Assembly: GCA_030447865.1 (NCBI GenBank)
Contig: JAUJOD010000001.1
Location: forward strand, 310,001-374,000
Direction: 5' to 3'
Length of the DNA stretch: 64,000 nt
Source of the DNA: Nocardioidaceae bacterium
Lineage (GTDB): Bacteria; Actinomycetota; Actinomycetes; Propionibacteriales; Nocardioidaceae
This document shows positions 1 through 64,000 of the stretch, in pieces. Every line of letters starts with the position of its first letter. Position 1 is the stretch's first letter. A program made the translations under genes and the position numbers. The notes below the pieces were generated by a model, which was not told the DNA's origin, made no database searches, and was given only the letters and a program-made list of their open reading frames with translations.

Positions 1-422
1 GCGAAGACGTAGTTGCTGAACAGCAGTCGAGCAACTCCCGGCACGTTCCCGTCGATGTTGGCCTCGTCGAGCCCGACGACCGCGCCGACGGTGACTTGGG
101 CGAGTCCGGCGACGAGGACGATCGCGAACAGCAGCCCCACGGCGATCGCGAGTAACCGTTGGCCGCGCAGCGTCTCGACCAACGAGTCCGAGGCGTCGAC
201 GCCGACGAGCATCAGTACGAAGAGGAACAGCATCAGCACGGCACCGGTGTAGACGATGATCTGCACTGCGAACAGGAACGGCGCGTCCTGCGCGGCGTAC
301 AGAATGGCCAGCGACACCATGACGACGGCCAGCATCAGCGCGGAGTGGACAGCCTTGCGCGACACCACCATGCCGAGCGCGCACACCACCATCAGCGGTG
401 CGAGGATCCAGAACGCGATCAC
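1..422 (-). CDS. nuoJ: NADH-quinone oxidoreductase subunit J (partial, 3' end beyond window)
   Basis: Membrane subunit of proton-pumping complex I. Reading leftwards from a GTG at 422, the 140 visible codons give a very hydrophobic protein opening with [11 protein letters not shown]. It has three clear membrane segments and the conserved NuoJ stretch around [14 protein letters not shown]. The GTG overlaps the nuoI TGA (GTGA), so translation is probably coupled. It is the tenth and last visible gene of a nuoA-J run on this strand; nuoK-N would be expected beyond base 1. The frame is open to the window edge, so length and C-terminus are unknown. Confidence 0.93.
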
Positions 423-967
423 CGCGGCACCTGCCCGTCGCCGGCGTCGACCGTCGTCGTCTGCGCACCGCGGTAGTAGTCCGCCTCGGCACCGAGCCGC
501 ATGTCGTGCGGTGGCTCCTCCATACCCGGCAGCAGCGGCGCCAGCAGGTCATGCTTCTCATAGATGAGGTCGGCGCGCGAGGAGTCGGCAAGCTCGTACT
601 CGTTGGTCATCGTGAGCGCGCGGGTCGGGCAGGCCTCGATGCACAGCCCGCAAAGGATGCAGCGCAGGTAGTTGATCTGGTAGACCCGGCCGTAGCGCTC
701 CCCGGGCGAGAACCGCTCGTCGGCGGTGTTGTCGCCGCCCTCGACGTAGATGGCGTCAGCGGGGCACGCCCACGCGCACAGCTCGCAGCCCACACACTTC
801 TCCAGGCCGTCGGGCCACCGGTTGAGCTGGTGGCGGCCATGGAAGCGAGGGGCAGTCGGCCGCTTCTCGAACGGGTACTCCTCGGTGACGACCCGCTTGA
901 ACATGGTGCGAAACGTGACGCCAAAGCCGGCGATCGGATCCCAGAACTGCTCCTTGACGCTAGCCAC
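419..967 (-). CDS. nuoI: NADH-quinone oxidoreductase subunit I (two 4Fe-4S clusters)
   Basis: Peripheral-arm ferredoxin-like subunit that passes electrons through two [4Fe-4S] clusters towards NuoB and the quinone. The 182-aa product carries both motifs: [12 protein letters not shown] (Cys 58, 61, 64, 68) and [12 protein letters not shown] (Cys 103, 106, 109, 113). I chose the GTG at 967 because it has an AGGAG-type site just upstream and gives the expected start just before KEQFWDP; the frame stays open further upstream but runs into nuoH coding sequence. It overlaps the end of nuoH by 8 bp and the nuoJ start by 4 bp. Confidence 0.95.
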
Positions 968-2234
968 GGATGCTCTCCTGTTCCCGCACCGGCGGCACCG
1001 GATAGCCGCCGGCGAACGCGTCGTCGTCGGACCCCGTCCGCGCCGCCCGCTTCTCCGCCTTCTCCGCGGTGTCGTCGGAGTCGTCGTCGCCGACGAAGCT
1101 GAGCAGGACGACCACGAGCACGGCTGCCGCGGCTGCGCCGAGGAGATAGCGCTGGTCGATTGGCCCCTCGAGCGTGACGGCACGGACGGTTGCCACCAGG
1201 ATTGTCCAGATGAGCGCCCCGGGAATCAGCCACTTCCAGCCGAACTGCATGAACTGGTCGTAGCGCAACCGCGGCAGCGTGCCACGCAGCCACACGAAGA
1301 TGAACACGAAGAACATCACCTTGCCCAGGAACCACAGCACCGGCCAGTAACCGGAGTTGGCGCCGTCCCACAGCGACAGCGGCCAGGGCGCACGCCAGCC
1401 GCCCAGGAACATCGTGGTTGCCAGCATCGACACCGTCACCATGTTGATGTACTCGGCAAGGAAGAAGAACGCGAACTTGATCGAGGAGTACTCCGTGTGG
1501 AAACCGCCGACCAGCTCGCCCTCCGCCTCGGCAAGGTCGAACGGCGCCCGGTTGGTCTCGCCCACCATCGAGATCGTGTAGATCACGAACGACGGGAACA
1601 AGATGACGCCGAACCACCAGTCGCTTTGGGCCGCCACGATCCCCGACGTCGACATCGAGCCGGCGTACAGGAACACCGCGACCAGCGACAGGCCCATCGC
1701 CACCTCGTAGGAGATCACCTGAGCCGACGACCGCAGCGCACCGAGCAGCGAGTACGTCGATCCGGACGACCAGCCGGCGAGCACGATGCCGTAGACGCCG
1801 ATCGAGGCGATGGCGAGGATGTAGAGCACACCCACCGGCAGGTCGGTGAGCTGTAGCGGCGTGGTCACGTCGCTGAACGGGACGTCGACAACCGGACCGA
1901 ACGGGATGACTGCGACAGCCATGAAGGCGGGGATCGCCGCGAGCAGCGGCGCGGCGATGTAGATGACCTTGTCGGCCGCCCGGGGGACGATGTCTTCCTT
2001 GAGCATCAGCTTCACGCCGTCGGCGAGGCTCTGCAGCAGCCCGAACGGTCCATGCACGTTGGGTCCCAGCCGGTTCTGCATGCGGGCGACGAGCCGGCGC
2101 TCGAGCCAGATGTTGAACAAGGTGAACACCAACAAGATGGTGAACGCCAGCACGACCTTGATCAGGATGACCCACCACGGGTCGTGACCGAAGGCGTTCA
2201 GCTGGTGGTCGCTCGCAACCGGCAGCGTGGGCAT
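960..2234 (-). CDS. nuoH: NADH-quinone oxidoreductase subunit H
   Basis: Membrane subunit at the junction of the two arms of complex I, forming part of the quinone site. The 424-aa protein has eight or more hydrophobic segments and the family signatures [15 protein letters not shown] (residues about 45-59) and [20 protein letters not shown]. It is longer than typical NuoH (about 325 aa). The last 60 or so residues are a polar tail rich in Asp, Glu and Lys after a final membrane segment, a feature of actinobacterial NuoH. The ATG overlaps the nuoG TGA as TGATG. Confidence 0.96.
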
Positions 2235-4639
2235 CAGGTGCTACCTCCCTCGACGCGGACGACCGACCCCGCCCCCGCCCGCAGGTCGCGGTGCAGGTTG
2301 GCGCCGCCGGAGTTCGTCGGCGCCCAGACCACGTCGTCGGCGATGTCGCCGACCATCCAGGGCAGCGAGACAGTTGCTGCGTCGGTCCGGAGCACCACCC
2401 GGCTACCCGAAGTCAGCCCGAGCCGGTTCCTCGTCGCCGGTGAGATGACCGCGGCCGGGTTGCGAGCGGTCGCTTGCAGGTGCGGCTCGTTGTCGACAGC
2501 TCTGCTGTCATCGATCAGCAACCGCCAGGTGGACAGCACCGCCGAGCCGTCGGCTGGTGTGCGGCCCGCGCCGGGCTCCCGGGGTTGGAACTGCGGGCGG
2601 TCACCGTCCCAGGGCCCGAGCTCGATCATCTCCGCCCGGGCCTGCTCGCTCGTTCGGAAGCCGAGCGGGGAGTCGAGCTCCTCGGCGATCCCGGCCAGCA
2701 CGCGGACGTCGGTGAGGGCTGAGGAGTTGATCACCGCCGGGAACGGGCGTAACCGGCCTTCCCAGTTGACGAAGGCTCCCGCCTTCTCCTCAGTCGTCGC
2801 CACCGGCAAGATGACGTCGGCCCGCTCGGTTACGGCTGAGGTACGAACCTCGAGGCTGACCAGGAAGTCGACCCTGTCCAGCGCCTGCAGGGCGAGCGCG
2901 GGGTCGGCCAGGTCGTCCACTTCGACCCCGCCCACCACCAGCGCGCGCAGCTCACCTGCGGCGGCGCCCGTCAGCATCTGGTTGGTGTCGCGGCCCGGTG
3001 CCGATGGCAGCCTGTCGAGCCCCCATGCCGTTGCCACGTCGACCCGGGCGCCGGCGTCGGAGAGCGGCCGACCACCGGGCAGCAGGTTGGGCAGCAGCCC
3101 GGTCTCGAGCGACCCCCGCTCCCCGGCCCGGCGGGGCACCCACGCCAGCTTGGCGCCGGTGGACGCGGCCAGCGCCGCGACGGCGCTCAGCGTTCCCGGA
3201 GAGGTAGCCATCCGCTCCCCGACGAGGATGATGCCGCCTGCGTCGAGGGCTACCTCGCCGGAGTGCTGCACCGACGCGACAACGCTCGCCTCGGCTCCCG
3301 GCGTGGCGCGCAGCAGCGTGCCGCCCACCTTGTGCAGTCCGCGGGAGGTGTGGGACGCGATCGAGTAGACGCGAGTGCCGGAGGTCCGCGCGCCCTTGCG
3401 CAGCCGCAGGAACAGGATCGGCGACTCCTCCTCCGGCTCGAAACCGACGAGCAGTACGGCGCTTGCGTGCTCCAGCTCGTCGTACGACGCCGCCGGGCGC
3501 GCCGCGACGAAGGCGGCGAGGAAGTCGGCCTCCTCGCTCGAGAGTGGGCGGGCCCGGAAGTCGACGTTGTTGGTGCCGAGAACGGCGCGGGCGAACTTCC
3601 CGTACGCGTACGCGTCCTCGTTGGTCAGCCGGCCGCCTGCCAGCACGCCAACCGACCCTTGCGCAGCCGCGAGCCCCCGAGCGGCGACCGCGAACGCCTC
3701 CGGCCAGGAGGCGGGGCGCATGTCGCCGGTGTCGTCGTCACGGACCATCGGGCGGGTGAGCCGGTCGTCCAGCCGCGCTGACATGAACGCGAACCTGCCC
3801 TTGTCGCAGTTCCACTCCTCGTTGACATGCGGGTCATTACCAGCGAGCCGGCGGGTGACCTTGCCACGCCGATGGTCGATGCGCAGCGCACACCCAGAGG
3901 CGCAGTGCTCACACACCGACGGCGTCGACACCAGGTCGAAGGGCCGGGCCCGGAACCGGTAGGCGGCGGAGGTCAGCGCCCCGACTGGGCAGATCTGGAT
4001 GGTGTTGCCGGAGAAGTAGGACTCGAACGGCTCCTTCTCGTAGATGCCGACCTGCTGCATCGGTCCGCGCTCCAGCATCTCGATGAACGGGTCACCGGCG
4101 ATCTGCTCGCTGAAGCGGGTGCACCGCGCGCACAGCACGCAGCGCTCGCGGTCGAGCAGCACCTCCGCGGAGATGGCAATCGGCTTGACGAACGTTCGCT
4201 TCGTCTCGACGAACCGGCTCTCGCCTCGCCCGTTGGTGAGCGCCTGGTTCTGGAGCGGGCACTCACCTCCCTTGTCGCACACCGGGCAGTCGAGCGGATG
4301 GTTGATCAGCAGGAACTCGATGTTTCCCTGCTGCGCCTTGTCGGCCACCGGCGAGCTGTGCTGAGTGCGCACCACCATGCCCTGGGCCACCGTGAGCGTG
4401 CACGAGGCCTGCGGCTTCGGTTGCGGACGCCCGTTGCCCGCGTCGGGGATCTCCACCAGGCACTGCCGGCAGGCACCGACCGGCTCGAGCAGCGGGTGGT
4501 CACAGAACCGGGGGATCTGGATGCCGATCTGCTCTGCCGCGCGGATCACCAACGTGCCCTCAGGGACCGTCACCTCGACGTCGTCGATGGTCAAGGTCAC
4601 CGTCTTGACGATCTGGTTCGTCGCGACGTCCGCCGTCAT
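2234..4639 (-). CDS. nuoG: NADH-quinone oxidoreductase subunit G
   Basis: Large iron-sulfur subunit of the NADH-oxidising arm. Of 801 residues, the first 85 or so form a 2Fe-2S ferredoxin domain ([15 protein letters not shown]). Next come the NuoG-type cysteine/histidine cluster ligands ([14 protein letters not shown], then CVLCARC). A molybdopterin-oxidoreductase-like domain begins at [10 protein letters not shown] and retains the extra N7-type cluster Cys set. The ATG at 4639 overlaps the nuoF stop as ATGA and gives the usual short N-terminus; the frame continues upstream only through nuoF coding sequence. No active-site molybdenum cofactor function is expected in NuoG. Confidence 0.95.
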
Positions 4640-5946
4640 GCGGGGACTCGCTCGGCAGCGAACAAGGTGGCCGCCTCGGCGTCGAAGGGACACCCACCAT
4701 GAGTCAGGTGGGCGAGGTACTCGTCGCGGAAGTACTGAATCGATGAGGTGATCGGCGAGGTGGCGCCGTCGCCCAGCGCGCAGAACGACCTACCGAGGAT
4801 GTTGTCGCACAGGTCGACGAGCTGGTCGAGGTCGGCTTCGGTACCGTCGCCACGCTCGAGGCGCGCCAGTGTCTGCACCAGCCACCAGGTGCCCTCCCGG
4901 CACGGCGTGCACTTGCCGCACGACTCGTGCTTGTAGAACTCGGTCCAGCGCAGCACTGCCCGAACCACGCAGGTCGTGTCGTCGAAGATCTGCAAGGCTT
5001 TGGTGCCGAGCATCGACCCCGCCTCCCCGACTGCCTCGTAGTCCAGCGGTACATCGAGGTGCTCGGCGGTGAGAATCGGGGTGGAGGAGCCACCCGGGGT
5101 CCAAAACTTCAGCTCATGGCCGTCGCGGACGCCGCCGGACAGCTCGAGCAGCTCCCGCAGCGTGATGCCGAGTGGCGCCTCATACTGGCCGGGTCCGTTC
5201 ACGTGGCCAGAGAGCGAGTACAGCGTCATCCCCTTGCTCTTCTCGGTGCCCATGCTGGCGAACCACTCGGCGCCATTCGCGACGATGCAGGGCACCGACG
5301 CGATCGACTCGACGTTGTTGATGACGGTCGGGCACGCGTACAGGCCGGCCACCGCTGGGAACGGCGGGCGTAGCCGCGGCTGCCCCCGGCGGCCTTCGAG
5401 CGAGTCGAGCATCGCGGTCTCCTCGCCGCAGATGTACGCCCCCGCGCCAGCGTGCACGACAAGCTCGAGGTCGTAGCCGGAGTCGTGGATGTTCGTGCCG
5501 AGGTGGCCGGCGTGGTAGGCCTCTTGCACGGCGCGCTGCAGCCGACGGATGACGTGCAGCACCTCACCGCGCACGTAGATGAACGCGTGCGTCGCCCGGA
5601 TCGCGTACGACGAGATGATGACGCCCTCGACCAGCGTGTGCGGGGTCGCCAGCATCAGCGGGATGTCCTTGCAGGTGCCCGGCTCGGACTCGTCGGCGTT
5701 GACGACCAGGTAGTGCGGCTTGTCGTCGCCTTGAGGGATGAAGCCCCATTTCATGCCGGTGGGGAAGCCGGCTCCCCCGCGACCGCGCAGGCCGGAGTCC
5801 TTGACCAGCTCGATGAGCTCGTCGGGTTGGGCTGTCAGCGCCTTCTTGAGCGCCTGGTAGCCACCAGCGCGCTCGTATGCGCGCAGCGTCCAGGCCCGGT
5901 CGGTGTCCCAGTCGTCGCTCAGCACCGGGGTCAAGGTGTCGGTCAT
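4636..5946 (-). CDS. nuoF: NADH-quinone oxidoreductase subunit F (NADH/FMN subunit)
   Basis: Binds NADH and FMN and takes the hydride that starts complex I electron transfer. The 436-aa product has the FMN/NADH glycine-rich motif [10 protein letters not shown] at 55-64. The C-terminal 4Fe-4S (N3) ligands are [12 protein letters not shown] (Cys 343, 346, 349) with Cys 389 in [11 protein letters not shown]. Length is normal for the family. The ATG at 5946 overlaps the nuoE TGA by 4 bp. Confidence 0.97.
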
Positions 5947-6766
5947 GAGCTGCCCTCCCCGCTGTGCTTGTCGACATCGATGGGCTCGTCGGTCTTGCCC
6001 CCGACGACGTCGGCGGGTGACTCGTCCAGCTTTGACTCCGACTCGGCTCGGGTGGTGTCGGCCTGCTCGGCGGCACCCACCTTAGTGGCGGCGCCACCGT
6101 CTCCTGTCGCGCGCCCAGCATCTGGTGCGGGCGCTTTCCAGCCACGCTCCCGGGCCAGCTTCAGTCCCGCCAGGGTTGCCGGTCCGGCGGCCGGCCCCTC
6201 ATCGGCGCGGTCGTCGGGGAATCCGGCGAGCACTCGCTCGGCCTCGCGCCAGGTGCAGACTCGCGCACCGCGGGTAGCCTGCACGGTCTGGCCGGCTCGT
6301 AGGTCGTCGACCAGCTGCACGGCGGACTCAGGCGTTTGGTTGTCGAAGAACTCCCAGTTGACCATGACGACAGGGGCGTAGTCGCAGGCGGCGTTGCACT
6401 CGACGTGCTCAAGGGTGATGACGCCGTCGTCGGTCGTCTCGTCGTTTCCAACCCCGAGGTGGTCCTTGAGCCGGTCGAAGATGACGTCGCCGCCCATCAC
6501 CGCGCACAACGTGTTCGTGCAGACGCCCACGTAGTACGTGCCCACCGGGCGTCGCTTGTACATCGTGTAGAAGGTCGCCACGGCTGAGACCTCAGCCGCG
6601 GTGAGTCCGAGTACGGCGGCGCAGGTCTCGATGCCCTCCGCCGTGACGTAGCCCTCGACGCTTTGCAGCAGGTGCAGCATCGGCAGCAGCGCCGATTGTG
6701 GTTCGGGGTAGCGGGCGATCAGCTCGCGCATCTCTGCCAGCGTGCCCTCGGTGATCTGGGCGCTCA

Positions 6767-6767
<1 letters not shown>
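5943..6767 (-). CDS. nuoE: NADH-quinone oxidoreductase subunit E, with C-terminal extension
   Basis: Thioredoxin-fold 2Fe-2S subunit that works with NuoF. Cluster ligands are Cys 83 and 88 (VCTNTLCAV) and Cys 124 and 128 (VECNAACDY). The protein is 274 aa, whereas the core domain needs about 165. Residues from about 205 form a polar, low-complexity tail rich in Ala, Gly, Asp, Glu and Ser. Such tails occur in other actinobacterial NuoE proteins, but its role is unknown. The start overlaps the nuoD stop as TGATG. Confidence 0.95.
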
Positions 6768-8112
<1,345 letters not shown>

Positions 8113-8113
<1 letters not shown>

Positions 8114-8964
8114 CAGCTGTAGGACCTCCGCTGGTCGGGTGGCGGGATCATCGCGCCCTTGTACTCCACCGGGACGCCACCGAGGGGGTAGTCCTTGCGC
8201 TGGGGATGTCCGGGCCAGTCGTCGGGCATCTCGATGCGGGTGAGCGCGGGGTGACCGTCGAACACGATGCCGAAGAAGTCGAACGTCTCGCGCTCGTGCC
8301 AGTCGTTGGTCGGGTACACCGACACCACCGACGGGATGTGCGGGTCGGCCTCTGGACAGGTGACCTCGACCCGGATCCGACGGTTGTGAGTCATCGAGAG
8401 CAGGTGGTAGACCGCGTGCAGCTCAGCGCCTAGCTCGTTGGGGAAGTGCACGCCACTGACCCCGGAGCAGAACTCGAACCGCAGCTGGGGGTCGTCACGG
8501 AGCTGCTGCACCACCTCGACGAGCCGCTCCCGCTTGACGTGGAAGGTGATCTCGCCACGGTGGACGACGACCTTGTCGAGCGCATCGGGAAGGCCGCTCG
8601 ACTTCAGCACTGCCTCGAGGCGGTCAGCCGCGGCGTCAAACCACCCGCCGTACGGCCGCTCCGTGGCACCGGGGATGGCGACCTGACGGACCAGCCCGTC
8701 GAAGCCGGAGGTGTCGCCGGTGCCTTCCGCACCGAACATGCCGTGCCGCACGTCAACGACATCGAGGTCCTGACGCGGCGGCAGCGGTCCTGGGTCGTCG
8801 CTGAGGATCACCGACTTGTCGTTGAGCGACTTGTCCTGGATGGAGCGCTCCGCAGCTGGCTTGTCGCGCATCGACCGCTCGCCGACGGGTTCTTCGGGTA
8901 CGCCGCTGGGCTGGCCGGCCGGCGGCGGCTCGGCAGGCCTGTTCTCGGAGCTGCTGTCGCTCAC
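8113..8964 (-). CDS. nuoC: NADH-quinone oxidoreductase subunit C, with N-terminal extension
   Basis: 30-kDa-type peripheral subunit. The conserved domain starts near residue 115 and includes the signature [20 protein letters not shown], followed by the C-terminal [12 protein letters not shown]. The first 110 residues are an unusual hydrophilic leader. They contain imperfect short repeats built on ERSMRDK, ERSIQDK and LNDKS. The GTG at 8964 overlaps the nuoB stop as GTGA, so this long leader is probably genuine; a shorter internal start cannot be excluded. Confidence 0.93.
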
Positions 8965-9515
8965 CGCAGCAACCCCCTCATCTCGGTGGTCGGGGTCGCT
9001 ACCAGCGCAGCCTGCTCGCGCTCCTCGATCTCGACCTGGCGGTGAGCGCCGAGCTTGGAGTGCTGGATGTTGTCGTGCAGCTTCAGGATCGAGTCGATGA
9101 GCATCTCAGGGCGAGGCGGGCAGCCCGGGAGGTACATGTCAACCGGTACCACATGGTCGACGCCCTGCACGATCGCGTAGTTGTTGAACATGCCTCCACT
9201 GCTTGCGCACACCCCCATGGCAAGCACGTACTTCGGGTTGGCCATCTGGTCATAGATCTGGCGGAGCACCGGAGCCATCTTCTGGCTCACCCGGCCGGCC
9301 ACGATCATCAGGTCGGCCTGGCGGGGCGAGGCGCGAAACACCTCCATGCCGAAGCGGGCCAGGTCGTAGCGGGGCCCGCCCGACGTCATCATCTCGATCG
9401 CGCAGCACGCCAACCCGAAGGTGGCCGGCCACAGCGACGCCTTGCGGAAGTAGCCGGCGAGGTCCTCGACCGTCGTCAGCAGCACTCCCGACGGCAGCTT
9501 GTCCTCAAGACCCAT
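8961..9515 (-). CDS. nuoB: NADH-quinone oxidoreductase subunit B (N2 cluster)
   Basis: Carries cluster N2, the last Fe-S centre before quinone. The 184-aa protein has the tandem cysteines in [11 protein letters not shown] (37, 38), Cys 103 in MGVCASSGG and Cys 132 in [10 protein letters not shown]. These are the four N2 ligands. Length and start (ATG at 9515) match the family. There is a 22-bp gap to nuoA. Confidence 0.97.
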
Positions 9516-9537
9516 GGGTTCTCACCTCTCCCCGTCG

Positions 9538-9897
9538 CTAGTCCCACTCGAGACCGCCGCGCCGCCACACGTAGGCGTAGGCGACGAAAATCGTGGCGAT
9601 GAACAGGACCATCTCGACGAGCCCGAAAAGCTTCATGCTGTCGAAGTACACAGCCCACGGGAACAAGAAGATGATCTCGATGTCGAAGATGATGAACAGC
9701 ATGGCGGTGATGTAGTACTTGACCGGAAACTTCCCGCCGCCGATCGGCTGGGGCGTCGGCTGAATGCCGCACTCGTAGGAGTCGAGCTTGGCGCGGTTGT
9801 AGCGCTTGGGTCCCAACATGGAGCTGGCGGCGACGGAGAAGATCGCGAAACCGGCGGCCAGGACACCGAGACCGATGATCGGTAGGTAGGGATTCAC
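9538..9897 (-). CDS. nuoA: NADH-quinone oxidoreductase subunit A
   Basis: Small membrane subunit, 119 aa with three hydrophobic segments and the NuoA signatures YECGIQPTPQPIG and FDIEIIFLFPWA. The start is a GTG at 9897, preceded by a GAGAGGGG stretch about 9-16 bases upstream; the nearby ATG at 9905 is out of frame. First gene of the nuo operon on this strand. Confidence 0.95.
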   Translation of the reverse strand: MNPYLPIIGLGVLAAGFAIFSVAASSMLGPKRYNRAKLDSYECGIQPTPQPIGGGKFPVKYYITAMLFIIFDIEIIFLFPWAVYFDSMKLFGLVEMVLFIATIFVAYAYVWRRGGLEWD

Positions 9898-9951
9898 GCC
9901 GTCATGCCCCTCTCGTTGCGGATGGAGCCGGTGCCGGAAACACGTCGTGCC

Positions 9952-9957
9952 ATCTTA
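9952..9957 (-). promoter_or_regulatory. Candidate -10 element of the nuo operon
   Basis: The 73-bp gap between the upstream oxidoreductase gene and nuoA contains TAAGAT on the minus strand, 54 bases before the nuoA GTG. No good -35 lies 17 bases further up, so this is weak. No Rex-type TTGTGAAC motif was seen in the gap. Confidence 0.25.
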
Positions 9958-9970
9958 GAGCCGCCCTCCA

Positions 9971-11284
9971 TCACGCCGTTGGGGTGACCTTGGACAGGCC
10001 GTTGATGATGCGGTCCATCGCGTCACCGTCGCGAGGGTCGGTCAGATTGGCGAGCAGCTTCAGCGTGAAGCGCATCAGCGTCGGCCGCGGCAGCCCGTAG
10101 CGGGTGGCGAGTCGCATGACGTCGGGGTTGCCGATGATCTTCACGAAGACGCGCCCGAGCGTGTAGTAGCCGCCGTACCGGGACTCCAGGGCGGTGACGT
10201 ATCCCTGCAGGGTCCGCTCGCGGGCGGCGGCCGTCGTACGACTGAGCGCCTGGGAGATCACGTCGGCCGCCATCTCGCCGGACTCCATGGCGTAGGCGAT
10301 TCCCTCGCCGTTGAACGGGTTGACCATGCCGCCGGCGTCGCCGACGAGCAGCATGCCGTTCGCGTAGTGCGGTTTGCGGTTGAAGCCCATGGGGAGTGCC
10401 GCGCCCCGGATCGGTGCGGTGCGGTTTGGCTCGCGGAACCCCCACTCCTCCGGGGTGTGGTCGAGCCAGGTACGCAGCAGGTCCTTGTAGTCGACGTGCT
10501 GGAACGCCGCCGAGGTGTTGAGGATGCCGAGGCCGACGTTGGCGGTGCCGTCGCCGACGCCGAAGATCCAGCCGTAGCCGGGCAGCAGGTTGCTGTGGTT
10601 GGGTTCGCCGTCCCACAGCTCCAGCCACGACTCCAGCCAGTCGTCGTCGTGCCGTGGGCTCGTGTAGTAGGTACGGACCGCGACGCCCATCGGTCGGTCG
10701 TCGCGCTTGCGCAAGCCCATCGACAGGCTGAGCCTTGTCGAGTTGCCATCGGCGGCGACCACGATCGGGGCTCGGTAGGTGACCTCGTCGCCGACCTTGC
10801 GGCCTGCCCCGTTCGGAGAATCAGCATCGACGGGCTTAGCGGTCACACCGACGATCGAGCCGGTGGCCTCGTCGAGCACTGGCCCGGTGACCGCCGTACG
10901 CTCGTGCAACCGGGCTCCGGCCTTCTGCGCATGGCGGGACAGGATGTCGTCGAAGTCCAGCCGAGTGCGCACGAGCCCGTAGTCGGGGTAGTCCGCGAGT
11001 TCGGGCCACCGCAGCTGCAGCCGGTGCCCACCCCCGACGATCCGCAGCCCCTGGTTCTTTACCCACTCTGGCTCGTCGAGGTCGATGCCGAGCTGGATGA
11101 GCGACCGTACGGCGCGTGGGGTGAGCCCGTCACCGCATACCTTCTCGCGCGGGAAGGCGGTCTTCTCCAACAGCAGCACGTCGAGCCCGGCCTGGGCGAG
11201 GTAAGCCGCCGCAGTGGAACCACCCGGGCCGGCGCCGACGACGATGACATCAGCCTGCCGATCGGCGGACGACGTCTGCGTCAT
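9971..11284 (-). CDS. Geranylgeranyl-reductase-family FAD oxidoreductase, probable menaquinone side-chain reductase
   Basis: FAD-dependent enzyme of the geranylgeranyl reductase family, 437 aa. The N-terminus has the dinucleotide fold VIVVGAGPGGSTAAA, then the family motif EKVCGDGLTPRAV. The second FAD motif is VGDAGGMVNPFNGEGI. In actinobacteria a member next to menaquinone genes (MenJ in mycobacteria) saturates one isoprene unit of the menaquinone tail. The position between nuo and menG-menF supports that role, but archaeal-lipid-type or chlorophyll-type substrates cannot be excluded from sequence alone. ATG at 11284. Confidence 0.85.
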   Translation of the reverse strand: MTQTSSADRQADVIVVGAGPGGSTAAAYLAQAGLDVLLLEKTAFPREKVCGDGLTPRAVRSLIQLGIDLDEPEWVKNQGLRIVGGGHRLQLRWPELADYPDYGLVRTRLDFDDILSRHAQKAGARLHERTAVTGPVLDEATGSIVGVTAKPVDADSPNGAGRKVGDEVTYRAPIVVAADGNSTRLSLSMGLRKRDDRPMGVAVRTYYTSPRHDDDWLESWLELWDGEPNHSNLLPGYGWIFGVGDGTANVGLGILNTSAAFQHVDYKDLLRTWLDHTPEEWGFREPNRTAPIRGAALPMGFNRKPHYANGMLLVGDAGGMVNPFNGEGIAYAMESGEMAADVISQALSRTTAAARERTLQGYVTALESRYGGYYTLGRVFVKIIGNPDVMRLATRYGLPRPTLMRFTLKLLANLTDPRDGDAMDRIINGLSKVTPTA

Positions 11285-11399
11285 GTCGAGAGTCCTCGCA
11301 GTCAGGCGGTCGGGCGGTGAAAGTGAAAGAATTCACGAGCAGCCTTCCCGGACAGTCTACGACGTGCTGGAACTGCCCAACCACCGCGTCCTGCAACGC

Positions 11400-11831
11400 T
11401 CAGCGTGCTGCGATGCCGTAGGTGTGCTCGACGCGGAGCGTCGCCACCAGCCGCCGGTCGTTGACCATCGCCTTCCGGTACTCGTCCCAGTCCGGGTGGT
11501 CCTCGCCGCGAATCTCGCGGTAGAGCGCGACCAGCTCCTCGACGGCATCGTCGGCCGGCGCGCTCGCCACCGCCGACAGTTCGACGGTGCCTTCGAGTAC
11601 GGCGTACGACCAGCCATCCCGGCTGGAGACCATCAGCGAAGCACGCGGGTCGCGGCGCAGATTGCGCACCTTCGCCCGGTCGTCGGTGACTGACATGCGT
11701 GCTGCGCGGCGCTCGATGTCCAGCGTGTAGTTGACGTTGGACAGCTGCGGGCGGCCATCGCGCTTGATCGTTGCGAGCACACCGAGGTCTCGCCCACTCG
11801 CCAGCTCGAGCAGCGATGCTGAAATGGCCAT
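11400..11831 (-). CDS. PPOX-class F420-dependent oxidoreductase-like protein
   Basis: A 143-aa split-barrel flavin/F420-binding protein. The opening LLELASGRDLGVLATIKRDG, followed by PQLSNVNYTLD, is typical of the F420-dependent PPOX (pyridoxamine-phosphate-oxidase-like) group. Substrate unknown. I start at the ATG at 11831, preceded by AGGA; a TTG two codons further upstream is possible. It lies downstream of two dyad elements that may control it. Confidence 0.8.
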   Translation of the reverse strand: MAISASLLELASGRDLGVLATIKRDGRPQLSNVNYTLDIERRAARMSVTDDRAKVRNLRRDPRASLMVSSRDGWSYAVLEGTVELSAVASAPADDAVEELVALYREIRGEDHPDWDEYRKAMVNDRRLVATLRVEHTYGIAAR

Positions 11832-11934
11832 GTTCAATCCTGTCCCGTCTACTTCGTCGGCGCCTGGTCCAGTGCCGCTGGCTCAAGTGTCGCCTATGGC
11901 TGCGATGGGTTGCTGCGCGCTCGCGGCTCGACCT

Positions 11935-11979
11935 TTTGTGGAGTGTGTCCGGCACCAGGCGCCGGGGATACTCCACAAA
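11935..11979. repeat. Long inverted repeat / hairpin
   Basis: Perfect 10-bp arms TTTGTGGAGT (11935-11944) and ACTCCACAAA (11970-11979) enclose a second stem, CCGGC (11949-11953) with GCCGG (11961-11965). The stems are separated by a symmetrical 4+4 internal loop, and the apical loop is 7 bases. No T-run follows on either strand, so it is not a textbook intrinsic terminator. It could be a terminator of menG, an operator, or a relic of a small repeat element. Confidence 0.55.
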
Positions 11980-11987
11980 CCCCCTTG

Positions 11988-12014
11988 CCAGGGAACGATC
12001 AGATCGACCCCTGG
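11988..12014. promoter_or_regulatory. 27-bp near-perfect dyad, possible operator
   Basis: Left arm CCAGGGAACGATC and right arm GATCGACCCCTGG flank a central A; 11 of 13 positions are complementary. This length and symmetry suit a dimeric repressor site. It lies about 155 bp upstream of the PPOX-class gene start, next to the hairpin at 11935-11979. The regulator is unknown. Confidence 0.4.
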
Positions 12015-12172
12015 TGTGAAGGTTCGAAGGGAGGGGCTGGTGGGGACTCGACGGGCCGTCAAAGAGCGCAGCGAAGGCCCGAGAGCCACACCAGCACCGA
12101 CCGGATACAACCACGCCGGAGGACGGTCGTCTCCACAAGCTCGACCGCCGGGGCAGTCGACAACCGAGGGCG

Positions 12173-12862
12173 TTAGCGGGTGGCGCGGTGGAGGGCGACG
12201 ACGCCACCGGTGAGGTTCCGGAACTCGACAGACCGCCACCCGGCCGCTGTGATGATCGAAGCAAGCTGATGCTGGTCCGGCCAGGCCTGGATCGACTCGG
12301 CGAGGTAGACGTAGGACTCGGGGCTAGACGAAACGCGCCTGGCGACGGCCGGCAACGCCTTCATCAGGTACTCGGCGTACACCTTGCGAAACGGCGGGTA
12401 CGTCGGTGAGCTGAACTCGCAGACCACCAACCGCCCGCCCGGCTTGGTGACGCGAAGCATCTCCGTCAACGCCGCTGAGGTGTCGGCCACGTTGCGCAGA
12501 CCGAACGAGATCGTCACGGCGTCGAAGGTCTCGCTCCCGAACGGCAGCAGCAGCGCATCGCCACCGACGAACGGAAGCCGCGGCCGAGCCCGCTTGCCCA
12601 CCGAAAGCATGCCGATCGAGAAGTCGCACGGCACCGCGGTGGCACCGGCCACAACGAACGGAACGCTACTCGTGCCAGTTCCGGCCGCCAGATCGAGCAG
12701 GAGTTGGCCAGCATGCGCATCAACCGCTGCGACGACGGCCCGACGCCAGCGACGATCCTGCCCAAGCGACAAGACGTCGTTGGTCACGTCATAGCGTTCC
12801 GAGACCTCGTCGAACATGGCCGCCACCTCGTGCGGCTGCTTGTCCAAACTTGCCCGGCTCAC
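12173..12862 (-). CDS. menG: Demethylmenaquinone methyltransferase
   Basis: Class I SAM methyltransferase (UbiE/MenG family) that methylates demethylmenaquinone, the last ring step of menaquinone synthesis. The 229-aa protein shows [20 protein letters not shown] near the N-terminus, the SAM motif [12 protein letters not shown], and the UbiE signature [10 protein letters not shown]. The GTG at 12862 is preferred over upstream starts because it gives the usual N-terminus; a G-rich run precedes it. It diverges from menF across 66 bp. Confidence 0.92.
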
Positions 12863-12928
12863 ACCCCCAGCCTCGCACGCGGTCGACCACGGCACGTCTC
12901 ACCGAGGTCACGTCCTAGGCTTTGGGCT

Positions 12929-14182
12929 GTGACGACACCGGCCGCGCGGCCACGCGAAGAGGCGACGCTGGTGGCCAGAAGCGTCAGAGTGGACGACCCG
13001 GGCTCGCTGGTGTCCCTGTTACCGCCGCAAGCTCCGCTGGCGTGGCTGCACCGCGGCGACGGCCTGGTCGCCTGGGGGGAGACCGCCAGGTTCGACCCCT
13101 CCGGAGCCGACAGGTTCGTGTCCGCCGAGCAGTGGTGGCTCGACGTCGCCGGCCGTTGCGTCGTACGCGACGAAGCCGATGTGCCGGGCAGCGGGCTGAT
13201 CGCCTTCGGGTCGTTCGCGTACGCCGACTGGCCCGGCCGCTCGGCGCTGGTGGTGCCCGAGATCGTCGTGGGACGCCGCGGCAACGTCACGTGGGTGACC
13301 ACGATCTCGCGCGGCGCACTCCTCTCCGCTCCGTCACTTCACCCGACCGAGCCCCCAGCGGAGGCGCAGGGGGCGGTGTTCAGCGACGGCGCCATGAGCG
13401 GCGCTGGCTGGGAGACGGTGGTCGCGGAGGCCGTCGAGCGGATCCGGACCGGAGCGCTCGAGAAGGTCGTGCTCGCCCGTGACCTTGTCATCGATCTCGA
13501 CGCGCCGCTGGATGTCCGCGCACCGCTGGCGAAGCTCGCCGAGCGCTACCCCTCCTGCTGGAGCTTCCACGTCGACGGGTTGTTCGGGGCAACTCCGGAG
13601 ATGCTCGTACGCCGCGAGCGCGGGCTCGTCACCAGCCGCGTGCTGGCCGGCACCATCCGGCGTACCGGCGACGATGCCTCCGACCTGGCCCTGGCCGCCA
13701 CTTTGGCGCGGTCGTCGAAGGACCTCGAGGAGCATGAGCTGGCGGTGCGGTCGGTGGCCGACGCGCTAGCGCCGTACTGCTTCAGCATGAACGTGCCGGA
13801 GAGCCCGTTCGTGCTGCACCTGCCGAACGTGATGCACCTGGCGACCGACGTCACCGGGGTGCTGGCCGACGCGACGACGTCGCTTGGGCTGGCGGCCGCG
13901 TTGCACCCGAGCGCGGCCGTTGGTGGCACCCCAACGGCGGCCGCCGACGCGCTGATCGCCGACATCGAGCAGTTGGACCGCGGCCGCTACGCCGCTCCCG
14001 TCGGCTGGATGGACGCCCGAGGTGACGGCGAGTGGGGCATCGCCTTGCGCTGCGCCGAGTACGACGGTTCGCGGGTGCGGCTGTTTGCCGGCTGCGGCAT
14101 CGTCGCCGACTCCGACCCCGGCGCCGAGCTGGCGGAGGCCGCCGCCAAGTTCGTACCGATCCGCGACTCCCTCACCTCCTGA
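12929..14182 (+). CDS. menF: Isochorismate synthase
   Basis: Chorismate-binding enzyme converting chorismate to isochorismate, the first committed step of menaquinone synthesis. Of 417 aa, the C-terminal half is the catalytic domain. It has EKVVLARDLVIDL, the ligand-binding TSRVLAGTIRRTG, and the Mg-binding end AGCGIVADSDPGAE. The HPSAAVGGTP segment is characteristic of isochorismate/salicylate synthases. The start is the GTG at 12929; a GTG at 12971 is an alternative. A siderophore role (EntC/DhbC) is less likely given menD, menE-C and menA nearby. Confidence 0.9.
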   Translation: MTTPAARPREEATLVARSVRVDDPGSLVSLLPPQAPLAWLHRGDGLVAWGETARFDPSGADRFVSAEQWWLDVAGRCVVRDEADVPGSGLIAFGSFAYADWPGRSALVVPEIVVGRRGNVTWVTTISRGALLSAPSLHPTEPPAEAQGAVFSDGAMSGAGWETVVAEAVERIRTGALEKVVLARDLVIDLDAPLDVRAPLAKLAERYPSCWSFHVDGLFGATPEMLVRRERGLVTSRVLAGTIRRTGDDASDLALAATLARSSKDLEEHELAVRSVADALAPYCFSMNVPESPFVLHLPNVMHLATDVTGVLADATTSLGLAAALHPSAAVGGTPTAAADALIADIEQLDRGRYAAPVGWMDARGDGEWGIALRCAEYDGSRVRLFAGCGIVADSDPGAELAEAAAKFVPIRDSLTS

Positions 14183-14194
14183 CCCGCCCGCGAG

Positions 14195-14968
14195 ATGGAC
14201 CCGGCGACGCGGCAACAGCTCGCCGCCAGTTTCGGCCGCGAAGCGGGTCGATACGCCGCCCACCGACCGACGTACCCTCGTGCGGCGGTTGACTGGATGG
14301 TGGGCGCGCAACCGTGCGACGTGCTCGACCTGGGTGCTGGCGCCGGTGCGCTGACCGCCGTCGCGCTCTCGGCTAGGCACCGGCTCGTCGCGGCCGACCC
14401 GAGCGCCGCCATGCTGCACGAGCTGGTCGCCGCTACACCAGCGGCGGCAGCGGTCCAGTGCACAGCGGAGGATCTGCCGCTAAGGCCGGCGAGCTTCGAC
14501 GTGGTGGCGGTTGCGACGGCGTTCCACTGGTTCGACCCAGACAGGGCGCTGCCCGAAATCGCTCGAGTGCTGCGCGACGAGGGGCGGCTGTCACTCACCT
14601 GGACAACCCGCGACAAGAGCGTCGAGTGGGTACGTCGGCTGGGTGAGCTGCTGCGAGCGGTGCAGCCAGCGGCGCTCAAAGGCGACTGGGGCACCGGGTC
14701 GGTCGCCAACGTCGAGCGATCGGGACTCTTCCAACCACCGGAGTACGCCGAGTTCGAGTTGACGCAGCAGATCGACCGCGACGGCCTACTGGGTCTCGTC
14801 GCGTCGCGTTCGTACGTCATGGCGCTCGATGATGGCGAGCGCCGGCGGTTGCTCGCCGAGGTCGGCGCCCTGTACGACGAAACCGCCGCCCGGGACGGCG
14901 TCTCGCTGCCCTACCGGGCGCAGTGCTGGCGAGCTGCGTTGGCTACGGCGCCTCGCCGATCTGGTTAG
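14195..14968 (+). CDS. Class I SAM-dependent methyltransferase
   Basis: A 257-aa methyltransferase of unknown substrate. The SAM-binding motif is VLDLGAGAGALT (about residues 43-54), followed by the acidic-loop AADPSAAML and the motif FDVVAVATAFHWFDPDRAL. That last pattern is common in the Methyltransf_11-type group annotated as small-molecule methyltransferases. It starts 12 bp after menF and is probably cotranscribed with it. Nothing links it directly to quinone synthesis, as menG is present separately. Confidence 0.75.
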   Translation: MDPATRQQLAASFGREAGRYAAHRPTYPRAAVDWMVGAQPCDVLDLGAGAGALTAVALSARHRLVAADPSAAMLHELVAATPAAAAVQCTAEDLPLRPASFDVVAVATAFHWFDPDRALPEIARVLRDEGRLSLTWTTRDKSVEWVRRLGELLRAVQPAALKGDWGTGSVANVERSGLFQPPEYAEFELTQQIDRDGLLGLVASRSYVMALDDGERRRLLAEVGALYDETAARDGVSLPYRAQCWRAALATAPRRSG

Positions 14969-14996
14969 ACCACGGGAGCCGTGGTTAGGTGGCGCC

Positions 14997-15638
14997 ATGC
15001 GCGTCACCAAGTTCGAGCACGCTTGCGTCCGGGTCTCCATGGACGACGACGCGCTGGCGATCGACCCCGGCGGCTTCACGGCGCCGGAAGCCGTCGATGG
15101 CGTGGCCGCCGTCCTCATCACGCACGAACACTTTGACCACTACGCCATCGAGCACCTGCAGGCGACTGACGCGCCGATCTTCACGATCGCGGCCGTCGCT
15201 GAGCAGATCGGCACCGACGACCCGGCCGTGCGCGAGCGGGTGACCGTCGTAGCACCCGGGGAGACGTTCGAGGCCGCCGGAATGCAGATCACCGTGGTTG
15301 GCGAGCTGCACGCGGCGATTCACCCAGACGCTCCGGCGTTCTTCAACTCCGGGTACGTCGTGCGCGCCGACGGGACGCTCTACCACCCCGGTGACTCCTT
15401 CACGCTGCCGGACCAGCAGGTCGACGTACTCTGCGCTCCGGTGAGCGGTCCCTGGTTGAAGCTGGCGGAGACCATCGACTTCACTCGGGCGGTCGCGGCG
15501 CCGACGACGCTGGCGATCCACGAAACGCTCGCCAGCGACGTCGGCCTGACGATGATCGACGCCCGGCTCACCGACATGCTCGAGCCATTCGGCTCGAGCT
15601 ACCGGCGCCTGTCAGCCGGCGAGGACCTGCCCGAGTAG
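14997..15638 (+). CDS. Metallo-beta-lactamase-fold hydrolase (UlaG-like)
   Basis: A 213-aa MBL-fold protein with the metal-binding HEHFDH motif near residue 41 and further metal-ligand candidates in the HPGDS and AIHETL segments. The compact N-terminus (TKFEHACVRV) and length match the UlaG-like/L-ascorbate-6-phosphate-lactonase-like group, whose actinobacterial members have no assigned substrate. The ATG at 14997 is used because earlier in-frame codons overlap the methyltransferase gene. It is the last gene of the rightward run from menF. Confidence 0.75.
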   Translation: MRVTKFEHACVRVSMDDDALAIDPGGFTAPEAVDGVAAVLITHEHFDHYAIEHLQATDAPIFTIAAVAEQIGTDDPAVRERVTVVAPGETFEAAGMQITVVGELHAAIHPDAPAFFNSGYVVRADGTLYHPGDSFTLPDQQVDVLCAPVSGPWLKLAETIDFTRAVAAPTTLAIHETLASDVGLTMIDARLTDMLEPFGSSYRRLSAGEDLPE

Positions 15639-15662
15639 CCAAACCCCCAGATGGTCAGGCGC

Positions 15663-15779
15663 TCAGGCGGGCGATGACACCCAGTCCATCGGATCGCCGG
15701 CGCCCCGCGCCTCGTGGTCATCCAGATGGGTGGCCAGCGTGTCGACGAAGGTGGTGAACGTGTCGTGCCCCGTGCTCAT
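15663..15779 (-). CDS. Small hypothetical protein (38 aa)
   Basis: A 38-codon frame beginning MSTGHDTFTTFVDTLATHLD, with AGGA seven bases upstream of the ATG. Codon choice is strongly GC-biased at third positions, as in real genes here. The open frame continues upstream into menD without a good start. I cannot assign a function. It could be a genuine small protein or the remnant of a larger gene whose body is gone. Confidence 0.4.
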   Translation of the reverse strand: MSTGHDTFTTFVDTLATHLDDHEARGAGDPMDWVSSPA

Positions 15780-15841
15780 GAACTCATCCTGCTGCGCCGA
15801 CCAGTCGGCGTCTTGATCGTTCTTGCGGTCCTCGCCGCTCG

Positions 15842-17440
15842 TTAGAGGGAGTGGAGGCGGTCGGCGAGGGTACGGCGGTCGGCGCGGCTGATCGACACCT
15901 CGAGCACCCGGATGCCGGTGGCATCGTCGGCGAGCAGGGTGCCCAGTTCGGCAGGGTCATCCACCCGCTCGTACGCCGTGGCGGTCGCCTCGCACAGCGC
16001 CCGCAGCGAGACGCCGTGCGGGGTGCCGAAGACCCGCTCGAAGGATCGGGCAAACTCCGGTCCGCCCTGATCGAGGGTGGCGAAGATGGCGCCGCCGTCG
16101 TCGTTGGCGACCACGATGGTCAGGTCCGGCCGCGGCTCGTCGGGGCCGAGGACGAGCCCGTTGCAGTCGTGCAGGAACGTGAGGTCGCCGACGTACGCCA
16201 GTGACCGGGAGGACCGGCGGCCCAGCGCAGCGCCGATCGCCGTTGAGACGGTGCCGTCGATACCCGACAGGCCACGGTTGCCGATGATCAGCCGGCGCTG
16301 GCCTGCGGGATACGGCGCGGTCATCACGTCGAGGTCGCGCACCGGGGACGACGACCCGACCACGAGCAGCCCCTCACCTGGCACAGCCGCAGCGACAGCG
16401 GCTGCGACCTGCAGTGGCCGCCCCGCAGGGTCGGCGGCGACCAGGTCGTCCACCGCCTTGCTCATCGTGTCGTCAGCCGCTCGCCACTCCTCGAACCAGC
16501 CGTCGCTGTCAGCGGCCGTCACGGTGGGCAGGTGCTCGACGTGGCGGGCCACCCGTCCGGGATCGGTGCAGATCCCGCCGGGACCGCGGACGCTGATCAC
16601 CTCGATGTCGCCGCGCGAGATGAGCCGGGTGACAGGTCGCGACAGGGTGGGATGCCCGGTCACGATCACCCGCTCGACGTGCTTCCCCAGAGGGCTGTCG
16701 AGCAGCAGCCGGTACGTCCGCACCGCATGACTGCCGGTCCGCGCGCCGGAGGTCGGCTCCGCCAGCAGCGGCCAGTTCCCGCGTTCGGCCAGCAACCGCG
16801 CGCGCGGGCCAGCTCCGTCTCCGGCGACCAGCACGGTCCGCGGCCCGGACGCCAGACACTCACGCTGGTCGCCAGCAGGCTCCCCGTCGATGTGCCCGCC
16901 GGCCGGCGTGCCATCCGCCGTGAACCTGTGCGACTCGACCAGCGGCTCCGTGAACTGCAGGTTGAGCTGCGTCGGGCCGCGTCGACGTACGGCGGCCGCC
17001 ACCGCTGCGACAGCGGCCTGTACGTCGGACGCCTCCACATCAACACACGGCACCCGCGCCCCGAAGATGCCCACCTGGTCAGTCGTCTGGTTGGCGCCGG
17101 TGCCCCGCAGCGCGGCCGGGCGGTCGGCCGACAGCACGATCAGCGGCTCACCGACGTGCACGGCCTCCAACACCGCCGGATGCAGATGGGTCACGGCCGA
17201 GCCCGACGTCGTCAGCACGGCGACGGGGCGATGCGAGCCTTTGGCCAGCCCCAGCGCGAGGAAGCCGGCGGTGCGCTCGTCGATCCGAACGTGCAGCCGC
17301 ACCGCCCCCGCTGCATCGGCTGAGTGCAGCGCCAGCGCCAGCGGGGCGGAGCGCGATCCGGGCGCCAGCACCACGTCGGTCACCCCGCCGCGACGCAGCG
17401 CCGCGACCACGGCGATAGCAAGGTCGGTGGAGCCGCTCAT
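15842..17440 (-). CDS. menD: SEPHCHC synthase (menaquinone pathway)
   Basis: Thiamine-diphosphate enzyme joining isochorismate and 2-oxoglutarate to give SEPHCHC. The 532-aa product shows LAPGSRSAPLALAL near residue 26, IDERTAGFLALGLAKG, the ThDP-type GDLTFLHDCNGL motif and ANDDGGAIF. The true start is the ATG at 17440, where ATGA overlaps the end of the menE-menC gene. The frame stays open upstream, but that sequence is an antisense-like shadow of menC. Confidence 0.93.
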   Translation of the reverse strand: MSGSTDLAIAVVAALRRGGVTDVVLAPGSRSAPLALALHSADAAGAVRLHVRIDERTAGFLALGLAKGSHRPVAVLTTSGSAVTHLHPAVLEAVHVGEPLIVLSADRPAALRGTGANQTTDQVGIFGARVPCVDVEASDVQAAVAAVAAAVRRRGPTQLNLQFTEPLVESHRFTADGTPAGGHIDGEPAGDQRECLASGPRTVLVAGDGAGPRARLLAERGNWPLLAEPTSGARTGSHAVRTYRLLLDSPLGKHVERVIVTGHPTLSRPVTRLISRGDIEVISVRGPGGICTDPGRVARHVEHLPTVTAADSDGWFEEWRAADDTMSKAVDDLVAADPAGRPLQVAAAVAAAVPGEGLLVVGSSSPVRDLDVMTAPYPAGQRRLIIGNRGLSGIDGTVSTAIGAALGRRSSRSLAYVGDLTFLHDCNGLVLGPDEPRPDLTIVVANDDGGAIFATLDQGGPEFARSFERVFGTPHGVSLRALCEATATAYERVDDPAELGTLLADDATGIRVLEVSISRADRRTLADRLHSL

Positions 17441-19488
17441 GGGCGCCGAGCGTCCAAGACCCGGGCGTCCAGAACTCGTTGGCACTGCTCCAGCCGGTCC
17501 CGCCAGCGCTGCTCCGTGGCGGCGCCGACTTGCGCTGCCTCGACAAGCTCGGTCGCTGGTTGCACAGCACGCACCGCCAGCCGGCCGTCGACCGGCATCA
17601 GCGGGTCGGTGGTCAGGTCGCGGGTCAGCATCGAGGTGGTGGCAAGCCCGCACGCGTACGGCAGCTCCGGCAGCGCCGCCGCCAGCGCCAGGCCAGCCGC
17701 GATACCGACCGAAGACTCCAACGCCGACGACACCACCACCGGCAGCGCGATCTCCTCCGCCAGCCGCAGGCACGCCGACACCCCACCCAGCGGCTGCAAC
17801 TTCAGCACCACGATGTCGGCCGCCGCCAGGTTCTTGACCCGGTAGGGGTCGGCAGCCCGGCGGATCGACTCATCGGCGGCGATAGGTACGTCGACCTGCC
17901 GGCGCACCAGTGCCAGCTCCTCGACGCTTGCGACCGGCTGCTCGACGTACTCGAGGTCGAACTCAGCGAGCTTCGCGATGGCCTCGACGGCCTGGCTGAC
18001 CGTCCAGCCCCCGTTGGCGTCCACCCGTACGTGCCCGTCGGCTCCGAGGACCCGGCGTACGGCGGCGACGCGGGCCAGGTCGTCGTCGAGACGCTGGCCC
18101 GGCTCGGCCACCTTCACCTTGGCGGTCCGGCAGCCGTGCGAGCCGGTAACGATCGCTGCGGCCTGGTCGGGGGGAACGGCGGGGACCGTGCAGTTGACGG
18201 GCACGAAGTCGCGCAGCGGCGCGGGGAAGCCGTCGTCAGCGGCCTCCAGCGCCGCCGCCAGCCAGGGGGCCGACTCCTCGACGCCGTAGTCCCAGAACGG
18301 GCTGAACTCGCCGACGCCCGCCGCGCCGTACATCAGCACGCCTTCGCGGTGGGACACCCCCCGGAACCGCACATTCATCGGCAGCGAGAAGACAGCGGTC
18401 TCGCGTTGGCTGGGCCGGCGCAGAGTCCCGCTTGTTCGGCTACGACCCACCAGGTCGCGAACCAACGTCCGCTTGTCGACCTTGCCCGAGCCGAGCAGTG
18501 GCAGCGCACCTCGACGGACCACCTGGCGCGGCGCCCAGCTGCGCGGGTAGACCGCGCTGACGAAGTCCCGTACCTCCTCCAGGGTTGGCGCCGATCGTCC
18601 GGCGATGACCGCAACGATCCGTGCGCCCCACTCCTCGTCGGGTACGGCGACCACGGCCGCCGCGTCGACCCCCGGCAGCGCGGCAACCCGTTGCTCGACC
18701 GCCGCCAGCGGCACCGAGACGCCACCTGACATCACCACGTCGTCGGCCCGCCCAAGCACCTCGAGCCGGCCGTCGGCGCTGAATCGTCCGACGTCGGTGG
18801 TGTGCAGCCACCCGTCCCGCAAGACTTCCGCTGTGCGGTCAGGTCGCCCGTCGTACCCGTCGAACAGCATCGGCCCGGTGAGCCGCACGTCCCCTCCTGT
18901 ACCGAGGGCCACTCGAACCCCATCGAGCGGCACGCCGTCGTACACGCAGCCGCCGCACGTCTCCGTCATGCCGTAGCTGGTGATCACCCGGACACCGGAG
19001 TCGCCCGCGTTAGCGAGCAGCTCCGCGCTCGCCGCGGCTCCACCGAGCAGTACGGCGTCCAGCTGCCGCAGCGCCGCAGCATCGGCGGTCGACGCCAGCC
19101 ACCTGTGCAGCTGAGTCGGCACAGCGGCGACGTAGCGCCGCCGTTCGGTCAAGGCGGCCACCGCCGCGGGAAGGTCGCGGTGCTCGTCGAGTACGACGGG
19201 GACGGTGCCGGCCAGCCAGGACCGGGCCAGCACCTGCAGCCCGGCCACATAGGTGACCGGCAACGCCAGCACCCACTGCCCCGGCCCACCGAGCCGCTGC
19301 AGGGAGGCGGCGGCCGAGAACCGCACCGCGTCGGCCGACAGGGCCACGTCCTTGGGTTCGCCCGTCGAGCCGGAGCTGCGAACGAGCAGTGGCGGGGCGT
19401 CGACGCTGTCCAGCCAATCGCGCAGCAACGTGAAGACGTCAGCGGCGCTGCCCGTCACGGGGCGCAACGACGCGGGTGCTTGCGACAC
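17437..19488 (-). CDS. menE-menC: Fused o-succinylbenzoate-CoA ligase / o-succinylbenzoate synthase (MenE-MenC)
   Basis: One uninterrupted 683-codon frame holds two enzymes of the same pathway. Residues about 1-350 are MenE: the AMP-binding P-loop SSGSTGEPKDVALS, TSYGMTETCGG, GRADDVVMSGG and the catalytic-lysine motif GSGKVDKRTL. After about 15 linker residues comes MenC, an enolase-superfamily enzyme. It has KVKVAEPG (catalytic KxK), VDANGGW, the metal ligands of VEQPV and IAADESIR, and the second lysine in VVLKLQPLGG. All expected catalytic residues are present. The start is ambiguous: GTG at 19488, or TTG at 19521. The stop overlaps the menD ATG. The usual arrangement is two separate genes, so a lost stop through a sequencing indel is the alternative. 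Confidence 0.85.
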   Translation of the reverse strand: MSQAPASLRPVTGSAADVFTLLRDWLDSVDAPPLLVRSSGSTGEPKDVALSADAVRFSAAASLQRLGGPGQWVLALPVTYVAGLQVLARSWLAGTVPVVLDEHRDLPAAVAALTERRRYVAAVPTQLHRWLASTADAAALRQLDAVLLGGAAASAELLANAGDSGVRVITSYGMTETCGGCVYDGVPLDGVRVALGTGGDVRLTGPMLFDGYDGRPDRTAEVLRDGWLHTTDVGRFSADGRLEVLGRADDVVMSGGVSVPLAAVEQRVAALPGVDAAAVVAVPDEEWGARIVAVIAGRSAPTLEEVRDFVSAVYPRSWAPRQVVRRGALPLLGSGKVDKRTLVRDLVGRSRTSGTLRRPSQRETAVFSLPMNVRFRGVSHREGVLMYGAAGVGEFSPFWDYGVEESAPWLAAALEAADDGFPAPLRDFVPVNCTVPAVPPDQAAAIVTGSHGCRTAKVKVAEPGQRLDDDLARVAAVRRVLGADGHVRVDANGGWTVSQAVEAIAKLAEFDLEYVEQPVASVEELALVRRQVDVPIAADESIRRAADPYRVKNLAAADIVVLKLQPLGGVSACLRLAEEIALPVVVSSALESSVGIAAGLALAAALPELPYACGLATTSMLTRDLTTDPLMPVDGRLAVRAVQPATELVEAAQVGAATEQRWRDRLEQCQRVLDARVLDARRP

Positions 19489-19580
19489 GCACGCCAGCCT
19501 ACGACCGGGCCTGTCCCCCAACCGGGCCGTGCGCTGCCCGTCCAGTGCCGGCCCGCCCGCGCTGCCAGACTTGGGCCACG

Positions 19581-20465
19581 ATGGCTACTCCCACGCACTG
19601 GCTGGAAGGCGCCCGCCCGCGCACCCTTCCGGCGGCCGTCTCGCCGGTACTGGCGGGCAGCGGTCTCGCGGTCTACGCGCACGGGTTCGTGTGGTGGAAG
19701 GCGCTGCTCGCTCTCGTCGTGGCGTTGGCCCTGCAAGTGGGCGTGAACTACGCGAACGACTACTCCGACGGCGTTCGCGGCACCGACGCCAACCGGGTCG
19801 GCCCGCTGCGGCTCATCGGGTCGGGGGTGGCTGCACCCGCGCAGGTCAAGACCGCCGCCGGCATCGCGTTCCTCGTCGCCTGCCTGGCCGGGCTGGTGCT
19901 GGCTGCCACCACGACGTGGTGGCTGGTGGCCATCGGTGCTCTCGCGGTCGGCGCCGCCTGGTTCTACACCGGCGGCCCCCGCCCCTACGGTTACGCGGGC
20001 CTCGGCGAAGCCAGCGTGTTCGTCTTCTTCGGCCTGGTGGCGGTGGTCGGCACGACGTACGTGCAGACGCAAGCGCTGGTCGACGGAGTCGGCTGGCTTG
20101 GCGTCGGCATCGGTGCCTTGGCCTGCGCGATCCTGGTGGCCAACAACCTGCGCGACATCGGCACCGACGAGGTGGCCGGAAAGCGGACGCTCGCGGTGAC
20201 TCTCGGCGACCAGCGCACCCGGTGGCTGTTCGCTGCCCTGCACCTGACCGCCTACGGCTGCCTTGTCCCTCTTGCGGTCAGCGTTGCGTGGTGGGCGCTG
20301 CTGGGGTTCCTTGCATTACCGCTGTCAGTCCGGGCGGTGCACCAGGTCGTACGCCGCGAAGCCACCGGGTCAGCGCTGATTGCCGTCCTTCGAGACACCG
20401 GGCTTGCCGAGCTCGGCTACGCCGCTGGCGTCCTCGCCGGCTTGATCGTGGCGACGCTGCGCTGA
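19581..20465 (+). CDS. menA: 1,4-dihydroxy-2-naphthoate polyprenyltransferase
   Basis: Integral membrane UbiA-family prenyltransferase that attaches the isoprenoid tail to dihydroxynaphthoate. The 294-aa protein has eight or so membrane segments. The first Asp-rich site is NYANDYSDGVRGTD and the second is NNLRDIGTDEVAGKRTLAV. The ATG at 19581 opens MATPTHWLEGARPRTLPAA, typical of MenA; the open frame upstream is probably not translated. The last 96 bp overlap the convergent DUF4229 gene, and the stop codon lies inside a 21-bp tandem repeat. Confidence 0.93.
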   Translation: MATPTHWLEGARPRTLPAAVSPVLAGSGLAVYAHGFVWWKALLALVVALALQVGVNYANDYSDGVRGTDANRVGPLRLIGSGVAAPAQVKTAAGIAFLVACLAGLVLAATTTWWLVAIGALAVGAAWFYTGGPRPYGYAGLGEASVFVFFGLVAVVGTTYVQTQALVDGVGWLGVGIGALACAILVANNLRDIGTDEVAGKRTLAVTLGDQRTRWLFAALHLTAYGCLVPLAVSVAWWALLGFLALPLSVRAVHQVVRREATGSALIAVLRDTGLAELGYAAGVLAGLIVATLR

Positions 20466-20801
20466 CCCGTGCTGACGCTGGGCTGACCCGTGCGGACGCT
20501 GGGCTGACCCGTGCTGACGCTGCGCTGACCCGTGCTGACGCTGCGCTGACCCCGGCCCGCGTGCGCCGTCCGACCCGGTGGACCGCTGGCTGCGTTCCGC
20601 GAGCTCCGCCGCCAACGCCGCGCGCTGGCGACGCAAGACGACAAGCGCCAGCAGCGACGACACGACCACCGCGATCAAGGCGGTGTAGAGCGCGGTGACC
20701 GCGTTCCACCCGACCGTGCGGAAGAGAGCAAGCCAGACCAAGCCGTACACAGCCACGAACAGCCCGAGCCGCGCCAGCGTGTAGACGACGAAAGTCTTCA
20801 C
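20370..20801 (-). CDS. DUF4229 small membrane protein with C-terminal heptapeptide repeats
   Basis: A 143-aa protein with two membrane segments (residues about 3-25 and 35-58) followed by a charged region, as in the actinobacterial DUF4229 family often found beside menA. Its C-terminal half is unusual: GSAQRQH-type heptads repeat four or five times, encoded by a 21-bp DNA repeat. The last 96 bp lie opposite the end of menA. The GTG at 20801 overlaps the stop of the deaminase-like gene as GTGA. Function unknown. Confidence 0.75.
   Translation of the reverse strand: MKTFVVYTLARLGLFVAVYGLVWLALFRTVGWNAVTALYTALIAVVVSSLLALVVLRRQRAALAAELAERSQRSTGSDGARGPGSAQRQHGSAQRQHGSAQRPHGSAQRQHGSAQRRHDQAGEDASGVAELGKPGVSKDGNQR
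20461..20544. repeat. 21-bp tandem repeat, four copies plus a partial copy
   Basis: Units of 21 bp beginning GCTGACCCGTGCTGACGCTG start at 20461, 20482, 20503 and 20524, with a partial fifth at 20545. Differences are limited to one or two bases. The menA stop codon sits in the first unit. On the minus strand the array is in frame and encodes GSAQRQH heptads of the DUF4229 protein. Copy number may vary by slippage. Confidence 0.9.
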
Positions 20802-21769
20802 GCGACCCCGGCCACAATCTCGGCGAGGAGAGCAGGCTCGACGTTTCCTCCCGACACCATGGCCACCACCGGTCCGGGCGCCAGCACGTCAGGGTGCTCC
20901 AGGCAGCCAGCGACTGCCACCGCACCGCTCGGCTCACACACGAGCTTCCCCTCGAGGATGATGCGGCGCATCGCCGATCGGATCGCGTCCTCGCTGACCG
21001 TCACCACGGCATCGACGAAGGCCTCGACGTGCCGCCAGTTCAGCTCACCGACCGCTTGCACTCGCAAGCCGTCGGCGATCGTCCGCCCGGTCGCCTCGCT
21101 GGGCCAGGTGACCCGATGCCCCCGCGCGAGCCCGTCAGCCAGGTCGCCCGCAAGCTCGGGCTCGACCCCGATGACCCGCACCGCCGGCGCCAGCGCCCGC
21201 ACGGCGGCGGCCACCCCGCTGATCAGACCACCCCCGCTTACCGGCACCACCACCGTCGCCAGCTCGGGAAGGTCGGCCACGATCTCGAGGCCGACGGTGC
21301 CCTGCCCGGCGATAACGGCAGCGTCGTCGAAGGGAGGGATGAACACCGCCCCGGTGTCGGCCCGGAGGCGCTCGACCTCGGCCGCGCGTTGCGCCAGGTC
21401 GACGAGCACCACCTGCGCGCCGAGCGCCTTCGTGGCGGCCTGCTTGACCGCCGGAGCAGAGTCCGGCATCACGACGGTGGCGCTGATGCCAGCGGCTCGC
21501 GCCGCCCGTGCCAACGCCTGCGCGTGGTTCCCGGAGGAGTGGGTGATCACACCCCGTGCGCGCTCCTGCTCGCTGAGCTGGGCGACGGCGTTCGTCGCGC
21601 CGCGCAGCTTGAACGACCCGCCGAGCTGAAGGCTCTCCGCCTTTGCGAACACCGGTGTGTCGTCGGAGCCGAGCGACGTCGCTAGCAGTGGAGTACGGCG
21701 TACGGCTGGCGCGATCCGCCGTGCCGCAGCCTCGATGTCTGCCAGGGTGACCAGCCCGTCAGTGCCCAC
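20798..21769 (-). CDS. Threonine dehydratase / serine racemase-like PLP enzyme
   Basis: Fold-type II PLP enzyme, 323 aa. The Schiff-base lysine is in GGSFKLRGATNA (about residue 53), followed by the THSSGNHAQALA substrate loop and the phosphate-binding glycine loop VSGGGLISG. The protein lacks the C-terminal ACT regulatory domain of biosynthetic IlvA, so it resembles catabolic threonine deaminase, serine racemase or related dehydratases. The exact amino acid cannot be decided. GTG start at 21769. Confidence 0.8.
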   Translation of the reverse strand: MGTDGLVTLADIEAAARRIAPAVRRTPLLATSLGSDDTPVFAKAESLQLGGSFKLRGATNAVAQLSEQERARGVITHSSGNHAQALARAARAAGISATVVMPDSAPAVKQAATKALGAQVVLVDLAQRAAEVERLRADTGAVFIPPFDDAAVIAGQGTVGLEIVADLPELATVVVPVSGGGLISGVAAAVRALAPAVRVIGVEPELAGDLADGLARGHRVTWPSEATGRTIADGLRVQAVGELNWRHVEAFVDAVVTVSEDAIRSAMRRIILEGKLVCEPSGAVAVAGCLEHPDVLAPGPVVAMVSGGNVEPALLAEIVAGVA

Positions 21770-21811
21770 CTAAGCGACTCTAGGGCTTGGTTCCGATGTC
21801 ACTTCTCGTGC

Positions 21812-22062
21812 CTATCCGAAGTCGATGTCGATGGGTTCGACATTGCCAACGGCCTGGTTGTCCACTTCGACGGCGAAGTTGACGACGGTTGCGGATGCGG
21901 GGGGTCGATGAGTGCCGTGCGCAGGAGATCCGTGCTGTCATCAACTGTGCGCAGGTCTTCGGACCCGAACTGGTGCTGCAGGTCCGGAGCCGAGCGGTAA
22001 GCCGCGAGGAGATCCGCCGCGTCGGACTCGCTCCAACGTCGAAGCCGAACCGCAACCTGCAC
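21812..22062 (-). pseudogene. GNAT acetyltransferase remnant, frameshifted and truncated
   Basis: From a GTG at 22062 the frame reads MQVAVRLRRWSESDAADLL and continues as a typical GNAT N-terminal half. At a run of six Cs (minus strand; 21899-21904) the frame is lost. Adding one C restores VVNFAVEVDNQAVGNVEPID, again GNAT-like, until a TAG at 21812-21814. Only about 83 residues of a normal 165-180 remain, and nothing GNAT-like follows. It is therefore a decayed gene fragment in an otherwise gene-free 430-bp interval; the indel alone could be a sequencing error, but the truncation would remain. Confidence 0.65.
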
Positions 22063-22201
22063 GTAGCGACCCTAAAGGACAAGCCGCCTGTCTTTTGCTG
22101 GTCACGTGGCTTGTCGACTCTGCGGGAGTGGGGCTCCCCTCACCCTGTGGCCGGACAACTTACGACCTAAGGTGGAAGGGAACGAACGAAAGAGGTGACA
22201 C

Positions 22202-22498
22202 GTGCGGTTCCTGCCCTGGGTGCTGGTGATCGTGCTCTATGTGTACTGCTGGATCGAGATCTGGCAGTCCGACCCACGTGAGGTGCGCCAGTTGTCGCGC
22301 GGAGTGTGGTCGCTGTTCGTGGCCATCCCGTTGTTCGGTGCGGTGGCCTGGTTGACCGTGGGCCGCCCGAACGGCACCGCGGTGACACCGACCCCTCGGC
22401 GGCCTCAGCCGCGCCCGATCGCCCCCGACGACGACCCTGACTTCTTGCGCAGCCTGCGCCGCCGTCCGCCCGACGATGACGGACCGCTAAAGCCCTGA
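22202..22498 (+). CDS. PLDc_N-domain small membrane protein
   Basis: A 98-aa protein with two membrane segments (residues 4-20 and 38-56). Between them is the motif DPREVRQLSRGVW, characteristic of the phospholipase-D-nuclease N-terminal (PLDc_N) domain, found alone in many actinobacterial proteins. A polar, proline-rich cytoplasmic tail follows. The GTG at 22202 is preceded by GAGGTGA. The last 12 bp overlap the convergent ccsB. Function unknown; no catalytic domain is present. Confidence 0.75.
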   Translation: MRFLPWVLVIVLYVYCWIEIWQSDPREVRQLSRGVWSLFVAIPLFGAVAWLTVGRPNGTAVTPTPRRPQPRPIAPDDDPDFLRSLRRRPPDDDGPLKP

Positions 22499-23509
22499 GT
22501 AGGCGTGCAGGCCCGACCCGAGCAGGTTGATTCCGACGAAGTTGAAGAGGAACGTCGCGAAGCCGACCAGGGCGACGTAGGCAGCGCCCCGACCCTGCCA
22601 GCCCGCTGTCGCCCGAGCGTGCAGGTACGCCGCGTACGCCACCCAGGTGATGAACGCCCACACCTCCTTGGGGTCCCAACCCCAGAACCGGCTCCAGGCG
22701 TACTGCGCCCAGATCGCGCCGGCGAGCACGGCGAACGTCCACAGCGGGAACGCGAAGGCGTGCACCCGGTAGGCGACCCGGTCGATCGCCTCGGCCGACG
22801 GAGTGCGCCATAAGAACCCGGTCCGGGGCAGCGCCGGGTTGGCCGCTGCTTTGGCCTCGAGCCGGCTCCGGAGCAGGAACAGCACCGAGGTAAGCGCACC
22901 GATGGTGAACGCACCGCCGGCGATGGCAGCAGCGGAGACGTGGATGACCAGCCAGTATGAGTGCAGGGCGGCCGTGAGCGGGGCCACCGGCCGGTACAGC
23001 ACGATCATGGCGACGCCCAGCACGGGGACGAGGAAGCCGGTCACCAGCAGCCCGAGCCAGCGGACGGAGTAGCGGCGTACCAAGACGACGTACGCGACAG
23101 CGACAGCCAGCGAACCGGTGATCGCGAACTCGTACATGCTGCCCCACGGAACCCGTGAGGCCGCGAACCCGCGACAGATGACGCCTGCGGCATGCAGCAG
23201 CAGGCCAAGCACGGTCAGCGACAGCCCGATCCGGCCGAACCTGTCGCTGCGCTCCGCGTCCGGCTCGTCCGGCGCGGCGACAGCTGCCGGTGAAGTGACA
23301 GCGCCGACTGCCGAGCCGCGGGCCGCGCCAACGACCACCGACTCACCAGCGGTGGTTCCGACGCGCTCGGCCAGAGCACGATCACGGGTGTCGGCGGGCA
23401 GTTGCCTCGCCATCGCCCACTCCGCGATGTGGGCAAGCATGGCGAGTGCGTAGACGACGGTGGCCGAGTACAGCGCGTTGTTGCTGACCTGAGCCAGCGT
23501 CTCGGTCAC
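22487..23509 (-). CDS. ccsB: Cytochrome c biogenesis protein CcsB/CcsA (haem handling)
   Basis: System II cytochrome c assembly protein that presents haem outside the membrane together with ResB. The 340-aa product has about eight membrane segments. The tryptophan-rich WGWDPKEVWAFITW motif and conserved His residues (for example LLLHAAGVICRGF and LVIHVSAAAIAGG) match haem-binding CcsA/CcsB. A roughly 55-residue non-membrane insert follows the first segment. Its ATG overlaps the resB stop as ATGA. Some annotation schemes call the actinobacterial protein CcsB, others CcsA. Confidence 0.9.
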   Translation of the reverse strand: MTETLAQVSNNALYSATVVYALAMLAHIAEWAMARQLPADTRDRALAERVGTTAGESVVVGAARGSAVGAVTSPAAVAAPDEPDAERSDRFGRIGLSLTVLGLLLHAAGVICRGFAASRVPWGSMYEFAITGSLAVAVAYVVLVRRYSVRWLGLLVTGFLVPVLGVAMIVLYRPVAPLTAALHSYWLVIHVSAAAIAGGAFTIGALTSVLFLLRSRLEAKAAANPALPRTGFLWRTPSAEAIDRVAYRVHAFAFPLWTFAVLAGAIWAQYAWSRFWGWDPKEVWAFITWVAYAAYLHARATAGWQGRGAAYVALVGFATFLFNFVGINLLGSGLHAYSGL

Positions 23510-25140
23510 CGCCGTACCTCCTGGGTCTCAGACTGCTGGTGCGCCAATCGCGGCGCCGCCGGTCGCAGGGCCGACGCCACCTCGGCCAGGTGGGTAGCCG
23601 GGTCGCCGCCGGACACGCGGTCAAGGGCCGCTGCCTCGACCACCGTACGCCCGCCGGTCGACCGACAGCGGACCCAGGTACGCCGGGGCCGCACGAACAG
23701 CGAGCCGAGCAGGCCGACGATCGCCAGTACCACCCCGGCGAGCGGAATCACGGTGCCGGGCGACTCGCTGATCTGCAGCTTCACCCAGCGCGAGTAGCCG
23801 TTGAAGGTGATCGAGCCGGCGCCACCGGCGAGCTTGGCGGTATCCCCTTCCTCGAGCAGCAGCGCCCGTGGGTTGCCGCCCGGGGTGGTGAACCGCTGCA
23901 GCCGGTCCTTGTCGAGCACGTAGACCGATTGCGGGGCTCCCGAGTCGAGCCCCAGATCACCCCGGTACGCGATGAGCGACAGCACCGGGTTGTCGGCGGC
24001 AGGGAACGCGGAGTACGGCTGACCCTGCGGCGACAACGCCGCCGTGGGGAAGAAGTAACCCTCGAAGGCCAGCTGCGTGGGGACTGCGTCGGGCACCTTG
24101 ATCACGCCGAACGACACGAACGAGCTGTCCTGCGGCAGAAAGATCACCGGCCCCGAGTACGCCACGTCGCCGTTGCCATCGCGAACCGTGACGTCGGGGG
24201 CATACCCATGGCCGACGAGGAAGACCGAGGTGTCACCGACGTCCAGTGGCGAGTTGACCCGCAGGTCATAGTCGTACGGCGGCGAGTCCGGTCGTTCACG
24301 CACCGAGAGTGCGGCGTTGAACGCCACCGGAGTACCCGCGCCCGGGCCGGTGCGCTGCCACGAGACGTCGAAGTCCTCGACGGTGAAGCTGAACGGCGCC
24401 AGCGACGAGGGGTCGAAGCGGGCCCTCGGCGTGAAGTCGTCGTACTGGATCAGCGTGTTCGAGAAGCCCTCACCCACGACCACCGACGCACCGCCCCTGA
24501 AGCCGAAGAGGCTGGTCACCGCGACACCGACGAGCACCACCAGCAGGGCGAGGTGGAACAGCAGGTTCCCGGCCTCCCGCACATACCCCTTCTCCGCGCT
24601 CACCACCACCTCGCCGCCGTCACCCTCGGCGCTGGCGCGGTAGACCTCCACGCGTCTGCGCTGGGCCCGCAGCAGCTGGGCGGCCCGCTCCGCAGCGGTG
24701 TCGACGGGCTCGGGCGTCTGCCACGTGTCGTACGCCGGCAGCCGCGCGAGGTTGCGTGGCGCCCGCGGGGGCCGGGCTGCCAGCGCCCGGGCGTAGACGC
24801 GGAGTCGAGGGATGAAGCAGCCAACCAGCGACAGCATCAGCAGCAGGTAGATCGCGCTGAACCAGATCGAGCTGTAGACGGAGAACATGCCGAGCCGGTC
24901 GAAGACCGGGGCGAGGTCGGGGTGCCGGTTTCGGAACGCGGCCACCGCTGATGGGTCGACCTGTTCCTGCGGGATGACCGACCCCGGCACGGCCGCCACC
25001 GCCAGCAGGAAAAGCAGCACCAGTGCGGTACGCATCGAGGTGAGCTGCCGCCACACCCACCGGGCGAACTCAGCCGGCCCGAGAGCGGGCGCTTGCTGCG
25101 CCGGTGGGCTGGGCGCCGGTGCCTCAGACAGCTGTCTCAA
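23506..25140 (-). CDS. resB: Cytochrome c biogenesis protein ResB (CcsB1-like)
   Basis: Partner of CcsA/CcsB in system II cytochrome c maturation. The protein has three N-terminal membrane segments, a large extracytoplasmic domain (about residues 195-460) and a last membrane segment near the C-terminus. The start region TSMRTALVLLFLLAVAAVPGS, preceded by a WVWRQL segment, is typical of actinobacterial ResB. The start is uncertain: TTG at 25140 gives the usual length (544 aa), and a GTG at 25188 would overlap ccdA by 65 bp. No strong ribosome site decides between them. Confidence 0.9.
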   Translation of the reverse strand: MRQLSEAPAPSPPAQQAPALGPAEFARWVWRQLTSMRTALVLLFLLAVAAVPGSVIPQEQVDPSAVAAFRNRHPDLAPVFDRLGMFSVYSSIWFSAIYLLLMLSLVGCFIPRLRVYARALAARPPRAPRNLARLPAYDTWQTPEPVDTAAERAAQLLRAQRRRVEVYRASAEGDGGEVVVSAEKGYVREAGNLLFHLALLVVLVGVAVTSLFGFRGGASVVVGEGFSNTLIQYDDFTPRARFDPSSLAPFSFTVEDFDVSWQRTGPGAGTPVAFNAALSVRERPDSPPYDYDLRVNSPLDVGDTSVFLVGHGYAPDVTVRDGNGDVAYSGPVIFLPQDSSFVSFGVIKVPDAVPTQLAFEGYFFPTAALSPQGQPYSAFPAADNPVLSLIAYRGDLGLDSGAPQSVYVLDKDRLQRFTTPGGNPRALLLEEGDTAKLAGGAGSITFNGYSRWVKLQISESPGTVIPLAGVVLAIVGLLGSLFVRPRRTWVRCRSTGGRTVVEAAALDRVSGGDPATHLAEVASALRPAAPRLAHQQSETQEVRR

Positions 25141-25933
25141 AGCCCACCACTCGGGTCTGGGTCCAGGCGATGACGTGGTCCCAGGCACCGGTGAGGAGCA
25201 GCACTCCGACGAGCACCAGCATGCCTCCCCCGAGCCGCATCACCGCGAGCTGATGCCGGCGGACCCAGCCGATCGCCGTTGACATCCGCCGGTAGCCGAC
25301 TGCGGCAAGCAGGAACGGCACCCCCAGGCCGAGGCAGTAGGCGCCGGCGAGGAGCGCACCGCGGCTGGCACTGGCCTCGTTGGCGGCCAGCGTGAGCACA
25401 GCGGCCAGCGTCGGCCCCATGCACGGTGTCCATCCCACCCCGAACAGCACACCGAGCAGCGGGGCCGCCGTCAGTCCGACCGCCGGCACGGTGTGCACCC
25501 GCACATCGCGCTGCAACCACGGCAGCACGCCGGCGAACACCAGGCCCACGACGATCGTCACGACCGCGAGCACCCGGGTGATCGCATCGTCGTGCGCGAG
25601 CAACAGGTAGCCCAGTCGGCCGATGGCTGCACTCTCCAGCACGAAGACGACAGAGAACCCCGCGATGAACAACAACGTGCCAACGACCATCCGGCTCCGC
25701 AACCCGCTGCGACCGCCGGCGACGATGTCGGCAGCGGACAGGCCGGTCAGGTAGGAGAAGTATCCCGGCAGCAGCGGCAGCACGCACGGAGAGAAGAACG
25801 AGACGCCGCCGGCCACCAGCGCAACGGGGATCGCGAGCAGCAGCGAGCCGTCGAGGGCGGTGGTGGCGAACCAGGAGCCAATCGAGGCCGGCAACCCCTG
25901 CACCGCCGCGAGACTGGTGTCCACGGTCGGCAA
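25124..25933 (-). CDS. ccdA: Thiol-disulfide electron carrier CcdA
   Basis: Membrane protein that moves reducing equivalents across the membrane to keep apocytochrome c thiols reduced. The 269-aa product has six or seven membrane segments, with the redox cysteines in FFSPCVLPLLPGY and GWTPCMGPTL. Start is TTG at 25933, five bases after the tlpA stop, or GTG at 25924. It sits between tlpA and resB in the usual actinobacterial order. Confidence 0.92.
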   Translation of the reverse strand: MPTVDTSLAAVQGLPASIGSWFATTALDGSLLLAIPVALVAGGVSFFSPCVLPLLPGYFSYLTGLSAADIVAGGRSGLRSRMVVGTLLFIAGFSVVFVLESAAIGRLGYLLLAHDDAITRVLAVVTIVVGLVFAGVLPWLQRDVRVHTVPAVGLTAAPLLGVLFGVGWTPCMGPTLAAVLTLAANEASASRGALLAGAYCLGLGVPFLLAAVGYRRMSTAIGWVRRHQLAVMRLGGGMLVLVGVLLLTGAWDHVIAWTQTRVVGFETAV

Positions 25934-25938
25934 CGCCG

Positions 25939-26529
25939 TCAGCCGCCGCGAGCGACGTCGCGGACGAGCCCGACCAGTGTGCTCGCGGTGACCTCACCTG
26001 AGACGATCGCCGCCACCCGGCCGGCTTTGTCGATGACGAGGGTGGTGGGCGGGGACTGGATCGTCACGATGTCGTAGAAGGCCAGCAGCGACTCTCCGCT
26101 GGGGTCGAACAGGCTGTCGTAAGGGAGGCCCTTGGACCGGACGAAGGCCCGGGCCGCTGCCCGGTTGTCGCGGATGTCGATGCCGAAGAACGGTACGTCG
26201 GGCAGCTGCTTAGCAGCCTCGACCAGGTCGTCTGCCTCGGCCCGGCACGGTGCACACCACTGCGCCCAGATGTTGACGACGGTGACCTGCCCGGCGGTGT
26301 CGCTCAGGGAGATCTGCTCTCCGTCGAGCGACTCCCCGGCGAGCTCGGGGGCGGGCTGGCGGTCGCCCTCGTCGATGATGCTGACCACGCCGTCGCCCGC
26401 GATGTAGCCCTTGGTGCCGGTGGCCGACCCGGACGCCCCACATGCGGACAACAGCAGCGTCGCAGCCAACCCAGCGGCGGCCAGCACAGCGCCGGGCACG
26501 GCTCGGGAACGGGTACGGCGAGCGGTCAA
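25939..26529 (-). CDS. tlpA: TlpA/ResA-type thioredoxin-like lipoprotein
   Basis: Extracytoplasmic thiol-disulfide oxidoreductase, probably reducing apocytochrome c with electrons from CcdA. The N-terminus has Arg residues, a hydrophobic stretch and a lipobox LLLSAC, so it should be a lipoprotein. The thioredoxin active site is WAQWCAPCRAE, and the cis-proline region SPPTTLVIDKAG is present. The TTG at 26529 has GGGAG about nine bases upstream; an in-frame extension further up would run into the phosphatase gene. 196 aa. Confidence 0.88.
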   Translation of the reverse strand: MTARRTRSRAVPGAVLAAAGLAATLLLSACGASGSATGTKGYIAGDGVVSIIDEGDRQPAPELAGESLDGEQISLSDTAGQVTVVNIWAQWCAPCRAEADDLVEAAKQLPDVPFFGIDIRDNRAAARAFVRSKGLPYDSLFDPSGESLLAFYDIVTIQSPPTTLVIDKAGRVAAIVSGEVTASTLVGLVRDVARGG

Positions 26530-26531
26530 GG

Positions 26532-27191
26532 TCAGGCTCCCGCGGTGAACTTCTTGTCGGCCCTGACCGGCACCAGGTCGGCTGCTGGCTCGGAGTAGGC
26601 GACCGAGACCACGGTGTCGCCAGCGTAGGTAAACGTGGTCAGGCTCGCCAGGCTGCACTGACGCTGGCGGGGGTCGTGCCACAGCCGGCGCCCCTCGACG
26701 TACGAGCGCGCCATCCACACAGGCTGCTGGTGCGAGACGATCAGCGCCTCATGGCCGGCGGCTGCCTCCCTGGCGTCGTGCATCGCCGCCAGCATCCGCA
26801 CCACGATGTCGCGGTAGGGCTCCCCCCAGGAGGGTCGAAACGGGTTGTAGAGGTACCGCCACGTCGAGGGCCGGCGCAAGGAGCCGTTGCCCGGCCCGAA
26901 CTGCTGACCCTCGAACGCATTCGCCGCCTCGATCACGCGGTCGTCGGTGACGATGTCGAGCCCGAACGCCTCCGCCGACGGTCTCGCCGTCTCTTGAGTG
27001 CGCTCCAGTGGCGAGGCGACCAGGTGGGTGATGTCGCGACCCACCAGGGTCTTGGCAACGCGCTCGGCCATTGCCTTGCCGATCTCGCTGAGATGGAAGT
27101 TCGGCAACCGGCCGTAGAGAACGCCGTCTGGGTTGTGCACCTCACCATGACGGAGCAGGTGCACAACCGTTTCCTTGGCAGTCGCGGTCAT
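26532..27191 (-). CDS. Histidine phosphatase family protein (phosphoglycerate-mutase-like)
   Basis: A 219-aa enzyme with the phosphohistidine motif LLRHGEVHNPDG at residues 12-23, the SPLERTQETA segment and the second catalytic histidine in ALIVSHQQPVWM. Members at this place beside hemL and the cytochrome c genes are common in actinobacteria, but the substrate is not known. True glycolytic phosphoglycerate mutase is unlikely given the divergent C-terminus. ATG at 27191, 6 bp after hemL. Confidence 0.82.
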   Translation of the reverse strand: MTATAKETVVHLLRHGEVHNPDGVLYGRLPNFHLSEIGKAMAERVAKTLVGRDITHLVASPLERTQETARPSAEAFGLDIVTDDRVIEAANAFEGQQFGPGNGSLRRPSTWRYLYNPFRPSWGEPYRDIVVRMLAAMHDAREAAAGHEALIVSHQQPVWMARSYVEGRRLWHDPRQRQCSLASLTTFTYAGDTVVSVAYSEPAADLVPVRADKKFTAGA

Positions 27192-27197
27192 CGAGTC

Positions 27198-28571
27198 TCA
27201 CTTCCCTGACTTGGTCGCAGCCGGCGGCCCCGCGGGGATCGCGGCCGCCACGGCGGCCGCACGCGGTAGGGCAGCGGCGATTCTGTCGACTGCCCGGTCG
27301 TCGTGGGCGGCGCTGACGAACCACGCCTCGAAGGCGCTGGGCGGTAGGTAGACCCCTTGTTCGAGCATCGCATGGAAGAACGCCGCGAACCGCGGCAGCA
27401 CCTGTCGGCTGGCCGTGCCGAAGTCGGGGACTGTGGTGATGTCGTCGGTCTCGACGAAGAACGCGCTGAACAGGTTGCCCGCCCGCTGGACGACGTGCGG
27501 CACACAGGCGTCGGTCAAGGCGTCATCGACGAGCGCTGCGATCGTCGCTGCGACCGCGTCGAGTCGGCGGTAGACGTCGTCGGTGGCCAGCCGCAGGGTG
27601 GTGAGCCCGGCGGTGGCCGCCACAGGGTTGCCCGCCAAGGTGCCGGCTTGGTAGACGGGACCCTCGGGAGCCAGCTGGGCCATCAGGTCGCGCCGACCGC
27701 CGAACGCAGCGGCGGGGAACCCACCGCCCATGACCTTGCCGAACGTCATCAGGTCGGGGACCCAGCCTTCGTTGGCCCCGTCCAGACCCCAGTAGCCGGC
27801 GCGGCTCACCCGGAAACCGGTCATCACCTCATCGGAGATGAACAAGGCGCCGGCGTCGTGGCACAGGCGCGCCAGGGCGGCATTGAAACCGGGGAGCGGG
27901 GCGACCGCGCCCATGTTGCCGGGTGCTGCCTCGGTGATGAGACAAGCGATCGAGTCGCCGTACGTCGCGAACGCCTGCTGCACAGCGGCGAGGTCGTTGT
28001 AGGGCAGGACCAGCGTGGCCGCCGTCGCCGCCGCGGGTACGCCGGGAGTGCCCGGAATTGCGAGGGTGGCGATGCCGGAACCGGCAGCGGCGAGCAGGGC
28101 GTCAACGTGGCCGTGGTAGCAGCCGGCGAACTTGACGACGAGGTCACGGCCGGTGCAGCCGCGGGCCAGCCGGATCGCCGACATCGTGGCCTCGGTGCCG
28201 GACGAGACCAGCCGGACCTGGTCAACCGGGGTGCGGGCGACGATCTCAGCGGCGAGCTCCACCTCGGGTGGAGCGGGCGTGCCGAACGACGTACCCCTGT
28301 GGACGGCGGCGGTGACGGCGTCGAGCACGTGCGGATGGGCGTGGCCGAGAATCAGGGGACCCCATGAGCACACCAGGTCCACGTACTCGACACCGTCGAC
28401 GTCGTAGAGGTACGGCCCCTGTCCACGGGCCATGAAGCGAGGTGTGCCGCCAACTCCGCGGAACGCCCGTACGGGGCTGTTGACGCCCCCCGGCGTGACC
28501 TCGAGAGCTCGGTCGAACCATGCCGCCGAGCTGACCGCGGACCGGATGGGGGCCGCTTCGGTTGAGGTCAC
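27198..28571 (-). CDS. hemL: Glutamate-1-semialdehyde 2,1-aminomutase
   Basis: PLP enzyme of the C5 route to 5-aminolevulinate, acting after HemA (also in this window). The 457-aa product has the family start [18 protein letters not shown], the [17 protein letters not shown] cofactor loop, [11 protein letters not shown] and the lysine in [12 protein letters not shown] (near residue 274). GTG at 28571. It leads a leftward run of hemL, phosphatase, tlpA, ccdA, resB and ccsB. Confidence 0.95.
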
Positions 28572-28784
28572 TGCCCCATTGTCGCCGAGGAGATCGACAT
28601 GGCGTGACCCTGGGGGGTTCCAGCCAACCGTCGACGCCGGAACACCGAGCGCAGGACTGTGGCATACTTGCCGTCGCCCCTATCACAGTTGTCTGCACGA
28701 GTTTACGCCGGCTGTAACACTGCGAGGGCAAGGACTGTCCAGCCGGTCTCCGGCGCGACAGCGAGGGAATACGTCGGAGGGACC
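28572..28784 (+). promoter_or_regulatory. Leader region of the lytic transglycosylase gene
   Basis: The 213-bp gap between divergent hemL and the transglycosylase gene contains a possible -10 CATACT at 28663-28668, which would leave a leader of about 110 bases. Inside it, CCGGCTG (28708-28714) can pair with CAGCCGG (28740-28746), enclosing a smaller GGACTGTCC stem. The signatures of the c-di-AMP (ydaO) riboswitch were not found. A GGAGG ribosome site precedes the ATG at 28785. Confidence 0.3.
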
Positions 28785-30551
28785 ATGGCGGCACGGCGCA
28801 CGACACGCAACGGTACCGCACGGTGGCAGAAGGTAACTGCCCTGTTGCCGATGGCGTTGCTTGCCGGTGCGTGGACCGCCAGCCTGGGCTCGGCGACCAC
28901 CGCTATCGCCGACCCAGGGCAAGACACGGGACTACCAGCGGTACCGACTACGGCCTTCAACTCACCGGCCAGCTACACCGATGCCCCCGCACTTGACCCG
29001 TCCATGTTCGACTCCAACTCGCACGGCGCCAACAGCTCAGCCGACGCCACGACCGAGTCGGTCAACGGCATCCCCACCGCAGCCATGTTGGCCTACCAGC
29101 AGGCCGAGTCGGTGCTCGACCAGGCCGATCCCAGCTGCCGCATCTCCTGGGCGCTGATCGCGGCGATCGGCCGGGTCGAGTCGGACCACGGGCGGCACGC
29201 CGGCAGCGTGCTGACCAGCAGCGGCAAGTCCCGGCCCGCCATCTATGGACCCGCGCTCGACGGCTCCAACGGCACAGCGCTGATCCGAGACACCGACAAC
29301 GGCGCTTACGACAACGACCGCCGCTACGACCGCGCCGTTGGTCCGATGCAGTTCATCCCCGGCACCTGGGCGATCGTCGGCGTCGACGGCGACGGCGACG
29401 GGATCCGCGACCCGCAAGACATCGACGACGCCGCACTCGCCGCCGGGGTGTACCTGTGCGCTGGCCCCGGGGACCTCTCCACCACTGCCGATCAGCGCAC
29501 CGCGGTGTTCAGCTACAACCACTCTCAGGAGTACGTCGACCTGGTGCTGGCGATCATGGCGGCCTATCTCGACGGCGACTACACCACTGTCGCTGACGGC
29601 CTGCCTATCACCAGCTATCTCCGGCCGAGCTCGGCGCTGACGCAGTCAACCGGGCCGCACTCCACTAACGACTCGGATAACTCCGGCCGGCCGGGCTCGT
29701 CCGGACACCAGCAGTCCGGAAAGAACACCGCCTCGGGCAAACAGCAGTCGCCGCGGCCTGGCGGCCAGCTACCGCAAGCGAGCCAGGCACCGCCAGGCAG
29801 CCAGCCACCGCCGCCGCCGTCGCCGTCCAACAACCCACAGCCCGCGACCGACGAGCCACCCCGACCCAACCGGCCGTCGCCGCCAACCGACTCGCCGGGG
29901 ACCAACGACCCGACTCCGCCGAAGAAGTCCCCGTCGCCCAACGACCCGACGCCGCCGAAGAAGTCCCCGTCGCCCAACGACCCAACGCCGCCGAAGAAGT
30001 CCCCGTCGCCCAACGACCCAACTCCGCCCAAGGAGTCTCCGTCGCCCAACGACCCGACGCCCAACGACCCGACGCCCAACGACCCGACGCCGCCGAAGGA
30101 GTCTCCGTCTCCCCCCAAGGAGTCGCCGCAGCCGCCCAAGGAGTCGCCGCAGCCGCCCAAGCCCAAGCCCAAGCCGGAGCCTAAGCCCGACCCCACGCCG
30201 CTTCCCCCGGTTCCGACAACGACGGTCACCCAACCGGTGCAGCCGATTGTCGACCCCGTCGCAAAGGCGACAGCGGCGTGCCAGGCTGCCTTCGCCGACG
30301 CTGACTACAACCCCACCGCGGGCGAGCTGGACCAGTGCGTGGCGGCCTACCAGGAGGGCGGCATGGCTGCGGTGGACGCGTTGATCGCGACACTGACCGC
30401 CGTACCGGGCGGGAGCACCCCCACGGTTCCGACGCCTTCGGTCCCGACGCTCCCTGCCCCGACGCCTTCGGTCCCGACGCTCTCTGCCCCGACTCTCTCC
30501 GGCCCGACTCTCTCCGGCCCGACCCCGTCGGTCGGGGTGCCAACGCCGTAG
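28785..30551 (+). CDS. Secreted lytic murein transglycosylase with proline-rich repeat tail
   Basis: A 588-aa exported cell-wall enzyme. An Arg-rich signal peptide with cleavage near TAIADPG precedes a MltB/SLT-like catalytic domain (residues about 90-270). The likely catalytic Glu is in WALIAAIGRVESDHG, and the domain contains GPMQFIPGTW and VFSYNHSQEY. After residue 290 the chain becomes Pro/Ser/Lys-rich, with repeats of NDPTPPKKSPSP. A small segment of about 45 residues with two cysteines follows (from ATAACQAAF to LDQCVAAYQEGG), then a Pro-Thr-rich end. The tail probably spans the cell wall. The substrate bond is inferred from the family. Confidence 0.82.
   Translation: MAARRTTRNGTARWQKVTALLPMALLAGAWTASLGSATTAIADPGQDTGLPAVPTTAFNSPASYTDAPALDPSMFDSNSHGANSSADATTESVNGIPTAAMLAYQQAESVLDQADPSCRISWALIAAIGRVESDHGRHAGSVLTSSGKSRPAIYGPALDGSNGTALIRDTDNGAYDNDRRYDRAVGPMQFIPGTWAIVGVDGDGDGIRDPQDIDDAALAAGVYLCAGPGDLSTTADQRTAVFSYNHSQEYVDLVLAIMAAYLDGDYTTVADGLPITSYLRPSSALTQSTGPHSTNDSDNSGRPGSSGHQQSGKNTASGKQQSPRPGGQLPQASQAPPGSQPPPPPSPSNNPQPATDEPPRPNRPSPPTDSPGTNDPTPPKKSPSPNDPTPPKKSPSPNDPTPPKKSPSPNDPTPPKESPSPNDPTPNDPTPNDPTPPKESPSPPKESPQPPKESPQPPKPKPKPEPKPDPTPLPPVPTTTVTQPVQPIVDPVAKATAACQAAFADADYNPTAGELDQCVAAYQEGGMAAVDALIATLTAVPGGSTPTVPTPSVPTLPAPTPSVPTLSAPTLSGPTLSGPTPSVGVPTP
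29904..30047 (+). repeat. 36-bp in-frame coding repeat, four copies
   Basis: Units starting at 29904, 29940, 29976 and 30012 each begin AACGACCC and encode NDPTPPKKSPSP (the last with KES). They are followed by three 15-bp units encoding NDPTP. This is a coding repeat in the transglycosylase tail, not an intergenic array. Confidence 0.9.
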
Positions 30552-30554
30552 CGG

Positions 30555-31532
30555 CTAGGCGCGCAGCCAGCCAGCCGCTTCGGCGGCCCAGTAAGTCAGC
30601 ACGAAGTCGGCGCCGGCGCGGCGGATAGACGTCAGCACCTCGAGGATGGCCGGCTCCCGCTCCAGGTAGCCGGCTCGAGCAGCCGCCTCCAGCATGGCGT
30701 ACTCGCCGCTGACGTTGTAGGCAGCCACCGGTACGTCGGAGACCTCCGCCACCGCCCGCAACACGTCGAGGTACCCAAGAGCTGGCTTGACCAGCAGCAT
30801 GTCGGCGCCCTCGGCCAGGTCGAGCGCTGCCTCGCGCAGCGCCTCAAGCCCGTTCGCCGGGTCTTGCTGGTACGTGCGGCGGTCGCCCTGCAACGTCGAC
30901 GAGACCGCTTCCCGGAACGGCCCGTAGAAGGCCGACGCGTACTTCGCCGTGTACGCCAAGATCGCGACGTCGGAGTGCCCGGCTGAGTCGAGCGCAGCCC
31001 TGATAGCGCCGACCTGGCCATCCATCATTCCGCTCGGGCCGACCACGTGCACGCCCGCTGCCGCCTGAGCCACCGCCATCGCGGCGTAGCGCGCGAGCGT
31101 CGCGTCGTTGTCGACCGACCCGTCATCAGCCAGCACACCGCAATGGCCGTGGTCGGTGAACTCGTCGAGGCACAGGTCCGCCATCACCACGGTCTGGTCG
31201 CCTACCTCGGCGACCACGTCGGCGATGGCCTGGTTCAGGATGCCGTGCTCGTCGAGCGCCTGTGAGCCGACGGCGTCCTTGTGCTGCGGTACGGCGAACA
31301 GCATGACGCCGCCGACACCGGCGGCGACGGCGTCGGTTGCCGCCTTCCGCAAGGACTCGCGGGAGTGCTGCACAACGCCGGGCATGCTGGAGATCGGCAC
31401 CGGCTCCGACCGGCCTTCGGCCACGAACATCGGCAGCACCAGCTGCCGGGGTGACACCGAGGTCTGCGCCACCAGCCGGCGCATCGCCGCACTGGTGCGC
31501 AGCCGACGCGGCCGGGAGGACGGGAAGGCCAT
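30555..31532 (-). CDS. hemB: Delta-aminolevulinic acid dehydratase (porphobilinogen synthase)
   Basis: Condenses two 5-aminolevulinates to porphobilinogen. The 325-aa protein has the metal-site stretch [18 protein letters not shown], the lysine region [17 protein letters not shown] and the active-site Schiff-base lysine in [12 protein letters not shown]. It lies four bases after the cobA/hemD stop and ends three bases from the convergent transglycosylase stop, so there is no room for a separate terminator. Confidence 0.95.
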
Positions 31533-31536
31533 GCCG

Positions 31537-33258
31537 TCAGGTGGCCTTGCGCCGACTGGGTGGCTTGCGCTCCGAGGGCTTGGTGACCGGCTCGCCTGCC
31601 TCCGTCATCGACAGTCGCCGGCGGGTGCCGAACTCGGCCAGTGCGTCGGCGAGCACCTCGGTCGACGGAGTAGCGGCGAGCACGTCGACCCGCAGGCCGT
31701 GCTCCTCACACGTCTTGGCCGTTGCCGGGCCGATCGCGGCGATGACCGTGCTGGCGTGCGGCTTGCCGGCGATGCCGACCAGGTTCCGCACAGTCGACGA
31801 CGACGTGAAAACCACCGCGTCGAACTTGCCGCTCTTGATGGCGTCACGAATTGGTGCGGGCGGTGGCGCTGCGCGCACGGTCCGGTAGGCGGTCACGTCG
31901 TCGACCTCCCAGCCGAGCTCGACAAGACCCGCGACGAGCGTCTCGGTCGCGATGTCAGCGCGCGGCAGGAAGACCCGGTTGATCGGGTCAAGCACATCGT
32001 CGTACGGTGGCCAGTCCTCCAGCAGCCCCTGCGCGGACTGCTCCCCCGTCGGCACGAGGTCGGCCCGGATGCCCCAGTCGGCGATGCGCTCAGCTGTCTT
32101 GTCGCCCACCGCGGCCACCTTCAACCCGCTGAACGCCCTGGCGTCGAGACCGTACTCGTCGAACTTCTCGCGCACCGCTTTGACCGCGTTGACCGAGGTG
32201 AAGACGATCCACTCGTAGCGTCCTTCGACCAGGCCGCGCACCGCTTTGTCCATCTGCAACGGGTTGCGCGGCGGCTCGACCGAGATCGTGGGCACCTCCT
32301 CGGGTACGGCGCCGTACGAGTGGAGCTTCCTCGACAACGCCCCGGCCTGCTCTTTGGTGCGAGGCACCAGCACCCGCCAGCCGAAGAGCGGCTTGGTCTC
32401 GAACCACGACAGCGCGGCGCGCATCGCGACGACGTCGCCGACCACGGTGATCGCCGGCGCCTCGATCTCCGCCTCCTCGGCCTCCGCCGCGATGTCGGCC
32501 AGCGTTGACACCACGGTCTTCTGCTCGGTGGTCGTCCCGACCGACGTCATCGACACCGGCGTCGCTGGCGAACAGCCCGCCTGACACAGGGCGCCGGCGA
32601 TCGAGCCGATCGACTTCACGGCCGACAGGAGCACCAGCGTTGAGCAGTTGGCGTACCTGGCCCAGTCGATGTTGGACTCGGCGGCGTTGAGGACGGTGAT
32701 CTCGCGGGACGTCCGGGTGGTCAGCGGCACCCCGGCGTACGCCGGCACGGCGGTGACCGAGCTGATGCCGGGCACGATCTCGAACAAGATGCCCGCCTTG
32801 GCGCAGGCGGCAGCCTCCTCGGCCCCGGTGGCGTAGATCCAGGGGTCACCGGAGAGGAGCCGGACCACTTTGCCCTCGGCTCGGCCGTACTTGGTCACCA
32901 GCTTGGCGCGGGAGGCGTGGGTGAGTGGCTGCCCGTCCTCGCCGTACCCGCCGTCGATGACGGTGACCGAAGCCAACCGATCGCCGAGCAGGGTCTGCAA
33001 CAAGGCGGTGTGGTCCGGTGTCTCGGTGATCACCACGTCAGCGGACCGGATCAGGTCCGTGGCGCGCACGGTCAACAGCCCGGGGTCTCCCGGCCCGGTG
33101 CCCACGAACGCCACCACCTCGGCAGGTCGCCGCGAGGGTAGCGGTCGGTCACGACCAGCAGTCCCCGCACTACTGGAGGTCTGGGCGGCGGTCTTGGGCA
33201 TTGTGTCCTTCACGGGCTTCGGTTGTGAGTGGCGGTCGGTCGTTGTCGTTTCGGTCAT
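31537..33258 (-). CDS. cobA/hemD: Uroporphyrinogen-III C-methyltransferase / uroporphyrinogen-III synthase fusion
   Basis: A 573-aa bifunctional protein. Residues about 47-300 are the SUMT methylase ([48 protein letters not shown]), which makes precorrin-2 for sirohaem/B12. Residues about 300-540 are HemD, which closes the tetrapyrrole ring ([42 protein letters not shown]). This fusion is normal in actinobacteria. The first 45 residues are a polar leader. The ATG overlaps the hemC stop as ATGA. Confidence 0.93.
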
Positions 33259-34184
33259 GCCACCGGCTCCGACATGAGCTCAGCGGCGCCCTCGGCGAGC
33301 ATCTCCTGGGCCAGCCGGCAGCCGATGTCCGCCGCGGCGTCTGGTGGCCCGGTCGCCGAGAGGCGAATGGACCAGGACCCGTCCGGGGCTGCGACGACGG
33401 CTCGCAGCCAGATCTCTGGGCCGTCGTCCCCCTCGGCATGCTCGGCGAGCGCGCCGACCGGCGCTGTGCAGCCAGCCCCCAGCGATCGCAGCAGCGAGCG
33501 CTCTGCCGTGACCGCCGCTCTGCTGGGCGCGTAGTCCAATGCAGCCGCAACGTCGGCGGCAAGAGCGGGGTGACGGGCAGCCACCTCGACCGCCAAGGCG
33601 CCTTGCCCAGGAGCAGGAAGCATCTGCAGCGGGTCGAGTACCTCCGTGACCTCGGCCTGTCGTTGCAGCCGCGCCAACCCGGCCAGGGCCAGGACGACGG
33701 CGTCCAGCTGGCCGCTGCTGACCTTCGCGACCCGGGTGTCGACGTTGCCGCGCAGGTCGACGACGCTCAGGCCGAGTCCGAGCGCGTTGAGCTGAGCCGC
33801 TCGCCGTGGTGAGCCGGTGCCCACCGTCGAGCCGGCTGGGAGCTGGCCGAGGGTGAGGCCGTCGCGCGCAACCAGGGCATCGCGCGGGTCGTCTCGCTCA
33901 GGTACGGCGGCGAGCAGCACGCGGTCATCGGGGAGGGTCGGAAGGTCCTTCAAGGAGTGCACGACCACGTCGACAGCACCGTCGACAAGTGCCTGCCGCA
34001 CCGCTCCGACAAACACCCCCTGGCCGCCGATCTGGGCCAGCGGCGCCGTGGTCTTGTCGCCGTCGCTGATCACGTCGACCAGCTCCACGCCCGAACCGAG
34101 CGTGGCATGCAGGCGGCTCGCCACCAGGGCGCTCTGGGTCCGCGCCAACATGCTTGCGCGGGTACCGATCCGCAGTAGCGTCAT
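33255..34184 (-). CDS. hemC: Porphobilinogen deaminase (hydroxymethylbilane synthase)
   Basis: Polymerises four porphobilinogens into hydroxymethylbilane. The 309-aa protein opens LLRIGTRASMLARTQS and carries the substrate-site segment VVVHSLKDLPT. Cys 239 in LGAGCTAPVGALA should hold the dipyrromethane cofactor. ATGA overlaps join it to hemA upstream and cobA/hemD downstream. Confidence 0.95.
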   Translation of the reverse strand: MTLLRIGTRASMLARTQSALVASRLHATLGSGVELVDVISDGDKTTAPLAQIGGQGVFVGAVRQALVDGAVDVVVHSLKDLPTLPDDRVLLAAVPERDDPRDALVARDGLTLGQLPAGSTVGTGSPRRAAQLNALGLGLSVVDLRGNVDTRVAKVSSGQLDAVVLALAGLARLQRQAEVTEVLDPLQMLPAPGQGALAVEVAARHPALAADVAAALDYAPSRAAVTAERSLLRSLGAGCTAPVGALAEHAEGDDGPEIWLRAVVAAPDGSWSIRLSATGPPDAAADIGCRLAQEMLAEGAAELMSEPVA

Positions 34185-35482
34185 CGGCCGTCTCCAGCCC
34201 GGGTCACGGCGTCCACGGTGGCTGGGTCGAGCGCGAAGAGCTCCGCCAGCGCGTCGGCGTACGTCGATGTCGGCGCCCGGTCGGCGAGTTGCTTGACCCG
34301 GACGGTCGGCTCATGCAGCAGCTTGTCGGCGACCCGCCGCACGGCAGCGGCGATCTCGTCGCGCTGCCCTGGCGTCAGGTCGTCAAGGCGCCCCCACAGC
34401 CGGTCAAGCTCATCGGCAACCACACCAGTTGCCATACTGCGCAACGCCACCACTGTCGGTGCGACTCGGGCAGCAGCGCGGGCAGCCAGGAAGGCCGTGA
34501 CCTCCTCCGCGACGATCGCCCGCACCGAGTAAACGTCTTCTTGGGCCGGCCCGTTGTGTACCGACTCGGCGAGACCCCGCAAACTGATCAGCGCCACCCC
34601 CGGCAGGTCGGCTGCAGCCGGCTCGATGTCATGCGGAAGCGCAAGGTCGATCAGCGCCAACGGCGCTCCGGCGGTCCGGACGGTGAGCGCCTCGGCGACC
34701 GTCTCGGCGTCGATGACCGTGCCGGTGGCTCCGGTGCAGGAGATCACGATGTCTGCCTCGGCGATCTGGCCCACCAGATCCGTAACGGCAGCTGCTTGGC
34801 CGCCCACGCTGGCGGCCACCCGCTCGGCGCGCAGGCGAGTGCGCGAGACCACCACGATGCTGGCTGCGCCCGCTCGGCGTACTGACGCCGCCGACAACGC
34901 GGCGATCGAGCCGGCACCGACGATGACGACCCGCGCGCCCTCCACCGGTCCGATCACCTCAGCCGCGGCATGCAAGGCGACGGTAACCAGCGACTGACCT
35001 GCCTTGTCGATCGCTGTCTCGGCGTGGGCTCGCTTCCCGACCCGGAGAGCTTGTTGGAACAAGCTGTTCAGGGTTGGGCCGATCGTCTCACCCCGTTGGC
35101 CGCTGATGAGCGCATCCTTGAGCTGGCCGAGGATCTGCGCCTCGCCGACCACCATGGAGTCAAGGCCCGTCGAAACGGTGAAGATGTGCGCCACCGCGGC
35201 CTCGTCGTAGCGCACATACAGGGCAGGCAACACAGCGTCCGCGGCGGCGCCTGCCTTGTCGAGGAGCAGCTTGGTGAGGTCCTCGACCCCGCCGTGAAAG
35301 CGGTCGACGTCAGCATAGATCTCGACCCGGTTGCAGGTGGCGAGCACGAGAGACTCCGACACGTGCGGCGTATCCAGCGCTGCCTGCGCCAGCTTTGCCG
35401 CCGCTTCCTCGCCCAGCGCGAGCTGCTCGAGCAGCTCGACCGACGCGCTGCGGTGTGAGGCACCGACAATCAGGACGCTCAT
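34181..35482 (-). CDS. hemA: Glutamyl-tRNA reductase
   Basis: NADPH-dependent reduction of glutamyl-tRNA to glutamate-1-semialdehyde, the controlled first step of haem synthesis by the C5 route. The 433-aa product has the nucleophile Cys 50 in LVLATCNRVEIYADV, the GEAQILGQLKDA segment and the NADPH fold VVIVGAGSIAALSA. The ATG at 35482 is inside the rex stop (ATGA). The frame runs on upstream through rex, but that part is not hemA. Coupling to rex ties haem supply to redox state. Confidence 0.95.
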   Translation of the reverse strand: MSVLIVGASHRSASVELLEQLALGEEAAAKLAQAALDTPHVSESLVLATCNRVEIYADVDRFHGGVEDLTKLLLDKAGAAADAVLPALYVRYDEAAVAHIFTVSTGLDSMVVGEAQILGQLKDALISGQRGETIGPTLNSLFQQALRVGKRAHAETAIDKAGQSLVTVALHAAAEVIGPVEGARVVIVGAGSIAALSAASVRRAGAASIVVVSRTRLRAERVAASVGGQAAAVTDLVGQIAEADIVISCTGATGTVIDAETVAEALTVRTAGAPLALIDLALPHDIEPAAADLPGVALISLRGLAESVHNGPAQEDVYSVRAIVAEEVTAFLAARAAARVAPTVVALRSMATGVVADELDRLWGRLDDLTPGQRDEIAAAVRRVADKLLHEPTVRVKQLADRAPTSTYADALAELFALDPATVDAVTRAGDGR

Positions 35483-36186
35483 GCGAGGCTCGCTCGCAGT
35501 TCCGCCGCCCCGTTGGCCTTGCGTTGTTCGTGGTAGGCGAGGATCTGCAGCTCGATCGACAGGTCGACCTTGCGCACATCGACGTAGTCGGGGACCGTCA
35601 GCACGGCCGGAGCGAAGTTCAGCACGCTGCTCACGCCTGCCGCGACCAACCGGTCGCACACGTCCTGAGCGGCGCTGGCAGGGGTGGCGATCACTCCTAT
35701 CGAGACCGCCGCATTCGAGACGATGGCGTCGATGTCGTCGAACGAAGAGATCGTCAGATCCCCGACCTTCTCACCGACCCGGGCCGGGTCGTTGTCGACG
35801 AGCCCGGCAACCTGGAAGCCACGCGAGGCGAACCCCGCATAGTTGGCCAGGGCATGACCAAGGTTGCCGATGCCGACGATCACCACCGACCAGTCCTGGG
35901 TGAGCCCGATCTCCCGGGCTATCTGGTAGCGCAGGTAGTTCACGTCGTAGCCGACACCGCGGGTCCCGTAGGTACCGAGATACGACAGGTCCTTGCGCAG
36001 CTTCGCGGAGTTGACGCCGGCGGCGGTCGCGAGTTCCTCGCTGCTCGCCGTCACCACGTCCCGCTCGGACAACGCCGTCAGGGCTCGCAGGTAGACCGGG
36101 AGCCGTGCGATCGTCGCCTCAGGGATATCTCGTTCCAGCCGCTCGTCGCGAGCTCGGCCGCCCTTGCGGCTTGCTGCAGAGGTCAC
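35479..36186 (-). CDS. rex: Redox-sensing transcriptional repressor Rex
   Basis: Dimeric repressor that senses NADH/NAD+ and leaves DNA when NADH rises. The 235-aa protein has an N-terminal winged helix (ARLPVYLRALTALSERD; SSEELATAAGVNSAKLRKDL; YGTRGVGYDV) and a Rossmann domain (VVIVGIGNLGHALANY). The GTG at 36186 has GGGAG seven bases upstream and gives the expected length. It heads a rex-hemA-hemC-cobA/hemD-hemB operon and has its own candidate operator upstream, so it is probably autoregulated. Confidence 0.95.
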   Translation of the reverse strand: MTSAASRKGGRARDERLERDIPEATIARLPVYLRALTALSERDVVTASSEELATAAGVNSAKLRKDLSYLGTYGTRGVGYDVNYLRYQIAREIGLTQDWSVVIVGIGNLGHALANYAGFASRGFQVAGLVDNDPARVGEKVGDLTISSFDDIDAIVSNAAVSIGVIATPASAAQDVCDRLVAAGVSSVLNFAPAVLTVPDYVDVRKVDLSIELQILAYHEQRKANGAAELRASLA

Positions 36187-36257
36187 GGTGCTCCCTGAGC
36201 CGGCCGGCAGGAAGGGCTTCGGCCATCGAGGCGGTGCTGCAGCCGGTACTGACTGAC

Positions 36258-36286
36258 ACTGTAAGAGTTTGTGAACGGGAGAACAA
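36258..36286 (-). promoter_or_regulatory. Promoter of the rex-hem operon with overlapping Rex operator
   Basis: On the minus strand, -35 TTGTTC (36281-36286) and -10 TACAGT (36258-36263) are separated by exactly 17 bases. The -35 and spacer are covered by TTGTGAACGGGAGAACAA (36269-36286, plus-strand reading). This matches most of the Rex operator consensus TTGTGAACG-NN-TTCACAA: the left half fully, the right half in four of seven positions. Transcription would start near 36251, about 65 bases before the rex GTG. Confidence 0.6.
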
Positions 36287-36339
36287 AATCGCGGACGCCC
36301 CTCGGCGGAGGTCGTGATCGACGTCACCGAACGGCGGCG

Positions 36340-36576
36340 TCAGCGCCGCAGGGCAGCCCTGAGGCGGGCTGCGTCGACCCGCCAGAAGTCGTGCTGTGCC
36401 CCGTCGACAAATGTCACAGGAATCTGCTCGCCGTAGCGTTGCATCAGCTCCTCGTCGCCGCTGATGTCGATGTCATCGAAGCCGACACCGAACTCGCCGC
36501 AGACGGCGGCGACGACGTTTCGGGCGTCGTCGCACAGGTGGCACCCAGGCTTGGTGAGCAGGCGCACCCTGTTCAC
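36340..36576 (-). CDS. Glutaredoxin-like (DUF836-type) protein
   Basis: A 78-aa thioredoxin-fold protein with the redox motif KPGCHLCDDA at residues 9-18 and the cis-proline QIPVTFVDG. It resembles the small glutaredoxin-like family common in actinobacteria next to rex and hem genes. Its GTG overlaps the stop of the AMP-binding gene (GTGA), implying coupled translation. Partner and substrate unknown. Confidence 0.82.
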   Translation of the reverse strand: MNRVRLLTKPGCHLCDDARNVVAAVCGEFGVGFDDIDISGDEELMQRYGEQIPVTFVDGAQHDFWRVDAARLRAALRR

Positions 36577-37844
36577 GTCATGCCCTCACTGTCAACGAGG
36601 AAGAGGTCGCCGTCGGCGTCCACGACGCCGCCGTCTCCAGTGGCCAGCCACCCGTCAGGTCCTGGCGCCCCCTGGCCATCGGGCCAGTAGCCGCTGAACA
36701 GGTTCCTCCCTCGAACCCAGATCTCGCCGGGGGCGTCACCGCGCACATCGGAGCCGGTGTCGTCGACGATCCGCAGCTCCACACCGGGCACGGGTCGTCC
36801 CACCGAGCCCGGCTTGCGTTCGGGTGATTCAAGCGTCGAGGTGACAACCGGTCCGGCTTCGGCGACCCCGTACCCCTGGTGCACCGTCACCCCGGTGCGT
36901 TGCTCGAACTCGCGCACCACGTCCACGGCAAGCCACGCCGCACCAACCAGCAGCGTCCGGACCGGCGCAAGTTTCGCTGCCACGTCGTCGCGCCGAGCCC
37001 ACGCGGCCACCACCGGCGGAGCGACGGGCACGCAGGTGACGCCCTCTGTCGACACCAGCTGCGCCATCTCTTCGGGGTCGAACCACTTCCCCAGCACCAG
37101 CGTCGACCCCTGCAACAGCACCTGACCGAGGACTGCGTTCAGCCCGTAGCTGTGAGACAGCGGAACCGCCCCCAGCACGATGTCGTCGGGTCGCATCGGG
37201 GCCGGGCGGATTCGTGACGCCTGGTCGATGTTCGCGAGCAGGGCACGGTGGCTGAGCATGGCGGCCCGTGGGCGGCCATGCGTGCCGCAGCTGTACAGCA
37301 ACAGCCCCACCGCCTCGGCGTCTCGAGGCGACATGACTTCGGCGCCTACCGCGGTGACGTCGCCGTACCCGAGTTCACCGGTCTGCACCGGTGCGTCCAC
37401 CACGATCAGCGTTGGGGGCCAGGTCCGGGCCAATCTGTCGCCACCGGAGCCGACAGGTGCTTCGGTGCGGCAGCTCGCTGCTTCCCGAACCACCTCGACA
37501 GACGCAGCGTCGGCAAAACACCACCGCGAGGCGCTGTCGGCCAGCACCCGAGCGACCGCGCCGGGCGTCGAAGTTGGGTGAATCGGTACGGCGACCCGGC
37601 CGCCGCGCAGCGCACCGAGGTAACTGGCCACGAACTCGATCCGGTTGACCATGGAGATCGCCACCCGGTCCCCGGCCACCGCGCCCAGTTCGGACAACCC
37701 ACGCGCCAGCTCGTCGACTCTGCCGTCGAGCTGTGACCACGTCACGCGCCGGTCCCCGTCGATCAGCGCGGTTCGTGCCCCGTTGCGAACGGCTTGACGG
37801 CGCAGTAGCTCGGCGACATTCGTGGCCGCGAGGACGACCTTCAT
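36573..37844 (-). CDS. AMP-binding (adenylate-forming) family protein, truncated and degenerate
   Basis: A 423-aa relative of acyl-CoA synthetases. The N-terminal domain is clear (RVTWSQLDGRVDELARGL; VPLSHSYGLNAVLG; QGYGVAEAGPVV; WLATGDGGVVDADGDLFLVD). The ATP loop reads LYSCGTHGRPRAAML where active enzymes normally have SGTTGRPKG, so the conserved lysine is Arg. The chain stops just after FLVDSEGMT, before the hinge motif and the roughly 100-residue C-terminal domain with the catalytic lysine. The stop overlaps the glutaredoxin start, so the truncation looks stable. Probably not an ordinary acyl-CoA ligase; it could be a binding or regulatory protein or a decaying gene. Confidence 0.75.
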   Translation of the reverse strand: MKVVLAATNVAELLRRQAVRNGARTALIDGDRRVTWSQLDGRVDELARGLSELGAVAGDRVAISMVNRIEFVASYLGALRGGRVAVPIHPTSTPGAVARVLADSASRWCFADAASVEVVREAASCRTEAPVGSGGDRLARTWPPTLIVVDAPVQTGELGYGDVTAVGAEVMSPRDAEAVGLLLYSCGTHGRPRAAMLSHRALLANIDQASRIRPAPMRPDDIVLGAVPLSHSYGLNAVLGQVLLQGSTLVLGKWFDPEEMAQLVSTEGVTCVPVAPPVVAAWARRDDVAAKLAPVRTLLVGAAWLAVDVVREFEQRTGVTVHQGYGVAEAGPVVTSTLESPERKPGSVGRPVPGVELRIVDDTGSDVRGDAPGEIWVRGRNLFSGYWPDGQGAPGPDGWLATGDGGVVDADGDLFLVDSEGMT

Positions 37845-38014
37845 CTCTCGGAGTCTGACACACCACCGGTCGCCCAGAGGGGGGTCCGGCGGGGCTGCAC
37901 TGGCCTGCCGAGGGGAGCAAGGGGGCGGGTGTGACGTTGGGACGAACAGGTGCCGCCACTCCGCCGAACTGGGGCTCAGGCTACCGAGACGGCCGCGGGA
38001 GCGTTGCCGATGAG

Positions 38015-38043
38015 TTTGCTTCGAGAGGGCCGCGGCGTACCAT
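38015..38043 (+). promoter_or_regulatory. Candidate promoter of the sigma-factor gene
   Basis: TTTGCT (38015-38020) and TACCAT (38038-38043) with a 17-base spacer precede the sigma gene by about 45 bases. Both boxes match only partly, and BldN-type genes elsewhere use developmental regulators, so this is tentative. The rest of the 243-bp gap (37845-38087) shows nothing else I can name. Confidence 0.33.
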
Positions 38044-38087
38044 CAGGGCACCGGGACCGGCAGCTTTCCGCCGGAGAGGGAGTTGTC

Positions 38088-38792
38088 ATGTCGGGTGTCA
38101 ACAGCACACCGATGGCTGGACTAGACGCCTTGCGGTGCGCCGTTGCGGCTGTCTTGACCGGGCGACCCCTGCTTGCCACCACGGCGTCGACCAGTACTGG
38201 ACCAGCGCCGATGGGCTCACCTCCGCCCGAGGCCGGTGACGTCGAGGTAACCAGGATCACCGCGCTCGTCGACCTGGCCCGGCGAGGTGACGCCGAGGCC
38301 TTCGGCGCCCTGTACGACCATTACCACCCGCCGGTCTACCGCTTCGTCTACTACCGGGTCGCCAGCCAGGCGTTGGCCGAGGATCTGGTCAGCGAAACGT
38401 TCTTCCGAGCGCTGCGGTCGATGGCTAGCTTCCAGTGGCAGGGCAAGGACTTTGGCGCCTGGCTGATGACGATCGCGCGGAACCTGGTCGCCGACCATTA
38501 CAAATCGGGCCGCACCCGGCTGGAAACCAGCACCGACGACTTCGCCGGCCATGAAGGCGTCACCGAAGGTCCCGAAGACGAGGTGATGGCAGATCTGACC
38601 AACGACTTGTTGCGTACGGCGCTGACCCGGCTGCCCGCAGAACAGCAAGAGTGCCTGGTCATGCGGTTTCTCAACGGGAGCTCCATCGCCGAGACCGCGC
38701 AGGCGTTGGGTCGATCGGAAGGCGCCGTCAAGCAGCTGCAGCTCCGAGCCGTCCGCAACCTCGCCAAGTTGCTGCCCGAGGGACTGCGATGA
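38088..38792 (+). CDS. ECF-type RNA polymerase sigma factor, BldN-like
   Basis: A 234-aa sigma factor. After a roughly 60-residue N-terminal extension, region 2 begins at FGALYDHYHPPVYRFVYYR and includes AEDLVSETFFRALR and FGAWLMTIARNLVADHYKS. Region 4 is LPAEQQECLVMRFLNGSS followed by an HTH (AETAQALGRSEGAVKQLQ). These signatures and the extension resemble Streptomyces sigma-BldN, made with an N-terminal pro-region. The neighbour downstream is a DUF5667 protein, the family of the BldN anti-sigma RsbN. The ATG at 38088 is preceded by GGAGAGGGAG. A role in development or envelope change is inferred. Confidence 0.85.
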   Translation: MSGVNSTPMAGLDALRCAVAAVLTGRPLLATTASTSTGPAPMGSPPPEAGDVEVTRITALVDLARRGDAEAFGALYDHYHPPVYRFVYYRVASQALAEDLVSETFFRALRSMASFQWQGKDFGAWLMTIARNLVADHYKSGRTRLETSTDDFAGHEGVTEGPEDEVMADLTNDLLRTALTRLPAEQQECLVMRFLNGSSIAETAQALGRSEGAVKQLQLRAVRNLAKLLPEGLR

Positions 38793-38913
38793 TGCGCCAT
38801 CGCCACAGCCGGCGTCAGCCCGTAACTTTGTGCTCTTCTGCGTCGTTTCGCACTATGACAAGCGACAGCTACCCGTTCGGTCTCGAGCGGTTCCCAGCGA
38901 AAAGGCCAGCCAA

Positions 38914-40551
38914 ATGATGCCCATGGCGTCTGCGCGCAAGCGCGCAGAGGAGTTCGCGGCGGCCGCCGATGGCCGACCGGGCTCGATCGCCGTCCTGGAC
39001 CCCGAAACCCGCGCCTTCGTGGAGCTTGTCCAGCAGCTGAGGAGCGTCGACACCCCAACGCCCGATCCGCGCTTCACGGCCGACCTCAGGTCGCGGCTGG
39101 TTGATGCTGCTCGCACAGAACTCCTTGCACCGCCGGTCGAGCGTGGCTTCAGCGACCGCCGCAGTCGCCGACCGGCGCCACACCGTCGACGTGCCATGTC
39201 GGTCGCCGCCTCAGCGTGCATCGTTGCGGGCAGTGGCATGGGGGTCGCGGCCGCGAGTCAGTCCGCGCTGCCTGGCGACGCCCTCTACCCGGTTAAGCGG
39301 GGGATCGAGCGGGTCGAGTTGACCGTCGCTGGGTCAGCTGCCGAGCGAGGTCAGGAATACATCGAGTTTGCCGACAACCGGCTCACCGAGATCCAGGGCC
39401 TGGCGCTGACCCGCCCCGACGATCCGGCAACCCCTGCCCTGATCGCCCAGACGCTCGGTGACTTCACCACTCAGGCCGAAGACGGCGCCGTTTACCTGAT
39501 CCGTGCCTACGAGCGCGATTCCAGTGAGCAGAGCATCGTCGACCTGAGGGAGTTCACGGACGAATCCGCGGCCAAGCTCGAGGAGCTGGGTGAGACGGTC
39601 CCCGCGGACGTTCGCGATGAGTTGATGGCTGCAGCTGAGACGCTCACGACAATCGACGAGGCGGCTCGTGCGGCGTGTCCTGACTGCAGCACATTGACGC
39701 CCCTGACCCTGTCAGCGGATTTCACGGTGCTGGTGCCCGGCACCGAAGACACCTCCAACAACGCCGCGGGCGCTCCCGCGCTCCCGGCACTACCGGCGGA
39801 CCCGTCCCTTCCAGCAAACCCGCCTCAACCGGCCGACCCGTCCCAACCGGCCGACCCGTCCCAACCAGCGAACCCGTCTTTGCCGGCGCTCCCATCACTG
39901 TCGGCCTTCCCATCACTACCGGCGAATCCGGCCCAACCGACGAACCTGGCGCTGCCGGCGAACCCGTCCCTACCGGCGAACCCGTCCCTACCAGCGAACC
40001 CGTCCCTACCAGCGAACCCGTCCCTACCAGCGAACCCGTCACTACCAGCGAACCCGTCACTACCAGCGAACCCGTCCCTACCAGCGAACCCGTCACTACC
40101 AGCGAACCCGTCACTACCGGCGGATCGGAGCACACCAGGGCTCAAGCCGCCGTTGGCTCTGCCCCCCGGCGGATCATCCGCTGACCCGAAGCAGCAACAG
40201 CCGCCAGTGCAGCAAGCGTTGCCGACTGCCAACGGCGTCGGTCCCATTCAGGCGCCTGCGCCGCCGCCGGCCCTGCAGCCCCCACCGATCAACCCCCCAC
40301 CCGTGCAACAGCCGACGGCGACGGCGCAGGCACCGACTACCGAGTTCACCGTTCCGACGGTGACCGGCGTTCCGTCAACGCCGATCGTCAGCGACCCGTC
40401 AGGCGTCCCGCTGCCGACGGTCGGCTTGGTTGACCCATCCAACGCAGTGCCGATAATCGACCCGGTGAATCCGCCCCCTGCACCGGATCCACTCGATCCA
40501 CCCGACGTACCTAGTGCACCCACGGCGCTCACACCGCCGCAGCTGCCGTAG
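38914..40551 (+). CDS. DUF5667 membrane protein, probable anti-sigma factor (RsbN-like), with long repeat tail
   Basis: A 545-aa single-pass membrane protein. Residues 1-90 form a polar cytoplasmic domain (MMPMASARKRAEEFAAAADG), then a membrane segment (VAASACIVAGSGMGVAAAS). The DUF5667 outer domain follows (ALPGDALYPVKRGIERVEL). After residue 280 the chain is almost entirely Pro, Ala, Leu, Ser and Asn, including nine tandem SLPANP-type hexapeptides. Position straight after a BldN-like sigma gene supports an RsbN-like anti-sigma role. The ATG at 38914 is chosen; an upstream GTG at 38830 is less likely. Confidence 0.75.
   Translation: MMPMASARKRAEEFAAAADGRPGSIAVLDPETRAFVELVQQLRSVDTPTPDPRFTADLRSRLVDAARTELLAPPVERGFSDRRSRRPAPHRRRAMSVAASACIVAGSGMGVAAASQSALPGDALYPVKRGIERVELTVAGSAAERGQEYIEFADNRLTEIQGLALTRPDDPATPALIAQTLGDFTTQAEDGAVYLIRAYERDSSEQSIVDLREFTDESAAKLEELGETVPADVRDELMAAAETLTTIDEAARAACPDCSTLTPLTLSADFTVLVPGTEDTSNNAAGAPALPALPADPSLPANPPQPADPSQPADPSQPANPSLPALPSLSAFPSLPANPAQPTNLALPANPSLPANPSLPANPSLPANPSLPANPSLPANPSLPANPSLPANPSLPANPSLPADRSTPGLKPPLALPPGGSSADPKQQQPPVQQALPTANGVGPIQAPAPPPALQPPPINPPPVQQPTATAQAPTTEFTVPTVTGVPSTPIVSDPSGVPLPTVGLVDPSNAVPIIDPVNPPPAPDPLDPPDVPSAPTALTPPQLP
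39952..40113 (+). repeat. 18-bp in-frame coding repeat, nine copies
   Basis: Nine units of 18 bp (consensus CTACCAGCGAACCCGTCC, starting at 39952) encode LPANPS hexapeptides in the anti-sigma candidate. Neighbouring copies differ at one or two positions, and degenerate copies flank the array from about 39790. Such near-identity suggests recent expansion by slippage. Confidence 0.93.
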
Positions 40552-40555
40552 CCGT

Positions 40556-40657
40556 TTACTTGCCTTGACGGCGACGCTGGATGCGGGTCTTCTTCAAAAG
40601 TTTGCGGTGCTTCTTCTTCGCCATCCGCTTTCGACGCTTCTTGATAACTGAGCCCAC
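40556..40657 (-). CDS. Small basic ribosomal protein bS22 (AURKAIP1/COX24 domain)
   Basis: A 33-codon gene beginning [19 protein letters not shown] and ending RRRQGK, nearly all Lys and Arg. This matches the actinobacterial AURKAIP1/COX24 peptide identified as bS22 in mycobacterial ribosomes. The GTG at 40657 is preceded by GGAAGG. It ends four bases from the convergent anti-sigma candidate gene. Confidence 0.88.
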
Positions 40658-40718
40658 GGCCTACCTTCCGGGCGGTGCTTGGGAGCCCGAGACACTGCCC
40701 GGACAGGTGACAGAGCGG

Positions 40719-40732
40719 CACGCCGAAGCGTG
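40719..40732 (-). terminator. Short hairpin, possible terminator of the HTH gene
   Basis: CACGC and GCGTG pair around a CGAA loop in the 121-bp gap downstream of the leftward HTH gene. No T-run follows, so termination activity is only a suggestion. Confidence 0.22.
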
Positions 40733-40778
40733 ACCGGCCCAGCCTACCGGCACCTGAAGTGGGGGACTCCCGCTGTCG

Positions 40779-41009
40779 TCAGCCCGCTTGGAAGTACGAC
40801 TTGCGCAGGTAGTCGTTCACCGCGTCCTCGGGGACCCGGAACGACCTGCCGACGCGCACGGCAGGAAGTTCACCGGCATGAACCAGGCGGTAGACGGTCA
40901 TCTTCGAGACCCGCATCGCCGTGGCGACTTCTGCCACGGTGAGGAACCGGACGTCGGACAGCGGATCTCCTGCCGGGGTGGGGACCATGACGCGCACCAA
41001 CTTCCGCAC
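40779..41009 (-). CDS. Excisionase/MerR-type helix-turn-helix protein
   Basis: A 76-aa DNA-binding protein consisting almost wholly of one winged HTH (FLTVAEVATAMRVSKMTVYR and VHAGELPAVRVGRSFRVPED). It resembles the BldC/excisionase-like family of tiny actinobacterial regulators, but the sequence is not close enough for me to call it BldC itself. The GTG at 41009 has an excellent AGAGGAG site six bases upstream; an internal ATG at 40988 is possible. Targets unknown. Confidence 0.82.
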   Translation of the reverse strand: MRKLVRVMVPTPAGDPLSDVRFLTVAEVATAMRVSKMTVYRLVHAGELPAVRVGRSFRVPEDAVNDYLRKSYFQAG

Positions 41010-41204
41010 GGTCGCTCCTCTGCTTCCCCGCGGAGGTCATCAATTCGCCATGCTAGTGGTGAGGGTAGTGGCAAAGTGGCTGTTGGGGAACTCAAGAGCC
41101 AAAATGATGCGCTTTCGACGCTCTGGAGGTGCTGGGCAACAGCGTGTCGCCTGGAACACGCGCATGTTTGTGCCTATAGTTCGCGCCGCTGCGATGCCCT
41201 GCCG

Positions 41205-42401
41205 TCAGTACGTGGCGTCAAGCCCGTGGTGAGGAAAAACGGCTCGGCGGCACTGCTGGATGCAGCGATCGAGCGCCGACCCAGGGTCATAACCACTTTC
41301 CCAGTCCTGGTAGCGGGGCTCGAGACCGTCGCTCATCACCGCGGGCGCTGTGCGGCCAGTGGACCTGGCGACGTACTGCCGCCAGCTGATCGGTACTTCC
41401 GTCTCCGGGCGCAGCGGCCGACCGCCCACCACAGCCAGCAGATGTGACCACGCGCGCGGGACCACGTCTACCACCGCATACCCCCCGCCGCCCGTTGCGA
41501 CCCATCGGCCTCCGCACAGCTCGTGGGCCAGATCGTGCAGCGCTAGCTGGGCAGCGCGCTGCCCGTCGACGCTGAGGTCCAGGTGCGCGAGCGGGTCGAG
41601 AAAGTGCGAGTCGCAGCCGTGCTGGCTGACCAGCACCTCCGGCTGGAACTCTCGAAGCAGCGGCGGCACAGTGGCGTGGAACGCCCGCAGCCAGCCGGCG
41701 TCAGCGGTTCCCGGCGGAAGGCAGACGTTGACCGAGCACCCCGGTGCTTGCGGCCCACCGGTCTCCGTGGGGTCACCGGTTCCGGGGAACAGTGTCAACG
41801 GGCTCTCGTGCAAGCTCACCGTCAGCACCCTCGGGTCGTTGTAGAAGGCTGCCTGCACGCCGTCACCATGATGCACGTCGACGTCGACGTAGGCGATCCG
41901 GCTGGCACCATGACGCAACAACCAGGCAATGGCGATCGCGGGGTCGTTGTAGATGCAAAAGCCGCTGGCATAGTCCGACATGGCGTGGTGTAGCCCGCCG
42001 GCGATGTTCACTCCATGCAACGCTTCGCCGGTCCAGACCCGGCGAGCCGCCTCGACCGACGCGCCGACAACGTGGGCGCACGCCTCGTGCATCCCCGGGA
42101 AGATGGGGTTGTCAGCCGTCCCCAGACCGTTCGCCAGGTCCCGGCGGCCGGAGGAGTCACTGGCGGCCCGCTCACTGGCAGCCCGCACGGCGCGGATGTA
42201 CGCCGCCGAGTGCACGAGTTCCAACTCATCGTCAGCGGCGGTCGGCACGGCGACCATCTCCAGCTCGGGCAGGTCGAGAACCCCTAGCTCGCGCGCCAGC
42301 CGCATGGTCAGCTCGATGCGGACCGGTGCCAGCGGGTGACCGGGACCGAAGTCGTAGCGGGTGAGTTCGTCGTCGAACACCACGCTCGCGGCGCCAGTCA
42401 T
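41205..42401 (-). CDS. acuC: AcuC-like histone-deacetylase-family deacetylase
   Basis: Zinc-dependent deacetylase of the arginase/deacetylase fold, 398 aa. Characteristic segments are GPGHPLAPVRIELTMRL, GGLHHAMSDYASGFCIYNDPA, the metal and catalytic stretch VDVDVHHGDGVQAAFY, and VSQHGCDSHFLDPLAHL. AcuC homologues deacetylate acetyl-CoA synthetase; actinobacterial versions are annotated the same way, although substrate is inferred. The ATG at 42401 has GGAG upstream; earlier in-frame sequence is shadow. No acuAB genes lie alongside. Confidence 0.87.
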   Translation of the reverse strand: MTGAASVVFDDELTRYDFGPGHPLAPVRIELTMRLARELGVLDLPELEMVAVPTAADDELELVHSAAYIRAVRAASERAASDSSGRRDLANGLGTADNPIFPGMHEACAHVVGASVEAARRVWTGEALHGVNIAGGLHHAMSDYASGFCIYNDPAIAIAWLLRHGASRIAYVDVDVHHGDGVQAAFYNDPRVLTVSLHESPLTLFPGTGDPTETGGPQAPGCSVNVCLPPGTADAGWLRAFHATVPPLLREFQPEVLVSQHGCDSHFLDPLAHLDLSVDGQRAAQLALHDLAHELCGGRWVATGGGGYAVVDVVPRAWSHLLAVVGGRPLRPETEVPISWRQYVARSTGRTAPAVMSDGLEPRYQDWESGYDPGSALDRCIQQCRRAVFPHHGLDATY

Positions 42402-42514
42402 ACGATCTCCTAGGTGGGCCCGGGCCCCGATGCCAGGGCCGGAGCTGGTGACTCTAGCCGCTGGCGCGGGGTGTGGTGGGGTTCCGTCTGCTGGTCGTCC
42501 AAGGCTGACTCCGG

Positions 42515-43777
42515 CTACAGCAGCCGGGCCGCCGTGTAGATCAACAGCCCGGCCAGCCCGCCAACGATGGTGCCGTTGATGCGGATGAACTGCAGGTCGC
42601 GGCCAACATGCAGCTCGATGCGGCGGGACGCCTCTTTGCCGTCCCACCGGTCGATGGTCGAGGTGATCACCGTGGTGATCTCTCCGCCGTACCTCGTCAC
42701 CACGAAGGCAGCGGCGTCACTGGCGTACCTGTCGACGCGGTCCCGCATCGAGGGGTCGCTCACCATCTGCTCGCCCAGGTGGCAGAGCCGCTCAACACCG
42801 CGGGCTCGCAGCGGACTGGCTGGGTCGGCCAGCGTGCTCACCAACGCCCTGCGCACGACGTTCCAGATCGAGGTTGCGGTGACAACGACCTGCGGCTGGG
42901 TGAGGATGCGGGTCTTCAGCCGTTCGGCGCGTTCCATCGTTGTCGGGTCGGTCTGCAGATCCCGCGCGAGCTGGCGCAGCATGTCGTCGAATGCGCGGCG
43001 GGCCTCGTGCTCGGCGTCGCCTCTGATGTCTTCCACCCAGGCAACCACCTCGAGGTAGATGCGCTGGGTCACCTTCTCGTCGACCCACTGCGGCGTCCAC
43101 CAGGGTGCTCGGGTGTTGAGGACCCGCGTCACTGTCTCCTCGTTGGCGCGCAGCCACCGATCGGCCTCAAGCAGCGCCAGGTCGACCATCCCGTGGTGCG
43201 CCTTCTCGTCCACTACCTCCGCCAGCAGCCGACCCGAGATCGGACTCAACGGCTCATGGAGCAATCGCGGAATGATCTCTCCCTCGAGCAGGCTCGCCAC
43301 ATCGTCGTCGGTGACGTTGACCAGGCCGTTTCGCGCCACGGCAGCCAGCTCGTCAACGACACGTCTGGAGTTGGCCTCATCGCTCAACCAGGTGCCGAGC
43401 CGCCGGCTGATCTCGGCACCGGCGACCCGCTCCCGGACGACGCTTTCGACAAGGAAGTTCTCGGTGATGAACTCCTCGAGGCTTTTCCCGAGCGCCGCCT
43501 TACGGGTCGGAATGATCGCCGTGTGGGGAATCGGTAGCCCCATGGGGTGCCGGAACAACGCGGTGACCGCGAACCAGTCAGCGATAGCACCGACCATCGC
43601 GGCCTCCGCAGTGGCATGGACGTAACCCCAAGCGCCGCCCTCTCCCTGTGTGGCGACGAAGACGACAGCCGCGAACAGCAGCAAGCCCAGGGCGACGCCC
43701 CGCATCCGGCGCAAACCCCTCGCGCGCGCCTGGTCCGCGGCGCTGTCAGTGCCGCCGAAGGAGATCGAGGACGTCAT
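42515..43777 (-). CDS. DUF445 membrane-associated protein
   Basis: A 420-aa member of DUF445, a family of unknown function. There is one N-terminal membrane segment (LGLLLFAAVVFVAT) followed by the conserved AAMVGAIADWFAVTALFRHP. A long helical region of charged residues follows, and a last hydrophobic segment lies at the C-terminus (GTIVGGLAGLLIYTAARLL). The ATG at 43777 gives the normal family N-terminus. Confidence 0.85.
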   Translation of the reverse strand: MTSSISFGGTDSAADQARARGLRRMRGVALGLLLFAAVVFVATQGEGGAWGYVHATAEAAMVGAIADWFAVTALFRHPMGLPIPHTAIIPTRKAALGKSLEEFITENFLVESVVRERVAGAEISRRLGTWLSDEANSRRVVDELAAVARNGLVNVTDDDVASLLEGEIIPRLLHEPLSPISGRLLAEVVDEKAHHGMVDLALLEADRWLRANEETVTRVLNTRAPWWTPQWVDEKVTQRIYLEVVAWVEDIRGDAEHEARRAFDDMLRQLARDLQTDPTTMERAERLKTRILTQPQVVVTATSIWNVVRRALVSTLADPASPLRARGVERLCHLGEQMVSDPSMRDRVDRYASDAAAFVVTRYGGEITTVITSTIDRWDGKEASRRIELHVGRDLQFIRINGTIVGGLAGLLIYTAARLL

Positions 43778-43830
43778 CAGGTGAGCGTGACAGAGGCGAT
43801 CTCGTCGGCAAAACTCCCCCGTGAACCGCG

Positions 43831-45262
<1,432 letters not shown>

Positions 45263-45276
<14 letters not shown>

Positions 45277-46192
45277 CGACGGAACGGGCGAAGAATGCCA
45301 CGTTGGCGGGGCGCTCGGCGAGGCGGCGCATCAGGTAGGCGTACCACTCGTCGCCGTACGGCACATAGACCCGCACGCGTTCACCGGCCGCAGCCAACCG
45401 CTTCTGCTCCTCTGGCCGCACACCGAACAGCATCTGGTACTCGTACGACCCCGGCTCTCGATTGTTGCGGGTCGCCAGCGCCCCAGCGATTCTGATCAGC
45501 CGCGGGTCGTGCGAAGCGACCATCGGATATCCCTGGCCGGCCATCAGAACCTTGAGGCAGCGGACGTAGGACAAGTCCACCTCCGCCTTGTCCTGGTAGG
45601 CCACCGACTCGGGCTCCTTGTAGGCCCCTTTGCACAGCCGGACCCGGGAGCCTGCATGGGCGAGGTCGCGGCAATCCTGCTCGGTACGACGAAGGTAGGA
45701 CTGCAGCACGGCACCGACCCATGGGAAGTCTTGGCGCAGCTCCGCCACAATGGCGAGCGTGGAGTCGGTGGTGGTGTGGTCCTCCATGTCGAGCGTCACG
45801 GTGGTGCCGGCGTTGCTGGCGGCCTGAGCAATCTTTCGGGCATGCTCGAGGGCGATCCGCTCACCGTCCCCGGGCAGGGCCTGCCCCACCGCCGAGAGCT
45901 TGACCGACACCTCGGCGCCTTCGGTGAGGCCGGCCTGCGCCAGTCGATCCAGCAGCAGCAGATACGCCTGCACGGTTACCTGTGCCTGCTCGACGTCGTG
46001 GGTGTCCTCGCCGAGATGGTCAAGGCTGACCAGCAGGCCGTTGCTCACCAGCTGGCTCGTGGTCTGGACGGCGTCGTCGACAGTTTCGCCAGCGACGAAC
46101 CTGGCGACGAGTCCGCTCGACACGGGCATCGAAGTCACGGCGTGCTTGAGAGCGCCGCTGCGGGACAGCATGAGCAGGGAACGACGAAGCAC
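45263..46192 (-). CDS. Proline dehydrogenase
   Basis: Monofunctional FAD-dependent proline dehydrogenase, 309 aa, oxidising proline to pyrroline-5-carboxylate and feeding electrons to the quinone pool. Signatures are VTLDMEDHTTTD, VLQSYLRRTEQDC, VRLCKGAYKE and the C-terminal YEYQMLFGVRPEEQ. It lacks the aldehyde dehydrogenase domain of fused PutA. The GTG at 46192 has a perfect AGGAGG. The pyrroline-carboxylate dehydrogenase gene is not in the window. Confidence 0.92.
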
Positions 46193-46323
46193 TGGTCCTC
46201 CTCTGCGGCTGGCTTGCGCTGGCCGCCGCGGCAGACAGGCTACGCGCCCGGCAGGCAAGCTCATCGGCAGCCCGGCCGGTACCGCCAGTGGTTGCGGGCG
46301 CCGCGGCTAGGCTCTCTGCTTCA

Positions 46324-46351
46324 CCCGCCCGCCCGCCCGCCCGCCCGCCCG
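46324..46351. repeat. CCCG microsatellite, seven copies
   Basis: Seven uninterrupted CCCG units lie in the 189-bp gap between divergent proline dehydrogenase and the biotinyl-carrier gene, 30 bp before the latter's start. A further imperfect copy follows. Tetranucleotide runs of this kind can change length and might alter promoter spacing. Confidence 0.9.
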
Positions 46352-46381
46352 CACGCCCGCCGTCGCCCGTCCGAGGACCCC

Positions 46382-46603
46382 ATGAGCCATTACGTCGACG
46401 CCGAGCTCGTCGCGAGCGTTTGGAAGGTCGTGGCGAGCGTGGGCGACATAGTCGCGCCGGAGGACACGCTCGTGATCTTGGAGTCGATGAAGATGGAGAT
46501 CCCCGTGCCGGCGGAGGTGAGCGGCACGATCACTGAGATCGCCGTACGTGAGGGCGACGTGGTGACCGAAGGCGACCGCATCGCCGAGATCGAACCGAGC
46601 TGA
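46382..46603 (+). CDS. Stand-alone biotin/lipoyl carrier protein
   Basis: A 73-aa protein that is just one biotinyl/lipoyl domain. The modified lysine is in VILESMKMEIPV, the classic biotinylation motif, followed by a symmetrical second half (VSGTITEIAVREGDVVTEGD). The ATG at 46382 is preceded by AGGA. No carboxylase subunits are near, so it should serve an enzyme encoded elsewhere. Actinobacteria often carry such free carriers, and their partner is usually unknown. Confidence 0.88.
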   Translation: MSHYVDAELVASVWKVVASVGDIVAPEDTLVILESMKMEIPVPAEVSGTITEIAVREGDVVTEGDRIAEIEPS

Positions 46604-46610
46604 ACACCGG

Positions 46611-47672
46611 GTGGCTATGACGAGACTGAGATCCGACGCCTTCGGGGCGACAGAGTCTGGCGAGTCAGTAGAGCGCTACGTGCTCGACAACGGGCACATC
46701 GAGGTGTGCTTGCTGACCTGGGGTGCCACCGTGCAGTCGCTGCTGGTCCCCGACCGTAGCTCCGAGCGCTCCGACGTCGTCCTCGGCTTCGATGACCTCA
46801 CCGGATACCTCGGTGAGCATCCCTATTTCGGAGCCGTCATTGGCCGCTACGCCAACCGGATCGCGCGGGGTCGGTTCTCGTTGGGGGGTGAGGAGTTCCA
46901 GATTCCGCCCAACGATCGAGGCAACGCGCTGCACGGCGGCCCGGAGGGGTTCCATCGCCAGGTCTGGTCAGCGCGACCGAGCGGGTCCGACGACGTACTG
47001 GCTGTCGAGTTCTCCCATCTGAGCCCGCACGGCTCCATGGGGTTTCCTGGGACGCTCACCTCGACAGTCACCTACACCCTGGACGGCGCTGATGTCCGGA
47101 TCGACTACCGGGCGACCACGGACCGAGTGACCGTGGTGAATCTGACTCAGCACAGCTACTTCAACCTCGCCGGTCCGCTCGGTGGGTCCGTCGAGTCGCA
47201 TCAGCTGGAGATCTTCGCCAGCCGCTACCTGCCGGTGGATTCCGACTCCATCCCGACTGGCCCCCCGGCGTCGGTGGATGGGACGCCGTTCGACTTTCGG
47301 CGACCGAAAGGGGTCGGCCATGACATCGGCTCCGCGGACCAGCAACTGAAGCACGGCCTCGGTTACGACCACTCGTGGGTGCTGGACCGCTCGCCCGGTC
47401 CTCCGTCGCTGGCCGCACGAGCGGTCGACCCCGGAAGCGGCAGGGTGTTGGAGGTGCTCACTGACCAGCCTGCTGTCCAGTTCTACTCCGGCAACCAGCT
47501 CGACGGCACACTGCGAGGCAAAGGGAACCGGGCGTACCAGCACCGCACCGGCCTGTGCCTGGAAACCCAGCATCTGCCGGACTCTCCCAACCGACCCGAC
47601 TTCCCGAGCGTGGTCTTGCGGCCAGGCGAAACATTCGAGTCGACGACGATCTGGCGGTTCTCGACGGTGTGA
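46611..47672 (+). CDS. galM: Aldose 1-epimerase (galactose mutarotase family)
   Basis: A 353-aa sugar epimerase interconverting alpha and beta anomers. Features are FGAVIGRYANRIARGRF, NALHGGPEGFHRQVW, NLTQHSYFNLAG (catalytic His) and the C-terminal LCLETQHLPDSPN (catalytic Glu). The start is GTG at 46611 or ATG at 46617. It begins 7 bp after the biotinyl carrier gene. A perfect 12-bp palindrome CCAGCTAGCTGG lies just after its stop (47674-47685), in the short convergent gap to the next gene. Confidence 0.9.
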   Translation: MAMTRLRSDAFGATESGESVERYVLDNGHIEVCLLTWGATVQSLLVPDRSSERSDVVLGFDDLTGYLGEHPYFGAVIGRYANRIARGRFSLGGEEFQIPPNDRGNALHGGPEGFHRQVWSARPSGSDDVLAVEFSHLSPHGSMGFPGTLTSTVTYTLDGADVRIDYRATTDRVTVVNLTQHSYFNLAGPLGGSVESHQLEIFASRYLPVDSDSIPTGPPASVDGTPFDFRRPKGVGHDIGSADQQLKHGLGYDHSWVLDRSPGPPSLAARAVDPGSGRVLEVLTDQPAVQFYSGNQLDGTLRGKGNRAYQHRTGLCLETQHLPDSPNRPDFPSVVLRPGETFESTTIWRFSTV

Positions 47673-47737
47673 GCCAGCTAGCTGGTACAGCGGCCGGCCT
47701 GGGCGTCTTCCGGCGGGTCGCGACCCGGCTCGGCGCC

Positions 47738-48625
47738 TCAGCCGGCACGGCGGCGAACCACCCGCTGCACCTCACCCGCAGTGGAGACGACGAAGCTGGG
47801 GTCAGCAGCGGCGAGGTGCAGTCGCGCGAACGCCAACGACTCGACCAGGTCGGCTCGCCGAACTGCCCTTGTCGGCGCGCGTCTGGTGTTGATCTCGACG
47901 ATCACGCTGCCGGCGAAACCGTTGGCTGCCAGCCTCTCCAGCAGTTCAGCGCACGGCTGGTCACCGTGCCCGGGCACCAGGTGCTCGTCCTTTGCCGAGC
48001 CGCTGCCGTCAGCCAGGTGGACGTGGCGTAGCCGGTCGCCAAGCTCCGCGGCCATGTGGAGCGGGTCGCTACCGGCGGTGGAGGTGTGTGACAGGTCGAG
48101 GGCCACGTTGGCGTAGCCGTTGTCCACCGGGTTCCAGCTCGGAACGTAGGCCTGCAGCTCTCGTTTCGAGGCGCGCCAGGGATACATGTTCTCGACAGCA
48201 AACGCCACGCCGGTGTCGGCCTCCAGCCGCGCGATGCCATCGACGAAGTCACGTGCGTAGTCGCGCTGCCACCGAAAGGGCGGGTGTACGACGACGATAC
48301 CGGCGCCCAGCTCGCTGGCCATGTCGGCGCTGCGCTCCAGCTTCGCCCACGGATCGGTGCCCCACACCCGTTGGGTGATCAACAGGCACGGCGCATGTAC
48401 GGCGCACACGGGCACCTCGTGGTACTCCGACAGATGCCTGAGGGCGTCGACGTCCTGGCTGGTCGGGTCGAGGCCGACCATCACCTCGACAGCGTCGTAG
48501 CCCAGCCGCCCGGCGAGATCGAAGGCGGTGGCGGTGTTCTCGGGGTATACCGAGGCGGTAGACAGGCCGACGCGCACCGAGGCCCTGGCGGCGCTAGAAC
48601 GCCGCAGGGGCGCGTCACTGGTCAC
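47738..48625 (-). CDS. Sugar phosphate isomerase/epimerase family protein
   Basis: A 295-aa xylose-isomerase-like TIM-barrel protein. Motifs include [17 protein letters not shown] at the N-terminus, [19 protein letters not shown] (metal Glu), [15 protein letters not shown] and [21 protein letters not shown]. The Glu, Asp and His ligands for a divalent metal all appear present. Substrate unknown. It heads away from Ppx/GppA, with which it is probably cotranscribed (36-bp gap). Confidence 0.78.
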
Positions 48626-48661
48626 AGCTTCAGCGTAGGCGCGCTTTCCAGCGCCGGCCGG

Positions 48662-49585
48662 TTACAGCGAGTCGAGCTTCTCCAAGATGACACCTTCGCG
48701 CAGGGCCCACGGGCACATCTGCAGGGCGTCGATGCCGAAAAGGTCCATCACCGCCTCCGCCACCAGCCCGCCGGCGAGGAGCTGATTCGCCCGCGTCGCC
48801 GAGACACCCGGCAACGCGGCGCGCTGTTGGGTCGACATCGCGGCGATCTTGGGCAGCCACGTCTGCAGATCCGCTCGCGGCAGCACTCGGCGTACGAACG
48901 GGCCCTCCAGTGACGGAGCCGCGCCGCAGAGGCGGGCCAGTGAGCGAAACGTCTTCGACGTGGCCACGGCGTGGTCCCCAACGCCTGCGCGCAGCACCGC
49001 GCCTGCCTCCCGCGCCATGGTGGTGCGAATGAACTTGCGCAGCGCCCGGACATCGGCACTGCTGGGTACGTCGTCGGGCAGCCAGTCGCGGGTAAGCCGG
49101 CCAGCGCCGAGCTCGAGGGACTGTGCCACGTCGGGAGCCTCATCTGGACCGACGGCGATCTCGAGCGATCCACCACCGATGTCGAACACCGCGAGGCGGC
49201 CCGACGACCAGCCGAACCAGCGCCGAACAGCGAGAAAGGTCAGCCGCGCTTCGTCCTCACCGCTCAACACCGCCAAGCTGACGCCGGTCTTCTTGCGCAC
49301 GACCGACAACACCTTGTCGGTGTTGGTGGCCTCCCTGATCGCCGATGTCGCGAACGCCGTGACCGACTCACAACCCTGTTCCTCAGCCTCGATGAGGGCG
49401 GCACCGATGAAGCCGACCAGCGCGTCGACGCCTGCCTCCGACAGGGCGCCCCCTGGGGTGAGGTGCTCGGCCAACCGCAACGGCTCCTTCTTGGACGACG
49501 CCGGCAACGGAGCCGCACCCCGATGCGCGTCGACGACGAGCAGGTGCGCGGTGTTCGAACCTACGTCGAGAACAGCCTCTCTCAC
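48662..49585 (-). CDS. Exopolyphosphatase / guanosine pentaphosphatase (Ppx/GppA family)
   Basis: A 307-aa member of the actin-like phosphatase superfamily. The phosphate loops are [18 protein letters not shown] at the N-terminus and [14 protein letters not shown]; a TSAIREATN segment follows the expected pattern. It is the short, single-unit actinobacterial type, which acts on short polyphosphate and possibly pppGpp. The GTG at 49585 is chosen as it starts just before the conserved loop. Confidence 0.88.
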
Positions 49586-49652
49586 ACCGCTGAGGCTATC
49601 CGGTGGCGAAGGGAGGAGGGCGCTGTCAACGCGTTGCCGGCCGGGGGCAACA

Positions 49653-50300
49653 ATGACCTGCATGCGGCTGGACCATCTCTCCTACGCGGCGGGACCTCAA
49701 GGCCTCGCCGCCGCAACCGCCCGGCTCTCGGAACTGCTCGGCGAAAAGTTCCACGACGGTGGAGTCCATCCCCGGTTCGGCACCCGCAACATGGTGTTGC
49801 CGCTGACCAACGGCCAGTTCCTGGAGGTGGTCGAGCCGCTGGACCACCCGGCGTCGGACAAGGCCCCGTTCGGGCAGGCGGTGCGGACCCGCTCCGAGGC
49901 AGGCGGAGGCTGGCTCGGCTGGGTCGTGGCGGTGAGCGACATCCGCGACATCGAGGCACGGCTGCACCGAGAGGCGGTGACAGGGAGCCGCCACCGGCCC
50001 GACGGCGTGGAGTTGCGCTGGAAGCAGATCGGCGTCAAGGGTCTGCAGTCCGATCCGCAGCTGCCGTTCTTCGTGCAGTGGCAGATCGACGACCACCTGC
50101 ACCCCTCGGCCGAGGCGACAGGTGACGTTGGGCTGTCCAAGCTGGAGATCGCTGGGAACCCCGAGCGGGTGGCGGAGTGGCTGGGGGAACCAGCGCAGCA
50201 CCCGCTGGACCATGTGGACGTCGACTGGGTCGCGCCGTACGGCACCCCCGGCATCCTGGCGGCCAGCTTCAGCACCCCGGACGGCGTCGTCCGGATCTGA
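49653..50300 (+). CDS. VOC-superfamily (glyoxalase-like) protein
   Basis: A 215-aa protein of the glyoxalase-like group. The opening [15 protein letters not shown] and [16 protein letters not shown], followed by [11 protein letters not shown], define a family of uncharacterised VOC proteins in actinobacteria. Candidate metal ligands are the His of LDHLSY and the Glu of FLEVVEP. Start ATG at 49653 or 49662. Substrate unknown. Confidence 0.75.
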
Positions 50301-50386
50301 GCCGGCGGACGGCAGTCGCTCAGCTTGGCCCAGCGAGACCGCCGCGCCATCCGTAAGTGTCGGCTGCTGGTCCTAGCCTCAGCGCC

Positions 50387-51814
50387 ATGGCCAAGACAGC
50401 GAGCAAACGACACGCGACCGAGTACCGCTGCGCCGAGTGCGGCTGGAACTCGGTGAAGTGGGTCGGTCGGTGCGGCGACTGCCAGGCGTGGGGCAGCGTC
50501 GTCGAGCAGGGGGCGGCGCTGCGGGCCGCTACCGCCGCAGCTGTGGCGCGACGAGCCGCGCTGCCCCTCTCCCAGGTCCACGCCCGAGCCGCGACCGCCA
50601 CGCCAAGCGGGGTGGCTGAGCTTGACCGGGTGCTCGGCGGGGGACTGGTGCCGGGTGCTGTGGTGCTGCTGGCCGGAGAGCCGGGTGTAGGAAAGTCGAC
50701 CCTGTTGCTCGAGGTAGCCGCCTCAGCGGCTCGGCGCGGCGCGAAGACGCTCTACGTCACCGGGGAGGAGTCAGCGTCCCAGGTCCGGGTGCGCGCCGAG
50801 CGCACCAGCGCGGTCGAGGACGCCATCTTCCTCGCCGCAGAGGTAGACCTCGAGGCGGTGCTGTCACAGGTCGCCGCTGTGCAGCCAGACCTGCTCGTCA
50901 TCGACTCCGTCCAGACGATCGCCAGCAGCGATGTCGACGGAGCAGCCGGTGGCGTCACCCAGGTCCGGGCCGTCACGGCGGCGCTGGTGCGGCTGGCCAA
51001 GGAACGCCACCTCCCGATCCTGCTCGTCGGACACGTCACCAAGGACGGCTCCATCGCCGGTCCGCGAGCCCTCGAGCACATCGTCGACGTGGTGTTGCAG
51101 TTCGAAGGTGAACGGCATTCCCGGCTGCGACTTCTTCGCTCCACCAAGAACCGCTTCGGGCCGGTCGACGAGATCGGCTGCTTCGACCTTTCCGACGCCG
51201 GGATCGTCGAGGTGGTCGACCCGACGGGGCTTTTCGTGTCCCGACATCCCGAACCGATGTCCGGCACGTGTCTTACTGTCACGTTGGAAGGCAGACGTCC
51301 GCTGCTTGCCGAGGTTCAGGCGCTGGTGACCCCGCACACGACGCCACAGCCGCGGCGCGCCGTCAGCGGGCTCGACGCGTCGAGGCTCGCCATGCTGCTA
51401 GCAGTCCTCGAGCGCCGGGTCGGCCTCAAGCTGGCTCTGCACGACATCTACGCAGCGACGGTCGGCGGGGCTGCCTTGCGCAACCCAGCGGCAGACCTGG
51501 CCGTGGCGATCGCGTTGACCAGCGCAGCGGTCAACGCGGTGGTTCCCGAGCGGGCGGTTGCCTTCGGCGAGGTCGGGCTCGCCGGGGAGTTACGCCGAGT
51601 GCCCAACGTTCGCCAGCGCCTCGCTGAGGCAGCCCGGCTCGGCTTCACCCATGCGGTGATACCGGCCGAGCACACACCGGCGCCTGGCCCGGTGCCGACA
51701 GTGGCGGGCCTCACCGTGATGGAGTGCCCCGACCTGTTCAGCGCGTTGGTGGCCCTTCGCCTGGTGGCGCGACCAGCCGGCCGGCAACCGCGTGAACTCC
51801 ACGTCGTGGGCTGA
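50387..51814 (+). CDS. radA: DNA repair protein RadA/Sms
   Basis: RecA-related helicase/ATPase helping branch migration during recombination. The 475-aa protein has an N-terminal zinc finger (Cys 15, 18, 29, 32), the Walker A LLAGEPGVGKSTLL (97-105 core), the RadA-specific STKNRFGPVDEIG, and a C-terminal Lon-protease-like domain (AALRNPAADLAVAIAL; AFGEVGLAGELRRV). It lies 81 bp upstream of disA. The radA-disA pair is conserved in many Gram-positives and links repair to c-di-AMP. Confidence 0.96.
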   Translation: MAKTASKRHATEYRCAECGWNSVKWVGRCGDCQAWGSVVEQGAALRAATAAAVARRAALPLSQVHARAATATPSGVAELDRVLGGGLVPGAVVLLAGEPGVGKSTLLLEVAASAARRGAKTLYVTGEESASQVRVRAERTSAVEDAIFLAAEVDLEAVLSQVAAVQPDLLVIDSVQTIASSDVDGAAGGVTQVRAVTAALVRLAKERHLPILLVGHVTKDGSIAGPRALEHIVDVVLQFEGERHSRLRLLRSTKNRFGPVDEIGCFDLSDAGIVEVVDPTGLFVSRHPEPMSGTCLTVTLEGRRPLLAEVQALVTPHTTPQPRRAVSGLDASRLAMLLAVLERRVGLKLALHDIYAATVGGAALRNPAADLAVAIALTSAAVNAVVPERAVAFGEVGLAGELRRVPNVRQRLAEAARLGFTHAVIPAEHTPAPGPVPTVAGLTVMECPDLFSALVALRLVARPAGRQPRELHVVG

Positions 51815-51895
51815 CCAACCCCGTGCGTTGCTTGCCCGCGACGGTTATCCGCTGCCTCTAGAATTAGCCGCAACAACAGCGGCGAGGGGGGAACG

Positions 51896-52981
51896 GTGGT
51901 CAGCGGCGAGAAACTTGCGGCGAACGCGCGGCTGCGCGCTACCCTCGCTGCGGTCGCGCCCGGAACCAAGCTCCGCGAGGGACTCGAGCGGGTCCTGCGG
52001 GGACGCACGGGAGCCCTCGTCGTACTCGGCTACGACAAGACAGTCGAGTCGTTGTGCACCGGTGGATTCGTGCTTGACGTCGAGTTCAGCGCGACCGGGA
52101 TGCGCGAGCTGGCGAAGATGGACGGCGCGATCGTCTGCGACCGCGACGGCGACCGGATCTTGTTGGCCGGCGTGCACCTCATGCCTGACTCCGGGATTGC
52201 CACGACCGAGGCCGGCACCCGCCACCGCACGGCCGAACGGGTAGCGCGGCAGACCGGGCTGCCGGTGATATCGGTTTCGCAGTCGATGAACACCATCGCC
52301 TTGTACGTCGGTGAGTCCCGCTACATCCTCGAGCACACGGCGTCGATCCTGTCCAGGGCGAACCAGGCGCTGGCCACGCTCGAGCGTTACAAGCTCCGAC
52401 TCGACGAGGTCACCAGCACGCTGTCGGCCTTGGAGATCGAAGACCTGGTCACCGTGCGAGACGTAGCCGCCGTTCTGCAACGCTTGGAGATGGTGCTGCG
52501 CATCGCCACCGAGATTGAGGACTACGTCCTGGAGCTGGGGACCGACGGGCGGCTGCTGTCGTTGCAGCTCGACGAGCTCGTCGCCGGCGTTGAGCAAGAA
52601 CGCGAGCTCGTGGTGCGGGACTACCTGCCGCCAGGGCGCCGCGCCCGGTCCCCTGAAGCCGTCCTTGCGGACGTCGACGCCTTGTCGGCGACTGACCTTC
52701 TTGACATCGCCACCGTCATCCGGCCGCTCGGGGTCGGCGGCGCCGAAAGCCTCGACAGCGCGGTGAGCCCGCGCGGCTACCGCCTGCTCGCCAAGGTTCC
52801 GCGACTCCCGGGGACCGTTGTCGAGCGGCTGGTCGACCACTTCGGCACCTTGCAGAAGCTGCTGGCTGCTGGCATCGACGACCTGCAGGCTGTCGATGGT
52901 GTGGGCGACACCAGGGCACGGTCCGTGCGCGAGGGCCTTTCCCGGCTGGCCGAGTCCAGCATCCTGGAGCGCTACGTCTAG
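51896..52981 (+). CDS. disA: DNA integrity scanning protein / diadenylate cyclase
   Basis: Synthesises c-di-AMP from two ATP and scans DNA for branched structures. The 361-aa product has the N-terminal DAC domain with DGA (76-78) and GTRHRTAERVA (from 107), a central helical linker, and C-terminal helix-hairpin-helix motifs (HFGTLQKLLAAGIDDL; VDGVGDTRAR). The start is the GTG at 51896, preceded by a G-rich site. A possible -10 TAGAAT lies at 51859-51864. It ends overlapping the next, convergent gene by 4 bp. Confidence 0.96.
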   Translation: MVSGEKLAANARLRATLAAVAPGTKLREGLERVLRGRTGALVVLGYDKTVESLCTGGFVLDVEFSATGMRELAKMDGAIVCDRDGDRILLAGVHLMPDSGIATTEAGTRHRTAERVARQTGLPVISVSQSMNTIALYVGESRYILEHTASILSRANQALATLERYKLRLDEVTSTLSALEIEDLVTVRDVAAVLQRLEMVLRIATEIEDYVLELGTDGRLLSLQLDELVAGVEQERELVVRDYLPPGRRARSPEAVLADVDALSATDLLDIATVIRPLGVGGAESLDSAVSPRGYRLLAKVPRLPGTVVERLVDHFGTLQKLLAAGIDDLQAVDGVGDTRARSVREGLSRLAESSILERYV

Positions 52982-53808
52982 CGCTTGGCGGACCGGGGCG
53001 GCGCGGTGACGTCGAAGTACGCCTTGTGCGGTTCCCCGCCGATGAACGCAGCCTCCACCCAGTACCCGCCCGGCGGAGCGACTTGTCCGGGCGCCGTGCA
53101 CTCGACGGTGGACCGGTGACCATCCCACTGGAACTGGTAGACGGTCGCGGGGTCACTTCGCACCACGAGCTGCTTGGCCAGTAGCGCGTCGGGACAGTCG
53201 TTGCTGGACCAGACCACGTCTGGCCCTGAGGTCACTCTCACCACGGTGGTCTCAGGCGTAATCGCCAAGGTGCACGCTGAAGCGGTGCGCGGCAGCCGCA
53301 GGACGAAGGTGGCGGTGTTGCTGCGCCCCTCGATCGAGTCGGACACGTCTATCGACATGTCCACCAGGCTGGGGTCGCAGTTGCCGGTAGGCCGCTCGAG
53401 CGGGGTCTGCGTGCTGCTTGGCCGGTGGCCGGCGGTGCCCTGAGGGTTGCGAGCTGAACCCGGACCTGACCCCGGGTCGGTGGTGCGGGAGGTCGGACCC
53501 GCAGAGGAGGTTGGGCCAGTTGTCGAGTCCGGGCCAGCAGTCGAGGCCGGGCCGGCGGTCGGGGATCGTGGCCCGCTTGCCGGAACCTTCGGCGGCTCCA
53601 GCAGCGCCTGCCCACCACCGGTTGGCTCCGCCCCAGCCGGCCCGTTGCCGGCTGCCCCCGTCGCCGGCTCGGATCCGTCGGCGGTGGCCCCGCCCAGCAG
53701 CCACCAGAGCCCGACCGCGAGGATCGCCACCAACGCAACAGCCAGCAGGCGTCTGACCCAGTACACCCGCGGCGGGAGAGGTCCCGCCGGCCGCATCACC
53801 GTGCTCAC
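52978..53808 (-). CDS. Hypothetical single-pass membrane protein with Ser/Thr/Pro linker
   Basis: A 276-aa protein of unknown function. Residues 19-40 form one membrane segment (LLAVALVAILAVGLWWLLGG). A low-complexity linker of about 95 residues rich in Pro, Ser, Thr and Gly follows. A compact outer domain of about 130 residues with four cysteines (GNCDPSL, SACTLAI, SNDCPDAL, VECTAPG) makes up the rest, probably two disulfides, with a beta-rich Ig-like feel. Starts with GTG at 53808, convergent to disA. Confidence 0.65.
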   Translation of the reverse strand: MSTVMRPAGPLPPRVYWVRRLLAVALVAILAVGLWWLLGGATADGSEPATGAAGNGPAGAEPTGGGQALLEPPKVPASGPRSPTAGPASTAGPDSTTGPTSSAGPTSRTTDPGSGPGSARNPQGTAGHRPSSTQTPLERPTGNCDPSLVDMSIDVSDSIEGRSNTATFVLRLPRTASACTLAITPETTVVRVTSGPDVVWSSNDCPDALLAKQLVVRSDPATVYQFQWDGHRSTVECTAPGQVAPPGGYWVEAAFIGGEPHKAYFDVTAPPRSAKR

Positions 53809-53859
53809 GTTGCAACGCTAACTCCGGGGAGCCGACATCTTTGGCATCATCGCCTCGAC

Positions 53860-54750
53860 ATGCCTGCATCAGCCGTCCACCAGCCGCTCCTCTCCTGGTA
53901 CTGCGCCAACGCCCGCACGTTGCCGTGGCGCCAACCGGGCACCGACGCTTGGCGGATTCTGGTCAGCGAGGTCATGTTGCAGCAGACCCCGGTGTCCCGG
54001 GTGCTTCCCGTCTACGAGTCCTGGGTGGCGCGCTGGCCGGCGCCGCCCGCTCTCGCCAGGGACTCCGCGGGCCAGGCGGTGCGGATGTGGGGACGTCTCG
54101 GCTACCCCCGCCGAGCACTGCGGTTGCACGCGGCGGCCGTGCTCATCGACGGGCAGCACAACGGGAAAGTTCCCCAGACGTACGCCGAGTTGCGCGCCCT
54201 ACCTGGCGTCGGGGACTACACCGCCGCAGCGGTGGCGGCTTTTGCCTACCGGCGACGGGCGGTGGTCCTCGACACGAACGTGCGCAGAGTCCTCGGCCGC
54301 GTGTTCGCCGGAGTGGCCAACCCCGACCGGGGCGTGACCGCCGCCGAGCGGCGACTGGCTGAGCAGGTCCTCCCGGACGACGGCCCAACTGCCGCGGCCT
54401 GGAGCGTCGCGGCGATGGAGCTCGGCGCGGTTGTGTGCACCGCGCGGGCCCCACGTTGCGCCGACTGCCCGATCAGCGGGCTCTGCGCCTGGAGACGGCG
54501 CGGCTACCCGGCTGGCGACAACAACCGCCCTGGCGGCCAGCGCTACGCCGGCACCGACCGGCAGTGCCGCGGTCGCATCCTGGAGTTGCTCCGCGGCAGC
54601 GACGTGCCGGTGCCGCGGCAGGTGGTCGACGCGGTGTGGAGCACTGCACCGCAACGCGAACGCGCCCTACGCTCCCTTCTCAACGACGGCTTGGTCGTGG
54701 AGACGAGCGAGGGCGCGTTGGCGTTACCTGACGAAGCCACGTCGAGCTAG
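53860..54750 (+). CDS. mutY: A/G-specific adenine DNA glycosylase
   Basis: Removes adenine mispaired with 8-oxoguanine. The 296-aa protein has the catalytic Glu 37 in SEVMLQQTPVSR, the helix-hairpin-helix LPGVGDYTAAAVAAFA (about 114-129), catalytic Asp 138 in VLDTNVRRVLG, and the 4Fe-4S cysteines 193, 200, 203 and 209 (C-x6-C-x2-C-x5-C). The C-terminal NUDIX-like 8-oxoG-sensing domain is absent or very short, as in several actinobacterial MutY proteins. ATG at 53860. Confidence 0.93.
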   Translation: MPASAVHQPLLSWYCANARTLPWRQPGTDAWRILVSEVMLQQTPVSRVLPVYESWVARWPAPPALARDSAGQAVRMWGRLGYPRRALRLHAAAVLIDGQHNGKVPQTYAELRALPGVGDYTAAAVAAFAYRRRAVVLDTNVRRVLGRVFAGVANPDRGVTAAERRLAEQVLPDDGPTAAAWSVAAMELGAVVCTARAPRCADCPISGLCAWRRRGYPAGDNNRPGGQRYAGTDRQCRGRILELLRGSDVPVPRQVVDAVWSTAPQRERALRSLLNDGLVVETSEGALALPDEATSS

Positions 54751-54760
54751 CCGGCCCGGG

Positions 54761-57263
54761 TCAGCTCGGCGGCGGCAGCGCCTCCTCGATTGGCGGAGCG
54801 TCCGGCAGCTCGGACTTGGCCGTACCGGAGAACGTGAAATGAGCGTCTGGTCCCTCGCCCTCGACATCGACCAGCACGATCTGACCAGGCCCGACCTCGC
54901 CGTACAGCATCTTCTCGGCAAGGGTGTCCTCGAGGTCTCGCTGGACGGTACGGCGCAGCGGTCGAGCGCCCAGGACCGGGTCGAACCCGCGGGTGGCGAG
55001 CAGCTCCTTGGCCGCCGGGGTGAGTTCCAGACCCATGTCGCGGTCCTTCAGCCGCACCTCGACAGCGGTGATCATGAAGTCGACCATGGAGATGATCTCG
55101 TCCTTGGTCAGCGGCGGGAACACGATGATCTCGTCGACCCGGTTGAGGAACTCCGGCCGGAAGTGCTGCTTGAGCTCCTCGGTGACCCTGGACTTCATCC
55201 GTCCGTACGAGCCGGCCACGTCGCCGGCCTGCTGGAAGCCGAGGTTGACACCCTTGGCGATGTCTCTGGTGCCGAGGTTCGTCGTCATGATGATGACGGT
55301 GTTCTTGAAGTCGATGACGCGACCTTGGGAGTCGGTCAACCGGCCCTCTTCGAGGATCTGCAACAACGAGTTGAAGATGTCGGGGTGGGCCTTCTCGACC
55401 TCGTCGAACAGCACGACGGAGAACGGCTTGCGGCGTACCTTCTCGGTCAGCTGACCGCCCTCTTCGTAGCCGACGTAGCCAGGCGGGGAGCCGAACAGCC
55501 GCGAGATCGTGTGCTTCTCGGAGAACTCGCTCATGTCGAGCTGGATCAGCGCGTCGGCGTCACCGAACAAGAACTCCGCCAACGTCTTGGACAACCACGT
55601 CTTTCCGACACCTGAGGGTCCGGCGAAGATGAACGAACCGCCGGGGCGCTTGGGGTCCTTGAGTCCGGCGCGGGTACGCCGAATCGCCCGCGACAGCGCC
55701 CGGATTGCCTCGTCTTGGCCGATGACCCGCTTGTGCAGCTCGTCTTCCATCTTGAGCAGCCGGGTCGACTCAGCCTCGCTGAGCTTGACGATCGGGATGC
55801 CCGTGGCGGCGGCAAGAACCTCGGCGATCAGCTCCTCGTCGACCTCGGCGACGACGTCCATGTCGCCGGCCTTCCACTGCTTCTCGCGCTCGGTCTTGGC
55901 GAGGATGAGCTTCTTCTCCTCGTCGCGAAGCGAGGCTGCCAGCTCGAAGTCCTGCGCGTCGATGGCGCTCTCCTTCTTGCGGCGGACTCCGGCGATCTTC
56001 TCGTCGAACTCCCGCAGATCAGGCGGTGCGGTCATCCGCCGGATCCGCAACCGGGAGCCGGCCTCGTCGATGAGGTCGATGGCCTTGTCGGGCAGGAAGC
56101 GGTCGGAGATGTAGCGGTCGGCCAGCGTTGCCGATGACACGAGCGCCTCATCAGTGATGGTGACGCGGTGGTGGGCTTCATACCGGTCGCGCAGGCCCTT
56201 GAGCATCTCGATCGTGTGGGCGATGGAGGGCTCGGCGACCTGGATGGGCTGAACCGCCGCTCGAGCGCTGCGTCCTTCTCCAGGTGCTTGCGATATTCGT
56301 CGAGGGTGGTGGCGCCGATCGTCTGCAGCTCACCACGGGCCAGCATCGGCTTGAGAATGCTGGCGGCATCGATCGCGCCCTCGGCCGCGCCGGCACCGAC
56401 CAGCGTGTGGATCTCGTCGATGAACAGCACGATGTCGCCGCGGGTGCGGATCTCCTTGAGCACCTTCTTCAGGCGCTCCTCGAAGTCGCCGCGGTAGCGG
56501 GAACCAGCGACGAGTGCTCCGAGGTCGAGGGTGTAGATCTGCTTGTCCTTGAGCGTCTCTGGCACGTCACCCTTGACGATGTCTTGAGCCAGTCCCTCGA
56601 CGATGGTGGTTTTGCCGACGCCGGGCTCACCGATGAGCACCGGGTTGTTCTTGGTTCGGCGGGACAGGATCTGCATGACCCGCTCGATCTCTTTCTCGCG
56701 GCCGATGACCGGGTCGAGCTTGCCCTCGGGCAGCCTGGGTGAGGTTGCGGCCGAACTGGTCAAGGCACCAGCGACGACGACGGCGCGCCTTCGGTGGCTG
56801 CCCCGGCAGTGGCAGTCTCTTTGCCCTGGTAGCCGCTGAGCAGCTGAATGACCTGCTGACGCACCCGGTTGAGGTCAGCACCGAGCTTGACGAGGACCTG
56901 CGCGGCGACGCCCTCACCCTCGCGGATGAGGCCCAACAGGATGTGCTCGGTGCCGATGTAGTTGTGCCCGAGCTGCAGCGCTTCGCGCAAGCTGAGCTCC
57001 AGCACCTTCTTGGCACGCGGCGTGAACGGGATGTGCCCGCTGGGCGCCTGCTGTCCCTGGCCGATGATCTCCTCGACCTGGGCCCGGACCGCCTCGAGCG
57101 AGATGTTGAGGCTCTCGAGGGCCTTGGCAGCCACGCCCTCACCTTCGTGGATGAGGCCGAGGAGGATGTGCTCAGTGCCGATGTAGTTGTGGCTGAGCAT
57201 TCTGGCTTCTTCTTGGGCCAGGACGACCACTCGCCTCGCGCGGTCGGTGAACCTCTCGAACAT
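54761..57263 (-). pseudogene. clpC: ATP-dependent Clp protease ATPase ClpC, reading frame broken by three indels
   Basis: Sequence of a complete ClpC (about 835 codons) in three main frames. Piece one starts at ATG 57263 ([20 protein letters not shown]), carries both Clp N-repeats and ends at a stop at 56760. A short second stretch ([13 protein letters not shown]) is in another frame because of about one extra base at 56764-56765. A two-base loss near 56727 then gives the frame of the first AAA domain ([26 protein letters not shown]). A one-base loss near 56251 gives the rest: the UVR-like middle, the second AAA domain (FAGPSGVGKTWLSK) and the C-terminus at 54761. Nothing else is missing, so sequencing error is at least as likely as true inactivation. 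ClpC is normally essential in actinobacteria. Confidence 0.85.
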
Positions 57264-57276
57264 ACGACTCACTGCT

Positions 57277-57363
57277 CCTTGGTTGGACGCTGAACACCAT
57301 GCTAGTCCGAGCCGTCGACGACCCGAGCCATGAGAAAGCGGCGCTGTGTACTAGCAACCAAGG
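57277..57363 (-). promoter_or_regulatory. Inverted repeat in the clpC leader covering the ribosome site
   Basis: CCTTGGTTG (57277-57285) and CAACCAAGG (57355-57363) are perfect inverted repeats, with a second pair CTAGT (57302-57306) and ACTAG (57350-57354) inside. On the minus strand the proximal arm overlaps the AAGGAG in front of clpC. If both arms are transcribed, the ribosome site would be paired; it may instead be a protein-binding dyad. A -10-like TAGCAT at 57299-57304 would exclude the distal arm from the RNA. Confidence 0.3.
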
Positions 57364-57433
57364 GCTGGCCGGGGATGTTCCCGTCAGCTGCTACCGAAGT
57401 TGAGGGGCTGTTCCTGCCGGCAGCGGCGAAGCG

Positions 57434-57763
57434 TCAGTTGGCCGCGTCGTACGCCGCTTTGACCTCCGCAGGGACCCGGCCCCGGTCGGAGACTTGGTAA
57501 CCGTTCGCCCGGGCCCAGTCACGGATGTCGGACGGGTTGGTGCCAGAGCCGCTCCGGCTGCGCTGAGACTTGCGCGACCCGCGACCCCCGGATGATCGTC
57601 GCGCTGCGGCGACATACGGGGCGAGTGCGTCGCGCAGCTTAGCTGCGTTCTTGGCGGAAAGGTCGATCTCGTACGTCGACCCATCAAGACCAAATCGCAC
57701 TGTTTCTTCGGCGGTGTCGCCATCAATATCGTCTTCGAGCACAATGTGCACACGCTGCGCCAC
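57434..57763 (-). CDS. lsr2: Lsr2 nucleoid-associated protein
   Basis: H-NS-like bridging protein that silences AT-rich, often acquired DNA. The 109-aa product opens MAQRVHIVLEDDIDG, has a dimerisation domain (FGLDGSTYEIDLSAKNAAKLRDAL), a basic linker, and the C-terminal DNA-binding domain with the AT-hook-like RGR in VSDRGRVPAEV. The GTG at 57763 has GGAAGG nine bases upstream; a TTG two codons earlier is possible. A short dyad AGGAT/ATCCT (57797-57813) sits in its promoter region. Confidence 0.94.
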   Translation of the reverse strand: MAQRVHIVLEDDIDGDTAEETVRFGLDGSTYEIDLSAKNAAKLRDALAPYVAAARRSSGGRGSRKSQRSRSGSGTNPSDIRDWARANGYQVSDRGRVPAEVKAAYDAAN

Positions 57764-57842
57764 TGACAAAATCCTTCCCTTAGGGGTGTTTCGGACAGGA
57801 TAACAGCGATCCTAAAAGGCCGCGAGTCGGGTTCGACCACGC

Positions 57843-59354
57843 CTATTGCGGCCGTACCAAGGGGAAAAGAGTAGTCTCTCGAATTCCCACTCCCATGAGA
57901 AGCATCAGCAGCCGGTCGATTCCCATGCCCAGGCCGCCGGTCGGCGGCATTCCGTACTCTAGTGCCCGCAAGAAATCCTCGTCGAACTCCATGGCCTCTG
58001 GATCTCCCTGAGCCGCCATCAGCGACTGTGCATGCAGCCGTTCGCGCTGGACGACGGGGTCGTTGAGCTCTGAGTTGGCCATCGCGAGCTCCACCCCGTT
58101 GACCACGAGGTCGAAGGACTCCGCCAACCCCGCTGTGGTCCGATGAGATCGAGCCAGCGGCTTTACTGACTCGGGATAGTCCCGCACGAAGGTGGGCGTG
58201 ATGAGCGTGTGTTGGACCAATTTCTCGTAAAGCTCCAACAAGATGTCACCGGCGTCCCAGGTCGGCTGCAGGTTGACCCCGTGGCGCGCGGCGTGACCGT
58301 GAAGCGTCGGCTCGGGGGTCTGCAGGGTCACGTCCTCGCCGAGCGCTTCTGAGACGAGCTCGAGGAACGAGGCGGATCGCCAGTCCGCCTCGAGGTCGAT
58401 CTCGGAGCCGTCTCTCGCCGGTATGACGCTGCGGCTGACGGAACGGGCGGCCTCAACCACCAACTGCTGGGTCAGATCCGCCATCGAGTTGTAGTCGCCG
58501 TACGCCTCGTAGGCCTCGAGCATGGAGAACTCAGCCGCATGTGTGGAGTCCAGGCCCTCGTTACGGAAGGTGCGCCCGATCTCGTAGACCTTTTCGACTC
58601 CTCCGACGACAGCCCGTTTGAGGTGCAGCTCCAGCGCGATCCTCAGCAGCATGTCCTGGTCGAAGGCGTTGAGGTGCGTGCGGAAGGGCCGTGCGGCCGC
58701 CCCGCCGTTGGTCAGCTGCAGTACGGGGGTGTCCACCTCGACGTACCCGAGCCCGTCCAGGGTGGATCGCAGCGACCGCAAGACCGTCGCCCTCGCCCGG
58801 ACGATGTCTCGGGCGTCCGGACGCAGGATCAGGTCCACATAGCGCAGCCGTACCCGCGCTTCTTCAGACAGCGGCTTGTGCTCGTTGGGAAGCGGTCGCA
58901 AGGTCTTAGCGGCGATCTGCCAAGCGGAGGCTTGAATGGACAGCTCACCGCGGCGGCTGGTCACGACTTCACCTTGGACGGCCAAGTGATCGCCGATGTC
59001 GACGAGTGCTTTGAAGTCCGCAAGTGATTCTTCGCCCAGCTCAGCGAGCGAGAACATTGCCTGCAACTCAGTGCCGTCGCCTTCCCGGAGCCGCGCAAAG
59101 CACAGTTTGCCCGTGTTGCGTAGGAATACCACACGCCCGGTTACCGCCACCTCGTCGCCGGTGCGGAAGTCTGGACCCAACGCAGTCGCGTCGTACGCAC
59201 CCCGGATATCTCTCAGCTGGTGAGTGCGCGGCACTGCCAACGGATACGGTTGCACGCCGCTATCCAAAAGTCTCTTGCGCTTTTCCTGCCTGACTCGAAC
59301 CTGCTCAGGAATGTCGTCACCCTGCGAGCCCGGCGGGGATTCGGGTCCGGACAT
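57843..59354 (-). CDS. lysS: Lysyl-tRNA synthetase (class II)
   Basis: Charges tRNA-Lys. The 503-aa product has an N-terminal OB-fold anticodon-binding domain (VAVTGRVVFLRNTGKLCFARLR) and the class II catalytic domain. Motif 2 is YEIGRTFRNEGLDSTHAAEF and motif 3 is PPTGGLGMGIDRLLMLL. The ATG at 59354 gives the expected N-terminus; the longer open frame upstream overlaps panC. It follows panC by 10 bp. Confidence 0.95.
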   Translation of the reverse strand: MSGPESPPGSQGDDIPEQVRVRQEKRKRLLDSGVQPYPLAVPRTHQLRDIRGAYDATALGPDFRTGDEVAVTGRVVFLRNTGKLCFARLREGDGTELQAMFSLAELGEESLADFKALVDIGDHLAVQGEVVTSRRGELSIQASAWQIAAKTLRPLPNEHKPLSEEARVRLRYVDLILRPDARDIVRARATVLRSLRSTLDGLGYVEVDTPVLQLTNGGAAARPFRTHLNAFDQDMLLRIALELHLKRAVVGGVEKVYEIGRTFRNEGLDSTHAAEFSMLEAYEAYGDYNSMADLTQQLVVEAARSVSRSVIPARDGSEIDLEADWRSASFLELVSEALGEDVTLQTPEPTLHGHAARHGVNLQPTWDAGDILLELYEKLVQHTLITPTFVRDYPESVKPLARSHRTTAGLAESFDLVVNGVELAMANSELNDPVVQRERLHAQSLMAAQGDPEAMEFDEDFLRALEYGMPPTGGLGMGIDRLLMLLMGVGIRETTLFPLVRPQ

Positions 59355-59364
59355 GGCTGACAGG

Positions 59365-60255
59365 TTACGACATGGCCGGTAGCTCGACACCTGAGCCGAC
59401 GGTGACGGCCACGTTGTCGATGAGGCGAGTGGCGCCGATCCTGGCGGCGACGAGAAGGCGGGCTTCCCCGGTTGTAGCGTCAGCGGCGCTGGCGTCCGTA
59501 GTGAGGTCGGTTGAGCGCAGCGCCAGGTAATCGACGTCAATCCCCTGCGCCGCCAGTACGTCGCCGGCAGCGATCAGGACGCCGACTGACCCGGTCGGAC
59601 CCGCGGCCCGCCCCGCTCGCAGCGCCCGGCTCAAGGCCAGCGCCGCCACCCGCTGCTCCGGTGACAGGTACCGGTTTCGCGAGCTGAGGGCCAGCCCGTC
59701 TGAATGGCGCACGGTTGGCGCGCCGACGATCTCCACGGGGAGGGACAGATCGTGGACCATACGGCGGATCAACACCAGCTGCTGGTAGTCCTTCTCGCCG
59801 AAGACCGCAACGTCAGCTCGCACCAGGTTCAGCAGCTTGGCCACCACGGTCAGCACTCCCCGGAAGTGCCCAGGGCGGGTGGCGCCTTCGAGGATCGCAC
59901 CGACTGGCCCCGGCTCGACGGTGACCTCAGGTTCACCGCCGGGGTACATCTCCTCGACGACAGGCGCGAAGACGAGGTCAACTCCGTGCTGCGCGCATAA
60001 CGCCAGGTCGTCAGCCAGCGTTCTCGGATAGCGTGCGAGGTCCTCCGTTGGAGCGAACTGCAGCGGGTTGACGAAGATGGAAGCCACCACGAACTCGGTT
60101 CGCCGCCGGGCTTCGTCAAACAGTGCGGCGTGACCGTCGTGCAGCGCACCCATGGTCGGCACCAGCGCGACTGTCGCAGCCGTGGCGGAGCGGCTGGTCA
60201 GCGCGGTGCTCAGCTCGGCTCGCGTCGACGCGACTCGCAACTTGTCAGACTCCAC
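59365..60255 (-). CDS. panC: Pantothenate synthetase
   Basis: Joins pantoate and beta-alanine using ATP. The 296-aa protein has [18 protein letters not shown] (ATP/HIGH-like motif), [35 protein letters not shown] and the KMSKS-like [18 protein letters not shown] use the GTG at 60255; the TTG at 60285 is also possible and lies one base before the end of the LLM gene. A degraded second copy of its 5' end lies at 61094-61276. panB and panD are not in the window. Confidence 0.93.
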
Positions 60256-60286
60256 TCGACCTATGGACCGACTAGGTTCTGACAAG

Positions 60287-61072
60287 TCAGCCGTCGTGGG
60301 GGTCGCGGCGGATACGGTCGTGGAACTCCTGCACCCAGTCCCCGACCGGCCGGGTCGACTCGATCAGCCAGGTGGCGCCCGCATCGGCGTACTCATCAGC
60401 TGGGACGCCCGGCGCCCACGGTGCTACGACGTCCCAGCCTTGCTTTACGTCGCCGAGGTACTCCGCTAGCGAGTCGGGGGTGAGCAGCTCCCGCGAGCCG
60501 GTCGGAACGACACCGTCCCAGCGGCGGGCGCGCTCGAGGGGACGTTGGTTGGGGACGACGCCGGCCACCCAGATCGGGGGCCGGGGCTGTTGGAGTGGCG
60601 GCGGCCGCAGGTCGGCTTCGACGTCGTACGACGAACTGTGGTGCACGACCGGACCCCCACGCAGCAGTCGGTCGACCAGATCCAGCCCGTCGTCCAGCAT
60701 CGCCGCGCGCGCCCTGGGGTCGGACTCGTCACCGAAGTCAGCGAAGTCGCGGTCGGGCGGCTCGCCGAGGCCGACGCTCAGCACAGCTCTGCCGCCGCTG
60801 AGATGGTCGAGCGTCGTCAGCTGTCTAGCGACGATCCAGGGCCGCCGGCGCGACAACGGCGTGACGAGCGTCCCGAGCCTGACGCGCTCGGTCGAGTGCG
60901 CAATGGCACCGAGCAGCACCCAGGGGTCGTGCACCGGTGGTCGCACGTCTGTCGCCCACTGCAGGTGATCCCAGAGGAAAACCCCGTCCCATCCCGCGGC
61001 TTCGGCGTCGCGCGCCATCTGCACGACCGCCGCGGCGTCGGTGAACGGTGGGATGTTGACCGCGAACTTCAT
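60287..61072 (-). CDS. LLM-class flavin/F420-dependent oxidoreductase
   Basis: A 261-aa luciferase-like monooxygenase-superfamily TIM barrel. The opening [20 protein letters not shown] and the segments [28 protein letters not shown] and [18 protein letters not shown] are typical. The cofactor could be FMN or F420; actinobacterial members often use F420. The substrate is unknown. It lies between a complete panC and a panC remnant, which suggests it arrived with a DNA rearrangement. Confidence 0.82.
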
Positions 61073-61093
61073 GCCCGCCAACGTACCGCCGCG

Positions 61094-61276
61094 TCAAGAG
61101 CGGGGAGCAGGGGCCGCGTGACCAGCGTGCAGCGCACCCATGGTTGGCACCAGGCCCACTCGGCCACGCTAAATCGCGTCGCGTCGACACAACCCGTCGA
61201 GCGGAGCAGACGCGGCCTGGCCAAGAGCCTGCTGTAGGTCAGCCTGAGTCGACGCCACCTGTAGGCCCTGAGCCAC
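61094..61276 (-). pseudogene. Truncated second panC 5' fragment
   Basis: From a GTG at 61276 the frame reads MAQGLQVASTQADLQQAL. It aligns with the panC start [14 protein letters not shown], runs into an in-frame TAG after CRRDAI, and then continues in the same frame as [18 protein letters not shown] before stopping at 61094. The [13 protein letters not shown] core is unmistakable PanC. Only about 60 codons remain. It differs from the intact panC at many positions, so it is not a recent copy. The upstream GNAT gene ends inside it. Confidence 0.8.
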
Positions 61277-61760
61277 CGTGCCTAGGAGGGATGAGGTCGA
61301 TTGTCTTCGCCAAAGTGAGCCACGCCTGGTCTTCACGCTGTAGCCGGTACCCGTCCCTCTCGAAGAGGTGTCTCGACGCGACGTTGTCCCGATTGACCAC
61401 GGCGACGATTCGCCCGACGTCGGGCCAGGCGCAGCGAAGATCTTGCTCCCCGCGCTTGAGCGCAATCGAGCCAATCCCACGACCGCGGGACTCGGCTGCC
61501 ACCAGGACGCTGATCTCGACCCGGTGGCCGGCGTCGTCAAGCCGGTCGTAGCGCACCGAAGCCACCGGCGTCTCCCCCTCCAGCACGACGCGGTAGACCC
61601 GCTGGTCGTCGCGGCAAGTGGCCCGGAGCCAGCGCAGGTGGTCATCCCACGACACGGGCTGCTGTTGACGTGACCACCGCAGCGTCTCGGGGTCGTTGCG
61701 CCAGGTGAAAAGCAGTTCGGCGTCGGCCTCGGTGACAGGGCGGATGGCGTGCGACGTCAC
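61239..61760 (-). CDS. GNAT-family N-acetyltransferase, possibly PseH-like
   Basis: A 173-aa acetyltransferase. AIRPVTEADAELLFTWRNDPET is the start typical of GNATs in nonulosonic acid loci (PseH/LegH-like), and the acetyl-CoA loop ESRGRGIGSIALKRGE is intact, as is VNRDNVASRHLFERDGY. The GTG overlaps the stop of the pseI-like gene (GTGA), so the two are coupled. The last 13 residues (about GGSGPTGGVDSG) are read from the panC remnant in another frame, so the natural C-terminus may have been replaced. Confidence 0.75.
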   Translation of the reverse strand: MTSHAIRPVTEADAELLFTWRNDPETLRWSRQQQPVSWDDHLRWLRATCRDDQRVYRVVLEGETPVASVRYDRLDDAGHRVEISVLVAAESRGRGIGSIALKRGEQDLRCAWPDVGRIVAVVNRDNVASRHLFERDGYRLQREDQAWLTLAKTIDLIPPRHGGSGPTGGVDSG

Positions 61761-62833
61761 ACGAAGTCTGCCCAGGTGAGCACCTCGTCGCTAGTGATTG
61801 GCCGAGCGGCGCGCCGTCCGAGAATCTGCTCGAGCTCATGCACGGGCACACCTGTGCCTGGCCGCTTGATCGCGATGTCGTCACGCGTCAACGCGGCTCC
61901 GATCGCGATGTCACGAGCCGCTACCAGGCTGCGTCGCCCCAAGACGTACATTTCGGCCTCCGCCTCCGTGACCCGCTTGACCGAGACACCCAGCGATGCC
62001 TCCGCCTCACGGATGGCCGTCACCATCGCGGCCAACTCCTTGGGCTCGAGGGCGAAGGGATGGTCTGGTCCGGGCTGGTCACGACTCAACGTGAAGTGCT
62101 TCTCAATAATGCAGGCGCCGAGCGCCACTGCGACCACATCCGCGGTATGGCCCATCGAGTGGTCGCTCCAGCCGATGGGGATGTTGAAAGCGGCTGCGAG
62201 GGTAGTGATCGCGCGCAGGTTGAGGTCGGCGAACTTCGGTGGGTAGTTGATGGCGCAGTGCAGAATAGCGATCTGGTCAGCCTTCGCGCCGTTGGCGGTA
62301 TCGAGCGCCCGCTCGATGTCGCCGAGGCTTGCCATGCCGGTCGAGATGAGCAGCGGCTTGCCGGTGGCCGCACACTTCCCGATGAGCGGCAGGTGGTTGA
62401 CCTCGTAGGACGCGATCTTGTACGCCGGGACGTCAAGCGACTCGAGGAGATCGACGGCCTCCTCCTGGAAGGGTGTGCTGAGAAAGTCGATGCCGCAGCC
62501 CTTCGCGTGTTCGGCCAAGTCGCCGTGCCACTCCCAGGGAATCTCGACCCGCTTGATCAGATCCCAGACTGACTCCTGCTGCTCGAGCAGATCGGCGTCC
62601 TTGAGGTACGACATCGTGGGGGTGTTGCGGCTGTAAAGGCCCTCTGCGGTGTAGGTCTGGAACTTGACGGCGTCCGCGCCCGCTTCGGCGGCCACCTCGA
62701 TGAGGCGCTTGGCGGTGACAAGGTCGCGGTTGTGGTTGCTCCCGGCCTCGGCGATGACATACGCCGGACGCCCCGGCCCGACGAGTCGACCGGCGATGGG
62801 GAAATCGCGGAGCCCATAGCTATGTGAACCCAT
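61757..62833 (-). CDS. pseI: Pseudaminic acid synthase / N-acetylneuraminate synthase family protein
   Basis: Condenses a 6-deoxy-hexosamine with phosphoenolpyruvate to make a nine-carbon nonulosonic acid. The 358-aa product has the NeuB TIM barrel (YVIAEAGSNHNRDLVTAKRL; DFLSTPFQEEAVDLL; IGWSDHSMGHTADVVAVALG; CIIEKHFTLSRDQPGPDH) and a C-terminal SAF/antifreeze-like domain from about residue 290 (RRSLVAARDIAIGAALT). The adjacent GNAT gene and the PseG-like fragment favour pseudaminic or legionaminic acid over sialic acid. The gene symbol is by analogy. Confidence 0.82.
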   Translation of the reverse strand: MGSHSYGLRDFPIAGRLVGPGRPAYVIAEAGSNHNRDLVTAKRLIEVAAEAGADAVKFQTYTAEGLYSRNTPTMSYLKDADLLEQQESVWDLIKRVEIPWEWHGDLAEHAKGCGIDFLSTPFQEEAVDLLESLDVPAYKIASYEVNHLPLIGKCAATGKPLLISTGMASLGDIERALDTANGAKADQIAILHCAINYPPKFADLNLRAITTLAAAFNIPIGWSDHSMGHTADVVAVALGACIIEKHFTLSRDQPGPDHPFALEPKELAAMVTAIREAEASLGVSVKRVTEAEAEMYVLGRRSLVAARDIAIGAALTRDDIAIKRPGTGVPVHELEQILGRRAARPITSDEVLTWADFV

Positions 62834-62924
62834 GATCGCCTCCTTTCCACGCCGCTGAGGACATCTCAGACTAGCCAGCGGGCAGGACCATCTCTACCGT
62901 GCCGCCAGCTTTCATGGAGTTAAG

Positions 62925-63851
62925 ATGTGGCCCATGACATCGACTCTGAGCGCTGGAGTCGAGGAGGATGCGGGAGAGAAACCGCGGGTCGCGGCGCTGA
63001 CCATGGCGCGTGACGAGGCAGACATGCTGCCGCGCTGGATCGATTACTACGGTCGCCAGCTCGGCTCCGAGAACCTGATAGTTATCGATGACAACAGTGT
63101 TGACGGTTCCACCGAGAACTTGCCGTGCGCTGTGTACAGGATGCAGCCCGCGCCGTGGAAGTCGTCCTGGGTCGTTGCCCGGAGGAAGCTGGTCAGTGGC
63201 TTTGCTCGGGGACTCCTCGCCTGCTACGACGTGGTCCTTTACACCGATGTGGACGAGTACTTGGTGCCTGACCCCGTGCACTACGGCAGTCTCGCGCACT
63301 ACCTAAGTACGAACAGCGACCGCCCAGTTATTGCCGCGCTTGGCTTGAACGTTTTGCACAACCCCCGCTTTGAGCCGACGTTTGATCACAGCCGACCAAT
63401 CTTGGCACAACGCCGTTTCGTCAAGTTTTCCCCAGAGATGTGCAAGCCGCTCATCAAGCGAAGCCCGGCAGAGTGGTCTGCGGGCTTCCATGGCATAAAG
63501 TCCCCATTCGTCATCGACCGAGGGTTGCTGTTACTTCATTTGAAGTACTACGACATGTCGCGCTTAGCGGCGGTAGCGGAGCAGCGCCATTCTGTGTACC
63601 AGCAGGAGAGCCGAGGAAGCTCAGGCAGTGCCTGGGCCATCGGGGGTGACGAGCTTACCTCGCGGCTGCTCTCGTGGGTCCAGACTCCTCACGGGCAAGA
63701 CATCCCGGAGTTCGACCCGAACGAGCCCGACCTCAGTGACGTCGTCCAGCCCACTCGCCAGGGCGTCTATCGAAGCATGGGCGCTGACCTCACAGCCATG
63801 GAGGAGAACCCGCTTCGCCGGTTGCCCGGGGTCTTCCGCAATGTCCTCTGA
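62925..63851 (+). CDS. Glycosyltransferase-like protein (GT2/GT92-type)
   Basis: A 308-aa protein of the GT-A type. It opens VAALTMARDEADMLPRWIDYYGRQLG, typical of DUF23/GT92 and Glyco_tranf_2_4 enzymes. It has IVIDDNSVDGST and the metal-binding DxD in VVLYTDVDEYLVPD. The ATG at 62925 has GGAG six bases upstream. Base composition is visibly richer in A and T than the neighbours (for example 63340-63560), which hints at transfer. It diverges from pseI over 91 bp and could transfer a sugar in the same glycan pathway; substrate unknown. Confidence 0.75.
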   Translation: MWPMTSTLSAGVEEDAGEKPRVAALTMARDEADMLPRWIDYYGRQLGSENLIVIDDNSVDGSTENLPCAVYRMQPAPWKSSWVVARRKLVSGFARGLLACYDVVLYTDVDEYLVPDPVHYGSLAHYLSTNSDRPVIAALGLNVLHNPRFEPTFDHSRPILAQRRFVKFSPEMCKPLIKRSPAEWSAGFHGIKSPFVIDRGLLLLHLKYYDMSRLAAVAEQRHSVYQQESRGSSGSAWAIGGDELTSRLLSWVQTPHGQDIPEFDPNEPDLSDVVQPTRQGVYRSMGADLTAMEENPLRRLPGVFRNVL

Positions 63852-63862
63852 CTCGATCCGCG

Positions 63863-64000
63863 TCACTCCACGCCAGCGGTCAAGGCTGCAACGATCCGGT
63901 GAGCTCCGCGCCCGTCTACGAGGGCCTGTGCCCGGTGCGAATGCGACTGGCGCGCCGTCCAGTCTGCGAGCCACCGCTGCACCCGCTCCTCAAGGAGCGC
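63863..64000 (-). CDS. C-terminal fragment of a probable PseG/SpsG-type UDP-sugar hydrolase or transferase
   Basis: The last 45 codons of a leftward gene that enters from beyond the right edge, ending with TGA at 63863-63865. The tail contains RAQALVDGRGAHRIVAAL, close to the end of PseG/SpsG proteins (xxLVDGxGAxRV). That would be the hydrolase step before PseI. With only 45 residues the assignment rests on this motif and the context. Confidence 0.45.
   Translation of the reverse strand, partial: ALLEERVQRWLADWTARQSHSHRAQALVDGRGAHRIVAALTAGVE

Follow-up and report, generated by a model that had tools for sequence, protein, structure and literature searches.

The stretch of 64,000 nucleotides analysed here (the window), which belongs to a Nocardioidaceae genome that is 97.8% complete (G000), carries a gene, acs (36573..37844, reverse strand), whose 423-residue product is the N-terminal, i.e., AMP-binding, domain of an ANL ligase and ends at the hinge. 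Behind this truncation is an internal in-frame deletion confined to one genus; it is both young and local, and the acs-grx-rex-hem neighbourhood around it is old. As for the remnant, the reading that we prefer, with a probability of about one half, is that it is non-catalytic and still selected, most likely for binding and perhaps also for coupled translation of grx, the glutaredoxin gene that it overlaps.

In a Pfam search the remnant covered the whole PF00501 profile (1-384 of 384; 274.2 bits); no other family was matched, and the C-terminal domain PF13193 was not found, which agrees with a preliminary description of the locus in which the whole C-terminal domain was reported as lost. Its best NCBIfam score was 226.4, below the cut-off of 476. 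The TGA stop of acs shares four nucleotides (GTGA) with the GTG start of grx (36340..36576, reverse strand), which encodes a glutaredoxin-like protein of 78 residues (PF05768/DUF836; 73 bits against a cut-off of 26) with CHLC as its CxxC motif. This protein is like other DUF836/Glrx-like glutaredoxins in family and motif, the one difference being the truncated ligase gene that overlaps its own. Downstream of grx lie the rex ORF (35479..36327, reverse strand; NF003992, 371.9 bits, cut-off 226), whose start is placed by homology near 36162, and the hemA ORF (34181..35659, reverse strand). Upstream of acs, a divergent ECF sigma factor ORF (37950..38792, forward strand) has TIGR02952, the BldN family, as its top NCBIfam match, at 180.1 bits and therefore under the cut-off of 206.45. 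The intact frame, the stop overlapping the glutaredoxin start and the position between rex-hem and a sigma gene are thus all as first described.

The spread of the truncation was read from a survey of 245 genomes of the family with a full-length query, in which matches with a best E of at most 1e-115, a cut of our own, were taken as ortholog-grade (genomes sorted 150 + 61 + 34). Such a match was present in 211 genomes and reached the C-terminal domain in 209 of them, the lowest end being 513 of 533 (G003) and the next 523; the sole two whose match stops at the hinge are G000 (1-422) and G001 (1-423). The 34 genomes counted as being without an ortholog include G159 and G212 (E about 1e-87 to 1e-90), G017 (contig edge) and two of the three members of the nearby genus g10, namely G010 (82% complete), where the absence was seen at the locus, and G065 (76% complete), where it comes from the survey alone; the gene is therefore dispensable. 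Within the order, each of 28 orthologous loci (L011-L038) has 100-128 residues past the matched stretch, and the full-length orthologs, about 44-59% identical to the remnant, keep the same place and order. The two closest matches that bear a name are Nocardioidaceae bins. The preliminary description had held that full-length, active ligases in relatives would make this copy a local truncation, and full-length ligases are what the survey returned: only one genus has the truncation, and the same truncated protein followed by grx recurred in G001 only.

G001 is a second species and the only congener searched, so that the truncated genus is represented by two genomes. Its protein is 92% identical to that of G000 (93% at the DNA level in acs) and ends at the same place. 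At the junction (36573..36593, reverse strand) the hinge residue D418 of G000 is followed by SEGMT and the stop, the C-terminal end reading ...LFLVDSEGMT, and in G001 the end reads ...LFLVEGLT, i.e., V and then EGLT; full-length relatives have the C-terminal domain and finish with tails such as MGLA or LGLT. Compared with close relatives about 100-115 codons are missing, most of the C-terminal domain, and since the gene still has its tail, its stop and its overlap with grx, an internal in-frame deletion is the simplest reading. The deletion was probably made once, in the ancestor of the genus, because the junction is common to both species within two codons, because at seven conserved columns both depart in common from the residue of the family, and because they form one clade. 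In a tree of 30 rows this clade lies inside the full-length orthologs (support 100/100, one change), and it groups with G032 and G003 at a moderate support of 86/88. An assembly or sequencing artefact, for which one may point out that G001 is a metagenome bin, is ruled out for practical purposes, as two distinct species have the same junction together with small in-frame differences.

The catalytic motifs were compared with those of 133 full-length orthologs (73 besides G000 and G001, and 60 from the survey lists, with 22 coming from the lower-scoring list) and of 40 control paralogs. Left out were L053, a duplicate of G049, and L067 and L108, both at contig ends; nine stretches gave no usable ortholog, the eight expected and G277, where the match covered no more than parts of the frame. 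The controls came from the lower-scoring list and were picked for matching both domains and having no internal stops, and they therefore lean towards intact enzymes. Like the ANL acyl/aryl-CoA ligases (4-coumarate-CoA ligase, FadD13, PRK06187-type long-chain acyl-CoA ligases), the remnant has a complete PF00501, the A4 His, the A5 Tyr-Gly..Glu and the A7 Thr-Gly-Asp; unlike them, it is without A8, the C-terminal domain and the A10 lysine, and its A3 motif is altered. Every one of the 133 full-length orthologs, like both remnants, has the A4 His, the A5 Tyr and Glu and the A7 Asp.

The P-loop lysine, which the preliminary description had listed as lost, is indeed replaced by R193, within the A3 stretch LYSCGTHGRPRAAMLSH (residues 183-199; 37248..37298, reverse strand), and the controls have Lys at this position in 40/40 cases. 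The replacement is not specific to the remnant, as the full-length orthologs have Arg in 116 of 133, Lys in 13 and another or a missing residue in 4. Since Arg is what most of the family has here, we reject the replacement as evidence of decay. The changes local to the remnant are instead the absent C-terminal domain, the A3 motif SCGTHG and, in A5 (GYGVAEA, residues 324-330; 36855..36875, reverse strand), T328A next to a retained Glu. This last change need not be a loss, since the A5 consensus tabulated in PMC8388817 allows either Ala or Thr at the position preceding the Glu. The A3 motif reads YSCGTHGRPRAAM in the window and YPCGTHG-PRAAM in G001, where PCGTHG comes with one residue missing; its SC and H changes, unlike the Arg, are uncommon among family members. 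The Ser of the window and the Pro of G001 are taken to occupy the presumed position of Thr161 of 4-chlorobenzoate-CoA ligase, an enzyme for which PMC8388817 lists a 4-fold fall on mutation of the P-loop lysine, a 2,000-fold fall for Thr161 and inactivity for Pro168. The A3 P-loop is thus eroded in the remnant, which counts against a retained function. Other A3 columns are also more variable in the orthologs than in the controls (e.g., Gly in 116/133 versus 39/40), although part of this extra variation may be misalignment.

What the deletion removed is central to the ANL mechanism as described in the literature: adenylation takes place with the A10 lysine, named the key catalytic residue (PMC8388817), and is followed by a rotation of the C-terminal domain of about 140 degrees (PMC8388817, PMC6122825), this domain turning about the hinge during both catalysis and ligand binding (PMC8388817, PMC10590383). 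In the remnant the A10 lysine is absent, and the column of the A8 hinge arginine is a gap in G000 and Gly in G001. With the lysine and the rotating domain both gone, parts of the known mechanism are missing, and judging from the published mutants of other ANL enzymes the remnant would hardly be able to adenylate or to thioesterify. On these grounds the sequence gives good support to the suggestion first made of a non-catalytic protein, as A8 and the A10 lysine are absent and the P-loop is altered, and the purifying selection described below fits a remaining role.

Loss of the A10 lysine is wider than the truncated genus. The full-length orthologs have Lys in 117 of 133, and the 16 exceptions (Arg in 6, Glu in 6, Ala, Val, Asn and one deletion) compare with none among the 40 paralogs (Fisher p = 0.025, with rows that are non-independent). 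Five of the six Glu fall in one genus, and if the truncation is counted in, outright loss of A10 takes six changes by parsimony on a quick tree. The otherwise open full-length genes of G021, G069, G077, G084, G090, G032, G140, G039, G045 and G003 carry Glu, Ala, Asn, Val or a deletion at A10. As G032 has Glu and G003 has lost the A10 stretch, the clade that they form with the truncated genus has no member read with an intact A10. The genus g21 has Glu in 5/5 genomes read (6 in the survey), and its dN/dS is 0.13-0.40 for the N-terminal and 0.10-0.33 for the C-terminal domain. This constraint, together with the A10 losses, suggests that in several lineages the protein may have a role with no need for adenylation.

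Because both species of the truncated genus carry the deletion and the truncation is most simply ancestral, their comparison measures dN/dS after the truncation. For the remnant it gave dN 0.041, dS 0.158 and dN/dS 0.26 (95% bootstrap 0.15-0.41; about 0.20 with YN00), with 12, 22 and 50 differences at the first, second and third codon positions and three indels (10, 1 and 2 codons), all in frame. The values for hemB, hemC, hemA, rex, grx and sigma in the same pair are 0.06-0.17. Two equally shallow full-length pairs gave 0.10 and 0.05, so that the remnant is 2.5-5 times higher, and all 17 full-length pairs span 0.05-0.34, a range within which the remnant falls. In this one species pair, then, there is real constraint, though it may be weaker than usual. 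The acs/hemA ratio of dN/dS, about 1.6 in the truncated pair, was dropped as a test of relaxation because the spread in full-length pairs with a hemA value (about 0.5-5.8) is not decisive, and the changes between the two remnants, 3 at 72 conserved and 31 at 340 variable columns, are too weak a signal (p = 0.24) to say that they keep clear of the columns conserved in the family.

These values bear on a reading that we regard as a serious possibility even though we lean against it, namely that the remnant is a relic in slow decay, a useless protein whose sole service is to deliver ribosomes for reinitiation at the overlapping grx start. The survival of the four-nucleotide overlap through the deletion, the closeness of acs and grx in most relatives measured, the eroded A3, the excess of dN/dS over the two shallow pairs and the 34 genomes without an ortholog-grade match, those of g10 among them, all agree with it. 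Coupling would select against stops and frameshifts and not against most missense changes, yet the dN/dS interval excludes 1; moreover, the remnant still has the A4 His, A5 Glu and A7 Asp, which full-length orthologs likewise keep where their A10 lysine is lost or changed, and the stem branch leading to the truncated pair, at 0.41, lies among the lengths of the terminal branches of its full-length sisters (0.27-0.60). Translational coupling to grx therefore explains the open frame and not the low missense rate, and purifying selection, in this one species pair, points most probably to a non-catalytic role of the protein itself.

Two further proteins of the window may be recorded here. An anti-sigma-like gene (DUF5667; 38911-39830) with many PSLPANPS repeats has a dN/dS of 1.41 (0.98-2.29) between G000 and G001, far above the other genes compared in this pair. 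The product of 28659-30551 bears a long Pro-rich repeat tail, PTPPKKSPSPND, and is presumably a secreted lytic transglycosylase.

The neighbourhood in which the deletion took place is old. The ligase gene adjoins grx in 26 of the 28 loci of the order, the exceptions being a contig end and G049, where grx is about 9.7 kb away; at class level, 18 of 20 loci picked from the better matches have the two genes in tandem, with one locus that lacks a glutaredoxin match and one contig end. The ancestral protein would have been an acyl/aryl-CoA-ligase-like ANL enzyme, long encoded directly upstream of grx in actinobacteria, and the actinobacterial full-length orthologs in this neighbourhood differ from the remnant in having the C-terminal domain. 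Glutaredoxin was found in 56 of 58 relatives. In the family genomes inspected that are devoid of the ligase, grx stands beside hemA in 6/6 and rex was found in 5/6, so that grx does not appear to depend on the ligase. In L028 (G018) a frameshift or a sequencing error breaks the glutaredoxin, at about 2961-3367, across two frames.

Between grx and rex lies an element, TTGTGAACGGGAGAACAAA (36269..36287, unstranded), conserved in relatives: the form TTGTGAAC...ACAAA occurs in 39 of the 42 loci tested. In its first half it is identical to the half-site of the Rex operator given in PMC5355995, and in its second half it differs; the full Rex-operator pattern had no match in the window with up to three mismatches allowed. 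This conserved element suggests that rex-hem may have its own promoter and that acs-grx may be a separate unit.

The age of the adjacency is the part that stood of the earlier proposal that the remnant has a redox partner; the persistence of glutaredoxin in genomes lacking the ligase weakens the rest. The same evidence bears on the proposal of a dedicated sensor, in which binding of a nucleotide or acyl ligand by the domain would be signalled to the glutaredoxin, and which we hold to be unlikely. The old tandem and the retained A4, A5 and A7 residues accord with it, as does the isolated luciferase N-terminal domain, which still binds substrates (PMC4757408). Speaking against it are the ligase-less genomes that keep grx, the distance between the two genes in G049, and the loss of domain rotation: the rotating C-terminal domain is the very part removed, and a sensor would need another output. 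No fusion of the two proteins was noticed.

The luciferase domain also offers the closest comparison for what the remnant itself may do, as in isolation it binds the adenylate as well, and its reaction is very slow (PMC4757408). One may thus fairly expect the remnant to bind without useful turnover. On our preferred reading, then, the deletion in the ancestor of the genus would have taken the hinge and the C-terminal domain and left a native-like end, the stop and the grx overlap; the remnant would bind an acid and/or a nucleotide without turnover, as the remaining A4 His, A5 Glu and A7 Asp lead us to infer, and its translation may also feed the overlapping grx start. Very unlikely, in our view, is that the N-terminal domain alone is still a slow enzyme or is partnered by a C-terminal domain in trans. 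PMC4757408 treats the firefly luciferase domain as able to carry out both steps by itself, though far more slowly, which would favour such activity, but the altered P-loop argues against a slow enzyme. The seven PF13193 matches in G000 include no orphan C-terminal domain, and its supply from elsewhere in the genome is rejected; six of the seven adjoin an AMP-binding match whose open frame is of equal length. The seventh (G000:C8:7775-8490, reverse strand) has an AMP-binding fragment alongside in another frame (215 and 283 residues), and the pair is perhaps a broken ligase.

Chains of N-domain length are present in the PDB, for FadD13 (3t5b, 5zrn) and for firefly luciferase (5gyz), with 396, 398 and 435 residues, and the remnant matched them up to the same hinge. 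From their length we take these to be laboratory constructs, whereas the remnant is natural. A structure prediction from three sequences reached a pLDDT of 40 and a pTM of 0.29 and was not used. Neither the gene pair nor a natural ANL protein without its C-terminal domain was found in the open-access literature searched (titles and starts of abstracts).

A broader idea, which we put forward tentatively and with more doubt than belief, is that the ligase found in actinobacteria beside glutaredoxin, rex and the heme genes is on its way to becoming a binding protein: one lineage after another loses the A10 lysine and one genus the C-terminal domain, while the pocket stays selected. The protein of the window would then be an ANL pseudoenzyme in a natural and minimal form, which might report how much acyl or adenylate is present next to a redox module. 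If the remnant is a relic, it would tell us that an intact frame and a tidy operon overlap are no proof of a working enzyme. If it is functional, it would be a natural experiment on the ANL N-terminal domain without the catalytic half, and the family, with its repeated loss of A10 and its unchanged pocket, would offer a chance to catch enzymes in the course of turning into binders.
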